Origin: Candidatus Acetothermia bacterium
GTDB lineage: Bacteria > Bipolaricaulota > Bipolaricaulia > Bipolaricaulales > Bipolaricaulaceae
Reading direction: 5' to 3'
Length of the DNA stretch: 64,000 nt
NCBI GenBank assembly: GCA_024653305.1
Contig: JANLFW010000002.1
Location: 11,993-75,992 of the forward strand
Position numbers and translations under genes: made by a program. The notes beneath the pieces are model-generated. The model ran no database searches and had not been told where the DNA came from. It was given only the letters and a program-made list of their open reading frames with translations. The stretch's first letter is position 1, and the number at the start of each line of letters is the position of its first letter. Positions 1-64,000 of the stretch are shown in pieces.

Positions 1-2253
<2,253 letters not shown>

Positions 2254-2269
2254 CGCCGAAGCCCCCGCC

Positions 2270-3409
2270 TTAACCCGCTTCTTCCCAGCCTTTCCGCTGT
2301 CGTCCTCGCGTCGCGCGCCGACCGCCCGTGGTGCCTTCGGCGAACCCGGGCATAAAGTTCGTGCTAGGTTCAATCCGAGCCACGGCGTGGGCAATGAGCC
2401 GGGCCGCGTTCTCGAGATCGGAGAGGGACACGATCTCGCACGGGGAGTGCATGTACCGATTGGGGATGGAGACGAGGGCGGTGGCGACCCCGGCCCGGGT
2501 GAGCTGGATCGCGTTGGCGTCGGTGCCGGTGCCGCCCGGGGCTGGCTCCACCTGGTACGGGATCTTCTCCTTCTCCGCCGTGTCCACGAGGAGATCAAAC
2601 AGCCTTGGGTTGATGTTCGCCCCCCGGGCGATGACCGGGCCCTTGCCGAGCCGGACCTCCCCGAGCCGCTTCTTCTCCCCCTCCGTGCCCGGGGTGTCCG
2701 TGGTGTGGGTCACGTCCACGGCGATCCCCACCAACGGGTCGATCCCGAACGCGCTGGTGTGGGCCCCGCGCAGCCCGATCTCCTCCTGCACCGTGGCCAC
2801 GGCGAACACCGCCGCCTTGGGCTTAAGCCCCTTGACCAAGCGCAACGCCTCTAGGGCGACGAAGGCGCCGATGCGGTCGTCGATGCCCCGGGCCACGAGG
2901 AGGTCGTCGTTCAGCCGTTCCGGGCCGTAAGCGAGCACGACCGGATCCCCGATCGCCACGCGCTTCTGCGTCTCTTCCTTGGACGCAGTGCCGATGTCGA
3001 TCCACAGGTCCTCGGGCCGGACCACCTTCTTGCGCTCCTCGTCCTCCAGAAGGTGGATCGGCTTCCGCCCGATGACGCCGAGCACCCGGCCGCTCTTGGT
3101 CTGGATCCATACCCGCTGGCCGGGCAGCATCTGGGAATCCCACCCCCCGATCGCGCGCACGTACAGGTACCCATGGTCGTCGATGTGGGCCACCATGAGG
3201 CCGATCTCGTCCATGTGTCCGGCGAGCATGACCCGCGGGGAGCCAGCCTCGTGCACGACGGCGAACGCGTTCCCGTGGAGGTCACCCCAGGTCCGCTCCG
3301 CGAACTTCGCCGCCTCCTCTCGCCAGACCCCGGCCGCCTCGGCCTCGAACCCCGATGGGCTAACCGTGGCCAGGAACTGTTCCAGGAACCCGATCTTGCC
3401 CTTGTCCAT
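2270..3409 (-). CDS. M42 family metalloaminopeptidase / endoglucanase-like peptidase
   Basis: This is a cytosolic, tetrahedral-type (TET) zinc or cobalt aminopeptidase that trims short peptides. The metal ligands of the M42 family can be placed: H65 in AGHMDEIG, D177/D178 in ARGIDDRIG, the catalytic and ligand Glu pair E209-E210 in VQEEIGLRGA, D232 in VDVTHTTD and H321 near the C-terminus in YMHSPCE. At 379 residues it is slightly longer than usual because of a basic C-terminal tail (GRRATRGRQRKGW). The ATG at 3409 is preceded by a Shine-Dalgarno (CGGAGGT) at good spacing; a weak -10 (TAGAAT, 3434-3439) lies further upstream. The Mth938-domain gene lies 78 bp upstream on the same strand and may be co-transcribed. 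Exact specificity cannot be told from sequence; some relatives are annotated as deblocking aminopeptidases. Confidence 0.9.
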   Translation of the reverse strand: MDKGKIGFLEQFLATVSPSGFEAEAAGVWREEAAKFAERTWGDLHGNAFAVVHEAGSPRVMLAGHMDEIGLMVAHIDDHGYLYVRAIGGWDSQMLPGQRVWIQTKSGRVLGVIGRKPIHLLEDEERKKVVRPEDLWIDIGTASKEETQKRVAIGDPVVLAYGPERLNDDLLVARGIDDRIGAFVALEALRLVKGLKPKAAVFAVATVQEEIGLRGAHTSAFGIDPLVGIAVDVTHTTDTPGTEGEKKRLGEVRLGKGPVIARGANINPRLFDLLVDTAEKEKIPYQVEPAPGGTGTDANAIQLTRAGVATALVSIPNRYMHSPCEIVSLSDLENAARLIAHAVARIEPSTNFMPGFAEGTTGGRRATRGRQRKGWEEAG

Positions 3410-3487
3410 TGATCCGACCTCCGTTGGTTGTAAATTCTAACACCGTCGAATGGCCAGGAAAAACCGCGCCCCCGCAGGTCCCTTCCA

Positions 3488-3826
3488 TCAACAGGTGAGA
3501 TGGAGCATTGCGCACACGCGCTTCGCCCGGGCGAGATCGTTGTAGGCGTCCACGGCCTCGGCCGTCTTCACGGCGAGGAGCTCGATTCCCCGGTCGGCAA
3601 GCAGCCACGCCACCTCGGCAGTGACCTGGAGGAGGCCGGAGTGGCCGGTGCCCACGATCAGGAGCTCAGGCCGCTCGGCGAGGGCGTCCTGAATGTCCTC
3701 CGGGTGGACGCGGTGCCCCTCCCGGCGCCGCCATTCTCGGACCGCGGTCTCCAGGATGGCGAGATCGTGGTGGTAGGGAACCCCGTCCACCTCAATCCGC
3801 CCGAATCGGTAACCGGTAAGCCTCAT
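3488..3826 (-). CDS. Mth938-like domain protein (DUF498)
   Basis: A 112-residue protein of the Mth938/DUF498 fold, which is related to the mitochondrial complex I assembly factor NDUFAF3; its bacterial role is not established. The features seen are the N-terminal YRFGRIEVDGVPYHHDL beta segment, the central PELLIVGTGHSGLLQV strand-turn and ELLAVKTAEAVDAYNDL, all usual for the family. The open frame extends further upstream to 3946, but the ATG at 3826 is preferred because it has an AGGGG at 8-nt spacing and gives the normal family length; a longer form would run through the promoter region of the divergent Nudix gene. Two nearby ATGs (3832 and 3826) compete, so the start could shift by two residues. 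Confidence 0.8.
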   Translation of the reverse strand: MRLTGYRFGRIEVDGVPYHHDLAILETAVREWRRREGHRVHPEDIQDALAERPELLIVGTGHSGLLQVTAEVAWLLADRGIELLAVKTAEAVDAYNDLARAKRVCAMLHLTC

Positions 3827-3908
3827 CACCATCACCCCTGATCCATGATAAAAGGTGAGGGGGAAGCATGGGGTACACTCGTCCCATCCAGACCCAAGGA
3901 GGACCAGG

Positions 3909-4376
3909 ATGAAGCCCATTCGCACCGCGGCCAAGGCCATCGTCATCCGGGACGGAAGGCTCCTTGTGACCGTAAACCGCGATCCCGATGGAGTGTTCTA
4001 CCTCCTGCCCGGCGGCGGGCAGGAGCCCGGCGAGACGCTCCTCCAAGCCCTACGCCGGGAGTGCCGCGAGGAGATCGGGGCCGATGTGGAGATCGGTGAC
4101 CTCGTGTTCGTGCGGGAGTACATCGGCGCCCAGCACGAGTTCACCGACCACGATGGCGATGTGCACCAGATCGAGCTCTTGTTCGTAGCTCGGCTCCCCG
4201 ATGGGGAGATCCCGGGAGCCGGCATGGTGCCCGACACCGGCCAGACCGGGATCGCCTGGCTCCCCATCGCCGAACTCCCCCGCCTCCGCCTGTACCCGGC
4301 CGCGCTCGCCGAGCCACTGCGCCGGCTGAGCCAGGGCGCTCTCCCCGGCCCCCACTATCTCGGTGACGTGAACTGA
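3909..4376 (+). CDS. Nudix hydrolase
   Basis: This is a 155-residue Nudix-fold pyrophosphohydrolase. The complete Nudix box is visible as GGQEPGETLLQALRRECREE followed by IGADV, fitting GX5EX7REUXEEXGU, so it should be catalytically competent with Mg2+. The substrate is unknown; the ITVNRDPDG/YLLPGGG context is of the general NUDT-like type that hydrolyses nucleoside diphosphate derivatives. The ATG at 3909 is chosen over earlier in-frame starts because AAGGAGG lies at 7-nt spacing. A possible -10 (TACACT, 3874-3879) lies 30 nt upstream with no convincing -35. It diverges from the Mth938-domain gene. An intergenic region of 130 bp follows. Confidence 0.88.
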   Translation: MKPIRTAAKAIVIRDGRLLVTVNRDPDGVFYLLPGGGQEPGETLLQALRRECREEIGADVEIGDLVFVREYIGAQHEFTDHDGDVHQIELLFVARLPDGEIPGAGMVPDTGQTGIAWLPIAELPRLRLYPAALAEPLRRLSQGALPGPHYLGDVN

Positions 4377-4435
4377 TGTTCATGATTTTCGGTAACACCT
4401 CACCGGACCTAATTCTGACCCTCGCTTTGTGTCTC

Positions 4436-4465
4436 TAGACACCTGCCATCGCCGGGTGCTATAGT
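4436..4465 (+). promoter_or_regulatory. sigma70-type promoter for the 4507 surface protein gene
   Basis: TAGACA (4436-4441) and TATAGT (4460-4465) are separated by 18 bp. The predicted transcript would have a leader of about 35 nt carrying AAGGAGG (4490-4496) ahead of the ATG at 4507. Confidence 0.6.
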
Positions 4466-4506
4466 GCGTTATCCTCCCCTTCCGATGGGAAGGAGGCGGA
4501 TCCTGT

Positions 4507-4935
4507 ATGTCCAGATCAGTTCGGCTTTTCCCAGTGCTGGTGTTGCTCGTGGTGGGGCTATTCCTTCCCATCTTCGCGCAAACGCCGGCCCACCAGCCGT
4601 TCCTCCCGGAAATCGTGTCCCTGGCCTTGGCCCAGGCCCAAGCCGCTGCTCAAGCGCAGGCCACGGCATGTGCCCAGGCGTATGCCGAGGCCAAGGCGAT
4701 AGCGGTGGCGACAGCCCAAGCAATCGCCAGGGCCCAGGGTTCCGCGGAAGCGGAGGCCTCGGCGATCGCCAAGGCGTGCGCCACGGCCCAGGCCGCGGCG
4801 GAGGCGGCGGCGACGAGGCCAACATCCGCACATTCATCGACCCCAACTGTCTCCGACCGACATGCGAGCAGTACGTTCCCACGACCCCGAGCTGCCCCGC
4901 GACGCGGGAGCTCGCCTGGGACTTCGGCCAGGTGA
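4507..4935 (+). CDS. Secreted Ala/Gln-rich surface protein, 5' part before an apparent frameshift
   Basis: The product starts with a clear Sec signal peptide (MSRSVRLFPVLVLLVVGLFL, then PIFAQ), followed by about 65 residues almost entirely made of A, Q, E, K and a few C/T/S in alternating AQA/AEA patterns (residues ~40-103), likely a helical or coiled stalk. A good SD and promoter precede it. The sensible sequence ends around 4800-4812, inside a GCG/GGC-rich run. After that this frame reads low-complexity filler to a stop at 4935, while the frame shifted by -1 continues with a well-formed extracellular domain (next entry). The two parts most likely form one gene of about 565 residues broken by a 1-bp loss, a sequencing error, or a slippage-type switch. 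No homologue is recognised. Confidence 0.6.
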   Translation: MSRSVRLFPVLVLLVVGLFLPIFAQTPAHQPFLPEIVSLALAQAQAAAQAQATACAQAYAEAKAIAVATAQAIARAQGSAEAEASAIAKACATAQAAAEAAATRPTSAHSSTPTVSDRHASSTFPRPRAAPRRGSSPGTSAR

Positions 4936-6206
4936 CGGCAGGGAGCAGCGTCAACACGACGAAGGGCTTCCCCGCGGACGTGACGAGCGCGGTGACCTCC
5001 TTGGGCGGTGTGGATGCCGCGCGGGTGAGCTCCACCTTGCCCACGGGCCTCACGTTCGACCTGATCCTGACCTCGCGGCAAGGCCGGATCTCGGGGACGG
5101 TGCCCCGCGAGGGCGGCCGGTGGACGGTGGTGTACAACCTTCTCGACAAGAACAAGTGTGTGGTGATCAGGCTCACGATCACCATCTCCACCGCGGCCAC
5201 GACCGGGTGCCCGGCCTTCACCGGGCTCAAGTGGGACTTCGGCGAGGTCGCGACCGGGCTCCACGTTCTCACGGCGCGGTCCATCCCCAGTGCGGACCTC
5301 TCCAAGTTCAGATCGGCGGGGATTACCAAGGTGACAACGATCTCCTCCAACCTCCCGGCCGGGGCCGCGCTCAACCTCGACCTTGGGAGCGGCTTGGGGG
5401 TCCTCACCGGGAACCTCCCCACGGCCGGGGCCAGCTACGAGGTCCTGTTTGGGCTGCACGACGCGCGGAACTGCGAGCTCTTCCGGTACTCGGCGTCGTT
5501 GCGAACTCCCGCGGCGGCGCGGGTGCCGGATCTCACGGTCCAGATCACGCGGGTGGCGGTGGAGAAGGTGTGCGAGAAGGACTACAGCCACCTCGTCACC
5601 GTGTACTGGCAGGCCAGCGGCGGCACGGCCCCGATTCACATCGGGCCGGTGAGCCTCATCTACCCCGACGGGAGGACCCAAGCGGTCATCGACGGGTTCC
5701 CGGCCTCGGGGTCCGTGGGGTTCCGGGCGACGCTGTCCGGAGGCGGGAAGGTCACGGTCCGGGTCCAGGCAAACGACGCCGCGGGCCGGACAAAGACCGC
5801 GGAGCAGACGGCAGACCTGGAGGCGTGTCTCCCCACGATCATCGGTCCCATCATCCGGCCAATCACGTACACCCTCGAGGTCTACGCCCGCCGTCAGGTG
5901 AACGTCACCCCGGGGTACGAGGAGCTGAAGGTGCCGGTGCGGGTGACCGGGGAGACGGCGGACCGGGTGACCCCGTTCACCGCCTCGTTTGGCCCGGGGA
6001 CCTCGGTCACGCTTAGGTTCCCCGGGAGGATCTCCGGCGGTGCCTACGGCCGCGGGCCCCTCTACTACGACGAGTACGTGGGGGATGCGACGACGCCCAC
6101 GCGGAAGACCGGCACCTGGGATGCGCGGAGGGAGTACCACTCGATCACCGTGACCATGAATGCCAAGGTGAAGATCGTAGTCTGGTACGGAGACATCATC
6201 GGGTAG
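4800..6206 (+). CDS. Surface protein, 3' part after the frameshift: duplicated Ig-like domains
   Basis: This frame lacks its own plausible start or signal peptide and joins the Ala-rich stalk encoded in the other frame. From ANIRTFIDPNC onward it is a cysteine-containing extracellular protein. Two tandem units of about 95 residues are visible: one begins CPATRELAWDFGQVTAG and the other CPAFTGLKWDFGEVATG. They share LPxG, a GxxxGxxP turn and a closing (K/N)(K/N)C...R pattern. A third, different beta domain (VPDLTVQITRVAVEKVCEK to ADLEAC) and a C-terminal beta-rich region with YEELKVPVRVTGETAD follow. These look like immunoglobulin-type modules exposed at the cell surface. The function is unknown. 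A GC-rich hairpin with a T-rich tail follows at 6226. Confidence 0.6.
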   Translation, partial: GGGGDEANIRTFIDPNCLRPTCEQYVPTTPSCPATRELAWDFGQVTAGSSVNTTKGFPADVTSAVTSLGGVDAARVSSTLPTGLTFDLILTSRQGRISGTVPREGGRWTVVYNLLDKNKCVVIRLTITISTAATTGCPAFTGLKWDFGEVATGLHVLTARSIPSADLSKFRSAGITKVTTISSNLPAGAALNLDLGSGLGVLTGNLPTAGASYEVLFGLHDARNCELFRYSASLRTPAAARVPDLTVQITRVAVEKVCEKDYSHLVTVYWQASGGTAPIHIGPVSLIYPDGRTQAVIDGFPASGSVGFRATLSGGGKVTVRVQANDAAGRTKTAEQTADLEACLPTIIGPIIRPITYTLEVYARRQVNVTPGYEELKVPVRVTGETADRVTPFTASFGPGTSVTLRFPGRISGGAYGRGPLYYDEYVGDATTPTRKTGTWDARREYHSITVTMNAKVKIVVWYGDIIG

Positions 6207-6225
6207 AGCGGTTGGGACGAAGCTC

Positions 6226-6254
6226 GGGGGGGCGCTTGCCCGCCCCTTTCATTT
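6226..6254 (+). terminator. Possible rho-independent terminator
   Basis: A G-run/GGCG half pairs with GCCCGCCCC across a CTTG loop and is followed by TTTCATTT, 20 nt after the stop of the surface protein gene. The stem is imperfect, so confidence is modest. Confidence 0.4.
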
Positions 6255-7148
6255 CCCCCGGGCTCGGATGATCCCCGCCGCCTCGTCCTCGGCCAGGCGC
6301 ACGCCGAGCTCGTCCTCCTCTCCCAGGAGGTGGGCGCGGAAGAACAGGACGAGGTACGTCTGGGCGGTCGTCCGGGCGCGGGCCGGGTCCGTCCCCGGGA
6401 CGCATAGAGAGCAGGCGAACCCGCAGTTGGGGTCGTCGAGGTAGTCCATGTGCCCGGCCCCGAGCTGGGTCACCTCCCACGCCCGAGCCGTCGCCCGCTC
6501 GAACAGCCGCTCGTAGTTGGCCTCCCGGGGGGCGCAGGGGGTTCCGAAACGCGCCTCCCCTCCCCGCTCCGCGCCCAGGAGGAGTTTGGGGACGGCAATA
6601 TCTGCCATCCGGTCCGCGGCGCGGGGGAAGCGGACGGGGTCGTCCGCCCCTGGCGGCCCCCCGTCCACGGGATCAAGCCCGGCCACCGCCCGCACGGCCC
6701 GCTCGTCGGCGGCGACAAGGAACGAGAGCTTCCCGCCCAGGGAGTGGCCAGCGAGGCCGACTCGCTCGGGGTCGAGCCGCACTCCCCGCGCCGCCGCCCG
6801 CTCCGGAAGCGCCCCGAGGACGAACCGGAGGTCGAGGGCAAGGGCGCGGTGGTCAGCGTTGAACAAGTTCACGTCGTAGGTGAGGAGGGCCACCGCAATT
6901 CCGTGGGAGGCGAGGAGCTTGGCCGTCCCCTGGTAGGCGCGGCCGGAGAGGAGGAACCCTGGGCTGAAGAGGACAAACGGCACCGCCCTGTCCCCCGCTG
7001 GGGCCACGAGCAGCACCTCCACCGTGCGGTTTCGGGCCGGGTCGCGCAGCACAAGCTCGTGGGACCCGTAAGGCAGCGGGCCGTGGGGCCCATAGTCTTG
7101 GGCGAGGGCTAGTACCCCCAACGCACAGAGCAGAGCTTGCATGAGCAT
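6249..7148 (-). CDS. Alpha/beta hydrolase (dienelactone hydrolase / chlorophyllase-like), exported
   Basis: A 299-residue alpha/beta hydrolase with a short hydrophobic N-terminus (MLMQALLCALGVLALAQ) that looks like a signal peptide. The nucleophile elbow GLAGHSLGGKL is intact; an acid in LDPVDGG and a C-terminal His in GAGHMDYLDD can complete the triad. The oxyanion region is VLFSPGFLLSG. C-terminal cysteines (CGFACSLC) are unusual and may form disulfides outside the cytoplasm. The ATG at 7148 has GGAGGAG at good spacing and lies 3 bp after the photolyase stop, so it is the last gene of the stress/UV run; its link to that function is unclear. The substrate is unknown. Confidence 0.8.
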   Translation of the reverse strand: MLMQALLCALGVLALAQDYGPHGPLPYGSHELVLRDPARNRTVEVLLVAPAGDRAVPFVLFSPGFLLSGRAYQGTAKLLASHGIAVALLTYDVNLFNADHRALALDLRFVLGALPERAAARGVRLDPERVGLAGHSLGGKLSFLVAADERAVRAVAGLDPVDGGPPGADDPVRFPRAADRMADIAVPKLLLGAERGGEARFGTPCAPREANYERLFERATARAWEVTQLGAGHMDYLDDPNCGFACSLCVPGTDPARARTTAQTYLVLFFRAHLLGEEDELGVRLAEDEAAGIIRARGK

Positions 7149-7151
7149 GGC

Positions 7152-8513
7152 TTACTCCTCCTCCAAAGCGCGCACCCGGGCGAGGTAGGGCCGAAGGTCG
7201 AACTTCCCCTCCAGCCCACGCCGGGTCATCGGCCGGACATTACCCCAGATCGGCCGCTCCGGGAACGGCCGGTCGTGGAGGCCGAAGCACCATCCCACCC
7301 CCCCGTAGCTCGAGGGGTCTCGGCCGTCGAGGGCGTACTTGTTGTTCAAGGCGAGCGCAAGGCGGAAAGCTTCTTCAGGGGTCGTGGTCCACAGGAGGAA
7401 CATCTTCCCCCAGTACATGCGGAGGTAGGCATGGATCGTCCCTTCCCGACGGAGCTGCGTCTGGGCCGCGTTCCAGATCGGGTCGTCCGTCTCCCCCTGC
7501 TCCAGCGCCTTGGGGGAGTAGAGGGCGGGCCGGGGGTCCGCGGAGTGCCGGCGGAGGGTCCGCCGGGCCCAGAGGGGGAGGCCGTGGAACGCATCGTAGC
7601 TTGAGTTGTACAGGACGAAGTTCAGGGCGAGCTCTCGGCGGACGACGAGCTCCTCGAGGAACGCGTCGGCCCCTGGGCCTCCGACCCCCTGGACCCGGAG
7701 GGCGACCTCTACCGGGGAGATCTGGCCGAAGTGGAGGTAGGGGGAGAGGCCCGAGGTGACGGGGCCGCTCGGGTGGTTTCGCCTGTCGGCGTAGAAGCGG
7801 AGGCCATCGGCGACGAACCGGTCCAGCCGCTGCCGCGCGGCCGCGGTCCCCGCTGGGAGGGGGAGCGGCGGGACCGGACGGACGACGGGAAGGCGGTCCA
7901 AGAGGGGCTCAACTTTCTCGGGGTCCTCCCCAGGGAGGTCGAGCCCAAGGGAACTCCGGCGGGGTTCCTGCTCGGGGAGGGGGTGGAGGAACCGGGGGAG
8001 GAGGGGGCGGATCCGCCGCCTCAGGACGGCAGCGCTCCAGGCCTGGCGCCCATAGGCGAGTTCGACGGGCACCACGGCGTCGCCCTCCACCTCGACCACT
8101 GGGCAGGGGGCACGGGAGGCCACGTCCGCCCGCCACGCCCGGCCGTGGCGGAGGTAGCTTCGGTCCGTCACCAGCGCGGCCGCCTCCCTGGCGAGTTCCA
8201 GGGCCACCTCCGGCGGGTCCCCGAAGCGGAGGACGAACCGGATCCCCCGGTCCGCAAGCTCCAGGGCGGTCTCCTTCAGGCCCGCGAGCATAAACGCGTA
8301 GTGGCGGAGGTTGGCCTCGGGGTAGCTTGGGGTGAGCCCAAAGGCCACGGCCACGGGGAGGCCAAGGTCGTTTCCCAGGGCGACCGCATGTTCCAGGGCT
8401 GGGTTCCCGCTTGCCCGCTGGGAGGCCTGCATCCAGTAGAGGACGTACCGGCCCTGGCGGACAGGCCGGTCGTTCAGGAACCGAACCCGCTCTGGCTCTA
8501 CCCCTTGGGTCAT
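7152..8513 (-). CDS. phr: Class II deoxyribodipyrimidine (CPD) photolyase
   Basis: This is a light-driven flavoenzyme that reverses cyclobutane pyrimidine dimers. The 453-residue product shows the class II signature through its C-terminal half: SGLSPYLHFGQISP, NFVLYNSSYDAFHGLP, TDDPIWNAAQTQL, GTIHAYLRMYWGKM, ALNNKYALDGRDPSSYGG and GLHDRPFPERPIWGNVRPM. The N-terminal Rossmann antenna domain begins RYVLYWMQASQRASGN, typical of the class. The ATG at 8513 is fixed by an ATGA overlap with the preceding (relic) hydrolase frame; the open frame extends further upstream but would overlap it pointlessly. The gene lies between the UV-endonuclease/DUF523 genes upstream and a hydrolase downstream. Confidence 0.93.
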   Translation of the reverse strand: MTQGVEPERVRFLNDRPVRQGRYVLYWMQASQRASGNPALEHAVALGNDLGLPVAVAFGLTPSYPEANLRHYAFMLAGLKETALELADRGIRFVLRFGDPPEVALELAREAAALVTDRSYLRHGRAWRADVASRAPCPVVEVEGDAVVPVELAYGRQAWSAAVLRRRIRPLLPRFLHPLPEQEPRRSSLGLDLPGEDPEKVEPLLDRLPVVRPVPPLPLPAGTAAARQRLDRFVADGLRFYADRRNHPSGPVTSGLSPYLHFGQISPVEVALRVQGVGGPGADAFLEELVVRRELALNFVLYNSSYDAFHGLPLWARRTLRRHSADPRPALYSPKALEQGETDDPIWNAAQTQLRREGTIHAYLRMYWGKMFLLWTTTPEEAFRLALALNNKYALDGRDPSSYGGVGWCFGLHDRPFPERPIWGNVRPMTRRGLEGKFDLRPYLARVRALEEE

Positions 8514-9046
8514 CGGCCCTGCGCGTGCCCCTGGAGGAACGCCCCCACGGCGGTGAGGAACTCTCCCGGCCGCTTCTCGTGGGGGAGGTGTCCGCAGCTT
8601 GGGACGAGAGCGACCTTCGCCCCGGGGAGGAGGTCCCAAAGCCGCCGGCAGACCTCAGGCGAGACGACCCGGTTGTCGCTGGTGATCACGAAAGGCGGGA
8701 TCCGGAGCTCCTCTTGGAGGCCGAGGAGGGGTTGAGCCCTTGCCACCGGAGGGGCCGCTCGCTGGGCCCAAGGCCCCGCCGGTCCAAGCCCACGGCCTTG
8801 CTCCACGCGACAAGGGGAAGGAAAACTTCTGGCCAGGAGAAGCTCCTGCTTCCGAACCTGCGGAGGGCGACGAACTCCGGCTTCCCTCTCGCCCGCGGCC
8901 TGGAGTGGGCTTGTATTCCAGTGAGGTGGGCAGACGAACTGTCGGGGTCGGCGGGCTCCGCGGGGAGAGGCGGGATCAAAACAAGAAGCGGCTCCACCCC
9001 CCACGAGGGCAAGGAGGACCCCAAACGCGATCCCGACCGCCATCAC
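8510..9046 (-). pseudogene. Alpha/beta hydrolase relic (frameshifted, catalytic core deleted)
   Basis: The pieces of one alpha/beta hydrolase are spread over two frames. The N-terminal membrane helix (MMAVGIAFGVLLALVGG) is in one frame. The section with LVLIPPLPAEPADPDSS, PEFVALRRFGSRSFSW and AVGLDRRGLGPSERPLRW is in another (the usual HGFGSSxFSW and DRPGFGxSERP motifs, already altered). The C-terminal part returns to the first frame: LRIPPFVITSDNRVVSPE, CGHLPHEKRP. The central ~130 residues, which should contain the GHSxGG nucleophile and cap, are missing. The intact-looking first frame still ends in an ATGA overlap with the photolyase start, so the relic may be kept as a translational lead-in. 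It overlaps the UV-endonuclease stop region by 4 bp. Confidence 0.7.
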
Positions 9047-9945
9047 GACGCCTCCCGGACCACGCGGGGGTCCCCTTGGGCGAGGGCCAAGGCCCGCAGC
9101 GCGCTCCGCTCCTTGTCCTTCACCTCGAGCATGAGGTCAAAATCGTGGGGCCGGCTCTCCTCAAGGAACCGAGCGAAGTCCTCCTCGTCCAGGGTGTGGG
9201 CATGGCTCCCCCGCCGCCCGCCCGGGCGCGGGGACGAGTAGTCCACGATGGGGAGGCCGTCGCGGTCCGTCCAGGTCTCGGCCTGAAGGGCGAGGGCCTC
9301 CCCCAGGGTGTGGCCGTCGGGGTGAAGGGCGTGGTGGAAAACGTCAAGGACCACGGGGACCCCGGTCGCCTCGTGGACCCGCAGGGTGTCGGAGAACGTG
9401 TACAGGCGCTCGTCGTGCTCCACCACAAGCCGCGCCCGCACCTCTGGCTCCAGTTCCCCCACGGCCCACACCAACCGCCGCAGGGCTTCCTCCTTGTCCC
9501 CGTACTGGCCACCCACGTGAACCTGGATCTTCGCCGTCCGGTCGAGGCCGAGGAGGTCCAGGACGGTGGCGTGGTAGCGGAGGTCGGCCCGGGCGGACGC
9601 CACCACCTCCGCGCGGGGGGAGTTGAGGAGCGTGTGCTGCCCCGGGTGCATGGAGATCCTCATCCCCACGGACCTGATGAGTGAGCCCACCTCGGCGAAG
9701 GGGGAACGGAGGGCTCGCTCCCACGGGAAGCGGTTCTCCGGGTGGGAGGCGAGGGGGACAAGGTCGGAGGTGACGCGGAGGAAGAGGAGCCCCCGGGCCG
9801 CGTTCCACCGCACCATCTCCGCCAGGCACCGCAGGTTTCCCTCCACGGTGGCGTACAGGAGGCCCTCGTCCAGGGAGGCGAGGCGGAAGGTGCGGCTGGC
9901 CCGGCAGGGGAGGCTCAGGTTGACGCAGGGGTAGCCGATCCTCAC
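9043..9945 (-). CDS. uvsE: UV-damage endonuclease UvsE/UVDE
   Basis: UVDE nicks DNA immediately 5' of cyclobutane dimers and 6-4 photoproducts, starting an alternative excision repair route. The 300-residue TIM-barrel product begins RIGYPCVNLSLPC, the usual N-terminus, and continues with FLRVTSDLVPLASHPEN, ISMHPGQHTLLNSP, IQVHVGGQYGDKEEAL, VVEHDERLYTF, PVVLDVFHHALHPDG and VDYSSPRP, which together supply the His/Glu/Asp metal ligands. The start is the GTG at 9945: it forms a GTGA overlap with the DUF523-DUF1722 stop and puts the first residues exactly at the family start; earlier starts in the frame would overlap the upstream gene by about 110 bp. It is the third UV-related gene of this run. 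Confidence 0.93.
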   Translation of the reverse strand: MRIGYPCVNLSLPCRASRTFRLASLDEGLLYATVEGNLRCLAEMVRWNAARGLLFLRVTSDLVPLASHPENRFPWERALRSPFAEVGSLIRSVGMRISMHPGQHTLLNSPRAEVVASARADLRYHATVLDLLGLDRTAKIQVHVGGQYGDKEEALRRLVWAVGELEPEVRARLVVEHDERLYTFSDTLRVHEATGVPVVLDVFHHALHPDGHTLGEALALQAETWTDRDGLPIVDYSSPRPGGRRGSHAHTLDEEDFARFLEESRPHDFDLMLEVKDKERSALRALALAQGDPRVVREAS

Positions 9946-10937
9946 CGGATCTCCCGCCCCCCGGCGGAGTCCTCTGGGGAGAGGAGGGACGCCGGGAACG
10001 GGAAGAACAGCCGCTGGTCCGCGAGGTAGGCGACGTCGAACCGGACGATCCACGCCCGGAGGACGCCCACGGGGGCGGAGAGGGGCACGCGGCCGGTGCG
10101 GTAGTCCTCCAGCGCCTCCAGGAAGTAGGCCCGCTCCCCTGCGGACAGGCCCTCCGACACGTACCCGAACGCGTGGAGAAGCGCGTTGGCCGCCGATGGG
10201 CGCCGCAAGGGACGGCGCAGCGCGGCCTCAAACGTCGTCCGGTACTGGGAGAAGACCTGCGGGGTTGGCCTCCGGGTGGGGTTGGCCACAATCCGCCCCA
10301 GCTCCGCAAGCGCCTTCTGGCTCAGGGCCATGAGGAGGAGCTTGTACCGGGAGTGGAAGGCCACCAAGTCTCGGAGCCGTCCTCCCGCCTCGGTCTCCCG
10401 CAGGCTCGCCAGGGCGAAGGCCGCGGTGAGGAAGGACTCCCGCAGGGCGCGGTTGGTGAGGCGACCTTCGTCCTCCACGGGGAGATGGGGGAACCTGTCC
10501 CGCACCGCGCCGCCGAACAGCCCCGCCCGGCGGGCCACCGCCCCACCCTTCTCGACCGACGCGTATACCTTGGCGTCAGAGATGCCGCACGAGGGGGACC
10601 GGTTCTTGAGGAGGAAGCCGTCCACCGCGGGGAGGGAGGATAGGAACTCGTCGGCAAAGCGGCGCATGGCTTCGGTGAAGTCCCGCCCTGTGGCGGGCTG
10701 GAGAAGCCGGGGCTCCCCTCCCCCCACCAGGCGCAGGGGTGGGCGGGGGGAGGGAAGCCCGAGGGCCATCTCCGGGCACACGGTGAGGAACTCCACCTCC
10801 CCTGCCAGGGCTTGGACGTGGGGTGCGGGGATCACGCTCCCGTCGTACCGGCAGGGGGCGAACCCCAGGCACCGGGAGACGACGAGGTGGGGCCGGGAGA
10901 ACCCTAGCCCAACTCGACTCGCTTCTCCGACTCCCAC
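9942..10937 (-). CDS. DUF523-DUF1722 fusion (TudS / YbgA-like)
   Basis: The N-terminal DUF523 domain (residues ~18-155) has the three conserved cysteines that bind a [4Fe-4S] cluster in TudS thiouracil desulfidases: SRCLGFAPCRYDGS, FLTVCPEM and KNRSPSCGISD. The C-terminal DUF1722 domain (residues ~185-310) contains LVAFHSRYKLLLMALSQ, a typical YbgA motif. DUF1722/YbgA genes commonly neighbour photolyase genes (for example ybgA-phr in Escherichia coli), and here the gene overlaps uvsE and precedes phr. A role in dealing with damaged or thiolated bases is an inference; the biochemical function of the fusion is not known. The start is a GTG at 10937 that overlaps the superoxide reductase gene by 34 bp; no later in-frame start precedes the first Cys motif. 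Confidence 0.85.
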   Translation of the reverse strand: MGVGEASRVGLGFSRPHLVVSRCLGFAPCRYDGSVIPAPHVQALAGEVEFLTVCPEMALGLPSPRPPLRLVGGGEPRLLQPATGRDFTEAMRRFADEFLSSLPAVDGFLLKNRSPSCGISDAKVYASVEKGGAVARRAGLFGGAVRDRFPHLPVEDEGRLTNRALRESFLTAAFALASLRETEAGGRLRDLVAFHSRYKLLLMALSQKALAELGRIVANPTRRPTPQVFSQYRTTFEAALRRPLRRPSAANALLHAFGYVSEGLSAGERAYFLEALEDYRTGRVPLSAPVGVLRAWIVRFDVAYLADQRLFFPFPASLLSPEDSAGGREIR

Positions 10938-11296
10938 AGCCCGTGGATGTTGCAGTACGCCAGGGCGTGGAGCGTCCCCGGCTTGTTCGTCTTGAACGCG
11001 AATGCAACCTCGTGGTGGGTGTACACCGGGCCCTGGTTCGGGCCAGCCACCGCCTCCCCGTGGGCGCCCATCTCGAACTTCCCCAGGTCGTAGATGAACT
11101 TATCCCCGTCCGGGGCGAAGTAGGCCCCGATCCAGCGGATGTGGTGCTCCGTGGTGTTGGGGTGGGCAGCTGCTTTGCCCAGGGAGATCCTCACCGTCAC
11201 CCACTCGTCCGCCTTCACCCGGTCTGGGCAGTCGATGGCCGGAACGTGTTTCTCTGCCTTCCAGTCTGCCGTCTGAATCTTCCCCGCAATGGACAT
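10904..11296 (-). CDS. sor: Superoxide reductase (neelaredoxin / class II desulfoferrodoxin)
   Basis: Superoxide reductase reduces superoxide to hydrogen peroxide without making oxygen, a hallmark of anaerobes. The 130-residue protein lacks the N-terminal desulforedoxin domain, so it is the one-iron class II type. Active-site residues are all present: the E15-K16 pair with H17 in EKHVP, H45 and H51/H52 in HPNTTEHHIRW, and C115 with H118 in AYCNIHG. The start ATG has AAGGAGG at 7-nt spacing, immediately after the ferritin stop. The hydrogen peroxide it produces can be removed by the rubrerythrin and peroxiredoxin of the same operon, and rubredoxin plus reductase encoded 4 kb away are natural electron donors. 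Confidence 0.95.
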   Translation of the reverse strand: MSIAGKIQTADWKAEKHVPAIDCPDRVKADEWVTVRISLGKAAAHPNTTEHHIRWIGAYFAPDGDKFIYDLGKFEMGAHGEAVAGPNQGPVYTHHEVAFAFKTNKPGTLHALAYCNIHGLWESEKRVELG

Positions 11297-11297
11297 G

Positions 11298-11792
11298 TCA
11301 GTCCTCCTTCCGTCGGCCCAGGTCCCGGTCCGCCATCGCCAGCCCTCGCCCGTCAGGCCCCATTCGCTCCAAGAGCTGGACGGCCTTCAGGGTGTGGTCC
11401 TCCTCTTCCACCTGCTCGGACACAAACCACTGGAGGGCCGCCGCGGCGGCGTGGTCCTTCTCCTCGGCGGCGAGCTCCACCAGGGCGTGGATCCGCGCCG
11501 TGATGTGCCCCTCGTGCTTGTAGGCGGCCTTGAACGCCTCAAGGGGCGAGGCCCACGTCGCTTCCGGCTCCGCAAGGGCCTGGAGTCGCACCCGGCCTCC
11601 CCGCTCCACGAGGTGGTCGAAGATCCGCATCGCGTGCCCCAGCTCCTCCCCGGCCTGGACCCGCATCCACGAGGCCATCCCGTCCCATCCCTCGTGGGCA
11701 AAGTACCCGGCCATCGCCAGGTAGAGGTAGGCCGAACCGAGTTCCTCCCTGATCTGGTCGTTGAGGGCCTGCTCCATTTTCTTCCCGATCAC
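11298..11792 (-). CDS. ftnA: Ferritin (FtnA-like)
   Basis: Ferritin stores iron as a mineral inside a 24-subunit shell and limits Fenton chemistry. The 164-residue four-helix product has the ferroxidase residues in the expected places: an early Glu in [32 protein letters not shown] (E..xxH), and later Glu/Gln residues in [25 protein letters not shown]. The start is the GTG at 11792, which forms a GTGA overlap with the peroxiredoxin stop and has AAGGAGA upstream; an internal ATG at 11777 is less likely. It sits between peroxiredoxin and superoxide reductase, consistent with joint control by the PerR-like repressor. Confidence 0.92.
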
Positions 11793-12460
11793 GGCTTCTC
11801 CTTCACCGTCCGGTGGCAGAACCACCAGTCGTAGCACTGAACGTTCCCCGCCTGAGCCTCCGTGACGCGCTTCTTCGCTCCCTGGACGTCGCTTGGGGGA
11901 GGGACGATCCCGTTTCCGCCGATGAGTTCGTTCTCTGGCCAGTTGGCGGGAATGGCCACCCCCTCCTTCATCGCCGTCTGGAACGCCCTGAGGATGCGCA
12001 AGATCTCGGGGATGTTGCGGCCGATGTTGAGGGGGTAGTAAAGGGTGGTCCGGATGATCCCCTGCGGGCAGAGGACGAACACCGCCCGCACTGTTGCCGA
12101 CTCCGAGGTCCCAGGGTGGATCATCCCGTAAAGCTCGGCAATCTTTCCCGTGGTGTCGGCCACGATGGGGAAGGGGATCTCCACCCCAAGCTTCTCCTGG
12201 ATCCACTCCACCCACTTGATGTGGGAGTAGACGTGGTCCACAGACAGGCCCACGAGTTCCGCGTTGAGCGCCTTGAACTTCTCGTAGTTCTTGGCAAAGG
12301 ACACGAACTCTGTCGTGCACACCGGGGTGAAATCCGCGGGGTGGGAGAAGAACACGACCCACTTTCCCTTGAGGTCCTTGGGGAACTCGAGGGGGCCGTG
12401 GGTGGTCTGGGCCTTGAACTCCGGCGCGGGTTCACCAATGAGCGGAAGCCTCTTTTCCAT
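11789..12460 (-). CDS. Peroxiredoxin (Prx6/AhpC type, thermophile-like)
   Basis: A thiol peroxidase that reduces hydrogen peroxide and alkyl hydroperoxides. The 223-residue product has the peroxidatic C48 in the classic [13 protein letters not shown] motif and two further cysteines near the C-terminus (C209 and C215 in QCYDWWFC), the arrangement of the long Prx6-subfamily enzymes of thermophilic archaea and bacteria. The C-terminal arm includes [19 protein letters not shown], typical of these decameric enzymes. The ATG at 12460 has AAAGGAGG at 7-nt spacing. It lies 13 bp after rubrerythrin and overlaps the ferritin GTG by 4 bp. Confidence 0.94.
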
Positions 12461-12473
12461 GTGGAACCTCCTT

Positions 12474-12977
12474 TCAGAACGTCTTGAACTTGGCCCGCGG
12501 AGCTTGGCAGATGGGGCACCGCTCCGGGGCCTCCCCCTCCACGGTGTGACCGCACATCGCGCACACGTGGACCCGTCCCAGGGGGACGTCCTGGCCCGCG
12601 AGCACGCTCTCCCGGGCCTTGGTGTACATCCCGGCGTGGATCTTCTCCGCCTCCAGGGCGTAGTGGGTGGAGCGAACGGCGCCCTTCTCCCCCTGGAGCT
12701 CGGCCACGGCGTGGTAGGCCGGGTACATCTCCTCCACCTCGAACGTCTCACCGGCGATGGCCTCGGCCAGGTTGTCGGGGCTCGCCCGGACGAGGCCCAC
12801 CTCCCGGAGGTGGTTTGTGGCGTGGACCTGCTCCGCGTAGGCAATTGCCCGGAACAGGCGCGCCAGGTTCGGGCGCTTCTCCTCCTCCGCCACCTCCGCG
12901 AAGATGAGGTAGCGCATGTGGGCCTGGGATTCCCCGGCGAACGCGGTCTTCAGATTGTCTTCCGTCATCCGACGCAT
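12474..12977 (-). CDS. rbr: Rubrerythrin
   Basis: Rubrerythrin is a peroxidase of anaerobes that takes electrons from rubredoxin. The 167-residue protein has an N-terminal diiron four-helix domain with ExxH pairs (E16/H20 in [10 protein letters not shown]49/H52 in AEQVH; E109/H114 in EAEKIH) and a C-terminal rubredoxin-like Fe(Cys)4 site (C139-x2-C142 and C154-x2-C157 in CAMCGH and CPICQ). The ATG at 12977 has AAAGGAGG at about 8 nt; it overlaps nothing and starts 4 bp after the PerR stop. It is the first structural gene after the regulator. Confidence 0.95.
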
Positions 12978-12980
12978 GGA

Positions 12981-13370
12981 TCATGCCTCCTTTTCCTGGC
13001 AGGTGGGGCACCAGCCGTAGAAGATGAGCATATGCCCCTGGATTCGGAACCCGTGGTCGTGGTGGAGCAGGTGGTCGAGCTGGGTCTGGTACGGGGCGTC
13101 AACATCGAACAGAAGGCGGCACCGGGTGCAGAGAAAGTGGTAGTGGGGGCTGGGGTTGGGGTCGAACCGATCCGCGCCGCCACAGCGGAGCTCGCGGACG
13201 AGGCCTTCGCCGGCGAGCGCCCGCAGGGTGCGGTACACGGTGGCCAAGCTGATGTGGTGGCCCTGGGCGTGGAGGGTTTGGTAGACCTCCTCCGCGGTGG
13301 GGTGGTCGGTGCGGCCTTGGATGGCGGTCATCACCTGGTGGCGCTTCCGGGTCCACTGCCAGTTGCTCAT
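12981..13370 (-). CDS. perR: PerR-like Fur family peroxide-stress repressor
   Basis: A 129-residue Fur-family protein that best fits PerR. The winged-helix domain has LATVYRTLRALAGEGLVREL. PerR metal ligands align: H39 (HHIS), D70 (RFD), H76 and H78 (HYH) and D89 (FDV). Structural zinc is provided by C81-x2-C84 (CTRC) and C121-x2-C124 (CPTC), with the PerR-like C-terminus CPTCQEKEA. PerR senses peroxide by metal-catalysed oxidation of histidines and represses peroxide genes; here rubrerythrin, peroxiredoxin, ferritin and superoxide reductase follow directly. The ATG at 13370 is preferred to one at 13385 because the latter lies in the -10 box. No Shine-Dalgarno is present and the leader is only about 7 nt. 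Confidence 0.9.
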   Translation of the reverse strand: MSNWQWTRKRHQVMTAIQGRTDHPTAEEVYQTLHAQGHHISLATVYRTLRALAGEGLVRELRCGGADRFDPNPSPHYHFLCTRCRLLFDVDAPYQTQLDHLLHHDHGFRIQGHMLIFYGWCPTCQEKEA

Positions 13371-13383
13371 GATTGTGATTTGC

Positions 13384-13412
13384 ATTGTACATAAGGTTGG
13401 CTGCGGTATCAA
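13384..13412 (-). promoter_or_regulatory. Promoter of the perR stress/UV operon
   Basis: On the minus strand TTGATA (13407-13412), a 17-bp spacer and TACAAT (13384-13389) form a near-consensus promoter. The start codon at 13370 follows the -10 by 13 nt, so the leader would be about 7 nt. ATTGT occurs twice between the -10 and the start, but no convincing PerR box was identified. Confidence 0.75.
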
Positions 13413-13531
13413 CACGGACCGCGGAGATCGCAGCGCAATCGCGGGGATGCTCGATCTGGCCGCGAACATGGCCGGCACCGGAGACGCGGTGGTCCTCGCC
13501 GGGCACCCCCCGCGGTGAGGACAGGTCCCCC

Positions 13532-15247
13532 TCACCTCCACAGCGCCTGGCGCAACCCGGCCGCGGCGCGGCCGAGAGCACCGGAACCGAAGTCGAACGG
13601 GAGCCCCGCCGCCTGGAACAGATCGGGCAGCGGCCGCGACCCGCCCAATGCCAGCGTCTGCCGGTACGCGCGCACCGCGCCGGATCGGTCCTTCTGCGCC
13701 GCAAGCCAGATCCCAAGCGCCCCGAGTTGGGCGATCCCATACTCGACGTAGTAAAATGGATGAAGATAGAGGTGAAGCTGGCGCTGCCAGTCGCTCGCGA
13801 GCGCCTCCTCGTACCCGGTCCAGTCCTCGATCCCGCCGAAGCGACGGTGCAGGGCAAGCCACTCTCGCCGGCGCTCTTCTTGGGTGTGCCCGGGATGGGT
13901 GTAAATCCAGTGCTGGAACGCGTCGATGGTGGCAATCCAGCAAAACAGGTCTACGATGGAAAGCAGGTGGTCCTCCCGCGCCCGGTCCGCATCGGCTCGG
14001 GAATAGAACACCTCCAGGCACGGGGCGCCCAGGAACTCCATCGCCATCGAGGCGACCTCGGCGAACTCGAGCGGGGCATGGCGGTAAGCATGGATCGGCT
14101 CCTCCCGGGTGGCGAAGGTGTGGAACGCGTGCCCACCCTCGTGGAGGAGCGTGCGCAGGTCGCGGTCCCGTCCGACCGCGTTCATGAAGATGAACGGGAG
14201 CCTCCGTTCGGAGAGCGTGGATTGGTACCCCCCCGGGGCCTTGCCCTTGCGGCTTTCCAGGTCCAGAAGCCCAAGGTCGGCCATGAGCCCGAACTGGCGG
14301 CCCAACTCGGGGTCCACCCTGGCGAAGATCTCCCGGCATCCGCGAACCAGCTCGTCCGCCGTGGAGAACGGCCGCAACGGGGGCCGCCCCTCAGGGTCCA
14401 CCACCAGGTCCCATGGCCGCAGCGTGCGCACCCCCAGTTTCTCCTTGCGTTGCTTCTGGAGGGCTCGCATCAGGGGGACGATGTGCTCCTCCACCCCGCG
14501 GTGGAACCGCGCACAGTCGTCGGGGGTGTAGTCGAACCGCTCCCGCTTGCGGAACGCGTAGTCGCGGAAGCTCGCAAACCCGGCGTTGCGCGCCTGCCGC
14601 TCCCGCAGACGGACCAACTGGTCGTAGAGCTCGTCGAGCTCTCTCCGGTCTTGGAGCCGGCGCTCGGCCACCTTCTCCCACGCCGCCCGCCGCACGTCCC
14701 GATCCGGCTCCTCTAGATACCGGGCCATCTGCTGCAGGGTCTGTTCTTTCCCGTCGAACTCCACGGTCATCGCCCCGGTGATCTTCTGGTACCGTTGGCC
14801 GAGCTTCTCGTCCTCCACCTCTAAGGGGACGTTCTCCTCCCGGAAGATCTGAACCGCGTTTTCAAAGCTGCGCGCCAGCACCATGTACCGCTTGTGATCG
14901 AGGCGCGCCCGCGCCGGGCTGTCCACGAACCGCTGACGGAGGCGGTGGTAGCGGGGCCTCAGGCGGGGCTCGATGTTCTCCACGAAGTGGAGATACGCCT
15001 TCTCGTGCTCCGGGTTGGACGTGTCGCAGGTCATCCGGATGCGGCGGATCGCGCCGTCCTCATACACCACCGCGGTCAACTCGGAGAGGTCGAGGATCAT
15101 CCGTTCTAGGTCCGCCGCCGTGTTGAGCGGGCGCCGCTCGAGATCGTCGAACAGGGGCTCAAGGTCACCCCACTCGGAGACGTCAATGTCCTCGGGCACG
15201 AACCTCCGCGGGAACTCACGCGGTAGCTGTGCGGGATCCAACGTCAT
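13532..15247 (-). CDS. M3 family oligoendopeptidase (PepF-like)
   Basis: A 571-residue cytosolic thimet-type metallopeptidase that cuts oligopeptides. The zinc motif [10 protein letters not shown] is present, with the downstream Glu ligand in [14 protein letters not shown]. The helical N-terminal half ([15 protein letters not shown]..., [16 protein letters not shown]) and the C-terminal [17 protein letters not shown] are characteristic of M3B oligoendopeptidase F. The ATG at 15247 is preceded by GGGAGG; the frame remains open far upstream across the opposite-strand rubredoxin genes, which is only GC-rich noise. It follows the perR run on the same strand but has its own -10 (15282). Confidence 0.92.
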
Positions 15248-15281
15248 ATGCACCTCCCAATATCGAATTTCGGCAGACGCC

Positions 15282-15311
15282 ATTGTACCGAAGCGGCCGT
15301 CCAGCGTGGAA
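15282..15311 (-). promoter_or_regulatory. Possible promoter of the M3 oligoendopeptidase gene
   Basis: TTCCAC (15306-15311), an 18-bp spacer and TACAAT (15282-15287) on the minus strand. The -35 is weak. Confidence 0.45.
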
Positions 15312-15336
15312 CATGGCCCGGGCGCGATCATCCCGC

Positions 15337-15342
15337 TATAAT
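15337..15342 (+). promoter_or_regulatory. -10 box for rubredoxin operon
   Basis: A perfect TATAAT 28 nt before the rubredoxin ATG; the predicted leader carries GAGGTGG. No good -35 is visible. It is divergent from the peptidase promoter. Confidence 0.5.
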
Positions 15343-15370
15343 GGCCCATCCTTGGCAGTCGAGGTGGATC

Positions 15371-15532
15371 ATGGAGAAATGGGAGTGCACCGTGTGCGGA
15401 TGGATCTACGATCCAGCGAAGGGCGATCCCAGCCAGGGGATCAAGCCGGGCACGGCGTTCGAGGACCTCCCCGACGATTGGGTGTGCCCGGAGTGTGGTG
15501 CCCCCAAAGACATGTTCGAGATCGTCGGCTAA
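15371..15532 (+). CDS. Rubredoxin
   Basis: A 53-residue Fe(Cys)4 electron carrier. The two knuckles are C6-x2-C9 (CTVCGW) and C39-x2-C42 (CPECGAPK), with the invariant aromatic core (W4, Y13, W37) and the typical [12 protein letters not shown] stretch. It precedes the rubredoxin reductase by 3 bp. With reductase it would pass NAD(P)H electrons to the superoxide reductase and rubrerythrin encoded by the neighbouring minus-strand operon. The ATG has GAGGTGG at 4-nt spacing. Confidence 0.97.
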
Positions 15533-15535
15533 CGG

Positions 15536-16729
15536 ATGCATGTTCTGATCGTGGGCGGGGGGATCGCCGGGGTCACCGCCGCCCGTAAGCTGCGGACCCT
15601 GGCCCCCACCGCGCGGATCACCATCCTCGAGGCGGAACCGGTTCTCTACTACCTTCGCCCCGGCCTGATCGACCTCCTCGCCGGACGGAAGGGCCTCGCC
15701 GACATCACCCCGTTTCCCCAGGGGTGGTACGACCGCCATGGCATCGTGTACCGCACCGGGACCACCGTGGTGGCCCTCGACCCGGCGCGGCACCGGGTGA
15801 CCCTGACCGCAGGGGATGAGCTCTCCTACGACCGGTTGCTCCTCGCCGCCGGAGCCCAGGCCCTGCGTCCGCCGATCCCGGGCACGGACAAACCGGGCGT
15901 GTTCACCCTGCGCTCGGCTGCGGACGCGGAGCGCATCCGGACCCAGGCCGAAGGGGGGTCGAGCGCCGCGGTCATCGGCGGGGGCTGGCTCGGCCTGGAG
16001 GCGGCCCTGGCCCTCCGCGACCGCGGGCTCGCCGTGACCGTGCTCGAACGGGGGCCGTGGCTTCTCCCCCGCCAGCTCGACCCGGATGGGGCCCAGGTCC
16101 TGGCCGCGCTCCTCGCCCAGCACGGGGTCACCCTGCGCATCGGCGTGGACTGCACCGGGATCTATGGGGATACGACGGCGGCCGGGGTGCGGCTTGCCTC
16201 AGGGGAGGAGATCCCGGCCGAACTGGTGCTCCTCGCGGCCGGGGTACGGCCTCGGGCGGCGCTGGCCGCGGCGGCCGGGCTCCAGGTCAAGGGCGGGATT
16301 GTCGTGGACGATCGGCTTCGTACCACAGCACCCGACGTCTACGCCGCCGGCGATGTCGCGGAGTGGCGGGGGAGGAGCTACGGGATCATCCCCGCCGCCC
16401 GGGAGCAGGCCGAGGTCGCTGCCCAGAACATGGTCGAACCGGGAAGCGCGGCCTACACCGGCACTACCCCCACCAACCGGCTGAAGGTGGCCGGGGTGGA
16501 CCTGGTGTGCTTGGGCGATACCCAGCCCCAGGGCGGGCCGGGCCGGGAGCTGCGCCAGGCCGATCCCGAGCACGCCCGTTACCTCAAGTTCGTGCTCGAT
16601 CGCGAGGGACGGCTGGTGGGGGCGATCCTCCTCGGGGCGCCGGACCTCGCCGCCCAGGTAGAGGCGTGGATCCAGGACCGGGCCTACGCAGAAGGGGAAA
16701 TCGACCGGCTTCTCGGTTCCCCGAGCTGA
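15536..16729 (+). CDS. NAD(P)H:rubredoxin oxidoreductase (FAD-dependent)
   Basis: A 397-residue pyridine-nucleotide/FAD oxidoreductase of the nitrite reductase/rubredoxin reductase type. The FAD-binding GGGIAGVTAA motif is at the N-terminus, the NAD(P)H Rossmann motif GGGWLGLEAA at about residue 144, and the second FAD motif TTAPDVYAAGDVAEWRG at about residue 262. Some relatives have a C-terminal rubredoxin domain; here rubredoxin is a separate gene 3 bp upstream, which supports the assignment. No redox-active CxxxxC disulfide is present, so it is not a glutathione- or thioredoxin-reductase type. The ATG at 15536 begins directly at the strand that leads into the GGGIAG motif. Confidence 0.88.
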   Translation: MHVLIVGGGIAGVTAARKLRTLAPTARITILEAEPVLYYLRPGLIDLLAGRKGLADITPFPQGWYDRHGIVYRTGTTVVALDPARHRVTLTAGDELSYDRLLLAAGAQALRPPIPGTDKPGVFTLRSAADAERIRTQAEGGSSAAVIGGGWLGLEAALALRDRGLAVTVLERGPWLLPRQLDPDGAQVLAALLAQHGVTLRIGVDCTGIYGDTTAAGVRLASGEEIPAELVLLAAGVRPRAALAAAAGLQVKGGIVVDDRLRTTAPDVYAAGDVAEWRGRSYGIIPAAREQAEVAAQNMVEPGSAAYTGTTPTNRLKVAGVDLVCLGDTQPQGGPGRELRQADPEHARYLKFVLDREGRLVGAILLGAPDLAAQVEAWIQDRAYAEGEIDRLLGSPS

Positions 16730-16902
16730 CCGGCCCAACCATGGCTTCACCGAGGCCGACCGGCACCGAGGGGTGGGTGGTGCACGGGCTTTTACCTGCC
16801 GCCAGCCACGCCCGGGGCGAAGATCGTCATCGGCGACGAAGGGCTGGTGCCGGGCAAGGAACGGACCCGGTTCGGTCGGGGGCTTCTTGCCCTTCCCCGG
16901 GG

Positions 16903-16908
16903 TACACT
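16903..16908 (+). promoter_or_regulatory. -10 box close to the Gfo/Idh start (leaderless type)
   Basis: TACACT is followed after 7 nt by the GTG at 16916, with no Shine-Dalgarno. The stretch from 16730 to 16902 shows nothing else recognisable. Confidence 0.45.
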
Positions 16909-16915
16909 GGGGCCC

Positions 16916-18196
16916 GTGACCGTGGCGGACGGTGGGGAAACGGCGCCCGTGTCCGTGGCGCTCGTCGGAGCCGGGCAACGGGGAATCGAGGTGTACGGGG
17001 ATTACATCTTCCGTCATCCAGAGGCGGCGCGGCTGGTGGCGGTGGCCGAACCGGACCCGACCCGACGGGCGTTGACGGTCCGGCTCCACCGTCTTCCGCC
17101 GGACCGAGCCTTCACGACCTGGGAACACCTCCTTTCCCGCGAACGCTTGGCCGATGCCCTCATCATCGCCACCCCGGACCGCGTGCACGTGGAGCCGGCC
17201 CTTCGGGCGCTCGCCCTCGGCTACCACATCCTCCTGGAGAAGCCCATCGCCACCACGCGCGATGAGGTCCTCCGGCTCCAACGAGCGGCCATGGAGTCCT
17301 CGGGGTCGGTGACCGTGGCCCACGTGCTGCGGTACACGGAGTTCTTCGCCACGATCAAGCGGCTTCTTGACGAGGGTCGGATTGGCCGCCTCATCTCCAT
17401 CGTCCACATCGAGAACATCGGGTTCTGGCACTTCGCCCACTCCTACGTGCGGGGCAATTGGCGCAGGGCCGAGACCGCAAGCCCGATGATCCTCGCCAAG
17501 GCCTGCCACGACTTCGACCTCATCCGCTGGTTCGCCGACCGCCCTTGTCGGAGCGTGAGTTCGTGCGGCGAGTTGACGTACTTCCGGCCGGAGAACGCCC
17601 CGCCCGGGGCCACCGAACGGTGCACCGACCCATGCCCGGTCGAGCCCACCTGCCTATACTCGGCGGTCGAGATCTACGTCCGACGGTTCGCCCACCGCAC
17701 CGGGTGGCCGGGATCGGTGATCACCGTCGACCCAAGGCCGACCGCGCGGCTCCAGGCGCTTCGGGAAAGCCCGTACGGGCGGTGCGTGTTCCGTTGCGAC
17801 AACGATGTCCCCGACCATCAGGTGGTGACCCTCGAGTTCGCCGGGGGGATCACGGCCACGCTGATCGTGTCTGCGTTCACTGCGGAGAACACGCGCACCG
17901 TGAAGCTGATGGGCACCCACGGCGAGATCCGCGGGCACCTCGGCCGGGGGGAGATCGTCGCGTACCCATTCTCGTCCGGTCCGCCTCTTGTGCTCCACAC
18001 GCAGGGCGGGGAAGGGCACGCAGGAGGCGATGAAGGGCTCATGCAGGCGTTTCTGGACCGGGTTCAGCGGCTGCGGACAGGAGCAGAGGCGTCGGCGGCG
18101 ATCACGTCGCTTTCGGACTGTGTGGACAGTCACCTGATGGCGTTCGCCGCCGAGGAGTCCCGACGCACGGGAAGGGTCGTCCATCTGGACCGGTGA
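16916..18196 (+). CDS. Gfo/Idh/MocA family oxidoreductase
   Basis: A 426-residue NAD(P)-dependent sugar or inositol dehydrogenase-like protein. The Rossmann motif ALVGAGQRGIEVYG is at the N-terminus, the catalytic Lys motif appears as LLEKPIATT (~residue 108), and the C-terminal alpha/beta domain includes ACHDFDLIRWF with the conserved His. An inserted cysteine cluster (CTDPCPVEPTCLYSAVEIY) is found in a subset of this family. The substrate is unknown. The GTG at 16916 is chosen because it lies 7 nt after a -10 box; alternative in-frame GTGs at 16922 and 16949 are possible. It converges on the mannosylglycerate synthase gene. Confidence 0.82.
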   Translation: MTVADGGETAPVSVALVGAGQRGIEVYGDYIFRHPEAARLVAVAEPDPTRRALTVRLHRLPPDRAFTTWEHLLSRERLADALIIATPDRVHVEPALRALALGYHILLEKPIATTRDEVLRLQRAAMESSGSVTVAHVLRYTEFFATIKRLLDEGRIGRLISIVHIENIGFWHFAHSYVRGNWRRAETASPMILAKACHDFDLIRWFADRPCRSVSSCGELTYFRPENAPPGATERCTDPCPVEPTCLYSAVEIYVRRFAHRTGWPGSVITVDPRPTARLQALRESPYGRCVFRCDNDVPDHQVVTLEFAGGITATLIVSAFTAENTRTVKLMGTHGEIRGHLGRGEIVAYPFSSGPPLVLHTQGGEGHAGGDEGLMQAFLDRVQRLRTGAEASAAITSLSDCVDSHLMAFAAEESRRTGRVVHLDR

Positions 18197-18260
18197 GGTC
18201 CGTTGGAGGTGGCCGCCTTGAACGCCTCCAGGCGATGAGGAAGCCGGGTGCCCACCAGCC

Positions 18261-19409
18261 TTAGGGCGCTCGCGCCGCGCGGCGGGCGTAGCGCTCCACC
18301 ATCCCGTGCAGGTGGTGCATGGCCACGTCGTAGCCGCGCAGGGCCACCGTCACCGTGTACGCGAGCACCCGCACGATCCACAACCTGAACAGGAGCTCTT
18401 GCCAGTCCGGATCGTCGGCCCGAAACTCCCGCAGCAGGACCTGGTACGTATCGTACCAGGCCTCGTCGTCCATGAACCCAAGCTGCGGGAAGCTCCGCGA
18501 GCGGGCCAAGCCATCGCGCACCCGCGTGGGGAAGAGATCCAGGAGCGCAAGCTGGCGCGCGGTCCACCCTTGGGCGAGGAGGGCCAGGGTCCCGTCGAAG
18601 TTGTAGCCGATCTTCGTTTTGACCGTCTCCGACACCGGTCCCTGGTACTCGACGTGGTGGACGGTGCCTTCGGGGACCTTTTCCCCGGCCAGCGACTGAA
18701 GGGCGGAGAAGCACTCGACGAGCATCGTGCGGAGATCGGTCAGGGTCCCGTAAAGCTTGTGGAGCTTGCCGACCCCGAGGTACGTCTCGTACATCCCGAA
18801 TCCCCCGGCCACGGTGGCGAAGGTGTACAGGGTGTCGATCCCCCAGTCGCTCTGGGCCTGCACCCGGGGGTTGGCAACCAAAGCCTCGGCCACCGGCCGG
18901 GTGAGCAGAAGCTCCCCACCCAGGGGCTGCTCGATGCGCGGGAGCTCCGACCGCGGCCACAGCAGGGCGAACCCGGTGCGGGTGATGAACCAGGTGATCA
19001 TCGCGTCGGTGCTCGCCCGGGGGAAGTAGTGACGCACGACTTGGTACCCTTGATCGGCAGCGTCCTCGGCCTTGGTGATCCACTCCTCGGAAAAGGACAG
19101 GATGTCGGCGTCGTAGAAGTGGATCCGCTCGTGGTCGGTCTTCGCGAGGAAGTACCGGAGCCCAGTGTTCATGCCATCGCCCTTGCCTGGGCGTTTGCTT
19201 CCGATCCTCTCCTGGACGATGACCTCGACCCGCCTGCCCGTTGCCCGCGCGATCTCCGGGGCTGCGGCTGCCGCAGCACGGAAGCATGCGTCTTCATCGG
19301 CCCCAATGCACACCACACCCCGAACCCGGGGATGGGCCGCGGCAATGCGCACGTTTTTAAGGAGGACATCGGGGTCCTCGCGCTTGAACGGAAAAACCAC
19401 CAGACTCAT
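18261..19409 (-). CDS. mgs: Mannosylglycerate synthase (GT78)
   Basis: This enzyme transfers mannose from GDP-mannose to D-glycerate with retention in a single step, making the compatible solute mannosylglycerate. The 382-residue product closely follows the Rhodothermus marinus enzyme as I remember it: MSLVVFPFK start, RPGKGDGMNT, FYDADI with the metal-binding D100-A-D102 at the same numbers, VRHYFPRASTDAMITW, IEQPLGGELL, SDWGIDTLYTF, DLRTMLVECF and TVALRGYD. The ATG at 19409 forms an ATGA overlap with the ABC ATPase gene, so synthesis is tied to the importer. Related enzymes can accept glucose donors, so glucosylglycerate is a possible side product. Confidence 0.93.
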   Translation of the reverse strand: MSLVVFPFKREDPDVLLKNVRIAAAHPRVRGVVCIGADEDACFRAAAAAAPEIARATGRRVEVIVQERIGSKRPGKGDGMNTGLRYFLAKTDHERIHFYDADILSFSEEWITKAEDAADQGYQVVRHYFPRASTDAMITWFITRTGFALLWPRSELPRIEQPLGGELLLTRPVAEALVANPRVQAQSDWGIDTLYTFATVAGGFGMYETYLGVGKLHKLYGTLTDLRTMLVECFSALQSLAGEKVPEGTVHHVEYQGPVSETVKTKIGYNFDGTLALLAQGWTARQLALLDLFPTRVRDGLARSRSFPQLGFMDDEAWYDTYQVLLREFRADDPDWQELLFRLWIVRVLAYTVTVALRGYDVAMHHLHGMVERYARRAARAP

Positions 19410-20530
19410 CGGTGTTCTCCTTGCGTAGGCGGGCCTGCCTCGATGGACAGGGCCTTGCCGCTCTCCTCGTCGAACAGGCGCAGCTTCTCCTTGGTCATGG
19501 TAAGGCCGACGGTCTGCCCGGCCCGCAGGAGCGGTTCCGGAGCGGTGGCCACCTTCAGCACGTCCTTCCCCACCTGCACGGTCAGGAGCTGCTGCGCACC
19601 CAAGGGTTCGGACACGAGCACGGTAGCGGGAAGAGAACCGGGCGTCGCGTCCGCGTGCACGCCGATGTTCTCGGCCCTGATCCCCACGACGACGAGCTTC
19701 CCCACCATCGCCCGGAGGCTCGGCTTCCACGCCGGGGGCAACAGCAAGGTGAAATCGCCCACGGCGAGGGCCAGGTCGTCCCCGCTTGTGTTCACCGTGG
19801 CTCGCAGGAAGTTCATCGGCGGGGTGCCGATGAAACCGGCGACGAACGTGGTCGCCGGCCGGTCGTAGACGGTGTTCGGGTGGTCGAGCTGGACGATTAC
19901 CCCCTCCCGCATCACCGCGATCCGGTCCCCCAGGGAGAGGGCCTCTATCTGGTCATGGGTCACGTACACGGTGGTGGTGCCGATCTCCCGATGGAGGCGC
20001 TTGAGCTCGGCCCGCATCTGAAGGCGGAGTAGCGCGTCCAGGTTGGAGAGGGGCTCGTCCATGAGCAGCACCTCCGGCTTCATCACGATCGCCCGGGCCA
20101 CCGCCACCCGCTGCCGCTGCCCGCCGGAGAGCTGGGCCGGGTAGCGATCGAGGAGCTCGTCGATCTGGAGGAGCTCTGCCGCTTCCTGCACAGCGGCGCG
20201 GATCTCCCGCTTGGCGATGTGCCTCATGCGTAGCCCGAACCCGATGTTCTGGGCCACCGTCATGTGCGGGAACACCGCGTAGCTCTGGAAGACCATGGCG
20301 ATGCCGCGTCGAGCCGGGGGCAGCTCGGTCACGTCGCGGCCGCCGATGAAGATGCGTCCGGTGTCGGCCCGCTCCAGCCCGGCGATGCACCGCAGGGTGG
20401 TGGTCTTGCCGCAGCCGGAGGGGCCGAGGAGGACGAGGAACTCCCCGTCCGCGATGGTCAGGTCCACGTCCTTGACCGCCACCACCCGGCCGAACGTCTT
20501 GCGCACGCGTTGCAGCCCGATCTCCGCCAC
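19406..20530 (-). CDS. ABC transporter ATPase, MalK/UgpC type
   Basis: A 374-residue carbohydrate-importer ATPase. Walker [11 protein letters not shown]-loop [11 protein letters not shown], signature [15 protein letters not shown], Walker [13 protein letters not shown] and the H-loop [10 protein letters not shown] are intact. The C-terminal TOBE/regulatory extension (residues ~240-374) is the MalK-type one that can bind several sugars' permeases. The GTG start at 20530 has GAGGTGAG and lies 4 bp after the upstream permease. It is followed by mannosylglycerate synthase through a 4-bp overlap. Confidence 0.93.
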
Positions 20531-20534
20531 CAGC

Positions 20535-21356
20535 TCACCTCTCCGCGATGGCCCCGCCCCACATTTGGAACAGGTACCGCCGGGCGAGGGCCATGAAGAT
20601 CACGGCGGGGATGATCATGAAGAACCCCCCCGCGAACCGAAAGTCAAGCGGCGCCACCTCGAGCGACGTCAACACCTGGGCAGGGAGCGTGCGGTTGTGC
20701 ACGGTGAGGATGGCCGCGGCGAACACCTCGTTCCAGGAGATGACGAACGTGAACATCGCCGCCGCGGCCAGCCCCGGCAGGGCCAGCGGGAGCGCCACCC
20801 GCACGAACGCCCCCAGACGGCTGCACCCCAAGGTCATCGCCGCCTCCTCCAGTTCCTTGGGCACCCCGGAGAAGATCCCCGACGTGATGAGCACCGCGAA
20901 CGGGAGCGCCATCGCGGTATGCATGAACGCAACCCCGATCAGGGTGTCGTAGAGCTCCCACCGGATGAACGTCACGATGAGCGGGATCGCCAGGAGCGAG
21001 GTCGGGAACATCCTGGTCATCAGGATGCCCAACCGGAATGCCTCCCGCCCACGGAACACGTACCGAGCCACCGCGTAGCCGGCCGGAGCCCCCACCACGA
21101 GCGTCATCCCCAGGGTCAGCAGTGCCACCAGCACGCTGTTGCGGAGCGAGGACACCGTCCCGTACGAGCGTAGAAAGAACGACATCGTCGCCGAAGAAAA
21201 CGCGCTCGGGATGATCGTCTTCGGCCAGCGGTACAGCTCCAATCGGGGAGTGAACGCGGCCAAGGCGATGAGGACGAGCGGCACCAGGACCCACAGGGCG
21301 ATCACCACCACCGCCATGTAGAGGAGGATCCGCCGCTGCAGGCGGGGAAAGGTCAC
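20535..21356 (-). CDS. ABC sugar permease, inner subunit (MalG-like)
   Basis: A 273-residue integral membrane permease with six predicted helices (the first is ILLYMAVVVIALWVLVPLVL). The EAA loop that contacts the ATPase is visible as LEEAAMTLGCSRLGAFVRVA. The GTG at 21356 is taken as start because it makes a GTGA overlap with the partner permease; the open frame runs 14 codons further upstream inside that gene. It belongs to the binding-protein-dependent family 1 importer with the SBP at 22277. Confidence 0.9.
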   Translation of the reverse strand: MTFPRLQRRILLYMAVVVIALWVLVPLVLIALAAFTPRLELYRWPKTIIPSAFSSATMSFFLRSYGTVSSLRNSVLVALLTLGMTLVVGAPAGYAVARYVFRGREAFRLGILMTRMFPTSLLAIPLIVTFIRWELYDTLIGVAFMHTAMALPFAVLITSGIFSGVPKELEEAAMTLGCSRLGAFVRVALPLALPGLAAAAMFTFVISWNEVFAAAILTVHNRTLPAQVLTSLEVAPLDFRFAGGFFMIIPAVIFMALARRYLFQMWGGAIAER

Positions 21357-22228
21357 GATCGCACCTCCCGCGGCCGCAGGAACCGCAGGTACCCCCACGC
21401 CAGGAGGAGAGAAATGACCATCAGGAACAGGGCGTAGGCCGAGGCCACGTTGGCGTTGCGGTACAGGTAGTACCAGTAGTACGCCTCCCCGGCCAGCACC
21501 GGCACCAGGCGCCCGCCGAGCGCCACGGCCACGGCGAACATCTGGAGGGCCAAGATGGTCCGGATGATGAGCGCCGACTGCAGCGACGGCTTAAGGAGCG
21601 GCAAAGTGACGTGCCACAGCTTCTGCCAAGGCCGGGCCCCGAACACCTCCGCCGCCTCCAGGTAGTCCCGGGAGATCATCTGCAGGCCCGCGACGAGGAT
21701 CACGAGCACGATCGCCGTCGCCCGCCAGTGCTCGGCCAACACGATCGACCCCACCACCCACCCCAAGTTCTGCGTGGACAGGAAGTAGATGGGCTTGTCG
21801 ATCAGCCCTAGGGTGTACAAGAAGGAGTTGACGTACCCGTGCTGGGTGAACAAAGAGAACCAAATCAACCCGGCGGCAAGGTCGGAAATTCCGAGAGGAA
21901 TTGCACAGATGTACAAGAAGCTCCGGGATCCGCGGAAGCGGGTGTTCACCAGGAGGGCGATCGAGAGCGCGGTGACAAGCTGGAGAGGGACGACGATGGC
22001 CACCAGGATCAGGGTGAACTTGAGGGCGTCGAAAAACCGGACATCCTCCACCATCCGCACGAAGAACCGCATCGTCCACTGGCCGCCCTCGGTGCGGAAC
22101 GCAAGGAGGAGCGCCTGGGCCAGGGGCACCAGGAAGAACGCGGCGACGTAGGCGAGGGTGGGGAGGATGAGCCAATACGGCAGCACCTTCTCCGAGACCA
22201 GCCACCGTGTAACTTGCGTCCGGTTCAT
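21353..22228 (-). CDS. ABC sugar permease, inner subunit (MalF-like)
   Basis: A 291-residue permease with a long N-terminal helix (YWLILPTLAYVAAFFLVPLAQ) and five further hydrophobic segments. The EAA loop reads YLEAAEVFGARPWQKLWHVT. It lies 48 bp after the binding-protein gene, with a strong hairpin in the gap, and overlaps the second permease. Together with the MalK-type ATPase it makes a complete sugar importer; the substrate may be a sugar or sugar-derived osmolyte, given the coupled mannosylglycerate synthase. Confidence 0.9.
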   Translation of the reverse strand: MNRTQVTRWLVSEKVLPYWLILPTLAYVAAFFLVPLAQALLLAFRTEGGQWTMRFFVRMVEDVRFFDALKFTLILVAIVVPLQLVTALSIALLVNTRFRGSRSFLYICAIPLGISDLAAGLIWFSLFTQHGYVNSFLYTLGLIDKPIYFLSTQNLGWVVGSIVLAEHWRATAIVLVILVAGLQMISRDYLEAAEVFGARPWQKLWHVTLPLLKPSLQSALIIRTILALQMFAVAVALGGRLVPVLAGEAYYWYYLYRNANVASAYALFLMVISLLLAWGYLRFLRPREVRS

Positions 22229-22240
22229 AGGATGAGAACA

Positions 22241-22268
22241 GGGCCGGGGGAGAAGGCCCCCCCGGCCC
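22241..22268 (-). promoter_or_regulatory. Strong hairpin between binding-protein gene and permease genes
   Basis: A perfect 10-bp GC stem (GGGCCGGGGG with CCCCCGGCCC, 8-nt loop) sits in the 48-bp gap between the SBP stop and the first permease. There is no T-run on the minus strand. It probably protects the SBP message or causes partial termination so that more SBP than permease is made. Confidence 0.65.
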
Positions 22269-22276
22269 CGCTCAGG

Positions 22277-23557
22277 CTACGGCAGGTACACGTCGGGCAC
22301 CGGGGTGGGGGCGCCCGTCTCGCGGAACAGCGTCTCAAGCAGGGCCCCTTGCCGGGCAAGGACGTCCTCGATCGGCCGGCCGCGAAGCACGATCTCGGTG
22401 AACGCGTCCAGGTACACTTTGTTGAACTCGCCCGACCGGGCGCCGAACCCGCCGGGGATGATGGACACCAAGAGATCGGGAGCCGCGGACTGCACGGCCA
22501 CCCCGTCGGCGAGGACCTTGAGCCCGCCGGTGGGCACCGCCCCGGCGGCCTCGGCGACCACAGGGAAGAACCCCACGCCCTGCAGGATCGTGACCTGTGT
22601 GGAGGGGCGGGTCAGGTACTCGATGAGCAGGTAAGCCCCAGCCGGATCGGGCGAGGTGTTGGGGATGGCGAGGCCGACGAGCACAGTGATGACGCCACGG
22701 CCTTTGGGGCCCGCCGGAGCAGGCAGGACCACGAAGTCATCCGGCCGCTCCAGGATCGCCGTCTTCACCCGGGCGGTGTGGTCCCACGCGATCCAGACCT
22801 CTTCGGAGAGGAGTGCCGTGTCCATGGAATCGAGCGTGGGGGCGGCCGGGTTCACGTACTCCCAGAGTTCCTTCAGGTACTGCCACATGGCCACCGCTTC
22901 CGGCGAGTTGAACTTCTTGGCCTGGGCCCCGGTGAAGGACGGGTAGAGATAACCGTGGAGGAACCGGTGGAGCAAGGCCCGTGGGCCGGCCGGGATGCCA
23001 AGCCGCTTTTCCCCGGTGGCCTGGTAGACGTTCTTCGCCCACTCCAGAAGCACGTCGTAGGTGAGGCCCTCGGTGGCCATCCGGCCTGGCATGTACGCCA
23101 GCGCCTTCTTGTTGGCCACCAGCACGTACGTGGCCTGCATCCAGGGGATGTAGGCCTGGGCGCCGTCAATGCGCCCGAGCTCCACGAACGTCTTGGCCAG
23201 GGTGCGGTCGCCCAACCCCTCAAGCAGGCTTAGTTCCGCGCTCAGGTCCTTGAGCGCCGTGTGGTATACGAGGAAGTTCCCGTGGAGGTCGCCGACCAAA
23301 TCCAGCGATCCCTTCCCGGCTTGATACTCGGCAAGAATACGATTGGTCAACTCCGGCTCCTCCGCCCCCAGGAAAACGACGCGGATGCCGGTCTCTTCCG
23401 TGAACGGCGGGAGGAGCTCTGTGCGGGCCCACTCCGCCTCGGTGATCGGCCGCATTTGCGTGGACATGAACGTCAGGTCCGGCGAGGCAACCCCGGCCGT
23501 GACACCGACGCTTACCAACAATCCGATGAACAACCACCGCATGTTCCACCTCTTCAT
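22277..23557 (-). CDS. ABC sugar-type substrate-binding protein (family 1)
   Basis: A 426-residue periplasmic solute-binding protein with a Sec signal (MRWLFIGLLVSVGVTAGVAS). The cluster 1 fold is supported by LLPPFTEETGIRVVFLGAEE, EYQAGKGSLDLVGDLHGNF, VYHTALKDLS and IPNTSPDPAGAYLLIEYLT. No lipobox Cys is present, consistent with a free periplasmic protein in a diderm. The ATG at 23557 has AAAGGAGG at good spacing; the predicted leader is about 80 nt. A start six residues later (MRW) is also possible. The ligand cannot be read from sequence. Confidence 0.9.
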   Translation of the reverse strand: MKRWNMRWLFIGLLVSVGVTAGVASPDLTFMSTQMRPITEAEWARTELLPPFTEETGIRVVFLGAEEPELTNRILAEYQAGKGSLDLVGDLHGNFLVYHTALKDLSAELSLLEGLGDRTLAKTFVELGRIDGAQAYIPWMQATYVLVANKKALAYMPGRMATEGLTYDVLLEWAKNVYQATGEKRLGIPAGPRALLHRFLHGYLYPSFTGAQAKKFNSPEAVAMWQYLKELWEYVNPAAPTLDSMDTALLSEEVWIAWDHTARVKTAILERPDDFVVLPAPAGPKGRGVITVLVGLAIPNTSPDPAGAYLLIEYLTRPSTQVTILQGVGFFPVVAEAAGAVPTGGLKVLADGVAVQSAAPDLLVSIIPGGFGARSGEFNKVYLDAFTEIVLRGRPIEDVLARQGALLETLFRETGAPTPVPDVYLP

Positions 23558-23642
23558 CTTGAATTTCCTCCTTTTGCATCTGGGATTGGAATTGGTTCCT
23601 GATCCCTCCTGGGATTCACCCCCCTTCCTGTAGAGTAATTCC

Positions 23643-23675
23643 AGTTTACCCGGTTGTGGTAGCGTCTGTCAACCG
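23643..23675 (-). promoter_or_regulatory. Promoter and inverted repeat ahead of the sugar ABC operon
   Basis: On the minus strand TTGACA (23667-23672), 18 bp, TAAACT (23643-23648). An inverted repeat CGGTTG-N13-CAACCG (23651-23675) covers the -35 and the spacer, a good place for a repressor. Confidence 0.6.
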
Positions 23676-23754
23676 AGCGGGAGAGCGCGTCCCCTTTCTT
23701 TCGTTCACATACGCGTTAAGTCCTGACGTCGCCCGTAGGCGGTCGGCATCGACG

Positions 23755-23760
23755 TATAAT
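23755..23760 (+). promoter_or_regulatory. -10 box directly before the GT4 gene (leaderless type)
   Basis: A perfect TATAAT is followed after 6 nt by the ATG at 23767. There is no usable Shine-Dalgarno upstream of that ATG. Confidence 0.55.
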
Positions 23761-23766
23761 CGTGAC

Positions 23767-25149
23767 ATGAGGGGAGGCGTGGCACGGATTGGAATCTGCC
23801 ATTTTCGCGTCGGGGAAATGGACGGCGTGTCGCTGGAGATCGACAAATCCCGACGGGTTCTGGAGCGGTTGGGGCACCAGACCTTTTTGTGCGCCGGGCG
23901 CTGCGGAAGCGGAGGGGCGTTTGTCATCCCCGAACTCGCCCTCGACCATCCGGAGGTTGTTCAGATTCGCAAGAACGCGCTGGAGCGCTTGGCGGATTAC
24001 TCGTCCGAGGACGCCCTCCACGACCACATCGAGGACGTGGCGGCACGGGTCGAGGCGGGGGTCAAACGGTTCGTGACCAGCTTCGGCCTCGATCTCCTCA
24101 TCGTGCACAACATCTGGGCGCTCCCGATCAATCTTCCCGCCACGATCGGTGTGTGGCGAGCCGTTCAGGATCTTCACTTGTCGGCGATCGCCCATCACCA
24201 CGACTTCTACTGGGAGAAGGACGATTACCGCAGCCCCACGTGCCCATTGGTGCGGAACCTGCTCGCCGAGCACTATCCACCCCGCAGCCCTCGCGTGACG
24301 CACATCGTCATCAACCGCCTTGCCCAGGAGGAATTGCGCCACCGTGGGGTGTCCGCGGTGGTGGTGCCCAACGTGTTTGACTTCAGTGCCCCGCTGATCC
24401 GGGACGATCTTTCCGCCAACTTCCCCGAGCGGATGGGCCTTTCCCCGGAGGACGTGGTGTTCCTCCAGGCGACGCGGGTGGTCCGCCGCAAAGGGATCGA
24501 GATCGCCGTGGAACTCGTGGCGCGCCTCGCCTTGCCCGAATACCAGGGGGCCCTAGCGCAGCGCGTGCGCGCCCGCGGAGGCAGCTCCCGAGCCCGACCG
24601 GTGCTCCTCCTCCCCAACCTGGTAGAGGACCCGGCGTACGGCGCGACCCTCCAAGAGCGGATCGCCCAGCGGGGGGTGGACGCCCGGTTCGTGTCGGATA
24701 GGGTGGCTTTGGAACGAAAGCCGCCCCGGTTCTCGTTCTGGGATACCTACCTCTGCGCCGACTTCGTCACCTACCCCTCGCTCCAGGAGGGGTGGGGGAA
24801 CCAGCTGTTGGAGGCGATCTGGGCGAAGCTGCCGGTGGCGCTCTATGAATACCCGGTGTTCCGCTCCGACATCGCCCCGGTGGGGTTCCGGTACGTGTCG
24901 CTGGGGGATAGCCACGAGTGGGATGAGATGGGCCTCGCCCGCGTGCCTGAGCCCGTTTTGCGCCGGGCAGCACAGGAGGTCGCCGATCTTTTGGCGAGCC
25001 CGGACCGCTACCGACGGGTCGTCGAGCACAACTTCGCGCTGGGTAAGACCCACTTCTCCCTCGAAACCCTGGCCGGATACCTGGACCGACTGGTGACGGC
25101 CGCCCTCGGTGGACGTCCGGCCGTTGACGGCCCCGGAGTCCGACAGTAG
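23767..25149 (+). CDS. GT4 family glycosyltransferase, possibly for a glycerate-based osmolyte
   Basis: A 460-residue GT-B retaining glycosyltransferase. The N-terminal half contains GICHFRVGEMDGVSLEIDK, NIWALPINLP, AIAHHHDFYWEKDDY and VINRLAQEELRHRG...VVPNVFDF. The C-terminal donor half has RVVRRKGIEIAVEL and the EX7E-type segment EGWGNQLLEAIWAKLPVALY. From memory this pattern resembles GT4 enzymes that make mannosylglucosylglycerate-type solutes, which would fit the adjacent mannosylglycerate synthase; this is unverified. ATG 23767 is preferred because it lies 6 nt after a perfect -10; the GTG at 23779 is preceded by GGGGAGG but only 1 nt away. The nucleotidyltransferase follows after 12 bp. 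Confidence 0.75.
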   Translation: MRGGVARIGICHFRVGEMDGVSLEIDKSRRVLERLGHQTFLCAGRCGSGGAFVIPELALDHPEVVQIRKNALERLADYSSEDALHDHIEDVAARVEAGVKRFVTSFGLDLLIVHNIWALPINLPATIGVWRAVQDLHLSAIAHHHDFYWEKDDYRSPTCPLVRNLLAEHYPPRSPRVTHIVINRLAQEELRHRGVSAVVVPNVFDFSAPLIRDDLSANFPERMGLSPEDVVFLQATRVVRRKGIEIAVELVARLALPEYQGALAQRVRARGGSSRARPVLLLPNLVEDPAYGATLQERIAQRGVDARFVSDRVALERKPPRFSFWDTYLCADFVTYPSLQEGWGNQLLEAIWAKLPVALYEYPVFRSDIAPVGFRYVSLGDSHEWDEMGLARVPEPVLRRAAQEVADLLASPDRYRRVVEHNFALGKTHFSLETLAGYLDRLVTAALGGRPAVDGPGVRQ

Positions 25150-25161
25150 AGTGGGAACACG

Positions 25162-26058
25162 GTGCGCACGATCATCCTCGCCGGTGGGTACGCGAGAAGG
25201 CTTTGGCCCATCACCTGGGATCGGCCAAAGCCCCTCCTTCCCGTGGCCGGGAAGCCCATTTTGGATTGGCTCATGGACCGGATCCCCGACTCCGATCGCC
25301 CGATCCTTTCCGTGAACCGCCGGTTCGCCGCGGCGTTTGCGGCGTGGGCGGAGGGACATCCGGTGGAGCTGGTGGTGGAAGAAACCCGGTCCGAGGAAGA
25401 GAAACTCGGATCCATGGGGGCACTGGCGTACCTCGTGGACCGCCTGGGGCTGGACGACGACCTGGTTGTGATCGGCGGGGATAACCTGTTCGAGCTCGAT
25501 CTCGCTGGGTTCGTACGGGCGTTCCGGGGCCGGACGCTCGTGGCCCTCTATGACCTCGGCGACCCACGCGCGGCCCGCCTCCGGTACGGGGTGGCCGTGG
25601 TCCAGGGGGACAAGGTCGTCGAGTTCCAGGAGAAGCCCGAGGTCCCCCGCTCAGCTCTCGCCAGCACCGCCTGCTTCCTGTTCCCGCGCCATGTCCTTCC
25701 TCGATTCCGGGAGTTCCTCAGCGAGGCCCCGGCGAGCCACGACACCCCGGGCTACTTCCTGGAATGGCTCCTTCCCCGGGAACCAATCGAGGCGTTCGCC
25801 TTTCGCGGAGGCTGGTACGACATCGGCAACCGCGAGACCTACATCGAGGCCAACCTCCGCCATACCGGAGGGGCGAGCTGGATCCACCCCGGGGCCGAGG
25901 TGGTGGACTCGGCCGTGGAACGCTCGGTGGTCCTCGGCCCGTGTGAGATCAGGAGCTCCTCCCTCTCCGGCTGCGTGGTGGACGAGGGGGTCCGCCTCAT
26001 CGGGGTCGAGCTCCGCAACGCCCTGGTGGGCCAGGGTGCCTGGCTGTGCCGGGGCTGA
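25162..26058 (+). CDS. Sugar-phosphate nucleotidyltransferase
   Basis: A 298-residue NDP-sugar pyrophosphorylase. The N-terminal signature ILAGGYARRLWPITWDRPKP followed by LLPVAGKPI is complete; the metal-binding Asp is in VVIGGDNLFELDL; EFQEKP and GGWYDIGN are typical of glucose-1-phosphate or mannose-1-phosphate transferases. The C-terminal ~65 residues are hexapeptide-like turns (IHPGAEVVDSAVERSVVLG), a short left-handed beta helix. Which nucleotide and sugar it uses is unknown; a role in making the donor for the adjacent glycosyltransferase or for mannosylglycerate synthase is inferred. The start is GTG. Confidence 0.85.
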   Translation: MRTIILAGGYARRLWPITWDRPKPLLPVAGKPILDWLMDRIPDSDRPILSVNRRFAAAFAAWAEGHPVELVVEETRSEEEKLGSMGALAYLVDRLGLDDDLVVIGGDNLFELDLAGFVRAFRGRTLVALYDLGDPRAARLRYGVAVVQGDKVVEFQEKPEVPRSALASTACFLFPRHVLPRFREFLSEAPASHDTPGYFLEWLLPREPIEAFAFRGGWYDIGNRETYIEANLRHTGGASWIHPGAEVVDSAVERSVVLGPCEIRSSSLSGCVVDEGVRLIGVELRNALVGQGAWLCRG

Positions 26059-26088
26059 ACGCACGATGACCGAAACCGCGGCCTTGCC

Positions 26089-27513
26089 CTACATACCCCT
26101 GCCGAGATGATGGGGGAAGATCTTCCCTGGGTTGAGGATGCCGTTTGGATCCCAGGCCCGCTTAATGGCGGCCATGAGCGCAACCTCAGCCTCGCTGAAC
26201 GCGAGCGGAAGATACTTGATCCTTTTCAGGCCCACCCCGTGCTCGGCGGTGAGGTTTCCCCCTAGTTCCCGGACTGCTCGGAACATGTCCAGTAAGAACG
26301 CCTCGAGATCACGGATCCATCTCTCCTCATCGGGATCATCGCTCACCGGGGTCGGATGGAGGTTGCCGTCGCCGATGTGACCGTACAGGGGCACCTCCAG
26401 GTTTTGCGCGCGCGAGAGTTCCTTCAGACGGCGGGCCATCTCCGGGATCTTGGCCCGCGGCACCACGATATCCTCCACCGATACATGCTGGTGAAGTGCT
26501 TTGAGGGCCTCGGCGATCTCCCGCCTGGCCCGCCAGATCCGCTCCCGGGTCAGGCGGTTGTCGGCCACGAACGCCTCCTTGGCCCCCGCCTCGGTGAGCC
26601 TTCGGTAGACCATCTCGCCGATCTGCCATACCTGATCTTCCTCCATCCCGTCGATCTGGATGAGCAGGTGTGCCTCACAGTCGTCATAGGGGAGGGAAAG
26701 GTTGAGGTACCGTTCCGATGCCCGGATGCTCAGGCGGTCCATGAACTCGATCGTGGCAAGACCGGGCTGTTCGCGGAGAAGCCCGAGCACCTGGGTCACC
26801 GCCCCTTCTAAGGTTTCAAACGGGACAAGGAGGTCGAGCACGTGCTTGGGCTTTACGGTGAGGCGGAAGGTGATCTTGGTGATGACCCCGAGCGTCCCCT
26901 CCGATCCCACCACGAGCTGCACCAGGTTGTAGCCGGTGACATCCTTAATACACTTGCCGCCTAGGTGCACGATTTCCCCGCTGGGGGTGATCACCTCAAG
27001 GCCGTATACCCAGTCGCCAGTGAGCCCGTATTTCACCGCCCGGGCGCCGCCGGCGTTTTCTGCTACGTTGCCCCCGACATGACAGCTTTCTAATGTGGAC
27101 ACATCCACCGGGTAGAAGAGGCCTTTTGCCTCCACCGCCCGCATCATGTCCCCGAGCACCACCCCCGGCTCCACGGTGACCATCATATTGTTTGGGTCGA
27201 TCTCCAGAATCTCGTTCATCCGCTCCAGGGAAAGGACAATCCCCCCGAAGACCGGCACCGCCCCACCGGAAAGCCCGGTCCCCGCTCCCCGCGGGGTGAC
27301 CGGGATCCGCTGCTCATTAGCGAGCAGCAAGATGGCGGCGACCTCCTCCGCCGTGCGAGGCTTCACCACGACCTCGGGGAGGCGTCGGTAGCGCGCCTCG
27401 ATCTCGTCCAAGCTGTACCGTTCCAAGTCCTCCGGGGAAGTGAGGACGTAGGCCTCACCCACGATCGCCCGCAGCCGGTCCACCACCTCCAGGGTCACCT
27501 CGTTAAACCTCAT
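26089..27513 (-). CDS. FAD-linked D-lactate/glycolate dehydrogenase (GlcD/LctD type)
   Basis: A 474-residue flavoprotein of the GlcD family. The PCMH FAD domain is clear: VVVKPRTAEEVAAILLLAN, TPRGAGTGLSGGAVP, TVEPGVVLGDM, CHVGGNVAENAGGARAVKYG and VVGSEGTLGVITK. The C-terminal substrate domain has YGHIGDGNLHPTPV and LTAEHGVGLKRIKYL with the active-site histidines. EtfA and EtfB genes lie directly upstream on the same strand, the arrangement of lctBCD-type lactate dehydrogenase/Etf complexes of Acetobacterium, which drive lactate oxidation with NAD by electron confurcation. A two-component GlcD without Etf is the alternative. The ATG has GGGAGGG. An inverted repeat separates it from etfA. Confidence 0.88.
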   Translation of the reverse strand: MRFNEVTLEVVDRLRAIVGEAYVLTSPEDLERYSLDEIEARYRRLPEVVVKPRTAEEVAAILLLANEQRIPVTPRGAGTGLSGGAVPVFGGIVLSLERMNEILEIDPNNMMVTVEPGVVLGDMMRAVEAKGLFYPVDVSTLESCHVGGNVAENAGGARAVKYGLTGDWVYGLEVITPSGEIVHLGGKCIKDVTGYNLVQLVVGSEGTLGVITKITFRLTVKPKHVLDLLVPFETLEGAVTQVLGLLREQPGLATIEFMDRLSIRASERYLNLSLPYDDCEAHLLIQIDGMEEDQVWQIGEMVYRRLTEAGAKEAFVADNRLTRERIWRARREIAEALKALHQHVSVEDIVVPRAKIPEMARRLKELSRAQNLEVPLYGHIGDGNLHPTPVSDDPDEERWIRDLEAFLLDMFRAVRELGGNLTAEHGVGLKRIKYLPLAFSEAEVALMAAIKRAWDPNGILNPGKIFPHHLGRGM

Positions 27514-27587
27514 GTCTTCCCTCCCTTGTACCTGCAGCCAGACATGAGATGGAACATCGCGAATCCCTCCGGAAGTTATTCGCTTCG

Positions 27588-27661
27588 CCCCGCCTTGGGA
27601 GAGGGTAGGGTGAGGGGGCAGAACGGATTGTCCCCCTCCCCTGGCCCCTCCCACGCCGGGG
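27588..27661. repeat. Long imperfect inverted repeat (REP/MITE-like) between etfA and the dehydrogenase gene
   Basis: A ~31-nt arm beginning CCCCGCCTTGGGAGAGGG faces a ~30-nt arm ending CCCCTCCCACGCCGGGG, with a 13-nt loop; about four fifths of positions pair. The purine/pyrimidine-rich composition is of the kind seen in dispersed intergenic repeats. No second copy was noticed in the window and no target duplications were seen. In mRNA it would be a very stable hairpin. Confidence 0.7.
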
Positions 27662-27712
27662 AGAGAAGAGGCACTGTAGAAACACTGGATCAGCCGATGT
27701 CTCATTCATGTC

Positions 27713-28723
27713 CTAAGGGCAGCTGCTCCCCTTGATCTCCCGCAGGCGCCGGACGAGGCGGGGCAGGATCTCGGCAAGATCGCCCACCACGGCCAGGTCG
27801 GCAACCTGGAACACTTGGGCCCGAGGGTCCTTGTTGATGGCGATCACCAGTTCCGCACCGCGCATGCCCGCCAGATGCTGGATTGCCCCTGACACCCCAC
27901 ACGCAATGTACAGTTTCGGCGACACCGTCTTCCCAGAGAGCCCCACCTGATGAGGGTAGGGGAGCCAGCCCTGATCCACCACCGGCCGGGAGGCCCCCAC
28001 TGCTCCACCCAGGAGTTCAGCCAGTTCCTGGACCCAGCGGAGGCCGTCCGGTCTTCCCAAGCCCTTGCCGGCAGCCACCACCACGTCGGCGTCCTCGATG
28101 TTCGCCGCTCCTCCCTCGGGCTTCTCTAGGCCCAAAAGCCTGAACCGGCTGGCGAAGACCTCCTCGGGGAAGTCCAGCCGGACTACCTCGCCGGTGCGCC
28201 AGGGATCGCGAGGAGCGGGGGGATAGGAGCGGGGGCGCACCGTGGTCATCTGCGGCCGATGATCTGGCGTCTTGATGGTGGCCATGACATTCCCCCCAAT
28301 TGCTGGGCGAGTCTGGAGAAGGAGCCCTGTTCCTTCCTCGATGTCGAGCTCTGTGCAGTCGGCCGTGAGCCCAGTGTGAAGGCGTGCCGCGAGGATGGGC
28401 ATCAGGGTGCGGCCGCTTGTGGTGGCCGCGGCCACGACGATCGCCGGCCGTTCCTCCCGCACCAGCCGCTCTAGGCAGCGTGCGTAGGGATCGGGGTCGA
28501 ACCGGGCAAGGCTCGGATGATCCACGAGGTACACCCGATCCGCGCCATGGCAGATGAGCTCCTGAGCCCCACCCTCAACGTCGTGCCCAAGAAGCACGGC
28601 GCCCAGCGGGACCCCGAGCTTGTCTGCGAGCTTTCTGGCTCGCCCAAGGAGTTCGAACGAGACCCGCTTGAGTTTCCCTTGCCCTTGCTCAGCAACGATC
28701 CAGACGCCCTGCCAGTCTTCCAT
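27713..28723 (-). CDS. etfA: Electron transfer flavoprotein, alpha subunit
   Basis: A 336-residue EtfA. The C-terminal FAD domain has VVVAAGKGLGRPDGL, GAVGASRPVVDQGWLP, QVGLSGKTVSPKLYIACGVS and AINKDPRAQVFQVADLAVVG, which are the family's FAD-binding motifs. There is no N-terminal ferredoxin-type domain, unlike some bifurcating EtfA proteins. It follows EtfB by 9 bp and has GAGGGGG before its ATG. With EtfB and the GlcD-like dehydrogenase it probably forms one lactate-oxidising complex. Confidence 0.93.
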   Translation of the reverse strand: MEDWQGVWIVAEQGQGKLKRVSFELLGRARKLADKLGVPLGAVLLGHDVEGGAQELICHGADRVYLVDHPSLARFDPDPYARCLERLVREERPAIVVAAATTSGRTLMPILAARLHTGLTADCTELDIEEGTGLLLQTRPAIGGNVMATIKTPDHRPQMTTVRPRSYPPAPRDPWRTGEVVRLDFPEEVFASRFRLLGLEKPEGGAANIEDADVVVAAGKGLGRPDGLRWVQELAELLGGAVGASRPVVDQGWLPYPHQVGLSGKTVSPKLYIACGVSGAIQHLAGMRGAELVIAINKDPRAQVFQVADLAVVGDLAEILPRLVRRLREIKGSSCP

Positions 28724-28732
28724 GGATCCCCC

Positions 28733-29536
28733 TCAGATCAGCGCGTGTTCCCGCAGGAAGGAGACGATCTCCTCCACCGCCTTCTCCGGTGGGGCGTTGA
28801 CGAGCACGGTATCCCGGCTCAAGGTTGGGTAGAACACCTTGACCACGCGGGTAGGGGAGCCATCTAGCCCCACTTCTTCTGGGCTAAGGCCCAGGTCATC
28901 CAGGGTGAGACGGCGGATCTCCGCCCGACGGGCGGAAAGCTTCCCGCGAAAGGTGGGGAGCCTGGGCTCGTTGATCTCCTTGACCACGGTGAGCAAGGCG
29001 GGAAGCGGTGCCTCCAGGCGCTGGTAGCCTTCCTCGGTCAGCCTGCGACACCGTATCCAGCCCGAGTTCCCCGTTTGAGGCAGGCGGAGCTCTTCGATCG
29101 CACTCACGTAGGTGATCGCAGAGAGGTCGAGCATTGCCGCCAATTCAGGGCCCACCTGGCCCGTTTCCCCATCGGTGGCTCGCTCGCCGCACAAGACGAG
29201 GTCAAAAGGTCCGAGCTTTCGGGCTGCTGCGCTCAGGGTGAGGGCGGTGGCCCAGGTATCGGCGCCGGCGAATCGGCGGTCGGTGAGGAGGAACGCCCGG
29301 TCGGCTCCCATGGACAAGGCCTCGCGCAGCGCCTTCTCCGCTGTTGGTGGGCCCATGGACAGGGCGACGATCTCCCCGCCGTACGCCTCCCGTAGCCGCA
29401 GGGCCGCCTCCACGGTGTACAGGTCAAGCGGATTGATGATCCCCGGGATCCCTTCCCGGATCATGGTTCCCGTGGTCTCGTCGATCCGGAGCTCATCCGT
29501 ATCTGGAACGTACTTCACCGCTGCGAGGATCCGCAT
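28733..29536 (-). CDS. etfB: Electron transfer flavoprotein, beta subunit
   Basis: A 267-residue EtfB, the first gene of the dehydrogenase operon. Motifs are AAVKYVPDTDELRID, IINPLDLYTVEAALRL, ALSMGPPTAEKALREALSMGA and CGERATDGETGQVGPELA. The NPLDLYTVEAAL and TDGETGQVGP segments resemble those of bifurcating Etf groups more than mitochondrial-type ones, but residue-level assignment needs an alignment. The ATG has GGAGGG at 7 nt. Transcription starts from a promoter that faces and overlaps that of the GntR regulator. Confidence 0.93.
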   Translation of the reverse strand: MRILAAVKYVPDTDELRIDETTGTMIREGIPGIINPLDLYTVEAALRLREAYGGEIVALSMGPPTAEKALREALSMGADRAFLLTDRRFAGADTWATALTLSAAARKLGPFDLVLCGERATDGETGQVGPELAAMLDLSAITYVSAIEELRLPQTGNSGWIRCRRLTEEGYQRLEAPLPALLTVVKEINEPRLPTFRGKLSARRAEIRRLTLDDLGLSPEEVGLDGSPTRVVKVFYPTLSRDTVLVNAPPEKAVEEIVSFLREHALI

Positions 29537-29576
29537 TCATCTGCCCTCCGTGGTTTCCCGCGATCGCCCCTCCGGC

Positions 29577-29628
29577 TTGACACCATGGTCTCTCGTGCTA
29601 TAATACAGACGTCCATATGTACAGACAA
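29577..29628. promoter_or_regulatory. Face-to-face promoters of gntR and etfBA-dehydrogenase with candidate operator
   Basis: Plus strand: TTGACA (29577-29582), 16 bp, TATAAT (29599-29604). Minus strand: TTGTCT (29623-29628), 17 bp, TATTAT (29600-29605). The two -10 boxes occupy the same bases. A palindrome of the form GTC-N2-TA-N2-TA-N2-GAC (GTCCATATGTACAGAC, 29611-29626) and a direct repeat TACAGAC (29604-29610 and 29620-29626) lie just beyond, in the spacer and -35 of the minus promoter and at the start of the gntR transcript. A regulator bound here would control both directions. Confidence 0.75.
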
Positions 29629-30372
29629 CCCGCGGTGGAGGCTACGGCAGGATTGGACCGGCGCAGTCCGGTGCCACTGTACTACCAGTGCAAGGAAATT
29701 TTCAGATCGTGGATCACCGCCGGAGAGTTCGATTCAGGTGGGCGTTTCCCCTCGGAAAGCGAGCTCCAGAAGCAGTTTGCCGTGAGCCGAATGACCATCC
29801 GGCGCGCCTTAGCCGAGCTGGTGCACGAGGGGTTCCTCGTCCGAGAGCAAGGGCGCGGATCGTTCGTGGTGAAGTCCCGCGTTCAGGATCAACTCGGCCG
29901 GCTAACGAGCTTCACCGAGGACATGAGATCGCGGGGGCTCTCCACGAGCTCGAAAGTCCTCGAGTTCAAGGTGGTCAAGGACGCGGAGGCGGCCCAGAGA
30001 ATGGGAGTGTCGCCAGACGAGGACCTTGTGAACCTTCAGCGCGTGCGGTTGGTGGAAGACGAGCCGATAGCTTTTCAGAATGCATTCATCCGACACCGGT
30101 TCTGCCCGGGGTTGGTGGAGCGAGGCCTTCTTGAGGGGTCGTTGTACAGGGCCCTGGAGGAAGTGTACGGGCTGCGCCTGGGCCGGGCCGTGCAAACGCT
30201 GGCCGCCAAACCCGCCGACCAGTACGAGGCCGAGCTCTTGGAGATCGTCCCCAGTCAGCCGGTGTTGGTCTTGGAGCGCACCACGTACCTGCAGAATGGG
30301 GCGCCTATCGAGTACGTCCGCTCCGTGTACCCAGGCGACCGTTATCGGTTTGTGGTTGAGTTGGTCCGCTAG
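29617..30372 (+). CDS. GntR/HutC family regulator with UTRA ligand domain
   Basis: A 251-residue repressor of the NagR/YvoA type. The winged-helix domain (residues ~15-85) has PLYYQCKEIFRSWITAGEF, FPSESELQKQFAVSRMTIRR and GFLVREQGRGSFV; the UTRA effector domain follows (LTSFTEDMRSRGL, VLVLERTTYLQNGAPIEYVR). UTRA regulators of this group bind amino-sugar phosphates, consistent with the MurQ/NagA/NagB genes downstream. The ATG at 29617 lies within the candidate operator and only 12 nt after the -10; a GTG at 29635 is an alternative start. Neither has a Shine-Dalgarno. Autoregulation is likely. Confidence 0.88.
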   Translation: MYRQPAVEATAGLDRRSPVPLYYQCKEIFRSWITAGEFDSGGRFPSESELQKQFAVSRMTIRRALAELVHEGFLVREQGRGSFVVKSRVQDQLGRLTSFTEDMRSRGLSTSSKVLEFKVVKDAEAAQRMGVSPDEDLVNLQRVRLVEDEPIAFQNAFIRHRFCPGLVERGLLEGSLYRALEEVYGLRLGRAVQTLAAKPADQYEAELLEIVPSQPVLVLERTTYLQNGAPIEYVRSVYPGDRYRFVVELVR

Positions 30373-30388
30373 TGCACCGTCATATAAA
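30361..30388 (+). promoter_or_regulatory. Possible promoter and leader hairpin of the importer/MurNAc operon
   Basis: TTGGTC (30361-30366), 16 bp, TATAAA (30383-30388), overlapping the gntR stop codon. In the leader GTCGTG (30442-30447) can pair with CACGAC (30458-30463) directly before the AAAGGAGGAGG of the binding-protein gene. Confidence 0.45.
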
Positions 30389-30481
30389 GACCAGGGTGCG
30401 AAAGGGGGTGGCCCTCGAGGGAACTTGCGAATACGCGAAACGTCGTGCGTTCGTCAACACGACTCAAAGGAGGAGGTTATC

Positions 30482-32029
30482 ATGATGTATCGCATGTTGG
30501 GGATGTCCCTGGGGGTGTTGCTGGCCTTGGCTCCTGTGGCGATGGGACAGGTCCCGGGAGGGCCCAGCTACGGTGGCATATTGCGGATCGGGATGACACA
30601 AGAGATCCTGAACCTGGATCCCCATGTGGCCACGGCGTTTTCCTCGTTTCGGATCATGGAGAACGTCTACGAAACCCTTCTCGAATTCGATGAGAACATG
30701 GGGCTCAAGCCTGGGCTGGCCGCCAGTTGGTCGATCTCTCCAGATGGAACCGTCTACACGTTCACCATCCGCCAGGGGGTGGTGTTCCACGATGGAAGCC
30801 CCCTGACGGCGGAAGATGTGAAGTACACGTACCAGCGGGTACTCGATCCGGCCACGGCCTCACCCCAGGCCAGCTACCTGGCCTCGGTGAGGGAGATCGA
30901 GGTCACGAGTCCGTACCAGTTGCGCATCACCCTGAAGTATCCCACCGCCTCGTTCCTCACCTACCTCGCGTTGATTTCCATCGTGCCGAGTGACTTCGTC
31001 TCCAAAGTGGCCGACCCGAAGACGACGCCCCTTGGAACAGGCCCGTTCCGACTCGCTGAGTTCGGTCCCGACTTCGTCAGGCTCGTGCGGAACCCAGGCT
31101 ATTGGCGCACCGATGGCCGGGGGAACCGCCTGCCTTACCTTGACGGCCTTCTCTTCCGGGTGATCCCCGACCCGGCCACGCTTCGGGCGGCCATTGTGAC
31201 CGGAGAGGTGGATCTGATCTTGGGGTTTGGCGTCGACGCTACGGCAGTCCAGCTCCTCAGGCCCACGCCGGGCCTGAAGATCCTGGCCGTATCTCAACTC
31301 GCGTATAGCCTTCTCGGCATCAACAACGCCCGACCTCCATTTGACGACGCCCGGGTTCGGCAAGCCCTGAGCCTGGCCATCGATCGCCTGGCTATTGTGG
31401 ACCTCGTCTACTTCGGCGCCGCCAAGGTGGGAGGACCATTGCCCCCATCCCTTGTGGATTGGGCGCCTCTTCCGCCCGAGGACTTGCCGAACTACACACC
31501 CGATCTTGCCAGGGCGAAGCACCTCCTCGAGGAAGCTGGATACCCCGATGGGTTCAGGTTGAAGATCATGCCCATCCCTACCGTGCCTGAGGCCCTACAA
31601 GTCGCCCTGGTCATCCAGGAGCAGCTTCGGCCACTGGGCATTGCGGTGGAAATCGAGATCGTGGACTTCGCCACCTTCCTCAGCCGTTGGCGCAATAGCG
31701 ATTTCGACACGTTCGTGTCGCTCAACGCGGGCTCCGTGGACCCGGACATCCACCTTTACCGGCACGTGCATTCCACTGGGACTACCAACGTCTTCAAATA
31801 CAATGATCCAGCTACGGACCGGCTTCTCGAGGCAGGACAGTTGATTGCCAACCCCCAAGCGCGCCGTGATGTATACGCCGCGCTCCAACGTCGGCTCGCG
31901 GAACAAGTGCCCTTCCTATTCATCGCCTACGCGGATCTCTACGCGGTGGTGAAGGATACCGTGACGGGCTTCGTGCTGTTGCCCAACAGCTCCACCGTGT
32001 TCTTGCGCCAAACCAGCTTCGCCAGGTAA
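30482..32029 (+). CDS. Peptide-type ABC substrate-binding protein (family 5; muropeptide uptake candidate)
   Basis: A 515-residue periplasmic binding protein with a Sec signal (MYRMLGMSLGVLLALAPVAM, then GQ). The SBP_bac_5 core is shown by GGILRIGMTQEILNLDPH, LLEFDENMGLKPGLAASWSI, GVVFHDGSPLTAEDVKYTY, GTGPFRLAEF and FDDARVRQALSLAIDR. Members bind oligopeptides, nickel or glyco-peptides (MppA binds murein tripeptide). Position ahead of MurQ, AnmK and NagA/B suggests anhydro-muropeptides or related sugars. The SD is AAAGGAGGAGG; two adjacent ATGs (30482, 30485) are possible. A hairpin follows the stop. Confidence 0.9.
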   Translation: MMYRMLGMSLGVLLALAPVAMGQVPGGPSYGGILRIGMTQEILNLDPHVATAFSSFRIMENVYETLLEFDENMGLKPGLAASWSISPDGTVYTFTIRQGVVFHDGSPLTAEDVKYTYQRVLDPATASPQASYLASVREIEVTSPYQLRITLKYPTASFLTYLALISIVPSDFVSKVADPKTTPLGTGPFRLAEFGPDFVRLVRNPGYWRTDGRGNRLPYLDGLLFRVIPDPATLRAAIVTGEVDLILGFGVDATAVQLLRPTPGLKILAVSQLAYSLLGINNARPPFDDARVRQALSLAIDRLAIVDLVYFGAAKVGGPLPPSLVDWAPLPPEDLPNYTPDLARAKHLLEEAGYPDGFRLKIMPIPTVPEALQVALVIQEQLRPLGIAVEIEIVDFATFLSRWRNSDFDTFVSLNAGSVDPDIHLYRHVHSTGTTNVFKYNDPATDRLLEAGQLIANPQARRDVYAALQRRLAEQVPFLFIAYADLYAVVKDTVTGFVLLPNSSTVFLRQTSFAR

Positions 32030-32047
32030 AGGCCAACGTGTTGGTAC

Positions 32048-32076
32048 GGTGTGCCGGGGATGATCCCCGGCACACC
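32048..32076 (+). promoter_or_regulatory. Perfect hairpin between binding-protein gene and permease genes
   Basis: GGTGTGCCGGGGA pairs perfectly with TCCCCGGCACACC: 13 bp with a TGA loop, 18 nt after the SBP stop. No T-run follows. A mRNA-stability or differential-expression element is likely, the same layout as in the sugar importer operon. Confidence 0.75.
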
Positions 32077-32091
32077 GCAAGGAGGCCAGCG

Positions 32092-33039
32092 GTGGGAAGC
32101 TATGTCTTCAAGCGCATCTTCCTCCTCATCCCCGTTCTCCTCGTGATCTCAACCATCACCTTCTTGCTGATGCATGCCATTCCCGGTGACCCCGCCGAGG
32201 TCATTCTGGGCTTCGAGACGGTGGATCCGGTCAAGCTGGAAGAGGTGAGGCGCACCCTGGGGTTGGATCGGCCCCTGTACGAGCAATATACCCGTTGGCT
32301 GTTTCGGGCGGCAACGGGCGACTTCGGCACCTCGCCGCGCACGGGGAGGCCAGTCCTCTCCATGGTGCTCGAGGCCATGCCGTTCACGATCGAGCTCGCT
32401 CTCTATGCCTTGTTCTTGGTCGTCTCGGTGGGCATACCCCTCGGCACAGTGGGAGCAGCCACTTCCTCACGGGCCATCGCCGGCCTCGTGCAATTGACCA
32501 CTTTGCTGGGACTATCGCTCCCTTCGTTCTGGGTCGGTGCGTTGCTCATCCTCCTCTTCAGCGTACGGCTGCGCCTGTTCCCTCTTCTTCAGTATCCGTC
32601 ATTCTTCTCGTCTCCTCTCGGCAACCTCTGGGGGTTTTTCCTCCCCGCGCTCACCTTGGCCCTCCCCAGCATAGCTTCCATCATTCGGATGACACGGGCC
32701 TGCGTCTTGGAGAGCGCGCAGGGCGACTACGTCAAAACTGCCAGGGCCAAAGGTCTATCGGAGAGGGCCGTCCTCTTCCGACACATGCTGCGGACGGCGA
32801 TGATCCCCATCATCACCTCGATCGGCATCACCGCCGGATACCTGATCGGCGGGGCCATCGTGGTGGAGCAAGTGTTCGCCGTCCCCGGTTTGGGCAGACT
32901 GGGGGCCCAAGCCATTGTGCAGCGGGACTACCCGCTCCTTCAGGCCGTGGTCTTATTTTCAGCCGTAGGTTTCGCGGTTTCTAACCTTGTTGTTGACATC
33001 TTGTACGTATATTTTAACCCCAAAATACGCTATGCCTGA
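32092..33039 (+). CDS. ABC peptide permease DppB/OppB-like
   Basis: A 315-residue permease with six membrane segments, starting YVFKRIFLLIPVLLVISTITF. Family features: MHAIPGDPAEVILG, RTLGLDRPLYEQYTRWLF, GDFGTSPRTGRPV, the EAA-type loop DYVKTARAKGLSERAVLFRH and VVEQVFAVPGLGRLGAQAI. The GTG at 32092 has AAGGAGG at 7 nt; the open frame extends upstream through the hairpin and is not used. The second permease overlaps its end by 8 bp. No ATPase genes follow, so the importer must borrow them. Confidence 0.92.
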   Translation: MGSYVFKRIFLLIPVLLVISTITFLLMHAIPGDPAEVILGFETVDPVKLEEVRRTLGLDRPLYEQYTRWLFRAATGDFGTSPRTGRPVLSMVLEAMPFTIELALYALFLVVSVGIPLGTVGAATSSRAIAGLVQLTTLLGLSLPSFWVGALLILLFSVRLRLFPLLQYPSFFSSPLGNLWGFFLPALTLALPSIASIIRMTRACVLESAQGDYVKTARAKGLSERAVLFRHMLRTAMIPIITSIGITAGYLIGGAIVVEQVFAVPGLGRLGAQAIVQRDYPLLQAVVLFSAVGFAVSNLVVDILYVYFNPKIRYA

Positions 33040-33892
33040 TCTAATTCTAGAGGCCGGCGCCAGGAGGCGTTCCGTTTTGTTCCGGAACTTCCGGGCCACA
33101 CTCGGGTTGACCATCGTCACGGTCCTCGCCCTGGTGGCCGGTCTTGGTCCCCTAGTGGCCCCTTACGAGCCGACGAGGATGCATCCCGGGGACCGGTTTG
33201 CCCCCCCCTTCGGTCGGTATCTCCTTGGGACTGACTTCTACGGCAGGGATGTCCTAAGCCGCGTCCTCCACGGATATCGGAGTTCCCTCAGCATCGCCTC
33301 GCTCTCCGTGATCTTCGCCATGGCCATGGGAAGTGCCCTCGGTATCACCGCGGGCTACCTCGGCGCTTCTTGGGATACCCTGGTCATGAGGGCAATGGAT
33401 GTCCTGTTTGCTTTCCCGGTCCTGTTACTCGCCATCGTCATCGCTGTGATCTTGGGCACAGGGTTCCGGAGCACGGTGCTGGCGATTGGGATTGTGTATA
33501 TCCCTATATTTGCGCGCGTGGCTCGGGGCCCTACCCTGGTCGTTAAGGAGGAAGCGTTTGTGGAAGCGGCTAGGGGCTTAGGAGCTAGCCATATGCGAAT
33601 CATCCTCCGTCATGTACTACCCAACGTAACCATCCCTATTTTCGTGCAAGCCACGATCAATCTGGCCACAGCCATCCTCTTTGAGGCGTCCTTGAGTTTT
33701 ATTGGGCTCGGTACCCAGCCCCCGAATCCCGCATTGGGGCTGATGGTCAGCGAGAATCGTCCCTACATCCAGCTCAGTCCATGGCCGGTGATCTTTCCTG
33801 GGCTCGCCATCGGCCTTGCCGTGCTGGGGTTCAACCTGTTGGGCGACGGTCTCCGTGAGGTATTGGATCCCAAGCTGAGGAGGACGCAATAG
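33032..33892 (+). CDS. ABC peptide permease DppC/OppC-like
   Basis: A 286-residue permease: RATLGLTIVTVLALVAGLGP helix, YLLGTDFYGRDVLSRVLHG (the LGTDxxGRDxxSR signature), EEAFVEAARGLGASHMRIIL EAA loop, and EASLSFIGLGTQPPNPALG. Start ATG 33032 overlaps the previous gene. DNA around 33000-33060 is clearly more AT-rich than its surroundings. It is followed by MurQ after 14 bp. The expected DppD/DppF ATPases are absent from the locus. Confidence 0.92.
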   Translation: MPDLILEAGARRRSVLFRNFRATLGLTIVTVLALVAGLGPLVAPYEPTRMHPGDRFAPPFGRYLLGTDFYGRDVLSRVLHGYRSSLSIASLSVIFAMAMGSALGITAGYLGASWDTLVMRAMDVLFAFPVLLLAIVIAVILGTGFRSTVLAIGIVYIPIFARVARGPTLVVKEEAFVEAARGLGASHMRIILRHVLPNVTIPIFVQATINLATAILFEASLSFIGLGTQPPNPALGLMVSENRPYIQLSPWPVIFPGLAIGLAVLGFNLLGDGLREVLDPKLRRTQ

Positions 33893-33906
33893 GGAAAGGA
33901 GCAGAG

Positions 33907-34839
33907 GTGAAGGATGGGTGGATGCTGGACCTTCCCGTGACGGAACAGCCGAACCCGGTAGCCGTGGGATTGGACACGAAGACGACACTGGGCATCCTCA
34001 ACATTATGAACGCCGAGGACCAGAAAGTCCCCCTGGCCGTGGCCTCCCAATTGGAGACCATAGCTCGGCTCGTGGATGCCTTCGTGCGCGCCTATGAGGC
34101 GGGAGGCCGGGTGTTCTACGTGGGGGCGGGGACGAGCGGCCGCCTGGGGGTTCTGGACGCTGTGGAATGCATGCCCACCTTTGGGATCCCCGCAGGACGT
34201 GTGGAGGCTATCCTTGCCGGGGGAATAGGCGCATTTTTCAGGTCGTGGGAGGGCCTCGAAGATGACGAGGCGGCCGGGCAGGCCGTGGTCATCGAGAAGG
34301 AGATGGGCCGCGAGGATCTCGTGATCGGGATCACCGCCAGCGGGGAGACACCCTTTGTCCTGGGGTGCGCCGCGGCCGCGAAGAAACGGGGGTGCACCAC
34401 GGGCGCCATCACCTGCAGCCCCGCCTCCACCATCTCCCGGCTAGTGGACATCCCGGTGGTGGTCGTGGTGGGGCCAGAGGTCGTCGCGGGCTCAACCCGG
34501 CTGAAGGCTGGCACCGCCCAGAAACTGGTCCTCAACATGGTGAGCACAACGGCGGCGATCCGACTTGGGAAGGTCTACGATCGGTTTATGGTCGATCTCC
34601 AGGCCACGAACCGAAAGCTGCGGGAGCGAGCGGCCCGCATCCTCATGGCCATCACCGGGGAGGACGAAGCGGTAGTGGAAGTGGTCCTGCAAGACGCGAA
34701 CTATCAGGTCAAGACCGCGCTGTTGATGCTCCTCGGGCGTGTGTCATGCCAAACTGCCCGCGAACTCCTCCAATCGCATGGAGGGTATGTGCGGAAAGCA
34801 CTGGAAGCACTGGGCATCGGAGGTGAAGATGCGTGCTGA
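33907..34839 (+). CDS. murQ: N-acetylmuramic acid 6-phosphate etherase
   Basis: MurQ cleaves the lactyl ether of MurNAc-6-phosphate, giving GlcNAc-6-phosphate and D-lactate. The 310-residue product has the TEQPNP start, the SIS-fold sugar-phosphate loop FYVGAGTSGRLGVLDAVECM with catalytic E87, GLEDDE with E118, and ITASGETPFV, TGAITCSP and VVAGSTRLKAGTAQKLVLNM. The start is a GTG 14 bp after the permease with AGGAGCAGAGGT upstream. The D-lactate produced is a likely substrate of the divergently encoded dehydrogenase/EtfAB. Confidence 0.96.
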   Translation: MKDGWMLDLPVTEQPNPVAVGLDTKTTLGILNIMNAEDQKVPLAVASQLETIARLVDAFVRAYEAGGRVFYVGAGTSGRLGVLDAVECMPTFGIPAGRVEAILAGGIGAFFRSWEGLEDDEAAGQAVVIEKEMGREDLVIGITASGETPFVLGCAAAAKKRGCTTGAITCSPASTISRLVDIPVVVVVGPEVVAGSTRLKAGTAQKLVLNMVSTTAAIRLGKVYDRFMVDLQATNRKLRERAARILMAITGEDEAVVEVVLQDANYQVKTALLMLLGRVSCQTARELLQSHGGYVRKALEALGIGGEDAC

Positions 34840-34920
34840 GACGGAACCACTTCAGTTGGGCCACCTGCGGAGGCCGAGCTTCTGGGCCAGGGCCAGGCCC
34901 GAGGATCGCCGGGAGGGGCC

Positions 34921-36090
34921 ATGCTCGTGATCGGGCTCATGGCCGGCACCTCCTTGGACGGGATCACGGCGGCACTTGTGGAGATCGAAGAAGCTGGGGA
35001 GAGGTTCCCAGAAAGGCCAAAGCTCCGGGTGAAGCTTCTGGCACACCATACCCAGCCTTATCCCCGGGAAGTCCGAGAGGAGTTGCTCGCGCTGTCCACT
35101 GCAGGCCATGTGTTCGAGCTGGCCAATATGGACGTCTTCCTCGGGGAGCTCTTCGCCGAGGCGGCGCTGGCGGTCGTGGCCAAAGCCGGACGCGATATCT
35201 CGGAAGCGGGGCTTATCGGTAGCCACGGGCAAACGATCTGTCACTTTCCTGGTGGACTTGCTGATTATCCGTTCCGGCGCCCTTGTACACTCCAAATTGG
35301 TGAGATAGATGTGATAGCCGCCCGCACTGGGGTCACCACCGTTGGAGATTTTCGGCCCAAGGACATGGCGGTGGGGGGGCAGGGTGCCCCCCTTATCCCT
35401 TACGTCGACTACCAGTTGTTCTGGCACCCCGCGCTCCATCGCGTGCTCCTGAACATCGGTGGGATCGCCAACGTCACCTATATCCCGGCCGGAGCCCCCC
35501 TCGAGGCGATCAAGGCCTTCGATACCGGGCCAGGGAACATGGTGATCGACGGACTCGTACGCAGGATCAGCAACGGCCAGCTCCATTACGACGAGGATGG
35601 CGCGATAGCCGCCCGGGGGCGGGTCCATCCGCCGCTCCTGCAGCTCCTCCTCGACCATCCGTTCATCACGAAGGAGCCCCCGAAGACCACGGGCCGGGAA
35701 GAGTTCGGCGACGAGTTCGTGGAGGAGGTGATGGCCCAGGGCCGGAGCATGGGATTGAACGATGAGGATCTGATGGCCACCGTCACTACCTTCACCGCCG
35801 AAGCCATCGCCGTGAACTGTCGGAGGTTCCTGGGACCGGTGAACGAGGTCATCGCAGGTGGGGGTGGTGCTCACAACCGTACGCTCATGGAGCGTCTGGC
35901 CGCACGGTTCCCCGGGATCAAGGTCACCACCACCCAGGAATACGGGATCCCAGTGGAGGCGAAGGAAGCTCTGGGATTCGCGCTGTTGGCCTATCAGGCC
36001 CTTCACCGAAGACCGAACAACGTGCCGTCGGGCACGGGAGCACGGTGCCCGGTGGTCATGGGCAAGATCAGCTGGGAGGTGGCCCGATGA
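34921..36090 (+). CDS. anmK: Anhydro-N-acetylmuramic acid kinase
   Basis: AnmK opens the 1,6-anhydro bond of anhMurNAc and phosphorylates it, giving MurNAc-6-phosphate for MurQ. The 389-residue product shows GLMAGTSLDGITAALVEIE, GLIGSHGQTICHFP, TLQIGEIDVIAARTGVTTVG, DFRPKDMAVGGQGAPL, RVLLNIGGIANVTYI, FDTGPGNMVID and the ATP-site GGGGAHNRTLMERLA. The ATG has GGGAGGGG at 3 nt. The 81 bp between murQ and this gene holds only a short unconvincing open frame. Its presence means that anhydro-sugars, the products of lytic transglycosylases, are processed. Confidence 0.95.
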   Translation: MLVIGLMAGTSLDGITAALVEIEEAGERFPERPKLRVKLLAHHTQPYPREVREELLALSTAGHVFELANMDVFLGELFAEAALAVVAKAGRDISEAGLIGSHGQTICHFPGGLADYPFRRPCTLQIGEIDVIAARTGVTTVGDFRPKDMAVGGQGAPLIPYVDYQLFWHPALHRVLLNIGGIANVTYIPAGAPLEAIKAFDTGPGNMVIDGLVRRISNGQLHYDEDGAIAARGRVHPPLLQLLLDHPFITKEPPKTTGREEFGDEFVEEVMAQGRSMGLNDEDLMATVTTFTAEAIAVNCRRFLGPVNEVIAGGGGAHNRTLMERLAARFPGIKVTTTQEYGIPVEAKEALGFALLAYQALHRRPNNVPSGTGARCPVVMGKISWEVAR

Positions 36091-37209
36091 CCTGTCTTCC
36101 AGAAGCCGCGGACCCCCGGGACGTGGGTATGGACCCAGGTCGTCTCGGGCGGATCGACGCGGTGATCGAGGCGGCCATCGCGGCGGGGACCATCCCCGGG
36201 GCGGTGGTGCTGGTCACCCGGTCCGGTAAGGTCGTGAAGCACACAAGCTACGGGATGGCCATGGAGATCCCCGAGCAGCGCCCCATGTGCACCGCAACGA
36301 TCTTCGACTTGGCCTCCCTGACCAAGGTGGTGGTCACGGTTCCCCTGTCCCTCATGCTCGTGGAGCAGGGCCTATGGAACCTTCGGGATCCCGTCGCGCG
36401 CTTCTTCCCTCAACTCGGGTGGGGTGATCAAGTTACGATCTTGCACCTTCTGACGCACACCGCCGGCCTCCCCCCATGGATGAACCTGTTTTACCTCGGA
36501 CGCGGGCGGGACAGGGTGCTGGAGCTCCTGTGCAGCCATCGCTGGCCGGTGCCGCCCCTGACCCAGGACCCGGGCCGTAGGGTCATCTATAGCGACTTGG
36601 GCTACATCCTCGTGGGCGCGGCCATCGAGAAGGTGACCGGAGAACAGCTGGACGTCCTGGCCTCCACGTGGCTATTCACCCCGCTCGGCATGTCGGACAC
36701 GATGTTCAACCCCCGGCCGGAGCTAGTACACAGGATTGCGGCCACAGAACGCGATCCGAATCGAGGGGGAGTCCTTGTGGGAACGGTGCACGACGAGAAC
36801 GCGTGGGCCATGGACGGGGTGGCCGGTCACGCCGGTTTGTTTTCCACGGCCAAAGATGTGGCGATCTATGCCCAGACGCTGTTGAACGGCGGCGTGTACG
36901 GAGAACAGAAGTTGCTTTCCCCTCGTTCGGTTGAGGTGATGACCTCCCCGCACACCGAGGGCCTGAATGAGAGAAGAGGTCTCGGGTGGATGCTCCAAGG
37001 CCCAGGGACCTTGTCCGCGGGGGACTTGCTGTCCGAGCGCGCGTTCGGGCACACTGGGTTCACCGGGACCTCCCTGTGGGTTGATCCCGAGTACGCACTT
37101 ATCGTGGTGCTGCTGACGAACAGAGTCCACCCGTTACGGGATCGGGGAGCCGCAGAAATACCGGGCCTCCGGGCGTCGGTGAATAACGTGGCTGCTGGGG
37201 CGATCGTCG

Positions 37210-37217
<8 letters not shown>
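36087..37217 (+). CDS. Serine beta-lactamase-family hydrolase, AmiE-like (MurNAc-L-Ala amidase candidate)
   Basis: A 376-residue penicillin-binding-protein fold hydrolase. Active-site motifs: S77-L-T-K80 (SxxK), Y168-S-D (YxN-type), and a C-terminal FGHTGFTG (KTG-type, HTG). Bacillus subtilis AmiE (YbbE), encoded in a MurNAc operon with MurQ, belongs to this family and removes peptides from MurNAc. The same reaction here would strip muropeptides before AnmK/MurQ. No signal peptide is seen, so it should act in the cytoplasm, unlike the secreted Bacillus enzyme. ATGA overlap with anmK; its end overlaps nagA by 8 bp. An esterase role is the alternative. Confidence 0.82.
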
Positions 37218-41850
<4,633 letters not shown>

Positions 41851-41854
<4 letters not shown>

Positions 41855-42318
41855 CCCGTCCCCTCCAGGAGGGCGCAGATCGCGATGGCCAGGGCATCGG
41901 CGGCGTGATCGCTGCCGACCTTTTCCCCGACGAGGCTCTGCACCATGTGGATCACCTGGTCTTTCGGGGCGGAGCCGCTGCCGCAGATCCACTTCTTCAC
42001 CTCGCGCGGGGCGAACGTGTACAGGCGCCGGCCCTGGGCGAGGAGCTTCACCACGCCCACCACCTCCCGCGTGGCCATCGCCGAAGGGGCGTTGCGGGCG
42101 AGGTACACCTCTTCCACCGCCACCCCAGTGGGGTCGTAGGCGGCGATCACCTCGGCGAGCTTGCCGTGAATGGCGCTCAATCGGTCGGGGACCGGAACCG
42201 AAGCCCTCGTGCGGATCGTGCCCGCGCTCAACAACTCCGGCCGGACGCCTCCGGCCACCACCGCGTACCCGGTGGCGGTGAGCCCAGGGTCCACGCCGAG
42301 GATCCGGATCGCCCTCAT
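41851..42318 (-). CDS. ruvC: Holliday junction resolvase RuvC
   Basis: RuvC cuts Holliday junctions in recombinational repair. The 155-residue RNase H-fold product has the four acidic positions: ILGVDPGLTATGYAVV, VAVEEVYLARN, and DHAADALAIAI, preceded by PREVKKWICGSGSAPKDQV. The ATG at 42318 overlaps the DUF177 gene as ATGA; longer starts in the frame would overlap that gene. ruvA and ruvB are not in the window. Confidence 0.95.
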
Positions 42319-42791
42319 AGGAGGTCCTTGAGCTTGGCCAGCCGAGGATCCCGGGTCTTCTCCGCCGTCCCACACCCCGGCCGATGTCCCTCCCGGTTCA
42401 GGTCCGCCCCGCACGTCGGGCACAGGCCGCGACAATCCGGCCGACACAGGGGCTTCAGGGAAAGTCCAATCCGCATCCCGGCCTCGATCATCGGCCGCAG
42501 CTCAAGATAGGGGCCGACGAGCTCGTCGGGCAGCACCTCCAGGGAATCCTCGTGGTCCACCTGTTCCACCAGGTCCACCAGACACCGGGAACACGGGCGG
42601 TGCACCCGTCCCTGAACGCGCACCGTCAGCACCACCCGCCCGTCCTGGTAGAACGCGACCGCATCGGCGTGCACCGCTCCCTCCACCAGGAGCGACTCGC
42701 CCCGCCAGTCCAACTCGGGGATGTCCTCCTCGCCGCTCACCGCAAACGGGCGGCCGGGGGCAGCCCGCATCGCTTCTAGGTCCAGCTTCAT
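42315..42791 (-). CDS. DUF177/YceD-like protein (23S rRNA accumulation family)
   Basis: A 158-residue protein with the YceD pattern: a beta-rich N-terminal part, the single CSRCL pair in VHRPCSRCLVDLVEQV, and the C-terminal CRPDCRGLCPTCGADLNREG signature of the family. In many bacteria yceD precedes rpmF and promotes 23S rRNA accumulation; here rpmF is absent and folP and ruvC are the neighbours, joined by ATGA overlaps on both sides. Cys pairs may bind zinc. Confidence 0.85.
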   Translation of the reverse strand: MKLDLEAMRAAPGRPFAVSGEEDIPELDWRGESLLVEGAVHADAVAFYQDGRVVLTVRVQGRVHRPCSRCLVDLVEQVDHEDSLEVLPDELVGPYLELRPMIEAGMRIGLSLKPLCRPDCRGLCPTCGADLNREGHRPGCGTAEKTRDPRLAKLKDLL

Positions 42792-43621
42792 GTTCCCCTC
42801 CTTGCCCTGAGCCGAACAGCCAGGTCCACCGCCCGGCGCACCGGGGCCACGTCGTGGACGCGGACCATGTCCGCCCCCCGGGCCACGGCCACCGCGCAGG
42901 CGGCGAGCGTCGCTTCCAGACGCTCCGCCACCGGCAGGCCGAGCACCGCCCCGAGGAAGCTCTTGCGCGACGGGCCGACCAGGATCGGCCGGCCGAGCTC
43001 GCCGAGCTCGTCAAGCCGCCGCAGGAGGTCCAGGTTGTGCTCCACCGTCTTGCCAAACCCGATCCCAGGGTCGACGGCGACGAGATCGCGGTCGATGCCG
43101 GCCGCCGCGGCCACCTCGATCCGCTCGGCCAGGAATGACCTCACCTCGCGGACCACGTCCTGATAGTGGGGGGCGAGCTGCATCGTTCTCGGGGTGCCCT
43201 GCATGTGCATCAGCACCACCGGGGCGCCGTGGCCGGCCACCACCCGGGCCATTCCAGGGTCGGCACGCAGGGCAGAGATGTCGTTGACGACCTGCGCCCC
43301 GGCCCGCAAGGCGGCCTCGGCCACCGCGGCCTTGGTGGTGTCCACCGACATCGGCACCCCCAGGCGACCACGCAGCCGCTCGATCACCGGCAGGACCCGC
43401 CGCAGCTCCTCTTCGGCCGGGACCGGCTCCGCCCCGGGCCGGCTGGATTCGCCGCCGATGTCGACAAGGTCTGCGCCCTCCTTGGCCAGGCGCAGGGCAT
43501 GGGCCGCCGCGGCGTCGGGATCGAAAAACCGCCCCCCGTCGGAAAACGAATCCGGGGTCACGTTCACCACGCCCACCACCAGGACGCGGCCCTCAAGATC
43601 CCATTCCCCCCACCGGGCCAT
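42788..43621 (-). CDS. folP: Dihydropteroate synthase
   Basis: FolP joins dihydropterin pyrophosphate and p-aminobenzoate in folate synthesis. The 277-residue TIM barrel shows VGVVNVTPDSFSDGGRFFD, DIGGESSRPGAEPVP, VVNDISALRADPGM, VVLMHMQGTPRTM, DPGIGFGKTVEHNLDLLR, VGPSRKSFLG and the final RVHDVAP. The ATG at 43621 lies 7 nt after an extended -10, so the transcript is probably leaderless; an in-frame upstream start would lie beyond the promoter. It heads the folP-yceD-ruvC-polA operon. Divergent from rplI. Confidence 0.95.
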   Translation of the reverse strand: MARWGEWDLEGRVLVVGVVNVTPDSFSDGGRFFDPDAAAAHALRLAKEGADLVDIGGESSRPGAEPVPAEEELRRVLPVIERLRGRLGVPMSVDTTKAAVAEAALRAGAQVVNDISALRADPGMARVVAGHGAPVVLMHMQGTPRTMQLAPHYQDVVREVRSFLAERIEVAAAAGIDRDLVAVDPGIGFGKTVEHNLDLLRRLDELGELGRPILVGPSRKSFLGAVLGLPVAERLEATLAACAVAVARGADMVRVHDVAPVRRAVDLAVRLRARRGT

Positions 43622-43628
43622 CGGGGCA

Positions 43629-43637
43629 AGTATAGCA
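43629..43637 (-). promoter_or_regulatory. Extended -10 promoter of folP
   Basis: TGCTATACT on the minus strand (TGn plus TATACT at 43629-43634), 7 nt before the folP ATG. No clear -35; the TGn extension may compensate. Confidence 0.6.
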
Positions 43638-43689
43638 CGGGATTTGAACTTGGGATCATCCCCCTCTACCATTACCGGGCCAAGGGGTG

Positions 43690-44142
43690 ATGCACGTGAA
43701 GGTACTGTTGATCCGGGAAGTGCCGGGCCTAGGGATCCCCGGGGACGTGGTGGACGTCAAGGACGGCCATGCCCGTAACTACCTGTTCCCGCAGAAGCTC
43801 GCTGTCCCCCCCACCGCCCACGCGATGGCCCGGTTCGCCAAGCTGCGTGCCCAATACAAGATGGAGCTCGCCGACCGCCGCACCCGGGCCCAAGCGCTGG
43901 CGGAGAAGCTCCTCGGGGCGGAGTTCGTGTTCCTCCGCCGGGTGCACGACGAAGACAAGCTCTACGCCGCCGTGCGCCCCGCGGACCTGGCCCGGGCGAT
44001 CGAGGAGCGGTTCGGCGAGAAGATCGATCCGGACCGGATCCGAATGGGAGCAGTGGAGGCGCTGGGGGAGTACCCGGCGGAGATCACCCTGTACGAGGAC
44101 ATCACCGCCACGGTGACGGTGAAGGTCGAGGTCGCCGCCTGA
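43690..44142 (+). CDS. rplI: 50S ribosomal protein L9
   Basis: A 150-residue bL9. The N-terminal RNA-binding domain is VKVLLIREVPGLGIPGDVVD then VKDGHARNYLFPQKLAVP, the standard motif; a long connecting helix (ARFAKLRAQYKMELADRRTR) and the C-terminal domain follow. ATG 43690 has AAGGGG 3-4 nt upstream; a GTG at 43687 or 43696 cannot be excluded. It is not in the usual rpsF-ssb-rpsR-rplI group. Confidence 0.96.
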   Translation: MHVKVLLIREVPGLGIPGDVVDVKDGHARNYLFPQKLAVPPTAHAMARFAKLRAQYKMELADRRTRAQALAEKLLGAEFVFLRRVHDEDKLYAAVRPADLARAIEERFGEKIDPDRIRMGAVEALGEYPAEITLYEDITATVTVKVEVAA

Positions 44143-44211
44143 GGACGGGGTGGCCGAAAGAGGCGAGCATACCGGGAGCGCTCGTCGGTCGGGGTTCGGA
44201 TAAGCGGGGCC

Positions 44212-44239
44212 CCCAGGGATTCCGCCAGGAATCCTTGGG
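44212..44239 (+). promoter_or_regulatory. Hairpin between rplI and murJ
   Basis: CCCAGGGATTCC pairs with GGAATCCTTGGG (one G-U pair) across GCCA, ending 10 nt before the murJ ATG. There is no T-run, so attenuation or ribosome-site masking is as likely as termination. Confidence 0.5.
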
Positions 44240-44249
44240 ATGCTAGCTT

Positions 44250-45737
44250 ATGGGCCCGTTCCTGTGGGCGGTGGCGCGGTCCGCCCTGGGGACGATCCTC
44301 TCCCGCATCACCGGCCTTGTGCGTGACGCGGCCGTGGCCTACGTGTTCGGGGCCTCGGCCTCCTACGACGCGTTCCTGGTGGCCCTGTTCATCCCCAATG
44401 CGCTGCGGCAGCTCCTCGGGGAGGGGGGGCTCGCCGCCGCGTTCCTCCCCGTGTACGCTCGGGCCAAGGAGCACGGGGAAGGCGACGCTCTGGCCCGGTC
44501 CACGTTCGCCCTCCTCTTCGTCATCCTCCCCCCGCTGTGCCTGGTCGGGGCCCTGCTCGCCCGGTGGTATGTGCCCATCCTCGCCGCCGGCTTCCCTCCG
44601 GAGAAGATGGCCCAGGCGGTGAACCTCGCCCAGTGGCTGTTCCCCCTGATCGGGTTCGTGTCCGTGGCCGCTTTGAGCGGGGGGATCCTCAACGCCCATG
44701 GCCGGTTCTTCCTGCCAGCCCTCGCTCCGGCGGCCCTCAACCTGAGCATGGTGGTGGGCGCGGTGTTCCTGTCCCGCTGGCTTCGTCCCCCGATCTTCGG
44801 CCTCGCCGCCGGGGCGCTGGTGGGCGGCGTGGGCATGGTCGCGATCCAGCTCCCATTTCTGCGCGGCCAGATCCTCGGGCGGTGGCCGGTGTGGCCGCCT
44901 CACCCCGACCTCGGGGACGTGGGGCGGCGCCTGCTGCCGGTGCTGGGCGGGCTGATGGTGGCCGAGGTGAACACGCTCGTCGACAACCGCCTCGCCTCGT
45001 ACCTCGCCGACGGGTCCATCGCCGTCCTCCAGTACGCGATGCGGCTGTTCCAGTTTCCCCTCGGGGTGGTGGCGGCCTCCGTGGCCGCGGTGGCCCTGCC
45101 CCGCCTCGCCCAGCACGTGGCCCGGGGTGAGGAGCAGGGGTTCCGAACTGCGCTCGCGCGGGGGTTCCTGGTCACCGCGGCGTGCATGCTCCCGGCGATG
45201 GCCGGCCTCCTCGTGTTGGGCCGGCCGATCCTGGCCATGCTGTTTCAGCGGGGGGCGTACACCGCCGCCGACACCCTGCGCACGTACGGGGCGCTCGCCG
45301 GGTACCTCGCGGGCCTGTGGGCCTACGCGCTTATGTACTTGTTCTCGCGGGCGTTCTTCGCCCTGGGACGGCCCGCTCTCCCCGTTCTGGCCGGGGCAGT
45401 AGCCCTGGCCCTGAACGTGGGACTCAACCTGTGGTGGGTGCGGATCTGGGGCACGTTCGGCCTGGCCCTGGCCACCGGGATCGCCGGCTGGGCCGATGCC
45501 CTCCTCCTGGGGATCATCCTGTGGCGGCGCCATCCGGGGTGGGTCCAGTGGCGACCGGTCCTGGCCGTGGGGCTGGCGTCGGCCGGGATGGGCCTGGGCG
45601 TGGCGGTGGCCGACCGCTTCCTCGTCCCCTACGGCCCGTGGGTGGAAGTGGCGGTGGGGACGATGTTGGGAGTTGTCCTCTACCTAGGGCTCGCCTGGCT
45701 CCTCGGCCTCCCCCGCTGGCTCAGGGCCGCACGATGA
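44250..45737 (+). CDS. murJ: Lipid II flippase MurJ (MviN)
   Basis: A 495-residue integral membrane protein with about 14 hydrophobic segments, of the MOP superfamily. MurJ flips lipid II across the inner membrane. The diagnostic N-terminal motif is LSRITGLVRDAAVAYVFGAS, followed by FIPNALRQLLGEGGLAAAFLPVY; the central SGGILNAHGRFFLPALAPAA is also conserved. No good SD is visible before the ATG, which sits 10 nt after a hairpin. The 3' end overlaps the convergent zinc-ribbon gene by 17 bp. Confidence 0.94.
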   Translation: MGPFLWAVARSALGTILSRITGLVRDAAVAYVFGASASYDAFLVALFIPNALRQLLGEGGLAAAFLPVYARAKEHGEGDALARSTFALLFVILPPLCLVGALLARWYVPILAAGFPPEKMAQAVNLAQWLFPLIGFVSVAALSGGILNAHGRFFLPALAPAALNLSMVVGAVFLSRWLRPPIFGLAAGALVGGVGMVAIQLPFLRGQILGRWPVWPPHPDLGDVGRRLLPVLGGLMVAEVNTLVDNRLASYLADGSIAVLQYAMRLFQFPLGVVAASVAAVALPRLAQHVARGEEQGFRTALARGFLVTAACMLPAMAGLLVLGRPILAMLFQRGAYTAADTLRTYGALAGYLAGLWAYALMYLFSRAFFALGRPALPVLAGAVALALNVGLNLWWVRIWGTFGLALATGIAGWADALLLGIILWRRHPGWVQWRPVLAVGLASAGMGLGVAVADRFLVPYGPWVEVAVGTMLGVVLYLGLAWLLGLPRWLRAAR

Positions 45738-46314
45738 GGCCCTGCTCCTCCTCGGGGGGCGGGGGGAACGCGCCCAAGAGCCCACGCACGAACCGTTTCT
45801 CGTCCTCCGGGCTGCGGTAGCACCCGAGCCAATCGGCAACCGCTTGCGCGGCCCCGCGCAGCTTGTCCCCGTCGACCTCGCCCTTCTGACGAAGAGGGCC
45901 GAACAGGTCGACCAGGATCCGTCCCAACGGGGGGGGCGCCGGTCCGACCATCACCACCGGGGACAGGCTCTGGGCGAGGTGCACGAGGGCTGCCTCTACC
46001 TCGGCGTCGTCGGCCGGCTCGCGGTGGAGGATCGCCGCCAGCGCCTCGGCCAGGGCCTCCACGTACGACCACGTGATCTCGCGGCCCGCCGCGTCGAGTT
46101 CACGGCGCCACGCGGTCCACGCCTGGACGAGCTCCCGCGCCCGCCGGGCCCGCAGCCGTTCTTCTGCCGCCAGGTAATAGGTGCAGTCAGGCCGACACCG
46201 GATGAACCGACCGCGATGGGCCCCGCAACACTGGCTGCACAAGCGCTGGTCCAACGCCGGACAGCGCCGGTCGCCCGTGCGCTTTCCGCAAAGTTGGCAA
46301 CGGGTGGTACTCAC
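45721..46314 (-). CDS. Uncharacterised protein with cysteine-rich N-terminal zinc ribbon
   Basis: A 197-residue protein not recognised as a named family. The first ~45 residues hold eight cysteines in the pattern CQLCGK...CPALDQRLCSQCCGAHRG...CRPDC, likely one or two zinc sites. A mostly helical, charged region follows (RLRARRARELVQAWTAWRRE) and then a helical domain of ~120 residues rich in A, L and E. GTG start 46314 overlaps the SufT-like gene as GTGA, so it is the third gene of an Rrf2-SufT operon. A role in Fe-S or metal handling is only a guess from context. Confidence 0.6.
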   Translation of the reverse strand: MSTTRCQLCGKRTGDRRCPALDQRLCSQCCGAHRGRFIRCRPDCTYYLAAEERLRARRARELVQAWTAWRRELDAAGREITWSYVEALAEALAAILHREPADDAEVEAALVHLAQSLSPVVMVGPAPPPLGRILVDLFGPLRQKGEVDGDKLRGAAQAVADWLGCYRSPEDEKRFVRGLLGAFPPPPEEEQGLIVRP

Positions 46315-46616
46315 AGGGCGCCGAACTGGCGGCGGACCTCCTCAGACATCATGTCCGGAGTCCAGCGGGGCTCCCACACCAGGCTGACCTCGACGTCGTA
46401 CCCCTCGAACTCCCGGCGCAGGACCTCCTCCACCTGGGCCGGCAGGGACGCGGCCAGCGGGCATCCGGGGGTGGTGAGGGTCATGTCCACAAGGATCTGG
46501 TCGTCATCCACTCGGACGTCGTAGATGAGGCCCATATCCACCACGTTGATCCCCAGCTCGGGATCGATGACGTGGTCACGGATGATCGCCCGAACCGCGT
46601 CCGGGCTGGGCTTCAT
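46311..46616 (-). CDS. SufT/DUF59 (MIP18-like) Fe-S assembly protein
   Basis: A 101-residue DUF59 protein. Family marks: VIDPELGINVVDMGLIYDV and the loop LTTPGCPLAASLP with the conserved Cys; the C-terminus has LVWEPRWTPDMMSEEVRRQFG as in PaaD/SufT proteins. These proteins help mature Fe-S proteins. The ATG at 46616 overlaps the Rrf2 regulator as ATGA and the next gene overlaps it by GTGA. Only this one Suf component is in the window. Confidence 0.9.
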   Translation of the reverse strand: MKPSPDAVRAIIRDHVIDPELGINVVDMGLIYDVRVDDDQILVDMTLTTPGCPLAASLPAQVEEVLRREFEGYDVEVSLVWEPRWTPDMMSEEVRRQFGAL

Positions 46617-47071
46617 CGCTTGCCCCTCCCCTTGCGCGCGCTCGGCTTCCCCGTCTCCCCTGGCTTCTGGGCCAGGCCGACCACGTCGGCCAGCGTGCTC
46701 CCGGCGAGCTCCTGGATAAAGCGCGCCTCGAGCTGCCGCCAGAAGGGCACAGTGGGGCAACCCTCGTTCATAGGGTAGCCTCCGCCCCGCACCTTCCCGT
46801 ACACGAGGACCGGCGTCTCCGGCTCCAGGGCCTTGATGACCTGGTCCAGCTTGATCTCTTGCGGGGAACGGGCCAGGCGGTACCCACCGGTGCGGCCCTT
46901 CTGGGCGGTGACCACGCCAGCCCGACGGAGATCGAGGAGGATCTTGCGCACGAACGCCTCGGGGACGTGATAGCCGTCGGCGATCTCGCGAGCTGAGTGG
47001 TATCCAGTCGGCTTGGTAGCGAGCTCGTAGAGGATCCGCACTCCGTAGCCTAACCGCTTACTGGTGATCAT
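46613..47071 (-). CDS. Rrf2 family transcriptional regulator with a single cysteine
   Basis: A 152-residue Rrf2/IscR-type regulator. The winged helix is shown by GYGVRILYELATKPTGYHSA, VPEAFVRKILLDLRRAGVV and GRTGGYRLARSPQEI. IscR-type Fe-S ligation needs three cysteines; only C105 (NEGCPTVPFW) is present, so a canonical [2Fe-2S] site is unlikely unless other residues or a dimer contribute. Its downstream partner SufT suggests control of Fe-S maturation. ATG 47071 is preferred over 47080, which abuts the -10 box. A basic tail (KPSARKGRGKR) ends it. Confidence 0.88.
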   Translation of the reverse strand: MITSKRLGYGVRILYELATKPTGYHSAREIADGYHVPEAFVRKILLDLRRAGVVTAQKGRTGGYRLARSPQEIKLDQVIKALEPETPVLVYGKVRGGGYPMNEGCPTVPFWRQLEARFIQELAGSTLADVVGLAQKPGETGKPSARKGRGKR

Positions 47072-47080
47072 GGTCGGCAT

Positions 47081-47086
47081 TTTATA
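47081..47086 (-). promoter_or_regulatory. -10 box of the Rrf2-sufT operon overlapping the dxr stop codon
   Basis: TATAAA on the minus strand covers the TAA stop of dxr (47082-47084). The Rrf2 ATG follows after 9 nt, so the message is near-leaderless. Confidence 0.5.
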
Positions 47087-48248
47087 CCCAACGGCGCGCG
47101 CGGTCCACAACCCGCTCCGCCTCGGCCCGCGCCCAGTTGTCGGCGGCGAGCACCGCCTCCAGGCTGGCAATCGATTGAGGAACGTGCCGCGCGAGCACGG
47201 TCTCGATGCCGTGGGCGATGGCTGGGAACGAGATCTTCCCGCGCAGGAACGCGTTCACCAGCACCTCGTCCGCGGCGTTGGCCACCGCCGGTGCCGTCCC
47301 GCCCGCCTTCCCGGCGGCGAGCACCGTCCAAAACGCGGGGTAGCGGTCCCGGGGGAGCTCACGAAACGCGAGCCGGAGCCCCTCCAGGGGCAATCGCGCC
47401 GGGGGCGGGGGAAGCCGCCGGGGATGGGTCAGCGCGGCCCGGATGGGGATACGCATGTCCGCCGGGGCCAGTTGCGCCAGCACCGTCCCGTCCACCAGCT
47501 CCACCAACGCATGGACCTGTGATTCCGGGTGCAGCAGCACCCCGATCCGGTCCCACGGCGCGGCGAACAGGTGATGGGCTTCGATGACCTCGAACGCCTT
47601 GTTCACCAGGGTCGCCGAGTCCACCGTGATCCGGGGCCCCATGCGCCACGTGGGATGGGCGAGGGCCTCCGCCGGGGTCACCTGAGCCAGTGTGGCCGGA
47701 TCCCGGTCGCGGAGCGGCCCCCCGGACGCGGTCAGCCAAAGACGGGCCACCTCATCGGGGCGCACCCCGGCGAGGAGCTGCCACAGGGCGGCGTGTTCGG
47801 AGTCCACGGGGACGATCTGGTCCGGCCACATCCGCGCCGCCAGCACCAGCTCTCCGGCCACGACCAGGGATTCTTTGTTCGCCAGGGCGAGCTTCTTTCC
47901 GGCATGGAGGGCGGCCAGGGTGGCCACGAGCCCGGCCGCCCCCACCACCGCGTTGAGCACGAGGTCCACTTCGGGGAGCGAGGCGAGCGCGGCGAGGCCT
48001 TCCGGGCCGTGGATGACCTCGACCTCAGGGGGGAGCAGCCGCCGGATGGCCGTGGCCTCGCCCGCACCGGCCACCCCCACCCGGCGCACCCCGAACTCCC
48101 GCGCTTGGGCGGCCAGGACCTCGACCTCGCGGCCCGCGGCCAGGGCCACCACTCCCACCGGTTCCCCCCGGGCGCGCAGTTCGCGGACGACGTCAAGGGC
48201 TTGGGTGCCAATGGAGCCGGTGGCCCCGAGGACGGCGATCCGGGTCAT
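47082..48248 (-). CDS. dxr: 1-deoxy-D-xylulose 5-phosphate reductoisomerase
   Basis: Dxr makes MEP in the non-mevalonate isoprenoid pathway. The 388-residue product has the NADPH motif LGATGSIGTQALDVV, ALANKESLVVAGELV, VPVDSEHAALWQLL with metal ligands, the catalytic-loop region (R)LWLTASGGPLRD, and ITVDSATLVNKAFEVIEAHH. ATG 48248 overlaps the ftsH stop as ATGA. It lies between ftsH and an Fe-S-related operon, logical because later MEP enzymes need Fe-S clusters. Confidence 0.96.
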   Translation of the reverse strand: MTRIAVLGATGSIGTQALDVVRELRARGEPVGVVALAAGREVEVLAAQAREFGVRRVGVAGAGEATAIRRLLPPEVEVIHGPEGLAALASLPEVDLVLNAVVGAAGLVATLAALHAGKKLALANKESLVVAGELVLAARMWPDQIVPVDSEHAALWQLLAGVRPDEVARLWLTASGGPLRDRDPATLAQVTPAEALAHPTWRMGPRITVDSATLVNKAFEVIEAHHLFAAPWDRIGVLLHPESQVHALVELVDGTVLAQLAPADMRIPIRAALTHPRRLPPPPARLPLEGLRLAFRELPRDRYPAFWTVLAAGKAGGTAPAVANAADEVLVNAFLRGKISFPAIAHGIETVLARHVPQSIASLEAVLAADNWARAEAERVVDRARRWV

Positions 48249-50086
48249 CCCGCCGGTTCGAGCACGACGTCGGCGAGCAGGGCGTTGAGATCGTCGCTTT
48301 CGAGCACCTCCCGCCGCAGAAGCTCCTGGGCCACCCGGTCCAGGGCCGCCCGGTTGCGGGCGAGGAGCTCTCTGGCCTTCTCGTAGGCCTGGGTGAGGAT
48401 GCGGCGGATCTCCCGGTCCACCGCAGCGGACAGCTCCTCGGAGTGCGCGTCGCTCTTGACGATCTCCTCGCCAAGGAAGATGTTCGTCCGCTCCTTGCCC
48501 AGGCTGATTGGGCCCACCGCCTCGGACATCCCGTACTCCACGACCATGCGGGTGGCGATCTCCGTGGCCTGCTTGAAGTCCTCCGCCGCCCCGGTGGTCT
48601 GCTCGCCGAACACGATCTCCTCAGCTGCCCGCCCCCCGAACAACACCGTCAGCCGGTCCAGGAGCTCGGCCTTGGAGATGATGTACTTGTCCTCGGTGGG
48701 GAGGGGCAGGGCGAACCCGAGGACCCCGGCGCCGCGGGGGACGATGGTCAACTTGTAGATGGGGTCGGTGTGGGGGAGGAGCTTGCTCACCAGGGCGTGC
48801 CCGGTCTCGTGGTACGCGATGCGCAGGCGTTTCTCCTCCCTGATGTACATGCCGCGGCGGGCGAGGCCGGTGAGGACTCGGTCCAGCGCCTCCTCAAAGT
48901 CACGGAGTTCGATGCGGTCCTTGTTGGAGCGGGCGGCGAGGAGGGCGGCCTCGTTGCACACGTTCTCCAGGTCCGCCCCTACGAACCCAGGGGTCCGCCG
49001 GGCGAGCAGGTTCAGGTCCATGTCTGGGGCCAGCTTCTTGTCCCGGGTGTGGATCTTGAGGATCGCCTCACGGCCGTGCAGGTCCGGCGGGGGCACGGCG
49101 ATCTTGCGGTCGAACCGGCCCGGCCGGAGGAGGGCCGGGTCGAGCACGTCCGGGCGGTTGGTGGCGGCGAGCACGATCACGCCCGTGTTCCCCTCGAACC
49201 CGTCCATCTCCGCCAGGAGCTGGTTCAAGGTCTGCTCGCGCTCGTCGTGGCCGCCGCCCAAGCCCGCCCCACGCTTGCGGCCCACCGCGTCGATCTCGTC
49301 GATGAACACGATGCACGGGGCGCTGGCCTTGGCCTTCTGGAACATGTCGCGCACCCGGGCCGCCCCCACCCCGACGAACATCTCCACGAAATCGGAGCCG
49401 GAGATGGAGAAGAACGGGACGCCCGCCTCCCCGGCGATGGCCCGGGCGAGGAGGGTCTTGCCGGTGCCCGGCGGCCCCACGAGGAGGATCCCCTTCGGGA
49501 TCTTGGCCCCGAGGCGGGAGAACCGATGGGGGTCGCGGAGGTACTCCACGATCTCCCGCACCTCGTCCAGCACCTCGTCGATCCCGGCCACGTCCTTGAA
49601 CGTGACCTTGGTGAACTCCTTGGCCACCAGCTTCGCCCGGGACTGGCCGAACGTGAACGCCCCGCCCCCCTGCATGCGGCGCATCATGTACATCCAGAAC
49701 ACGATCACCAGCACCACGGGGAGGAGGTACATCAGGAGCGGCAGGAGCCACGTCCCCCCGCTGGCCGCCTGGAACCGGTAGCGAACGCCGTTCTCGTCCA
49801 TGAGCCGGGCCAGCTCCACGTACAGGGGCGAGCCCTCGGGCGGGCCTTGGGCCACGAACCGCTCCCCGCTTGCCAGCGCGCCCTCGATGCGGCTGCCCTG
49901 GATCACGGCCTCCTGGACCTCTCCGGCCCGGATCCTGTCCTGAAGGTACGAATAGCTGAACTCATTCGCCCGCTGCTGGCTGGAGGGCCAAAACGCCTGG
50001 GCCAAAAGCAGCGCCACCACCACCATCACCAGGATGAAGGTGAGGCTGCGCAGGTTGCGCGGCGGTGGAATTGATCTTCTGTCCAT
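48245..50086 (-). CDS. ftsH: ATP-dependent zinc metalloprotease FtsH
   Basis: A 613-residue membrane-anchored AAA+ protease for quality control. Two membrane helices flank a periplasmic domain ([39 protein letters not shown]). The AAA domain has [54 protein letters not shown] and the [23 protein letters not shown]. The zinc motif HETGHAL (about residue 420) and the Asp ligand in [10 protein letters not shown] complete the M41 domain. The ATG lies 8 nt after a strong -10 with no Shine-Dalgarno. First gene of the ftsH-dxr operon. Confidence 0.97.
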
Positions 50087-50094
50087 ATCGCTTC

Positions 50095-50123
50095 ATTGTA
50101 GCCCTGATTTTCCCCGGGATCAA
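50095..50123 (-). promoter_or_regulatory. Promoter of ftsH-dxr
   Basis: Minus strand: TTGATC (50118-50123), 17 bp, TACAAT (50095-50100). Only 8 nt separate the -10 from the ATG. Confidence 0.7.
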
Positions 50124-50156
50124 CGGCCCCGCGTAGCCGGCGCGCGAGGGGACGGA

Positions 50157-50162
50157 TACAAT
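50157..50162 (+). promoter_or_regulatory. -10 box of the subtilase operon (leaderless type)
   Basis: TACAAT followed after 6 nt by the ATG at 50169; no Shine-Dalgarno and no clear -35. Confidence 0.5.
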
Positions 50163-50168
50163 GCCGAC

Positions 50169-52325
50169 ATGCCCCGGTGGTTCCTGATCCTCGCCCTGGT
50201 CGCCTCCCTCGCTGGGCCGGCCTGGGCCGGCCTGGAACGCCTGGATCCCGTGCTGCGCGCGCTCGTCCACGCCCAAACCGAGGGCGGTCCGGCACAGCTC
50301 CTCGACCCTCAGGTGCTCGTCCAGATCGCATCCGCGTCCGTGGACGGGGTCCCGCTCTACCCAGAACAGGTCCCGCCGGCCCCGGACCAGCTGCGGGTGC
50401 GGGTGTTCGTGCAAACGCGCACACGCGCGGCCGCCCACGCCCTCCCCGGGTTCCAGCCCCGCCAGGCCGTGGGGCGCCTCGCCACCGGGGAGGTGGCGGT
50501 GCCGGATCTCCCGGCGCTTTCCGACCACCCGGAGGTGGTGTACGTCGCGGCCAGCCGCCCCCTTTCCCCGACCCTAGACCTGTCCGTGCCCGAGGTGGGG
50601 GCCCCGGCGTTGTGGTACAGCACCCTCAGCACCACCGGCCAGGGGGTGATCGTGGGGGTGGTGGACTCGGGGATCGACGTCCTGCATAAGGACTTTCGTA
50701 CTGGGCGTGCTGGGGACGAGCTGAAGACGCGGATCGTCTACCTATGGGATCAGACCGCCCCCGGCGGGTGGATGCCGCCGTGGTGGGGGGACGCGTTCAC
50801 GGAACGTCGCTACGGCCGCGTGTTCACCCAGAACGACCTTGAGGCGGCCATCGCCGCCGGGACCTCCCCGACCACGGACACCCTGGGCCATGGCACCCAC
50901 GTCGCCGGGATCGCCGCGGGGGACGGTACCTCCTCCACCCTCGGCCTGCGCGGGGTGGCCCCGGGGGCGGACCTGGTGGTGGTGAAGACCACGTTCTACG
51001 AGGATGACGTGGTGGACGGGGTGCGGTTCGTGTTCGAGGCGGCGGCGACGCTGGGGAGGCCGGCGGTGGTGAACCTGTCCCTGGGCGGACACGCCGGGCC
51101 CCATGACGGGACGTCCCTGTTCGAGCAGATGCTCGACGCCCTCGTGGACCGCCCTGGGCGGGCGGTGGTCGTGTCCGCGGGGAACGAGGGCGACAGGAAG
51201 GTCCACGTGGGGGCCGACGTATGGGCCCGCACCACGTGGCACCTCGTGGCCGAGAAGGGGATCGTGGGGGTGCAGCTCTGGCACCCGGCGGCGGCGGGCT
51301 TCACCGTGAGGGTGACAGCCCCCACCGAGGAGACGGTCACCGCCCCCCCCGGCACCACCCGGTGGGCCCCCACCGCCTCGGGCTCGGTGCAGCTGGACAA
51401 CGCGGTTTCCATCCCGCCCAATGGGGACAGGGTCATCTACATCTCCCTCATCGGGGCGGAACGCGGATCGCGGTGGACGATCACCCTGGACCCCGTGCGG
51501 GGCGGCCGGGTGGACGGGTGGGTGGAGGACCCCGCTGCGGGGTGGTTCATGGAAGGGGACGGGGACATGGCCATCGCCGAGCCGGGCAACGCCCGCCGGG
51601 TGATCACCGTGGGGGCGTACGTCACCAAGAACCGGTGGACGTCGCTCGCGGGAGAGCAGTCGGTGACCGAAGGCTACCCGCTCGGGGCGCTGGCCCCGTT
51701 CTCCTCCCGCGGCCCGACCCGGGACGGCCGGCTCAAGCCGGATCTTGCCGCGCCGGGGGCGTGGATCGCCTCCGCCCGATCCCGGGACGCACCGCCCTCA
51801 CCGTGGCTAACCCTCCCTGACCGGGAGCACTCCATGCTCCTTGGGACGAGCATGGCCGCGCCCCACGTCACCGGAGCGGTGGCCCTGCTCCTCTCCCGCA
51901 ACCCCGGCCTGGATTGGCAGGACCTCAAGAAGGCGCTCACCGGCGGGGCGCGGCGAGACCCGTTCGTGGGGCCGGCCCCCAACGACGCGTGGGGGGCGGG
52001 GAAGCTGGACGTGCCGCGGGCGGCGGACCTCGTCTCCGGCGGGGGACCGGGCGAGGCTTCGGTGCTTGCGGCCCTGGCCAACCCGGTGGACCGGGAGGCC
52101 GTGTTCCGCTATCGGTGGCCGGAGGGGGCCACGTGGGCGGAACTGCACGTGTACGATATTGCCGGAAACCGCCTCGCCGCGTGGCGGCTGACGGGGCGGG
52201 AGGGGGAAATCCGGTGGAACCTCCGGGCGGCGGATGGCCGGCCGGTGGCGAGCGGCCTGTACCTCGTGGTCCTCGTCACCGACCGCGGGCGGTCAGAGGT
52301 GGTGCGGTTGGTGGTGCAGCGATGA
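50169..52325 (+). CDS. Secreted subtilisin-family (S8) protease with C-terminal FlgD/Por-type domain
   Basis: A 718-residue serine protease with a Sec signal (FLILALVASLAGPAWA). The triad is complete: D166 in VGVVDSGIDVLHKDF, H241 in LGHGTHVAGIAAG and S561 in LGTSMAAPHVTGAVAL. A PA-like or beta insertion (~375-480) lies between His and Ser. The last ~85 residues form a separate domain starting ANPVDREAVF and containing VYDIAGNRLAAWRL and ADGRPVASGLYLVVL, the pattern of FlgD-Ig/Por sorting domains that mark type IX secretion substrates in Bacteroidetes. Downstream overlaps with a PorV-like barrel gene suggest a surface-secretion unit. Confidence 0.9.
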   Translation: MPRWFLILALVASLAGPAWAGLERLDPVLRALVHAQTEGGPAQLLDPQVLVQIASASVDGVPLYPEQVPPAPDQLRVRVFVQTRTRAAAHALPGFQPRQAVGRLATGEVAVPDLPALSDHPEVVYVAASRPLSPTLDLSVPEVGAPALWYSTLSTTGQGVIVGVVDSGIDVLHKDFRTGRAGDELKTRIVYLWDQTAPGGWMPPWWGDAFTERRYGRVFTQNDLEAAIAAGTSPTTDTLGHGTHVAGIAAGDGTSSTLGLRGVAPGADLVVVKTTFYEDDVVDGVRFVFEAAATLGRPAVVNLSLGGHAGPHDGTSLFEQMLDALVDRPGRAVVVSAGNEGDRKVHVGADVWARTTWHLVAEKGIVGVQLWHPAAAGFTVRVTAPTEETVTAPPGTTRWAPTASGSVQLDNAVSIPPNGDRVIYISLIGAERGSRWTITLDPVRGGRVDGWVEDPAAGWFMEGDGDMAIAEPGNARRVITVGAYVTKNRWTSLAGEQSVTEGYPLGALAPFSSRGPTRDGRLKPDLAAPGAWIASARSRDAPPSPWLTLPDREHSMLLGTSMAAPHVTGAVALLLSRNPGLDWQDLKKALTGGARRDPFVGPAPNDAWGAGKLDVPRAADLVSGGGPGEASVLAALANPVDREAVFRYRWPEGATWAELHVYDIAGNRLAAWRLTGREGEIRWNLRAADGRPVASGLYLVVLVTDRGRSEVVRLVVQR

Positions 52326-53137
52326 TCCGGAGCGTGGCGGCGCTGGTCCTCGCCGTGGCGGTGGCGGGCCTCGGCCAAGGGCATGTGGGGGGCGGCGTCC
52401 TGTTCGCCCTCGCCGGGGGCGCCCGGTCGGCAGGGATGGCCGGGGCCGGCCTGGCCGTGGCCGACGGCGCAGGGCTGTTCCTGAACCCGGCTGCTCTAGT
52501 GGGCACGGCGGGATGGGAGGCCCTGTCCGCGTACGCGCGCCAGTTCGGGGCCGCCGACTTCGCCCTCGTGTCCCTGGCCGGCCCCGGGCTGGGCGTGGCT
52601 GCGATGGCCCTGGATGCCGGGTCCATCGGCCCCGGGCTCGCGTTCCGGGTGGAGGGGGCGGTGGCCGCGGTCGGGATCCCCATCTACGGCGGGCTCTCCG
52701 TGGGAACGCGGGCGCGGCTGCTCCATCCGGTGGCCCCGGTGGAGGCGCTGGGGTGGGCGGTGGACGCAGGGGTGCTCTGGCAGGGCCCGGTCCAGGTGGG
52801 CCTCGTTTGGCAAGGGGTGCTTTCCCAGCCGGCGTTCCCAGGGGAACACTGGCCGCGGACCCTGGCGGCGGGCGTCGCGGTCCCGTTCCGATGGGGCACC
52901 TTCCTATCCGGAATCGTGGCGCTGGACGTGACCGGCCTCGCCGCGGGGGCGCCAGCACTGGCCGCGGGCGGCGAGCTGTGGGCGGGGGGCATCGCGGTCC
53001 GGGCAGGCATAACCGCGAATTCCGTCTCGTTCGGTGCCTCAGTCCGGTGGAGCTCGTTCCAGCTCGACTGGGCGGCGGTGGCCCACCCCGTGCTCCCGGC
53101 CGCGTTTCGCGTATCCTTAACCGTGAGGTTTCCATGA
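52322..53137 (+). CDS. PorV/PorQ-like outer membrane beta-barrel protein
   Basis: A 271-residue barrel protein with a signal peptide (SVAALVLAVAVAGLGQG). The N-terminal motif GGARSAGMAGAGLAVADGAG then LFLNPAAL is the PorV/PorQ family signature (GxRxxGMGGA...NPAGL). The rest alternates Gly/Ala-rich amphipathic strands, and the C-terminus VSLTVRFP fits an outer-membrane strand. ATG 52322 overlaps the subtilase as ATGA, and its stop overlaps the next gene the same way. PorV proteins shuttle substrates from the type IX translocon; by position this could act on the subtilase, which is inference. Confidence 0.75.
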   Translation: MIRSVAALVLAVAVAGLGQGHVGGGVLFALAGGARSAGMAGAGLAVADGAGLFLNPAALVGTAGWEALSAYARQFGAADFALVSLAGPGLGVAAMALDAGSIGPGLAFRVEGAVAAVGIPIYGGLSVGTRARLLHPVAPVEALGWAVDAGVLWQGPVQVGLVWQGVLSQPAFPGEHWPRTLAAGVAVPFRWGTFLSGIVALDVTGLAAGAPALAAGGELWAGGIAVRAGITANSVSFGASVRWSSFQLDWAAVAHPVLPAAFRVSLTVRFP

Positions 53138-56100
53138 CAAAAGCGTGGCTTATCTTGATCGTGCTCATCGGTTTCGCCGGGCTGGCCCAGGTTCAGACCC
53201 CGTCGTTCACCCTCACCGTGACCGGGGAAAAGACGTGGACCGTACGGTTCGGGATCGGCGCCCCGGAGCTCCTGGCGCTGGAGAACATCCCCCCTGCTCA
53301 GCTCGTGTTGGGCCAATCCCTTTGGGCCGAGGTCACCGGTATCGCCCTAGGGTTCCTGACCCTCAAGGCCAGCTTCAACGATCAGCTCGGCTCGGCCTTC
53401 CAGGACTTCGTGCTCCTGGTGGACCGCCCCCCCTGGGAGGGGCAGCTCGGGCACTTCGTGGTCGGGGCGGATGGGGCCGAGCTCGGGGTGTACAACAAGA
53501 AGCTCCTCGGGGCACGGCTGGGCTACCACGGGGATGGGGTCACGGTGAGCGGCCTCGCCGCACGCCTGGAGGGGATCTCGGAGTCCCTTACCTTCCGCGG
53601 GGAGAGCGCCCGCGCTGAGGCCCTGTTCGCGACCGAGGACCCCGACCGCCCTTGGCAGCCGGCCCCGTACCTACGCCACGTGGAGGGCCTGTACTCCTGG
53701 CCCCTGCGCGCCCCGTTCGTGGAGGGGTTCTCCGAGGCCCAGTTCCAGTTCCTCCTGTCTCAACCCCTGTGGCGGTTCCTCGGGAATTGGGGCCTCGGCT
53801 ACCTCCAAGAGGTGATCGAGGAGGCTTCGGCAGTCCCCCTCACCACAGGCGATTTCCTCGTGCTGCGCGACGAGGGGGATGTCCTGATCCTGCAGGCCGC
53901 GCCGGCGGTGCTCCTCCGCCGTCGGGTCCAGGACACCATCGAAGCCTACAACGACCAGCATGGCCTCTCCGGCCCGGATCGGAAAACGTACCCGTTCATC
54001 GAGGGGAGCGCACTTGAGGAGAAGTTCCTGGCCGAGCTTTCCCAATTCGTAGAGATTACGGTGGACGAGGAAGGGTACGCGTTCTCCGCCGCCGCGCGGC
54101 GTCGCTACCTCCTGCTCGGGGAGCGGGACGTGATCGAGGGGACGCTCACGCTCCTCGTGCGCCTGCCCGGGGAAGAGGCGTTCCGCCCCATCGACGACCC
54201 GGCCCTGGCCGACTTCGCCTGGTCGTTGTACCCCGCCGAGGGGGTGTTGCGCATCGCTTTCCCCGACACGTTCTTCCGTGCCGGGGCCGCGGTGCGGGCG
54301 GCGTTCGACTACCGGCGGGAGGGGAACGTGTTCATGCTCGGGCTGTCCGTGGTCCCCGGGTCGGAACGGGTGTACCTAAACGGGAAGCCCCTCGTGCGGA
54401 ACACGGACTACACCATCGACTATGAGGTCGGGATGCTGATCCTGTTTGCGCCCCTCTCCCAGACCGACGAGCTGCGGGTGGACTTCGAGCGGCAGCGGGG
54501 GGGCTTGGGCGGGTACACGGAGTACGAGCGGAACTTCTTCGGGCTGACGGTGACCGTGCCCGGTCTGGACGGGTTCCAGCTTTCCCTGTCCCGGGCGGCC
54601 GATTCCGGCCGGCCGGAGCCCACCAGCCGGACCATGCCCAACACCCACTCCGTGGCCGCGCTGCGCCTGGCCGGGGAGGTGGCGGGGTGGAAGTACCGCC
54701 TGAGCTTGGGCGGCTCGGAGAACGTGTTCCCCGCTGACGACAACGCTCGCATCCCCGCCCCGAACCGGATCAACGCCATCGCCCGCGTCCAGGCGGCGGA
54801 CGGGGAGTACGTGGTGTTTGCCCACCAGAACGGGATCACCGTATACCGGGGCGGGGCCTTCTCCGGGTATGGGGGGGCGGAGGGGATGTCCGGGCGGGCG
54901 GCGCGGGATCTCCTGGCGCTTTCGGATCGGCTTCTCATCGCCACCGACGTCGGGCTGACCGTGGTCCGCCTGTGGGAGGCGTCCCCGTTCGATCGGGTAC
55001 GGAGCTGGATCCGGTTGGACAAGACAAGGGACGACCTGCCGGGGAGCGAGGTCCTGGCGCTGGCTCAAGGTGGAGGTCAGGTGTTCTTGGCCACCGACGA
55101 GGCGGTGGCCGTGTTCGCCCCGGCGGACGTGGAGGCCCCACGCACCTGGCGCACGTGGGAACTGCCCGCCGACGCCCGTCCCATGTCCCTCCTCTGGGCC
55201 GGGGGACAACTGTACCTGGGGACGGAGGACGGCCTGTACGTACAGGAGGGCGAGGGGTGGACACAAGTGCCGGCGGTCCCTGGACCGGCGCGCGCCCTCC
55301 TCGCCCGCGGGGACGAGCTCCACGTGGCCACCGACGAGGGGATCCGGGTGCTGCGCGGCGGGACCGGGGCCGGCTGGATCGCCATCGGCAAGAGCGTGTA
55401 CGGGATGGCGATCTGGGACGGGGCGTTATGGTATGCGGCCGAGGACGGCCTGTGGCGGGATGGAGAGCCAACTCCGGCGGTGGCTGGGCCGATCACCGCA
55501 GTGGGGGTGGGGAGCGGTGGACTGTGGGCCGGCGGCCGGGCCGATGCCGAGTTCCGCCTGGACCTGTGGCGGCTTGCCCCACAACCGGAGCGGTATCCGC
55601 CGGGCCTGACCAGGATCGACGGCCGTGACCTCGGCCGGTTCAACGACATCCCGGAGGCCGACCATACCCGGCTCGGGGTGACGGCGGGCCTGACCCTCGC
55701 CCGCGACGTGGGCGATTGGCGGTGGGAGCTGAGCGGCAGCACCCGCTCCCCGGGGTATGAGGTCATCGGGCAGGCCGGCCGATCCGACTCCCATGGGGTC
55801 GGGTTCGTGGCCCGCTACCTCAAGGAGGAGAGCGTCCGCCTCGAGGTGCGCGGGCGGTGGGACGTGGTGGACCTGTTCACCACGCCCCGTGCCCGGTTGA
55901 GCGGCGGGCTCGACTGGAGCTGGTCCGAGGGGGCCAAGGTCTGCCTCACCCTCTCCCCCACCCTGACCGGGATTGGCCCGTCCGAGGCAGCCCGCCTGGA
56001 CCTGGACTACCGTGCCGGCATCTCCGGGGAATGGCAGGCCCTATCTGGGCAACTCGCCTTAGGCGGAAAGCTCACGGCCCCGGATCCGTACACATCGGGG

Positions 56101-56961
56101 CAGCTCATTGGACAACTCGCGTTTCGGCCTGCCGCGGGTTGGAGCGTAGAAGGGAGTTGGATCCGGCCGTTCCGTAGCCGCGGCCATCCTGGCGATGAGA
56201 GCGTGACCGTCACCACCAAGTGGACGGGTGGAGTGGCCATCGCCTCGTGGAGCGCCAGTTGGCAGGAGGTCCTGCGCCACCGCCTGCTCACCGGGGACTG
56301 GCGGGAGGAGCGGACCATCCAGGGCGAGATCCGGTGGACGGCCTGGTCCATCGGCGACGCACGCCTCGCCCCGCGCCTGACGGCCTTTTGGAAGGACACA
56401 GGCGAGCAGCGTTGGGAGGTCCGTGGGATCGCCCAGCTCAGCCAGCCCGCGGCATCCTGGCAGGCCGAGGTCGGCGTTGGCCACGGGTATCGGCCGGCCA
56501 CGGACCGCACCGACCGCGTGCTTTCGCTCGCGCTCACCTGGGACTACTCGGGTTGGGGCGAGGTCCGACCGAGCTTCCGCTGGCAGCGATCGTGGCAGAT
56601 CCTCTCGCATCCCCGCTATCCCGATCAGGTGACGGAGGACCACCAGGCCACGTTGCGCGTGGCCTGGGAGCCGCGGGCGGCATGGCGCAACGACCTGACC
56701 CTCACCTGGAAGGGCCGAGACGGGAGCCTGACCCTCACCGATCGGCTGTCCTGGCCCGTGGAGTTCGGCACGCTAGGGATGGAGGCCAGTGCCACGTGGA
56801 AGGAGGGGCGCCTGGAGGGGAAGATGGCCGCTCAATTCGGTCATTCCCTGAGCGACATGTGGAGCCTATCGGCCGAGGCCGGCTACGCGTTCGGGTACCA
56901 GCCGGCGACGTCATTCCGCCACGCCCTGTTCGGGGGGGTGACCCTGGCCGCCCGGTTCTAG
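53134..56961 (+). CDS. Very large outer membrane protein with SprA-like motif, beta-propeller and C-terminal barrel
   Basis: A 1,275-residue exported protein (signal AWLILIVLIGFAGLAQ). Residues ~1-410 are beta-rich and unassigned; around residue 410 is VYLNGKPLVRNTDYTIDYEV, a motif seen in SprA-type and other giant outer-membrane proteins. Residues ~545-840 form repeated short blades (GQLYLGTEDGLYVQEGEGW, DELHVATDEGIRVLRGG, ALWYAAEDGLWRDGE), i.e. a Reg_prop-like propeller. Residues ~850-1275 are alternating strands with many W/R/E and end in LAARF, an outer-membrane C-terminus. No close family is recognised. It starts by ATGA overlap with the PorV-like gene and shares its CTAG stop with the convergent barrel gene. 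Confidence 0.65.
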   Translation: MTKAWLILIVLIGFAGLAQVQTPSFTLTVTGEKTWTVRFGIGAPELLALENIPPAQLVLGQSLWAEVTGIALGFLTLKASFNDQLGSAFQDFVLLVDRPPWEGQLGHFVVGADGAELGVYNKKLLGARLGYHGDGVTVSGLAARLEGISESLTFRGESARAEALFATEDPDRPWQPAPYLRHVEGLYSWPLRAPFVEGFSEAQFQFLLSQPLWRFLGNWGLGYLQEVIEEASAVPLTTGDFLVLRDEGDVLILQAAPAVLLRRRVQDTIEAYNDQHGLSGPDRKTYPFIEGSALEEKFLAELSQFVEITVDEEGYAFSAAARRRYLLLGERDVIEGTLTLLVRLPGEEAFRPIDDPALADFAWSLYPAEGVLRIAFPDTFFRAGAAVRAAFDYRREGNVFMLGLSVVPGSERVYLNGKPLVRNTDYTIDYEVGMLILFAPLSQTDELRVDFERQRGGLGGYTEYERNFFGLTVTVPGLDGFQLSLSRAADSGRPEPTSRTMPNTHSVAALRLAGEVAGWKYRLSLGGSENVFPADDNARIPAPNRINAIARVQAADGEYVVFAHQNGITVYRGGAFSGYGGAEGMSGRAARDLLALSDRLLIATDVGLTVVRLWEASPFDRVRSWIRLDKTRDDLPGSEVLALAQGGGQVFLATDEAVAVFAPADVEAPRTWRTWELPADARPMSLLWAGGQLYLGTEDGLYVQEGEGWTQVPAVPGPARALLARGDELHVATDEGIRVLRGGTGAGWIAIGKSVYGMAIWDGALWYAAEDGLWRDGEPTPAVAGPITAVGVGSGGLWAGGRADAEFRLDLWRLAPQPERYPPGLTRIDGRDLGRFNDIPEADHTRLGVTAGLTLARDVGDWRWELSGSTRSPGYEVIGQAGRSDSHGVGFVARYLKEESVRLEVRGRWDVVDLFTTPRARLSGGLDWSWSEGAKVCLTLSPTLTGIGPSEAARLDLDYRAGISGEWQALSGQLALGGKLTAPDPYTSGQLIGQLAFRPAAGWSVEGSWIRPFRSRGHPGDESVTVTTKWTGGVAIASWSASWQEVLRHRLLTGDWREERTIQGEIRWTAWSIGDARLAPRLTAFWKDTGEQRWEVRGIAQLSQPAASWQAEVGVGHGYRPATDRTDRVLSLALTWDYSGWGEVRPSFRWQRSWQILSHPRYPDQVTEDHQATLRVAWEPRAAWRNDLTLTWKGRDGSLTLTDRLSWPVEFGTLGMEASATWKEGRLEGKMAAQFGHSLSDMWSLSAEAGYAFGYQPATSFRHALFGGVTLAARF

Positions 56962-57821
56962 AAGCTCACCCCGAACCCGAACCGGTGGGAGGGCGCGAGC
57001 CAGGGGTGGGTCAGGAGGGCGTAGTCCACGGCGAACGCCTGCCATCGCACGCCCAAACCCAATGACCACTGGACGAGCCCGCCCGGGAGGCGCACCCCGC
57101 CCCGGACCTCGAGCTCCCGGAACGGGGCCCAGCCCAGGCCCATCGCGAGATAGTCGGTAGAGAGGTCCAGGACGCCGAGAAATCCGGCCGGGTGGATCCA
57201 CGCCGCGCCCAGGGCGAGGTCGGTGGACCACCCTTCGCCCCGCTCCCCCAACCTCGCGCCGAACCCGAGCTCACGGATGGCCAGCCCGGCCCGCACTTCC
57301 CCGAACGGCGTGGACAGCCGGCCCAGGAGCCCGAGGTCCAAGGCGATCCCGCTTCCGGACGCGTCGGCCACCGTGATCTGGTGGTGCTTCAGCGCCAACC
57401 CCAAGGCTGCCGGGAACGGGAAGAGTCCGGAGAGGAACGGGATGCGGCGGGCATCCAGCCCAACGCCCAACACCAGGCCAAAGGTGGAGAAGGTGAGGGG
57501 GTCCCCGGCCGGGTCGGCGATCCCGCCCACCGAAAGGTAGGTCAAGCCCGCGCCCCATCCGGGCAAGGCCCCGGCCAGCCAGCCCACCGTGTACAGGTTG
57601 AGGGCATTGGTCACGGTGGAGTCGGCCCGCAGCGAGGGCACCCACGCCAGCCCGGCTGGGTTCGCGAGCAGGGCCTCGCTGCCTTCGGCGAGGGCGGTAT
57701 ACGCCCCGCCCAGGCCCATCGCCCGCACCCCAAGCCCCATGTCGAACGGGTTCAGGAGGCCCTGGCCGAGGGCGGTCGCCCCCACCAGAACCCCGATCGT
57801 TGCCAGGAACAGTTTGCGCAT
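56958..57821 (-). CDS. Second PorV/PorQ-like outer membrane protein
   Basis: A 287-residue barrel protein with a signal peptide (KLFLATIGVLVGATALGQG). The PorV/PorQ motif is more typical here: MGLGVRAMGLGGAYTALAEG followed by SEALLANPAGLAW. The C-terminus HRFGFGVSF ends in Phe, as expected for an outer-membrane barrel. The ATG has AAAGGAG at 7 nt and lies 11 bp after the PKD-repeat surface protein, so the two form one operon. Its TAG stop shares a CTAG with the stop of the giant outer membrane protein on the other strand. Confidence 0.78.
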   Translation of the reverse strand: MRKLFLATIGVLVGATALGQGLLNPFDMGLGVRAMGLGGAYTALAEGSEALLANPAGLAWVPSLRADSTVTNALNLYTVGWLAGALPGWGAGLTYLSVGGIADPAGDPLTFSTFGLVLGVGLDARRIPFLSGLFPFPAALGLALKHHQITVADASGSGIALDLGLLGRLSTPFGEVRAGLAIRELGFGARLGERGEGWSTDLALGAAWIHPAGFLGVLDLSTDYLAMGLGWAPFRELEVRGGVRLPGGLVQWSLGLGVRWQAFAVDYALLTHPWLAPSHRFGFGVSF

Positions 57822-57832
57822 CGCCCACTCCT

Positions 57833-60800
57833 TTAGCGCAGGACCAGGATCCGCCCGACCTCGGACCGGATCGTCCGGCCGTCCTGGGTCGCCGTGATCA
57901 GGTAGAAATAGAGCCCGTTGGGCACGGTTCGGCCGGCCCCGTCCTCAAGGTCCCAGGTGAACTGGGCCCCCGCTATGTCGCGCTCCACCACGGGCCGGCC
58001 GAGGGCGTCGAAGACGCGGATCTTCACGTCCGTCGCCCCCGATGGGAGGAAGACCTGGATCCGGGCCTGGGCAGCGGCTGGGTTATCGAGGAGCCGGGTG
58101 CCGATCTCCGCTCCGCCCTTGGCCCGGACGTAGAGGTCGAGGGTTCGCCATGCACTCCACCCGGCCTGGTTCCGGGCCCTCACCTTGACCATATACAGGC
58201 CCGCCGCGGGGTAGGTGTGCGTCACGGGCGGGGCGCCGGTGGCGTCCACCGTGCCGTCGCCATTGAAATCCCATTCCCAAGCGGTGACCGGGTCACCCTG
58301 AGGGGCGGTGGCAGTGGCGGTGAGGGTGACCGGCTGGCCCGCCTCCGGGACGGCGGGGCTGGCGGAAAGGGCGGTGACCGTGGGCGGCGGTGGCGGCGGA
58401 GGAGCGCCGATGGTGATGGTTTTCTCCTTCGTGCCCTTCGCGCCCCGGCGGTCGGTGACCTCGAGCTTCACCGTGTAGGTGCCGGCCGCGGCGTAGGTGT
58501 GGGTGGGGTTGGCCTCGGTGGCGGTGCCGCCGTCGCCGAACGTCCAGGCGTAGGTGAACGGGGTATCCGGCGGATCGTCGGGGTCGGTGGCGGTGGAGGT
58601 GAAGGTGACGGCCTGGCCGGCGGCAGGGCTTGTGGGGGACCAGGTGAAGTCCACCGTGGGCGGCTGATTCGGGCGCAGGGTGACTGTGATCTGTTTCGTC
58701 TTCTTCCCTTCCAGGCCCTTGGCGTCCCGGACGAGCAAGGTCACGGTGAACGTGCCGCCGTCGGGGTACTTGGTCTTGGCCGTCTCCGGCGGCCCGTTCC
58801 GCTCCACGTACCTGGGGCTCGCGCCCTCTCCGAAGTCCCATTTGGAGTACACGATGGCATCGCCATCGGGGTCGGTGATCGTCCCTGGAGTGAAGGTGAT
58901 CTCTTGGCCGTACTGAGGGTTAGCCGGGCTCCAGGTGAAGTCCTGGATCACCGGCGGGTTGTTGACCCCGATGTCGAAGGTGGCGCCTCGAACCGCCGTG
59001 GTATCGCCGCTCATTGTGCCCTCGGTGTAGGAGAAAACGGTCTCCAGGCGCACGGTCCGGCCGGCCACGGTCTTGTCGGGGCCGGCGAGGGTGACCCAGA
59101 TCCAAAGTTCCGCCTTGGCACCGTCGGCCACGGTGTTGTTGGCGGTGGGGGTGATGGACACCCCCGAATTGCGGAACCCCGTGAGGTTCGTGGTCTCGCC
59201 GAGGAGGGCCCCGTTCTCCCCGGCAAGCCGCACCTCGAGCTTGGCGAACTGGGTGTCGCTTGCCGTGCCCACGTTCTTCACCCGGACCCGGGTGATGGTG
59301 ACTCCAGCTGTATTGGCGTCCTTGTCCTCGAGCTTGATCTTCTGGGCCACAAACCGCTGGGTGGAGTAGACCGTGCGCGGATCGATGGCGATGTTCTCCA
59401 CCACCTCAAACCCCGCGGGGTAAATGGCCACCGTCTCCGGGTAGGTAACCGCCGCCGTGGCATAGGCCGGGCTTGGAGGGGAAGGCACTGGGGGTTCTTC
59501 GCTCCCCACACGGACTTCTGGTCGGATGGTACGGCCGGTGGTGGCTAGGGGCGAAACCCGATACTCGATGGTGATGGTCGCTTCCTTTTCGTCCGCGACA
59601 TCGGTAGGGGTGACCTGGATCCAGCCGCCTATGCGGAAGTCGAACCCCGAAGGCCAACTGGAACGGACCCGGGTGGTGCCCACCCACACCGTGAACCCCG
59701 CGATGTCCGCGGTCTCCGCGGTTCCCAAGTTCTTCACGTAAATGTGGGTGATCTGGACTTTATTCCCGTTGTAGTCCCGATCGGCGACCCAAATCTTTTG
59801 GGTCAGGCGCTCACCGGGGTTGATCCCCGGTCCTGGAGGCGGTGTGGATATCTCCTCGATTTCTTCAAACCCAGCCCGGCGGATGGTCCAAGTCGTGGGC
59901 CCGGTCACCGTTTGGTTTATGGTCTGGCCCGTGTTTTCCTCGACCTCAAGGACGACCGCACTCTTAAGGGTCCTCTCGTCCCGCGGGTACGTGGCGTCCC
60001 CCGATTCGTCCCCCGATTGCACCGTGATGGTCACGGTTATCGTGAGCTCAGTCCCGTCGGGGAAGCTCGTGGGCAAAGGTGGCTTCGTAGCCGTGAACAC
60101 TACACCTGTTCCATCCCATCCGGTGGCCGATTCCGTAGCAGCGGTGTAGGTGGCCGTGCCGTCATTGATCTGGACCTCGATGGACTGGAGGTCGGAGGCC
60201 TCGGCGGTAGCACCGTTGGCCCGCTTCACCGTGACCTTGTTGACCTTGACCGCCCGGGCGTTGGCATCGAGGTCGCGAATGCGGAATTTCTGAACCGGTG
60301 CGGAGTCCCCGGGGTTGAGGTTGTCGGGGTCCGGGGACTCGTCGGTGATCACTTCAAACCCGGCCTTCCGGATGGTCTCGGGCCGGCCATCCTGGAGGAA
60401 GCCGCTGTTCCCCGATTCAGTGGCGGTGTACCAATAGGCGTTCGTCTCCAGAACCACGGTCTCCCCGCCCGAAATTGCGGCGGGGCGAGCTACGTCCACC
60501 AGCACCCAAAGATACCGCGTCTGGCCCTTCGGGACGGTGAAAGAGGTAGGAATGACGATCCCGACCTGAAGGTCTTTACCAGTGGTGGGCGCTCGGACAG
60601 CTGTCGTGGCAGGGGCAGAAGTGGGCAGGGTTGGGGTCGTGGATTCCAGGGCCAGGGCGATCTGGGTGATGTGGGAGGAGGTGGCGGTGCCCGTGTTCCT
60701 CACCTGGATGAACTCGATGGTGGTATCCCGGGCGGAGTCCCCTTTGACGGTGATCACCTGGACGATGATCCCAGTATCACCAGGGTTCAAGGCCTCCCCG

Positions 60801-60886
60801 CCAAAGGACCTGTCGGTAAACGTGGGGGCGGCCACCGCGGTCACGGCCAGCCCACACAGGACCAGGCTCAACAGGGTCTTCTTCAC
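57833..60886 (-). CDS. Surface protein with four ~150-residue repeats, PKD domains and C-terminal FlgD/Por-type domain
   Basis: A 1,017-residue secreted protein with a Sec signal (KKTLLSLVLCGLAVTAVAA). Four related units (residues ~20-640) each carry NPGD/Q...D.D.N and V(K/R)N.GTA motifs, for example IEFIQVRNTGTATSSHIT, ITHIYVKNLGTAETADI and ITRVRVKNVGTASDTQFA, and are joined by AGFEV(I/V) linkers. Three PKD modules follow (VIQDFTWSPANPQYG, TVDFTWSPTSPAAG, WEWDFNGDGTVDATG). The last ~85 residues repeat the Por/FlgD pattern (DNPAAAQARIQVFLPSG, VFDALGRPVVERD, GRTVPNGLYFYLI). The start is a GTG with GAGGAGG. It precedes the second PorV-like gene. Confidence 0.8.
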   Translation of the reverse strand: MKKTLLSLVLCGLAVTAVAAPTFTDRSFGGEALNPGDTGIIVQVITVKGDSARDTTIEFIQVRNTGTATSSHITQIALALESTTPTLPTSAPATTAVRAPTTGKDLQVGIVIPTSFTVPKGQTRYLWVLVDVARPAAISGGETVVLETNAYWYTATESGNSGFLQDGRPETIRKAGFEVITDESPDPDNLNPGDSAPVQKFRIRDLDANARAVKVNKVTVKRANGATAEASDLQSIEVQINDGTATYTAATESATGWDGTGVVFTATKPPLPTSFPDGTELTITVTITVQSGDESGDATYPRDERTLKSAVVLEVEENTGQTINQTVTGPTTWTIRRAGFEEIEEISTPPPGPGINPGERLTQKIWVADRDYNGNKVQITHIYVKNLGTAETADIAGFTVWVGTTRVRSSWPSGFDFRIGGWIQVTPTDVADEKEATITIEYRVSPLATTGRTIRPEVRVGSEEPPVPSPPSPAYATAAVTYPETVAIYPAGFEVVENIAIDPRTVYSTQRFVAQKIKLEDKDANTAGVTITRVRVKNVGTASDTQFAKLEVRLAGENGALLGETTNLTGFRNSGVSITPTANNTVADGAKAELWIWVTLAGPDKTVAGRTVRLETVFSYTEGTMSGDTTAVRGATFDIGVNNPPVIQDFTWSPANPQYGQEITFTPGTITDPDGDAIVYSKWDFGEGASPRYVERNGPPETAKTKYPDGGTFTVTLLVRDAKGLEGKKTKQITVTLRPNQPPTVDFTWSPTSPAAGQAVTFTSTATDPDDPPDTPFTYAWTFGDGGTATEANPTHTYAAAGTYTVKLEVTDRRGAKGTKEKTITIGAPPPPPPPTVTALSASPAVPEAGQPVTLTATATAPQGDPVTAWEWDFNGDGTVDATGAPPVTHTYPAAGLYMVKVRARNQAGWSAWRTLDLYVRAKGGAEIGTRLLDNPAAAQARIQVFLPSGATDVKIRVFDALGRPVVERDIAGAQFTWDLEDGAGRTVPNGLYFYLITATQDGRTIRSEVGRILVLR

Positions 60887-61195
60887 CGCTACCTCCTCAT
60901 CTCCGCTAGCCTAGCGCTAGCCTACCCATCTCCCCTCCCGTTGGCCGCGATCGCCGTTACCCGGACCACAGGCGTTTGTCCTTCCTCGCCCACACCCTTG
61001 TCCGATCCCGCCCGTGAGTATAGCGCTACGAAAATGTGGGCGTCGGTAATCTTTGCAACATCCGAACACGAAGCCATGAACAGGGATCGGCCCTGAAACA
61101 ACACGAAAGCAGCGAAGCGCCCTGCCCGACCAGAGAAGAAGCCCGGCGCTTCCGGCACCGGGCTTCCCGTGCATCCCCGAGGCCGCGAGATCGCG
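60887..61195. other. 309-bp intergenic region before the PKD-protein gene
   Basis: It holds a direct repeat of GCTAGCCTA (60905-60913 and 60916-60924) just upstream of the PKD-protein Shine-Dalgarno, a minus-strand -10-like TATACT (61017-61022) without a clear -35, and the M32 terminator hairpin (61138-61166). No gene of convincing quality is seen in the rest. Confidence 0.6.
61138..61166 (-). terminator. Rho-independent-like terminator of the M32 carboxypeptidase gene
   Basis: A perfect 9-bp stem (GAAGCCCGG with CCGGGCTTC, 11-nt loop) lies 30 nt after the minus-strand stop and is followed by TTCTCT on that strand. Confidence 0.65.
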
Positions 61196-62683
61196 CTACA
61201 ACCTGTACACGTCGCGGTATTTCCGCTGGACGTAGTTCATGAACGGGCGGGGGGAGAGCCCCGCCCCGGTCACCCGAACCACGAGCTCCTCGGGGAGGTA
61301 CACCCGCCCATGGCGGTGGATCCTCTCCCGCAGCCACTCCCGGATCGACCCGAGCTCGCCGCGCCGCACCCGGGCCCAGAAGTCCGGGACCTCGCGCTCG
61401 GCTGCGGCCGCGATCTGGGCCGCGTACAGGTTCCCCAAGCTGTAGGACGGGAAGTACCCGAACATCCCGCCCGACCAGTGCACGTCCTGGAGCACCCCAT
61501 GGGCATCATCGGGCGGGACCACCCCGAGGTACCTCTCCATCGCCTTCCCCCACCGCCCGGGAAGCTCCTCCACCCTCAAGCGCCCCTCGATCAGGTCCAC
61601 TTCAAGCTCAAACCGCAAACAGATGTGCAGGTTGTACGTGACCTCGTCCGCCTCCACCCGGATCAGGGACGGCTCCACCCGGTTCACCCCCCGCCAGACC
61701 TCCTCCGGGGTGAGCCGGGAGAAGGCGCGGAACCGCTGCACGAGCTTGGGGCGGAAGAACTCCCAAAACGCAAGGGATCGGCCGATCTGGTTCTCCCAGA
61801 ACCTAGATTGGGACTCATGCATCCCGAACGAAGCCCCGGTATCCAAACCCGTCCAGGCCAGGGCCGGGTCCACCCCCTGGTCGTACAGGGCGTGGCCCCC
61901 CTCGTGGAGGGCCCCAAACAGGGCCGAGAACGGATCGTCCGGCCGGTAGCGGTTGGTGACCCGCACGTCCCCCGGGCCGATCCCGATCGTGAAGGGATGG
62001 GTGGAGTCGTCGAGCCTTCCGGCGGTGAAGTCGTACCCCATGGCCTGAAGGACCTCCCGGGCGAGGGCCCGCTGGGCCTCTACCCGAAACGGGCCTTGGG
62101 GCAAAGGTGGGGGTGGGGTCCCATCCTCCCGGAGCTTTGTCAGAAAGGGCACGAGCTCCTCCCGCAGCTCCCCCAGCGCCGCCCGCAGCTTCCTTGCGGT
62201 CATCCCCGGCTCGTACTCCTCCACCAGGGCGTCATACGGGCTCTCTTGGTATCCGATGAGCTTGGCGATCTCGCGCACCAGGTCCACGACCTCCGCGAGG
62301 TGCGGGCGGAACATGGAGAAGTCCGAGGCGGCCTTGGCCTTCTCCCAGGTCGTCTCCGCCCGGGCGCAAGCCTCGACGAACCGCTGGTACAGGTCGGGCG
62401 GGATGGCCCGGTACCGTTGGTGCTGCCGCTCCCAATGGCGCACCAGGGCCCGATCCACCTCGGAGTCCTCAAGCTCCCCCTTCGCCGCCGCGAGGAGCTC
62501 GCCCATCCGCGGGGACACCAGCCGCTCGAAGCTCAACCGCTCCAGCCGGCCCACCACCCGGGCCCGGGCCTCCGCCCCCTTCTCGGGCATGCAGGTGCGC
62601 TGGTCCCAGTGGGCGAGGGCCGCGCCCGCGCTGATCTCGACCATCTCCCGCACGTAGCCGCGCAGCTCGTTCAGGGCGGACAC
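61196..62683 (-). CDS. M32 family metallocarboxypeptidase (Taq-type)
   Basis: A 495-residue carboxypeptidase that removes C-terminal residues; M32 enzymes are common in thermophiles. The zinc motif is HEGGHALYDQG with the downstream Glu in GMHESQSRFWEN; other family segments are AAALAHWDQRTCMPEKGAEA (N-terminal), DDSTHPFTIGIGPGDVR, YNLHICLRFELEVDLIEG and DVHWSGGMFGYFPSYSLGN. GTG 62683 is preferred because it follows the TldE stop by 1 nt and has GAGAGG just upstream; earlier starts would overlap that gene by up to 200 bp. Confidence 0.94.
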   Translation of the reverse strand: MSALNELRGYVREMVEISAGAALAHWDQRTCMPEKGAEARARVVGRLERLSFERLVSPRMGELLAAAKGELEDSEVDRALVRHWERQHQRYRAIPPDLYQRFVEACARAETTWEKAKAASDFSMFRPHLAEVVDLVREIAKLIGYQESPYDALVEEYEPGMTARKLRAALGELREELVPFLTKLREDGTPPPPLPQGPFRVEAQRALAREVLQAMGYDFTAGRLDDSTHPFTIGIGPGDVRVTNRYRPDDPFSALFGALHEGGHALYDQGVDPALAWTGLDTGASFGMHESQSRFWENQIGRSLAFWEFFRPKLVQRFRAFSRLTPEEVWRGVNRVEPSLIRVEADEVTYNLHICLRFELEVDLIEGRLRVEELPGRWGKAMERYLGVVPPDDAHGVLQDVHWSGGMFGYFPSYSLGNLYAAQIAAAAEREVPDFWARVRRGELGSIREWLRERIHRHGRVYLPEELVVRVTGAGLSPRPFMNYVQRKYRDVYRL

Positions 62684-62684
62684 G

Positions 62685-64000
62685 TTACATCCTCTCCGTT
62701 CGGCCGGTGAACGCGAACCTGGCGATGCGCACCTTGGGCACGAGCACCGCCCCGAACGCCTCCCCGTGGGTGATGAGGTACGGCTCTCGGCCCACCGCCT
62801 CCACCTCCGCCAGGGCCCGCAGGCCGGACTCGGTGGCGCGCAGGTCCTCCACCGCCGCCACGACCTTCCCGTCCTCGACGAGGAACGTCCCGTCACGGGT
62901 CATCATCGTCATCACCGCCCGCATGGGGTCCACCGTGCGCGCGTAGTGGAACCGGGTCACGAGGAGGCCCCGCTTGACCCCGGAAAGGAGCTCCGCGTCG
63001 CTTGCGGTCCCCGGCTCCAGCACCAGGTGCATCGGCATCGGGGAGTAGCTGGCGTAGGGCGGAGGCAGGGCGTGGCCGGTGGAGGTTGCTCCCATCAGCG
63101 TCGCGGTGCGGGCATCGTGGACCACCCCCTCCGCCACCCCGGATCGGAAGAAGTAGACCCGCTTCTTGGGCACCCCCTCGAAGTCGAACGGCAAGGGCAA
63201 GGTCTGAGGGTGGCGTCCGTCGTCGTAGACCGTGACCAACTCGGAGACGAGCTTCTCCCCAAGCCGGTCGCAGAGGAAACTGCGCTTCTCGAGGAGGGCC
63301 CGGGCAGAGAACCCCATTGAGGAGAGCATCCCAAGGAGGGTCGCCACCGCCGGTTCCTCCAACACCACCGTGTACTCCCCAGGATCGATGGCCACCCGCC
63401 GCTCCGAAGCGCGGGCCTTCTCCACCGCACGGTGGGCCACCTCCTCCGGCCGAAACGCGGCGATCACCCCGGAGAACTCGGCATAGCCGGAACCCCGTTC
63501 CTTCCCTAGGACCACGGTCACGAACCGCATCGAGGCCCCGCGAAAGTGGGCGTCCACCCCCCGGGAGGTTCGCACCCACAGCTCCGTCCCACCGGTGGAA
63601 AGCGACCCGGACGCGTTGTACCCGAGGTCCCGGGCCTCCGCCACCGCCCGGGCCACGAGCCCGGCCCGCTCGCCCGGGGTTGCCGCCCAGGTGGCCTCGT
63701 CCCACACGTCGAGCGGCGGGATGGGCTGCGGATCGGGTGGGGCATAGCCGGCGGGGCGGGTCTGGACTCGGGCCACCGCCACCGCCTCCTTCACCGCCCG
63801 GCGGAGCCCGTCCCGGGTGAGGTCGTTCGTCTCCTTCACCCCCACCTTGCCGTCGACCCATGCCCGTACGTAGGCCACCGTGTCCGTGGACGCCACGTTC
63901 TGGTGGATCTGGCAGCCGGTGAACCGGGTGAGCTCCTCCCGCTCGCGGACGACCACGAGCTCCAGCTCGTCCGCTGCCCGCTGCGCCAACGTCGCCTCCA
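62685..64000 (-). CDS. TldE/PmbA family protein, 5'-truncated by the window end
   Basis: A U62/TldD-TldE family member of at least 438 residues. It lacks the HExxxH zinc motif of TldD, which makes it the TldE/PmbA-type partner. Features: VVREREELTRFTGCQIHQNV, RGVDAHFRGASMRFVTVV, YTVVLEEPAVATLLGMLSSM, FDFEGVPKKRVYFFRSGV and LEPGTASDAELLSGVKRGLL. The only start in the window would be TTG at 63989, but the frame is open to base 64000 and the family usually has a few more N-terminal residues, so the true start is probably outside. TldD is expected directly upstream. The complex processes peptides or modified peptide products. Confidence 0.88.
   Translation of the reverse strand, partial: EATLAQRAADELELVVVREREELTRFTGCQIHQNVASTDTVAYVRAWVDGKVGVKETNDLTRDGLRRAVKEAVAVARVQTRPAGYAPPDPQPIPPLDVWDEATWAATPGERAGLVARAVAEARDLGYNASGSLSTGGTELWVRTSRGVDAHFRGASMRFVTVVLGKERGSGYAEFSGVIAAFRPEEVAHRAVEKARASERRVAIDPGEYTVVLEEPAVATLLGMLSSMGFSARALLEKRSFLCDRLGEKLVSELVTVYDDGRHPQTLPLPFDFEGVPKKRVYFFRSGVAEGVVHDARTATLMGATSTGHALPPPYASYSPMPMHLVLEPGTASDAELLSGVKRGLLVTRFHYARTVDPMRAVMTMMTRDGTFLVEDGKVVAAVEDLRATESGLRALAEVEAVGREPYLITHGEAFGAVLVPKVRIARFAFTGRTERM

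Follow-up and report, generated by a model that had tools for sequence, protein, structure and literature searches.

A probable outer-membrane half of a type IX-like export pathway in Bipolaricaulota

The five genes of the locus and the cargo-type proteins

The window, a 64,000-nucleotide stretch of a Candidatus Acetothermia genome assembly (1.59 Mb in 73 contigs, completeness 95%), contains two converging operons. The plus-strand operon encodes a secreted subtilase, a PorV-like barrel (A) and a giant SprA-like outer-membrane protein, each pair of neighbouring genes sharing 4 bp (ATGA). The minus-strand operon encodes a PKD-domain surface protein and a second PorV-like barrel (B) with a spacing of 11 bp, and the operons meet where the stop codons of the giant protein and barrel B genes overlap by 4 bp. 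A Sec-type signal peptide was recognised by eye at the N-terminus of all five proteins, and among the relatives a 93% identical copy is present in a Candidatus Bipolaricaulota MAG. The initial annotation had described converging operons with two C-terminal domain (CTD) proteins, two PorV-like barrels and a 1,275-residue SprA-like protein, and all five genes were found. The subtilase gene is present as annotated except for its start, which moves from 50157 to the best start codon, an ATG slightly inside at 50169.

The subtilase (718 aa, 50169–52325, plus strand) matched Peptidase_S8 at 1.4e-42, and its catalytic residues D168, H243 and S563, numbered according to P0001, which has two extra leading residues, were invariant in an alignment of 14 homologs. 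Its FlgD/Por-type CTD (52080–52322, plus strand), the proposed sorting signal, was identified from a CTD alignment and a score of 17.9 bits against TIGR04183, the T9SS type A sorting domain; this is below the cut-off of 23 bits, while a 93% identical ortholog in genome G026 scored 26.6 bits, above it. The PKD-domain protein (1,017 aa, 57833–60886, minus strand; PKD_4 1.2e-41) carries a type IX-like CTD (57833–58084, minus strand) that scored 27.9 bits against the same model, with weaker matches to CHU_C and FlgD_ig. Both proteins are proposed cargo, and both carry the type IX-like CTD expected of them, the PKD-domain protein by its own score and the subtilase by that of its ortholog. TIGR04183 was matched above its cut-off in 31 of 40 family genomes with up to 15 matches per genome, the matches being weak at 20–37 bits. 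Tails of the FlgD type and members of the PorV family are also present in phyla that have no known T9SS.

The PorV-like barrels and the giant SprA-like protein

Barrel A (271 aa, 52322–53137, plus strand) and barrel B (287 aa, 56958–57821, minus strand) are the proposed shuttles of the subtilase and the PKD-domain protein, respectively. Their scores against NF033709 were 25.3 and 42.7 bits, singly below the cut-off of 90 bits, as were those of the PorV-like proteins in all 40 genomes. A profile built from 44 relatives of both barrels and searched against the PDB gave a full-length match to PorV (6h3i_F) at 2e-11, followed by FadL-type proteins (TodX/CymD) at an E value of 0.1. PorV_fam was matched by 37 of the 44 family members (best 1.5e-29) and TIGR03519 (PorP/SprF-like) by only one, at an E value of 0.056. 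Barrel B was modelled with 14 strands (pLDDT 89.4, pTM 0.85), and in the Foldseek comparison PorV (6h3i_F) ranked first with a TM-score of 0.74, ahead of FadL. The features of the PorV/PorQ family are therefore present in model and alignment, namely a 14-strand FadL-type barrel and an NPA plug motif, of which N54 and P55 are invariant and A56 nearly so. Both small barrels are PorV-like, as had been proposed, with PorV a clearly better match than FadL by profile and by fold.

The giant protein (1,275 aa, 53134–56961, plus strand) is the proposed translocon. Searched singly, it gave TIGR04189 as its sole significant match (27 bits, residues 401–455), and single-sequence searches of the PDB with this protein and with the barrels returned nothing useful. 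All 24 relatives put to the test also matched TIGR04189, and no member of the family reached its equivalog cut-off of 200 bits. A1, a profile restricted to close relatives, missed SprA in the PDB; SprA was revealed after distant members were added (A2) and the propeller was cut off (A3, the N-terminal 545 residues in 35 homologs). Against all PDB sequences the family profile then gave SprA as the top match, with an E value of 3.3e-6, in two collinear stretches in the same order. Residues 27–146 (53212–53571, plus strand) aligned with SprA 145–269, and residues 397–446 with SprA 694–745 at the SprA signature GSERVYLNG..L.R..DYTIDYE.G.L (54334–54498, plus strand), where TIGR04189 also matches. 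The sequence match is local, covering approximately 120 + 50 residues with 29 bits. No match to SprA_N (PF14349), a domain that is repeated in the SprA family, was obtained in the source genome, nor in the control genomes.

The AlphaFold2 model of the giant protein covers residues 76–1275 (pLDDT 86.7, pTM 0.54) and shows long antiparallel strands at both ends as assigned by DSSP, including a C-terminal barrel half of about 25 consecutive long beta strands (55666–56958, plus strand). When the model was compared with the PDB using Foldseek, ranks 1–4 were all SprA (7.3e-19 to 3e-11), ahead of the regulator propeller 3va6 (4.4e-11) and of LptD (about 1e-9). The TM-scores against SprA are low (0.26–0.28), and the overall barrel shape therefore remains a prediction. 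The giant protein is a distant relative of SprA; the suggested comparison gave SprA both as the best PDB sequence match of the family profile and as the top four fold matches, and the protein models as a beta-barrel of very large size, not the small barrel or adhesin lacking SprA similarity that would have spoken against the initial annotation. Adhesin-only and LptD-like readings of the protein were rejected because of how the matches ranked.

Between the two barrel parts, at approximately residues 545–830 (54766–55623, plus strand), lies a two-component-regulator-type beta-propeller that is missing from SprA. The insert was identified by profile matches to 4a2l (6.4e-14) and 3ott (1.5e-12) and by the Foldseek match to 3va6. 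If all 25 C-terminal strands span the membrane, strand parity would hint that the propeller sits outside the cell, in the position of the SprA cap.

Conservation and linkage of the genes

The SprA-like gene was found in 89 of 100 genomes of the phylum, in 37 of the 38 good genomes and in 37 of 39 genera; the family is mostly single-copy and intact and has clusters of invariant residues. TIGR04189 was matched by 77 of the 100 genomes and the gene set is kept down to 28% identity, so the locus is not a product of chance. Wherever the contig reaches far enough the order CTD cargo, PorV-like, SprA-like is nearly constant. The same order occurs in a Fraserbacteria MAG and in Bacillota-labelled MAGs, in which the cargo protein differs and resembles the cargo of the locus in the CTD region only.

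In the Bacillota-labelled MAGs (L067, L069 and L072) a 28% identical SprA-like gene adjoins a PorV-like gene and another kind of CTD cargo; these MAGs may be diderm Firmicutes or may be mislabelled. Bipolaricaulota-type copies were also seen on contigs named Thermotoga sp., Chloroflexi and Caldisericota (L044, L049 and L068), which are probably misnamed or mis-binned MAGs.

Pairing of cargo and shuttle genes extends beyond the locus. Across 40 genomes, 47 of 73 PorV-like genes lie directly behind a same-strand CTD match at a distance of 81–381 bp, compared to a chance expectation of 0.07. The source genome has four such pairs, two at the locus, a third on contig C31 and a fourth on contig C28. 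Inspection of five representative loci by eye revealed no motor-like or other conserved partner beside the triad.

The cargo on C28 is a 1,359-aa protein (L120:3775–7854) containing two near-identical tandem copies of a repeat of approximately 270 aa, and a transposase-like gene lies nearby (L120:1–717). An expanded set is present in G031 (T3Sed10_47, Bipolaricaulaceae; contigs L021, L042, L050, L053 and L054), which has several SprA-like copies that begin with an acidic N-terminal extension, 15 CTD matches and about 10 PorV-like genes. This set would be useful for tests of shuttle specificity.

Motor, sortase and a proposed route of export

The components PorL/PorM (GldL/GldM) and PorU, for which a search had been suggested, were not detected. 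The GldL and GldM profiles matched none of the 40 family genomes, a result that is uncalibrated as neither profile matched any of the 14 control genomes. The broader MotA/ExbB family was missing from all 40 family genomes and all 38 good phylum genomes, with 8 of the 14 controls positive, and from 99 of the 100 phylum genomes. The lone phylum genome with MotA/ExbB-family proteins carries two in tandem (G074:C17:17720–18605). PorU-type C25 peptidases were likewise absent from the source genome, and the only C25 (gingipain/PorU-type) peptidase among the 40 family genomes lies at G024:C48:15645–17009 (L116). Omp85 was present in 17 of 17 good family genomes, and a closed Bipolaricaulota genome has been described as lacking LPS genes and as possibly that of a simple diderm (PMC6092417); together these support the presence of an outer membrane, and the lack of LPS genes is in line with the missing LPS-attaching sortase.

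The homology of the translocon and shuttles, the CTDs, the gene order and the absence of the MotA/ExbB family, all obtained by computation, point to the locus being the outer-membrane half of a type IX-like export pathway of Bipolaricaulota, to which we give a probability of roughly 0.8. The best reading is a divergent, minimal type IX-like export with one translocon, one shuttle per cargo and the known motor missing. The suggestion that a type IX-like system, divergent or minimal, could be encoded outside the Bacteroidetes is thus supported by the SprA-like, PorV-like and CTD evidence, and the word minimal applies literally, with no GldL/GldM match, no MotA/ExbB-type motor and no C25 PorU-type peptidase in the source genome.

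The transport itself, the order of its steps, its energetics and its function would be as follows. Cargo proteins (the subtilase, the PKD-domain protein and others elsewhere) would pass the inner membrane via Sec. Inside the pore that the giant SprA-like barrel would form, a dedicated PorV-like barrel would recognise the CTD of the cargo, and by analogy should pick up its neighbouring cargo by this domain and carry it out of the gate; the putative assignment of each shuttle to its cargo follows gene order. The PorV-like protein would leave the gate together with the cargo, which would remain on the cell surface or be released from it, and several cargo-shuttle pairs may be served by the one translocon gene. 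The known T9SS motor and PorU are apparently missing, and translocation would therefore proceed without a proton-motive-force motor or by an unrecognised one; release might be powered without a motor, by folding of the cargo outside or by shuttle exchange. Since the motor is missing, the outer half of the machine may work, or may once have worked, without it. We tentatively suggest, at somewhat less than even odds, that Bipolaricaulota perform a motor-free type IX-like export for which a propeller-fused SprA-like gate and one PorV-like shuttle per cargo suffice, and that this may be an ancestral core to which the motor and sortase were added later in Bacteroidota.

A full type IX machine of the Bacteroidota kind, driven by a motor of GldL/M-like and ring proteins that are encoded elsewhere and too divergent to detect, appears unlikely. 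As the SprA and PorV homologs score well under the family cut-offs, GldL/M could have diverged to the same degree; the GldL/GldM HMM searches had no positive control, and the T9SS motor is known to energise the release of PorV-bound cargo (PMC10994853). Such a motor would nevertheless have to escape detection in 38 of 38 good genomes by the broader MotA/ExbB search, which recognised 8 of 14 controls, and none of the loci examined has a motor-like neighbour. Still less probable is a SprA-like protein of other function, such as an LptD-like lipid transporter or surface scaffold that shares only fold elements with SprA, accompanied by PorV-like barrels that act as anchors or FadL-type transporters. 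LptD and other large barrels do match the model (about 1e-9), the CTDs are weak and the closed genome of the phylum has no LPS genes (PMC6092417), but sequence and fold both clearly place SprA first, PorV is clearly better than FadL, and the CTD-PorV-SprA gene order is conserved. The absence of the motor, and that of a C25 peptidase from all but one of the 40 genomes, would also suit an ancestral T9SS that has degenerated and lost secretion. This is very improbable, given that the SprA-like gene is near-universal, intact and mostly single-copy, that its invariant residues are clustered and that each genome has several cargo-shuttle pairs.

Comparison with known type IX systems

The locus is not a T9SS as defined, because the motor components are missing and the SprA homology is below the family cut-off, and it should be named type IX-like. 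Of the defining components a PorV-type shuttle and CTD cargo were found, while the GldL/GldM motor and PorU sortase were not, and the likeness to T9SS would be confined to the outer-membrane half. According to a recent paper, T9SS genes are confined to the FCB phyla (PMC11285876), and a literature search whose coverage excluded most subscription journals turned up no description of a T9SS in Bipolaricaulota. A near-universal SprA/PorV/CTD core in a non-FCB phylum widens the history of T9SS and raises the question of whether a SprA-PorV pair is able to export cargo without a rotary motor. It also offers a candidate route to the cell surface for proteins of Bipolaricaulota, for which a single extracellular protease was described in the closed genome (PMC6092417).

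Among the closest known counterparts is SprA/Sov with PorV of Flavobacterium johnsoniae (6H3I/8GL6), with which the locus shares a giant barrel bearing the SprA signature, a 14-strand PorV-like partner and CTD cargo. The giant protein is only half the length of SprA (1,275 compared to 2,403 aa), contains the propeller insert and has a PorV-like gene directly upstream; the genome differs from those with T9SS in having no detectable motor and no PorU, and the phylum lies outside FCB. The gene arrangement resembles that of T9SS type B cargo genes in Flavobacterium, which commonly have their own shuttle gene directly downstream, giving one shuttle per cargo (PMC12618676), although the type B shuttles are PorP/SprF-like and those of the locus PorV-like. 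The two-component-regulator-type propeller is shared with PorZ of the T9SS attachment complex, to which the match is weak (5m11, E 0.39). The propellers of PorZ belong to a separate CTD protein, whereas that of the locus is built into the SprA-like barrel.
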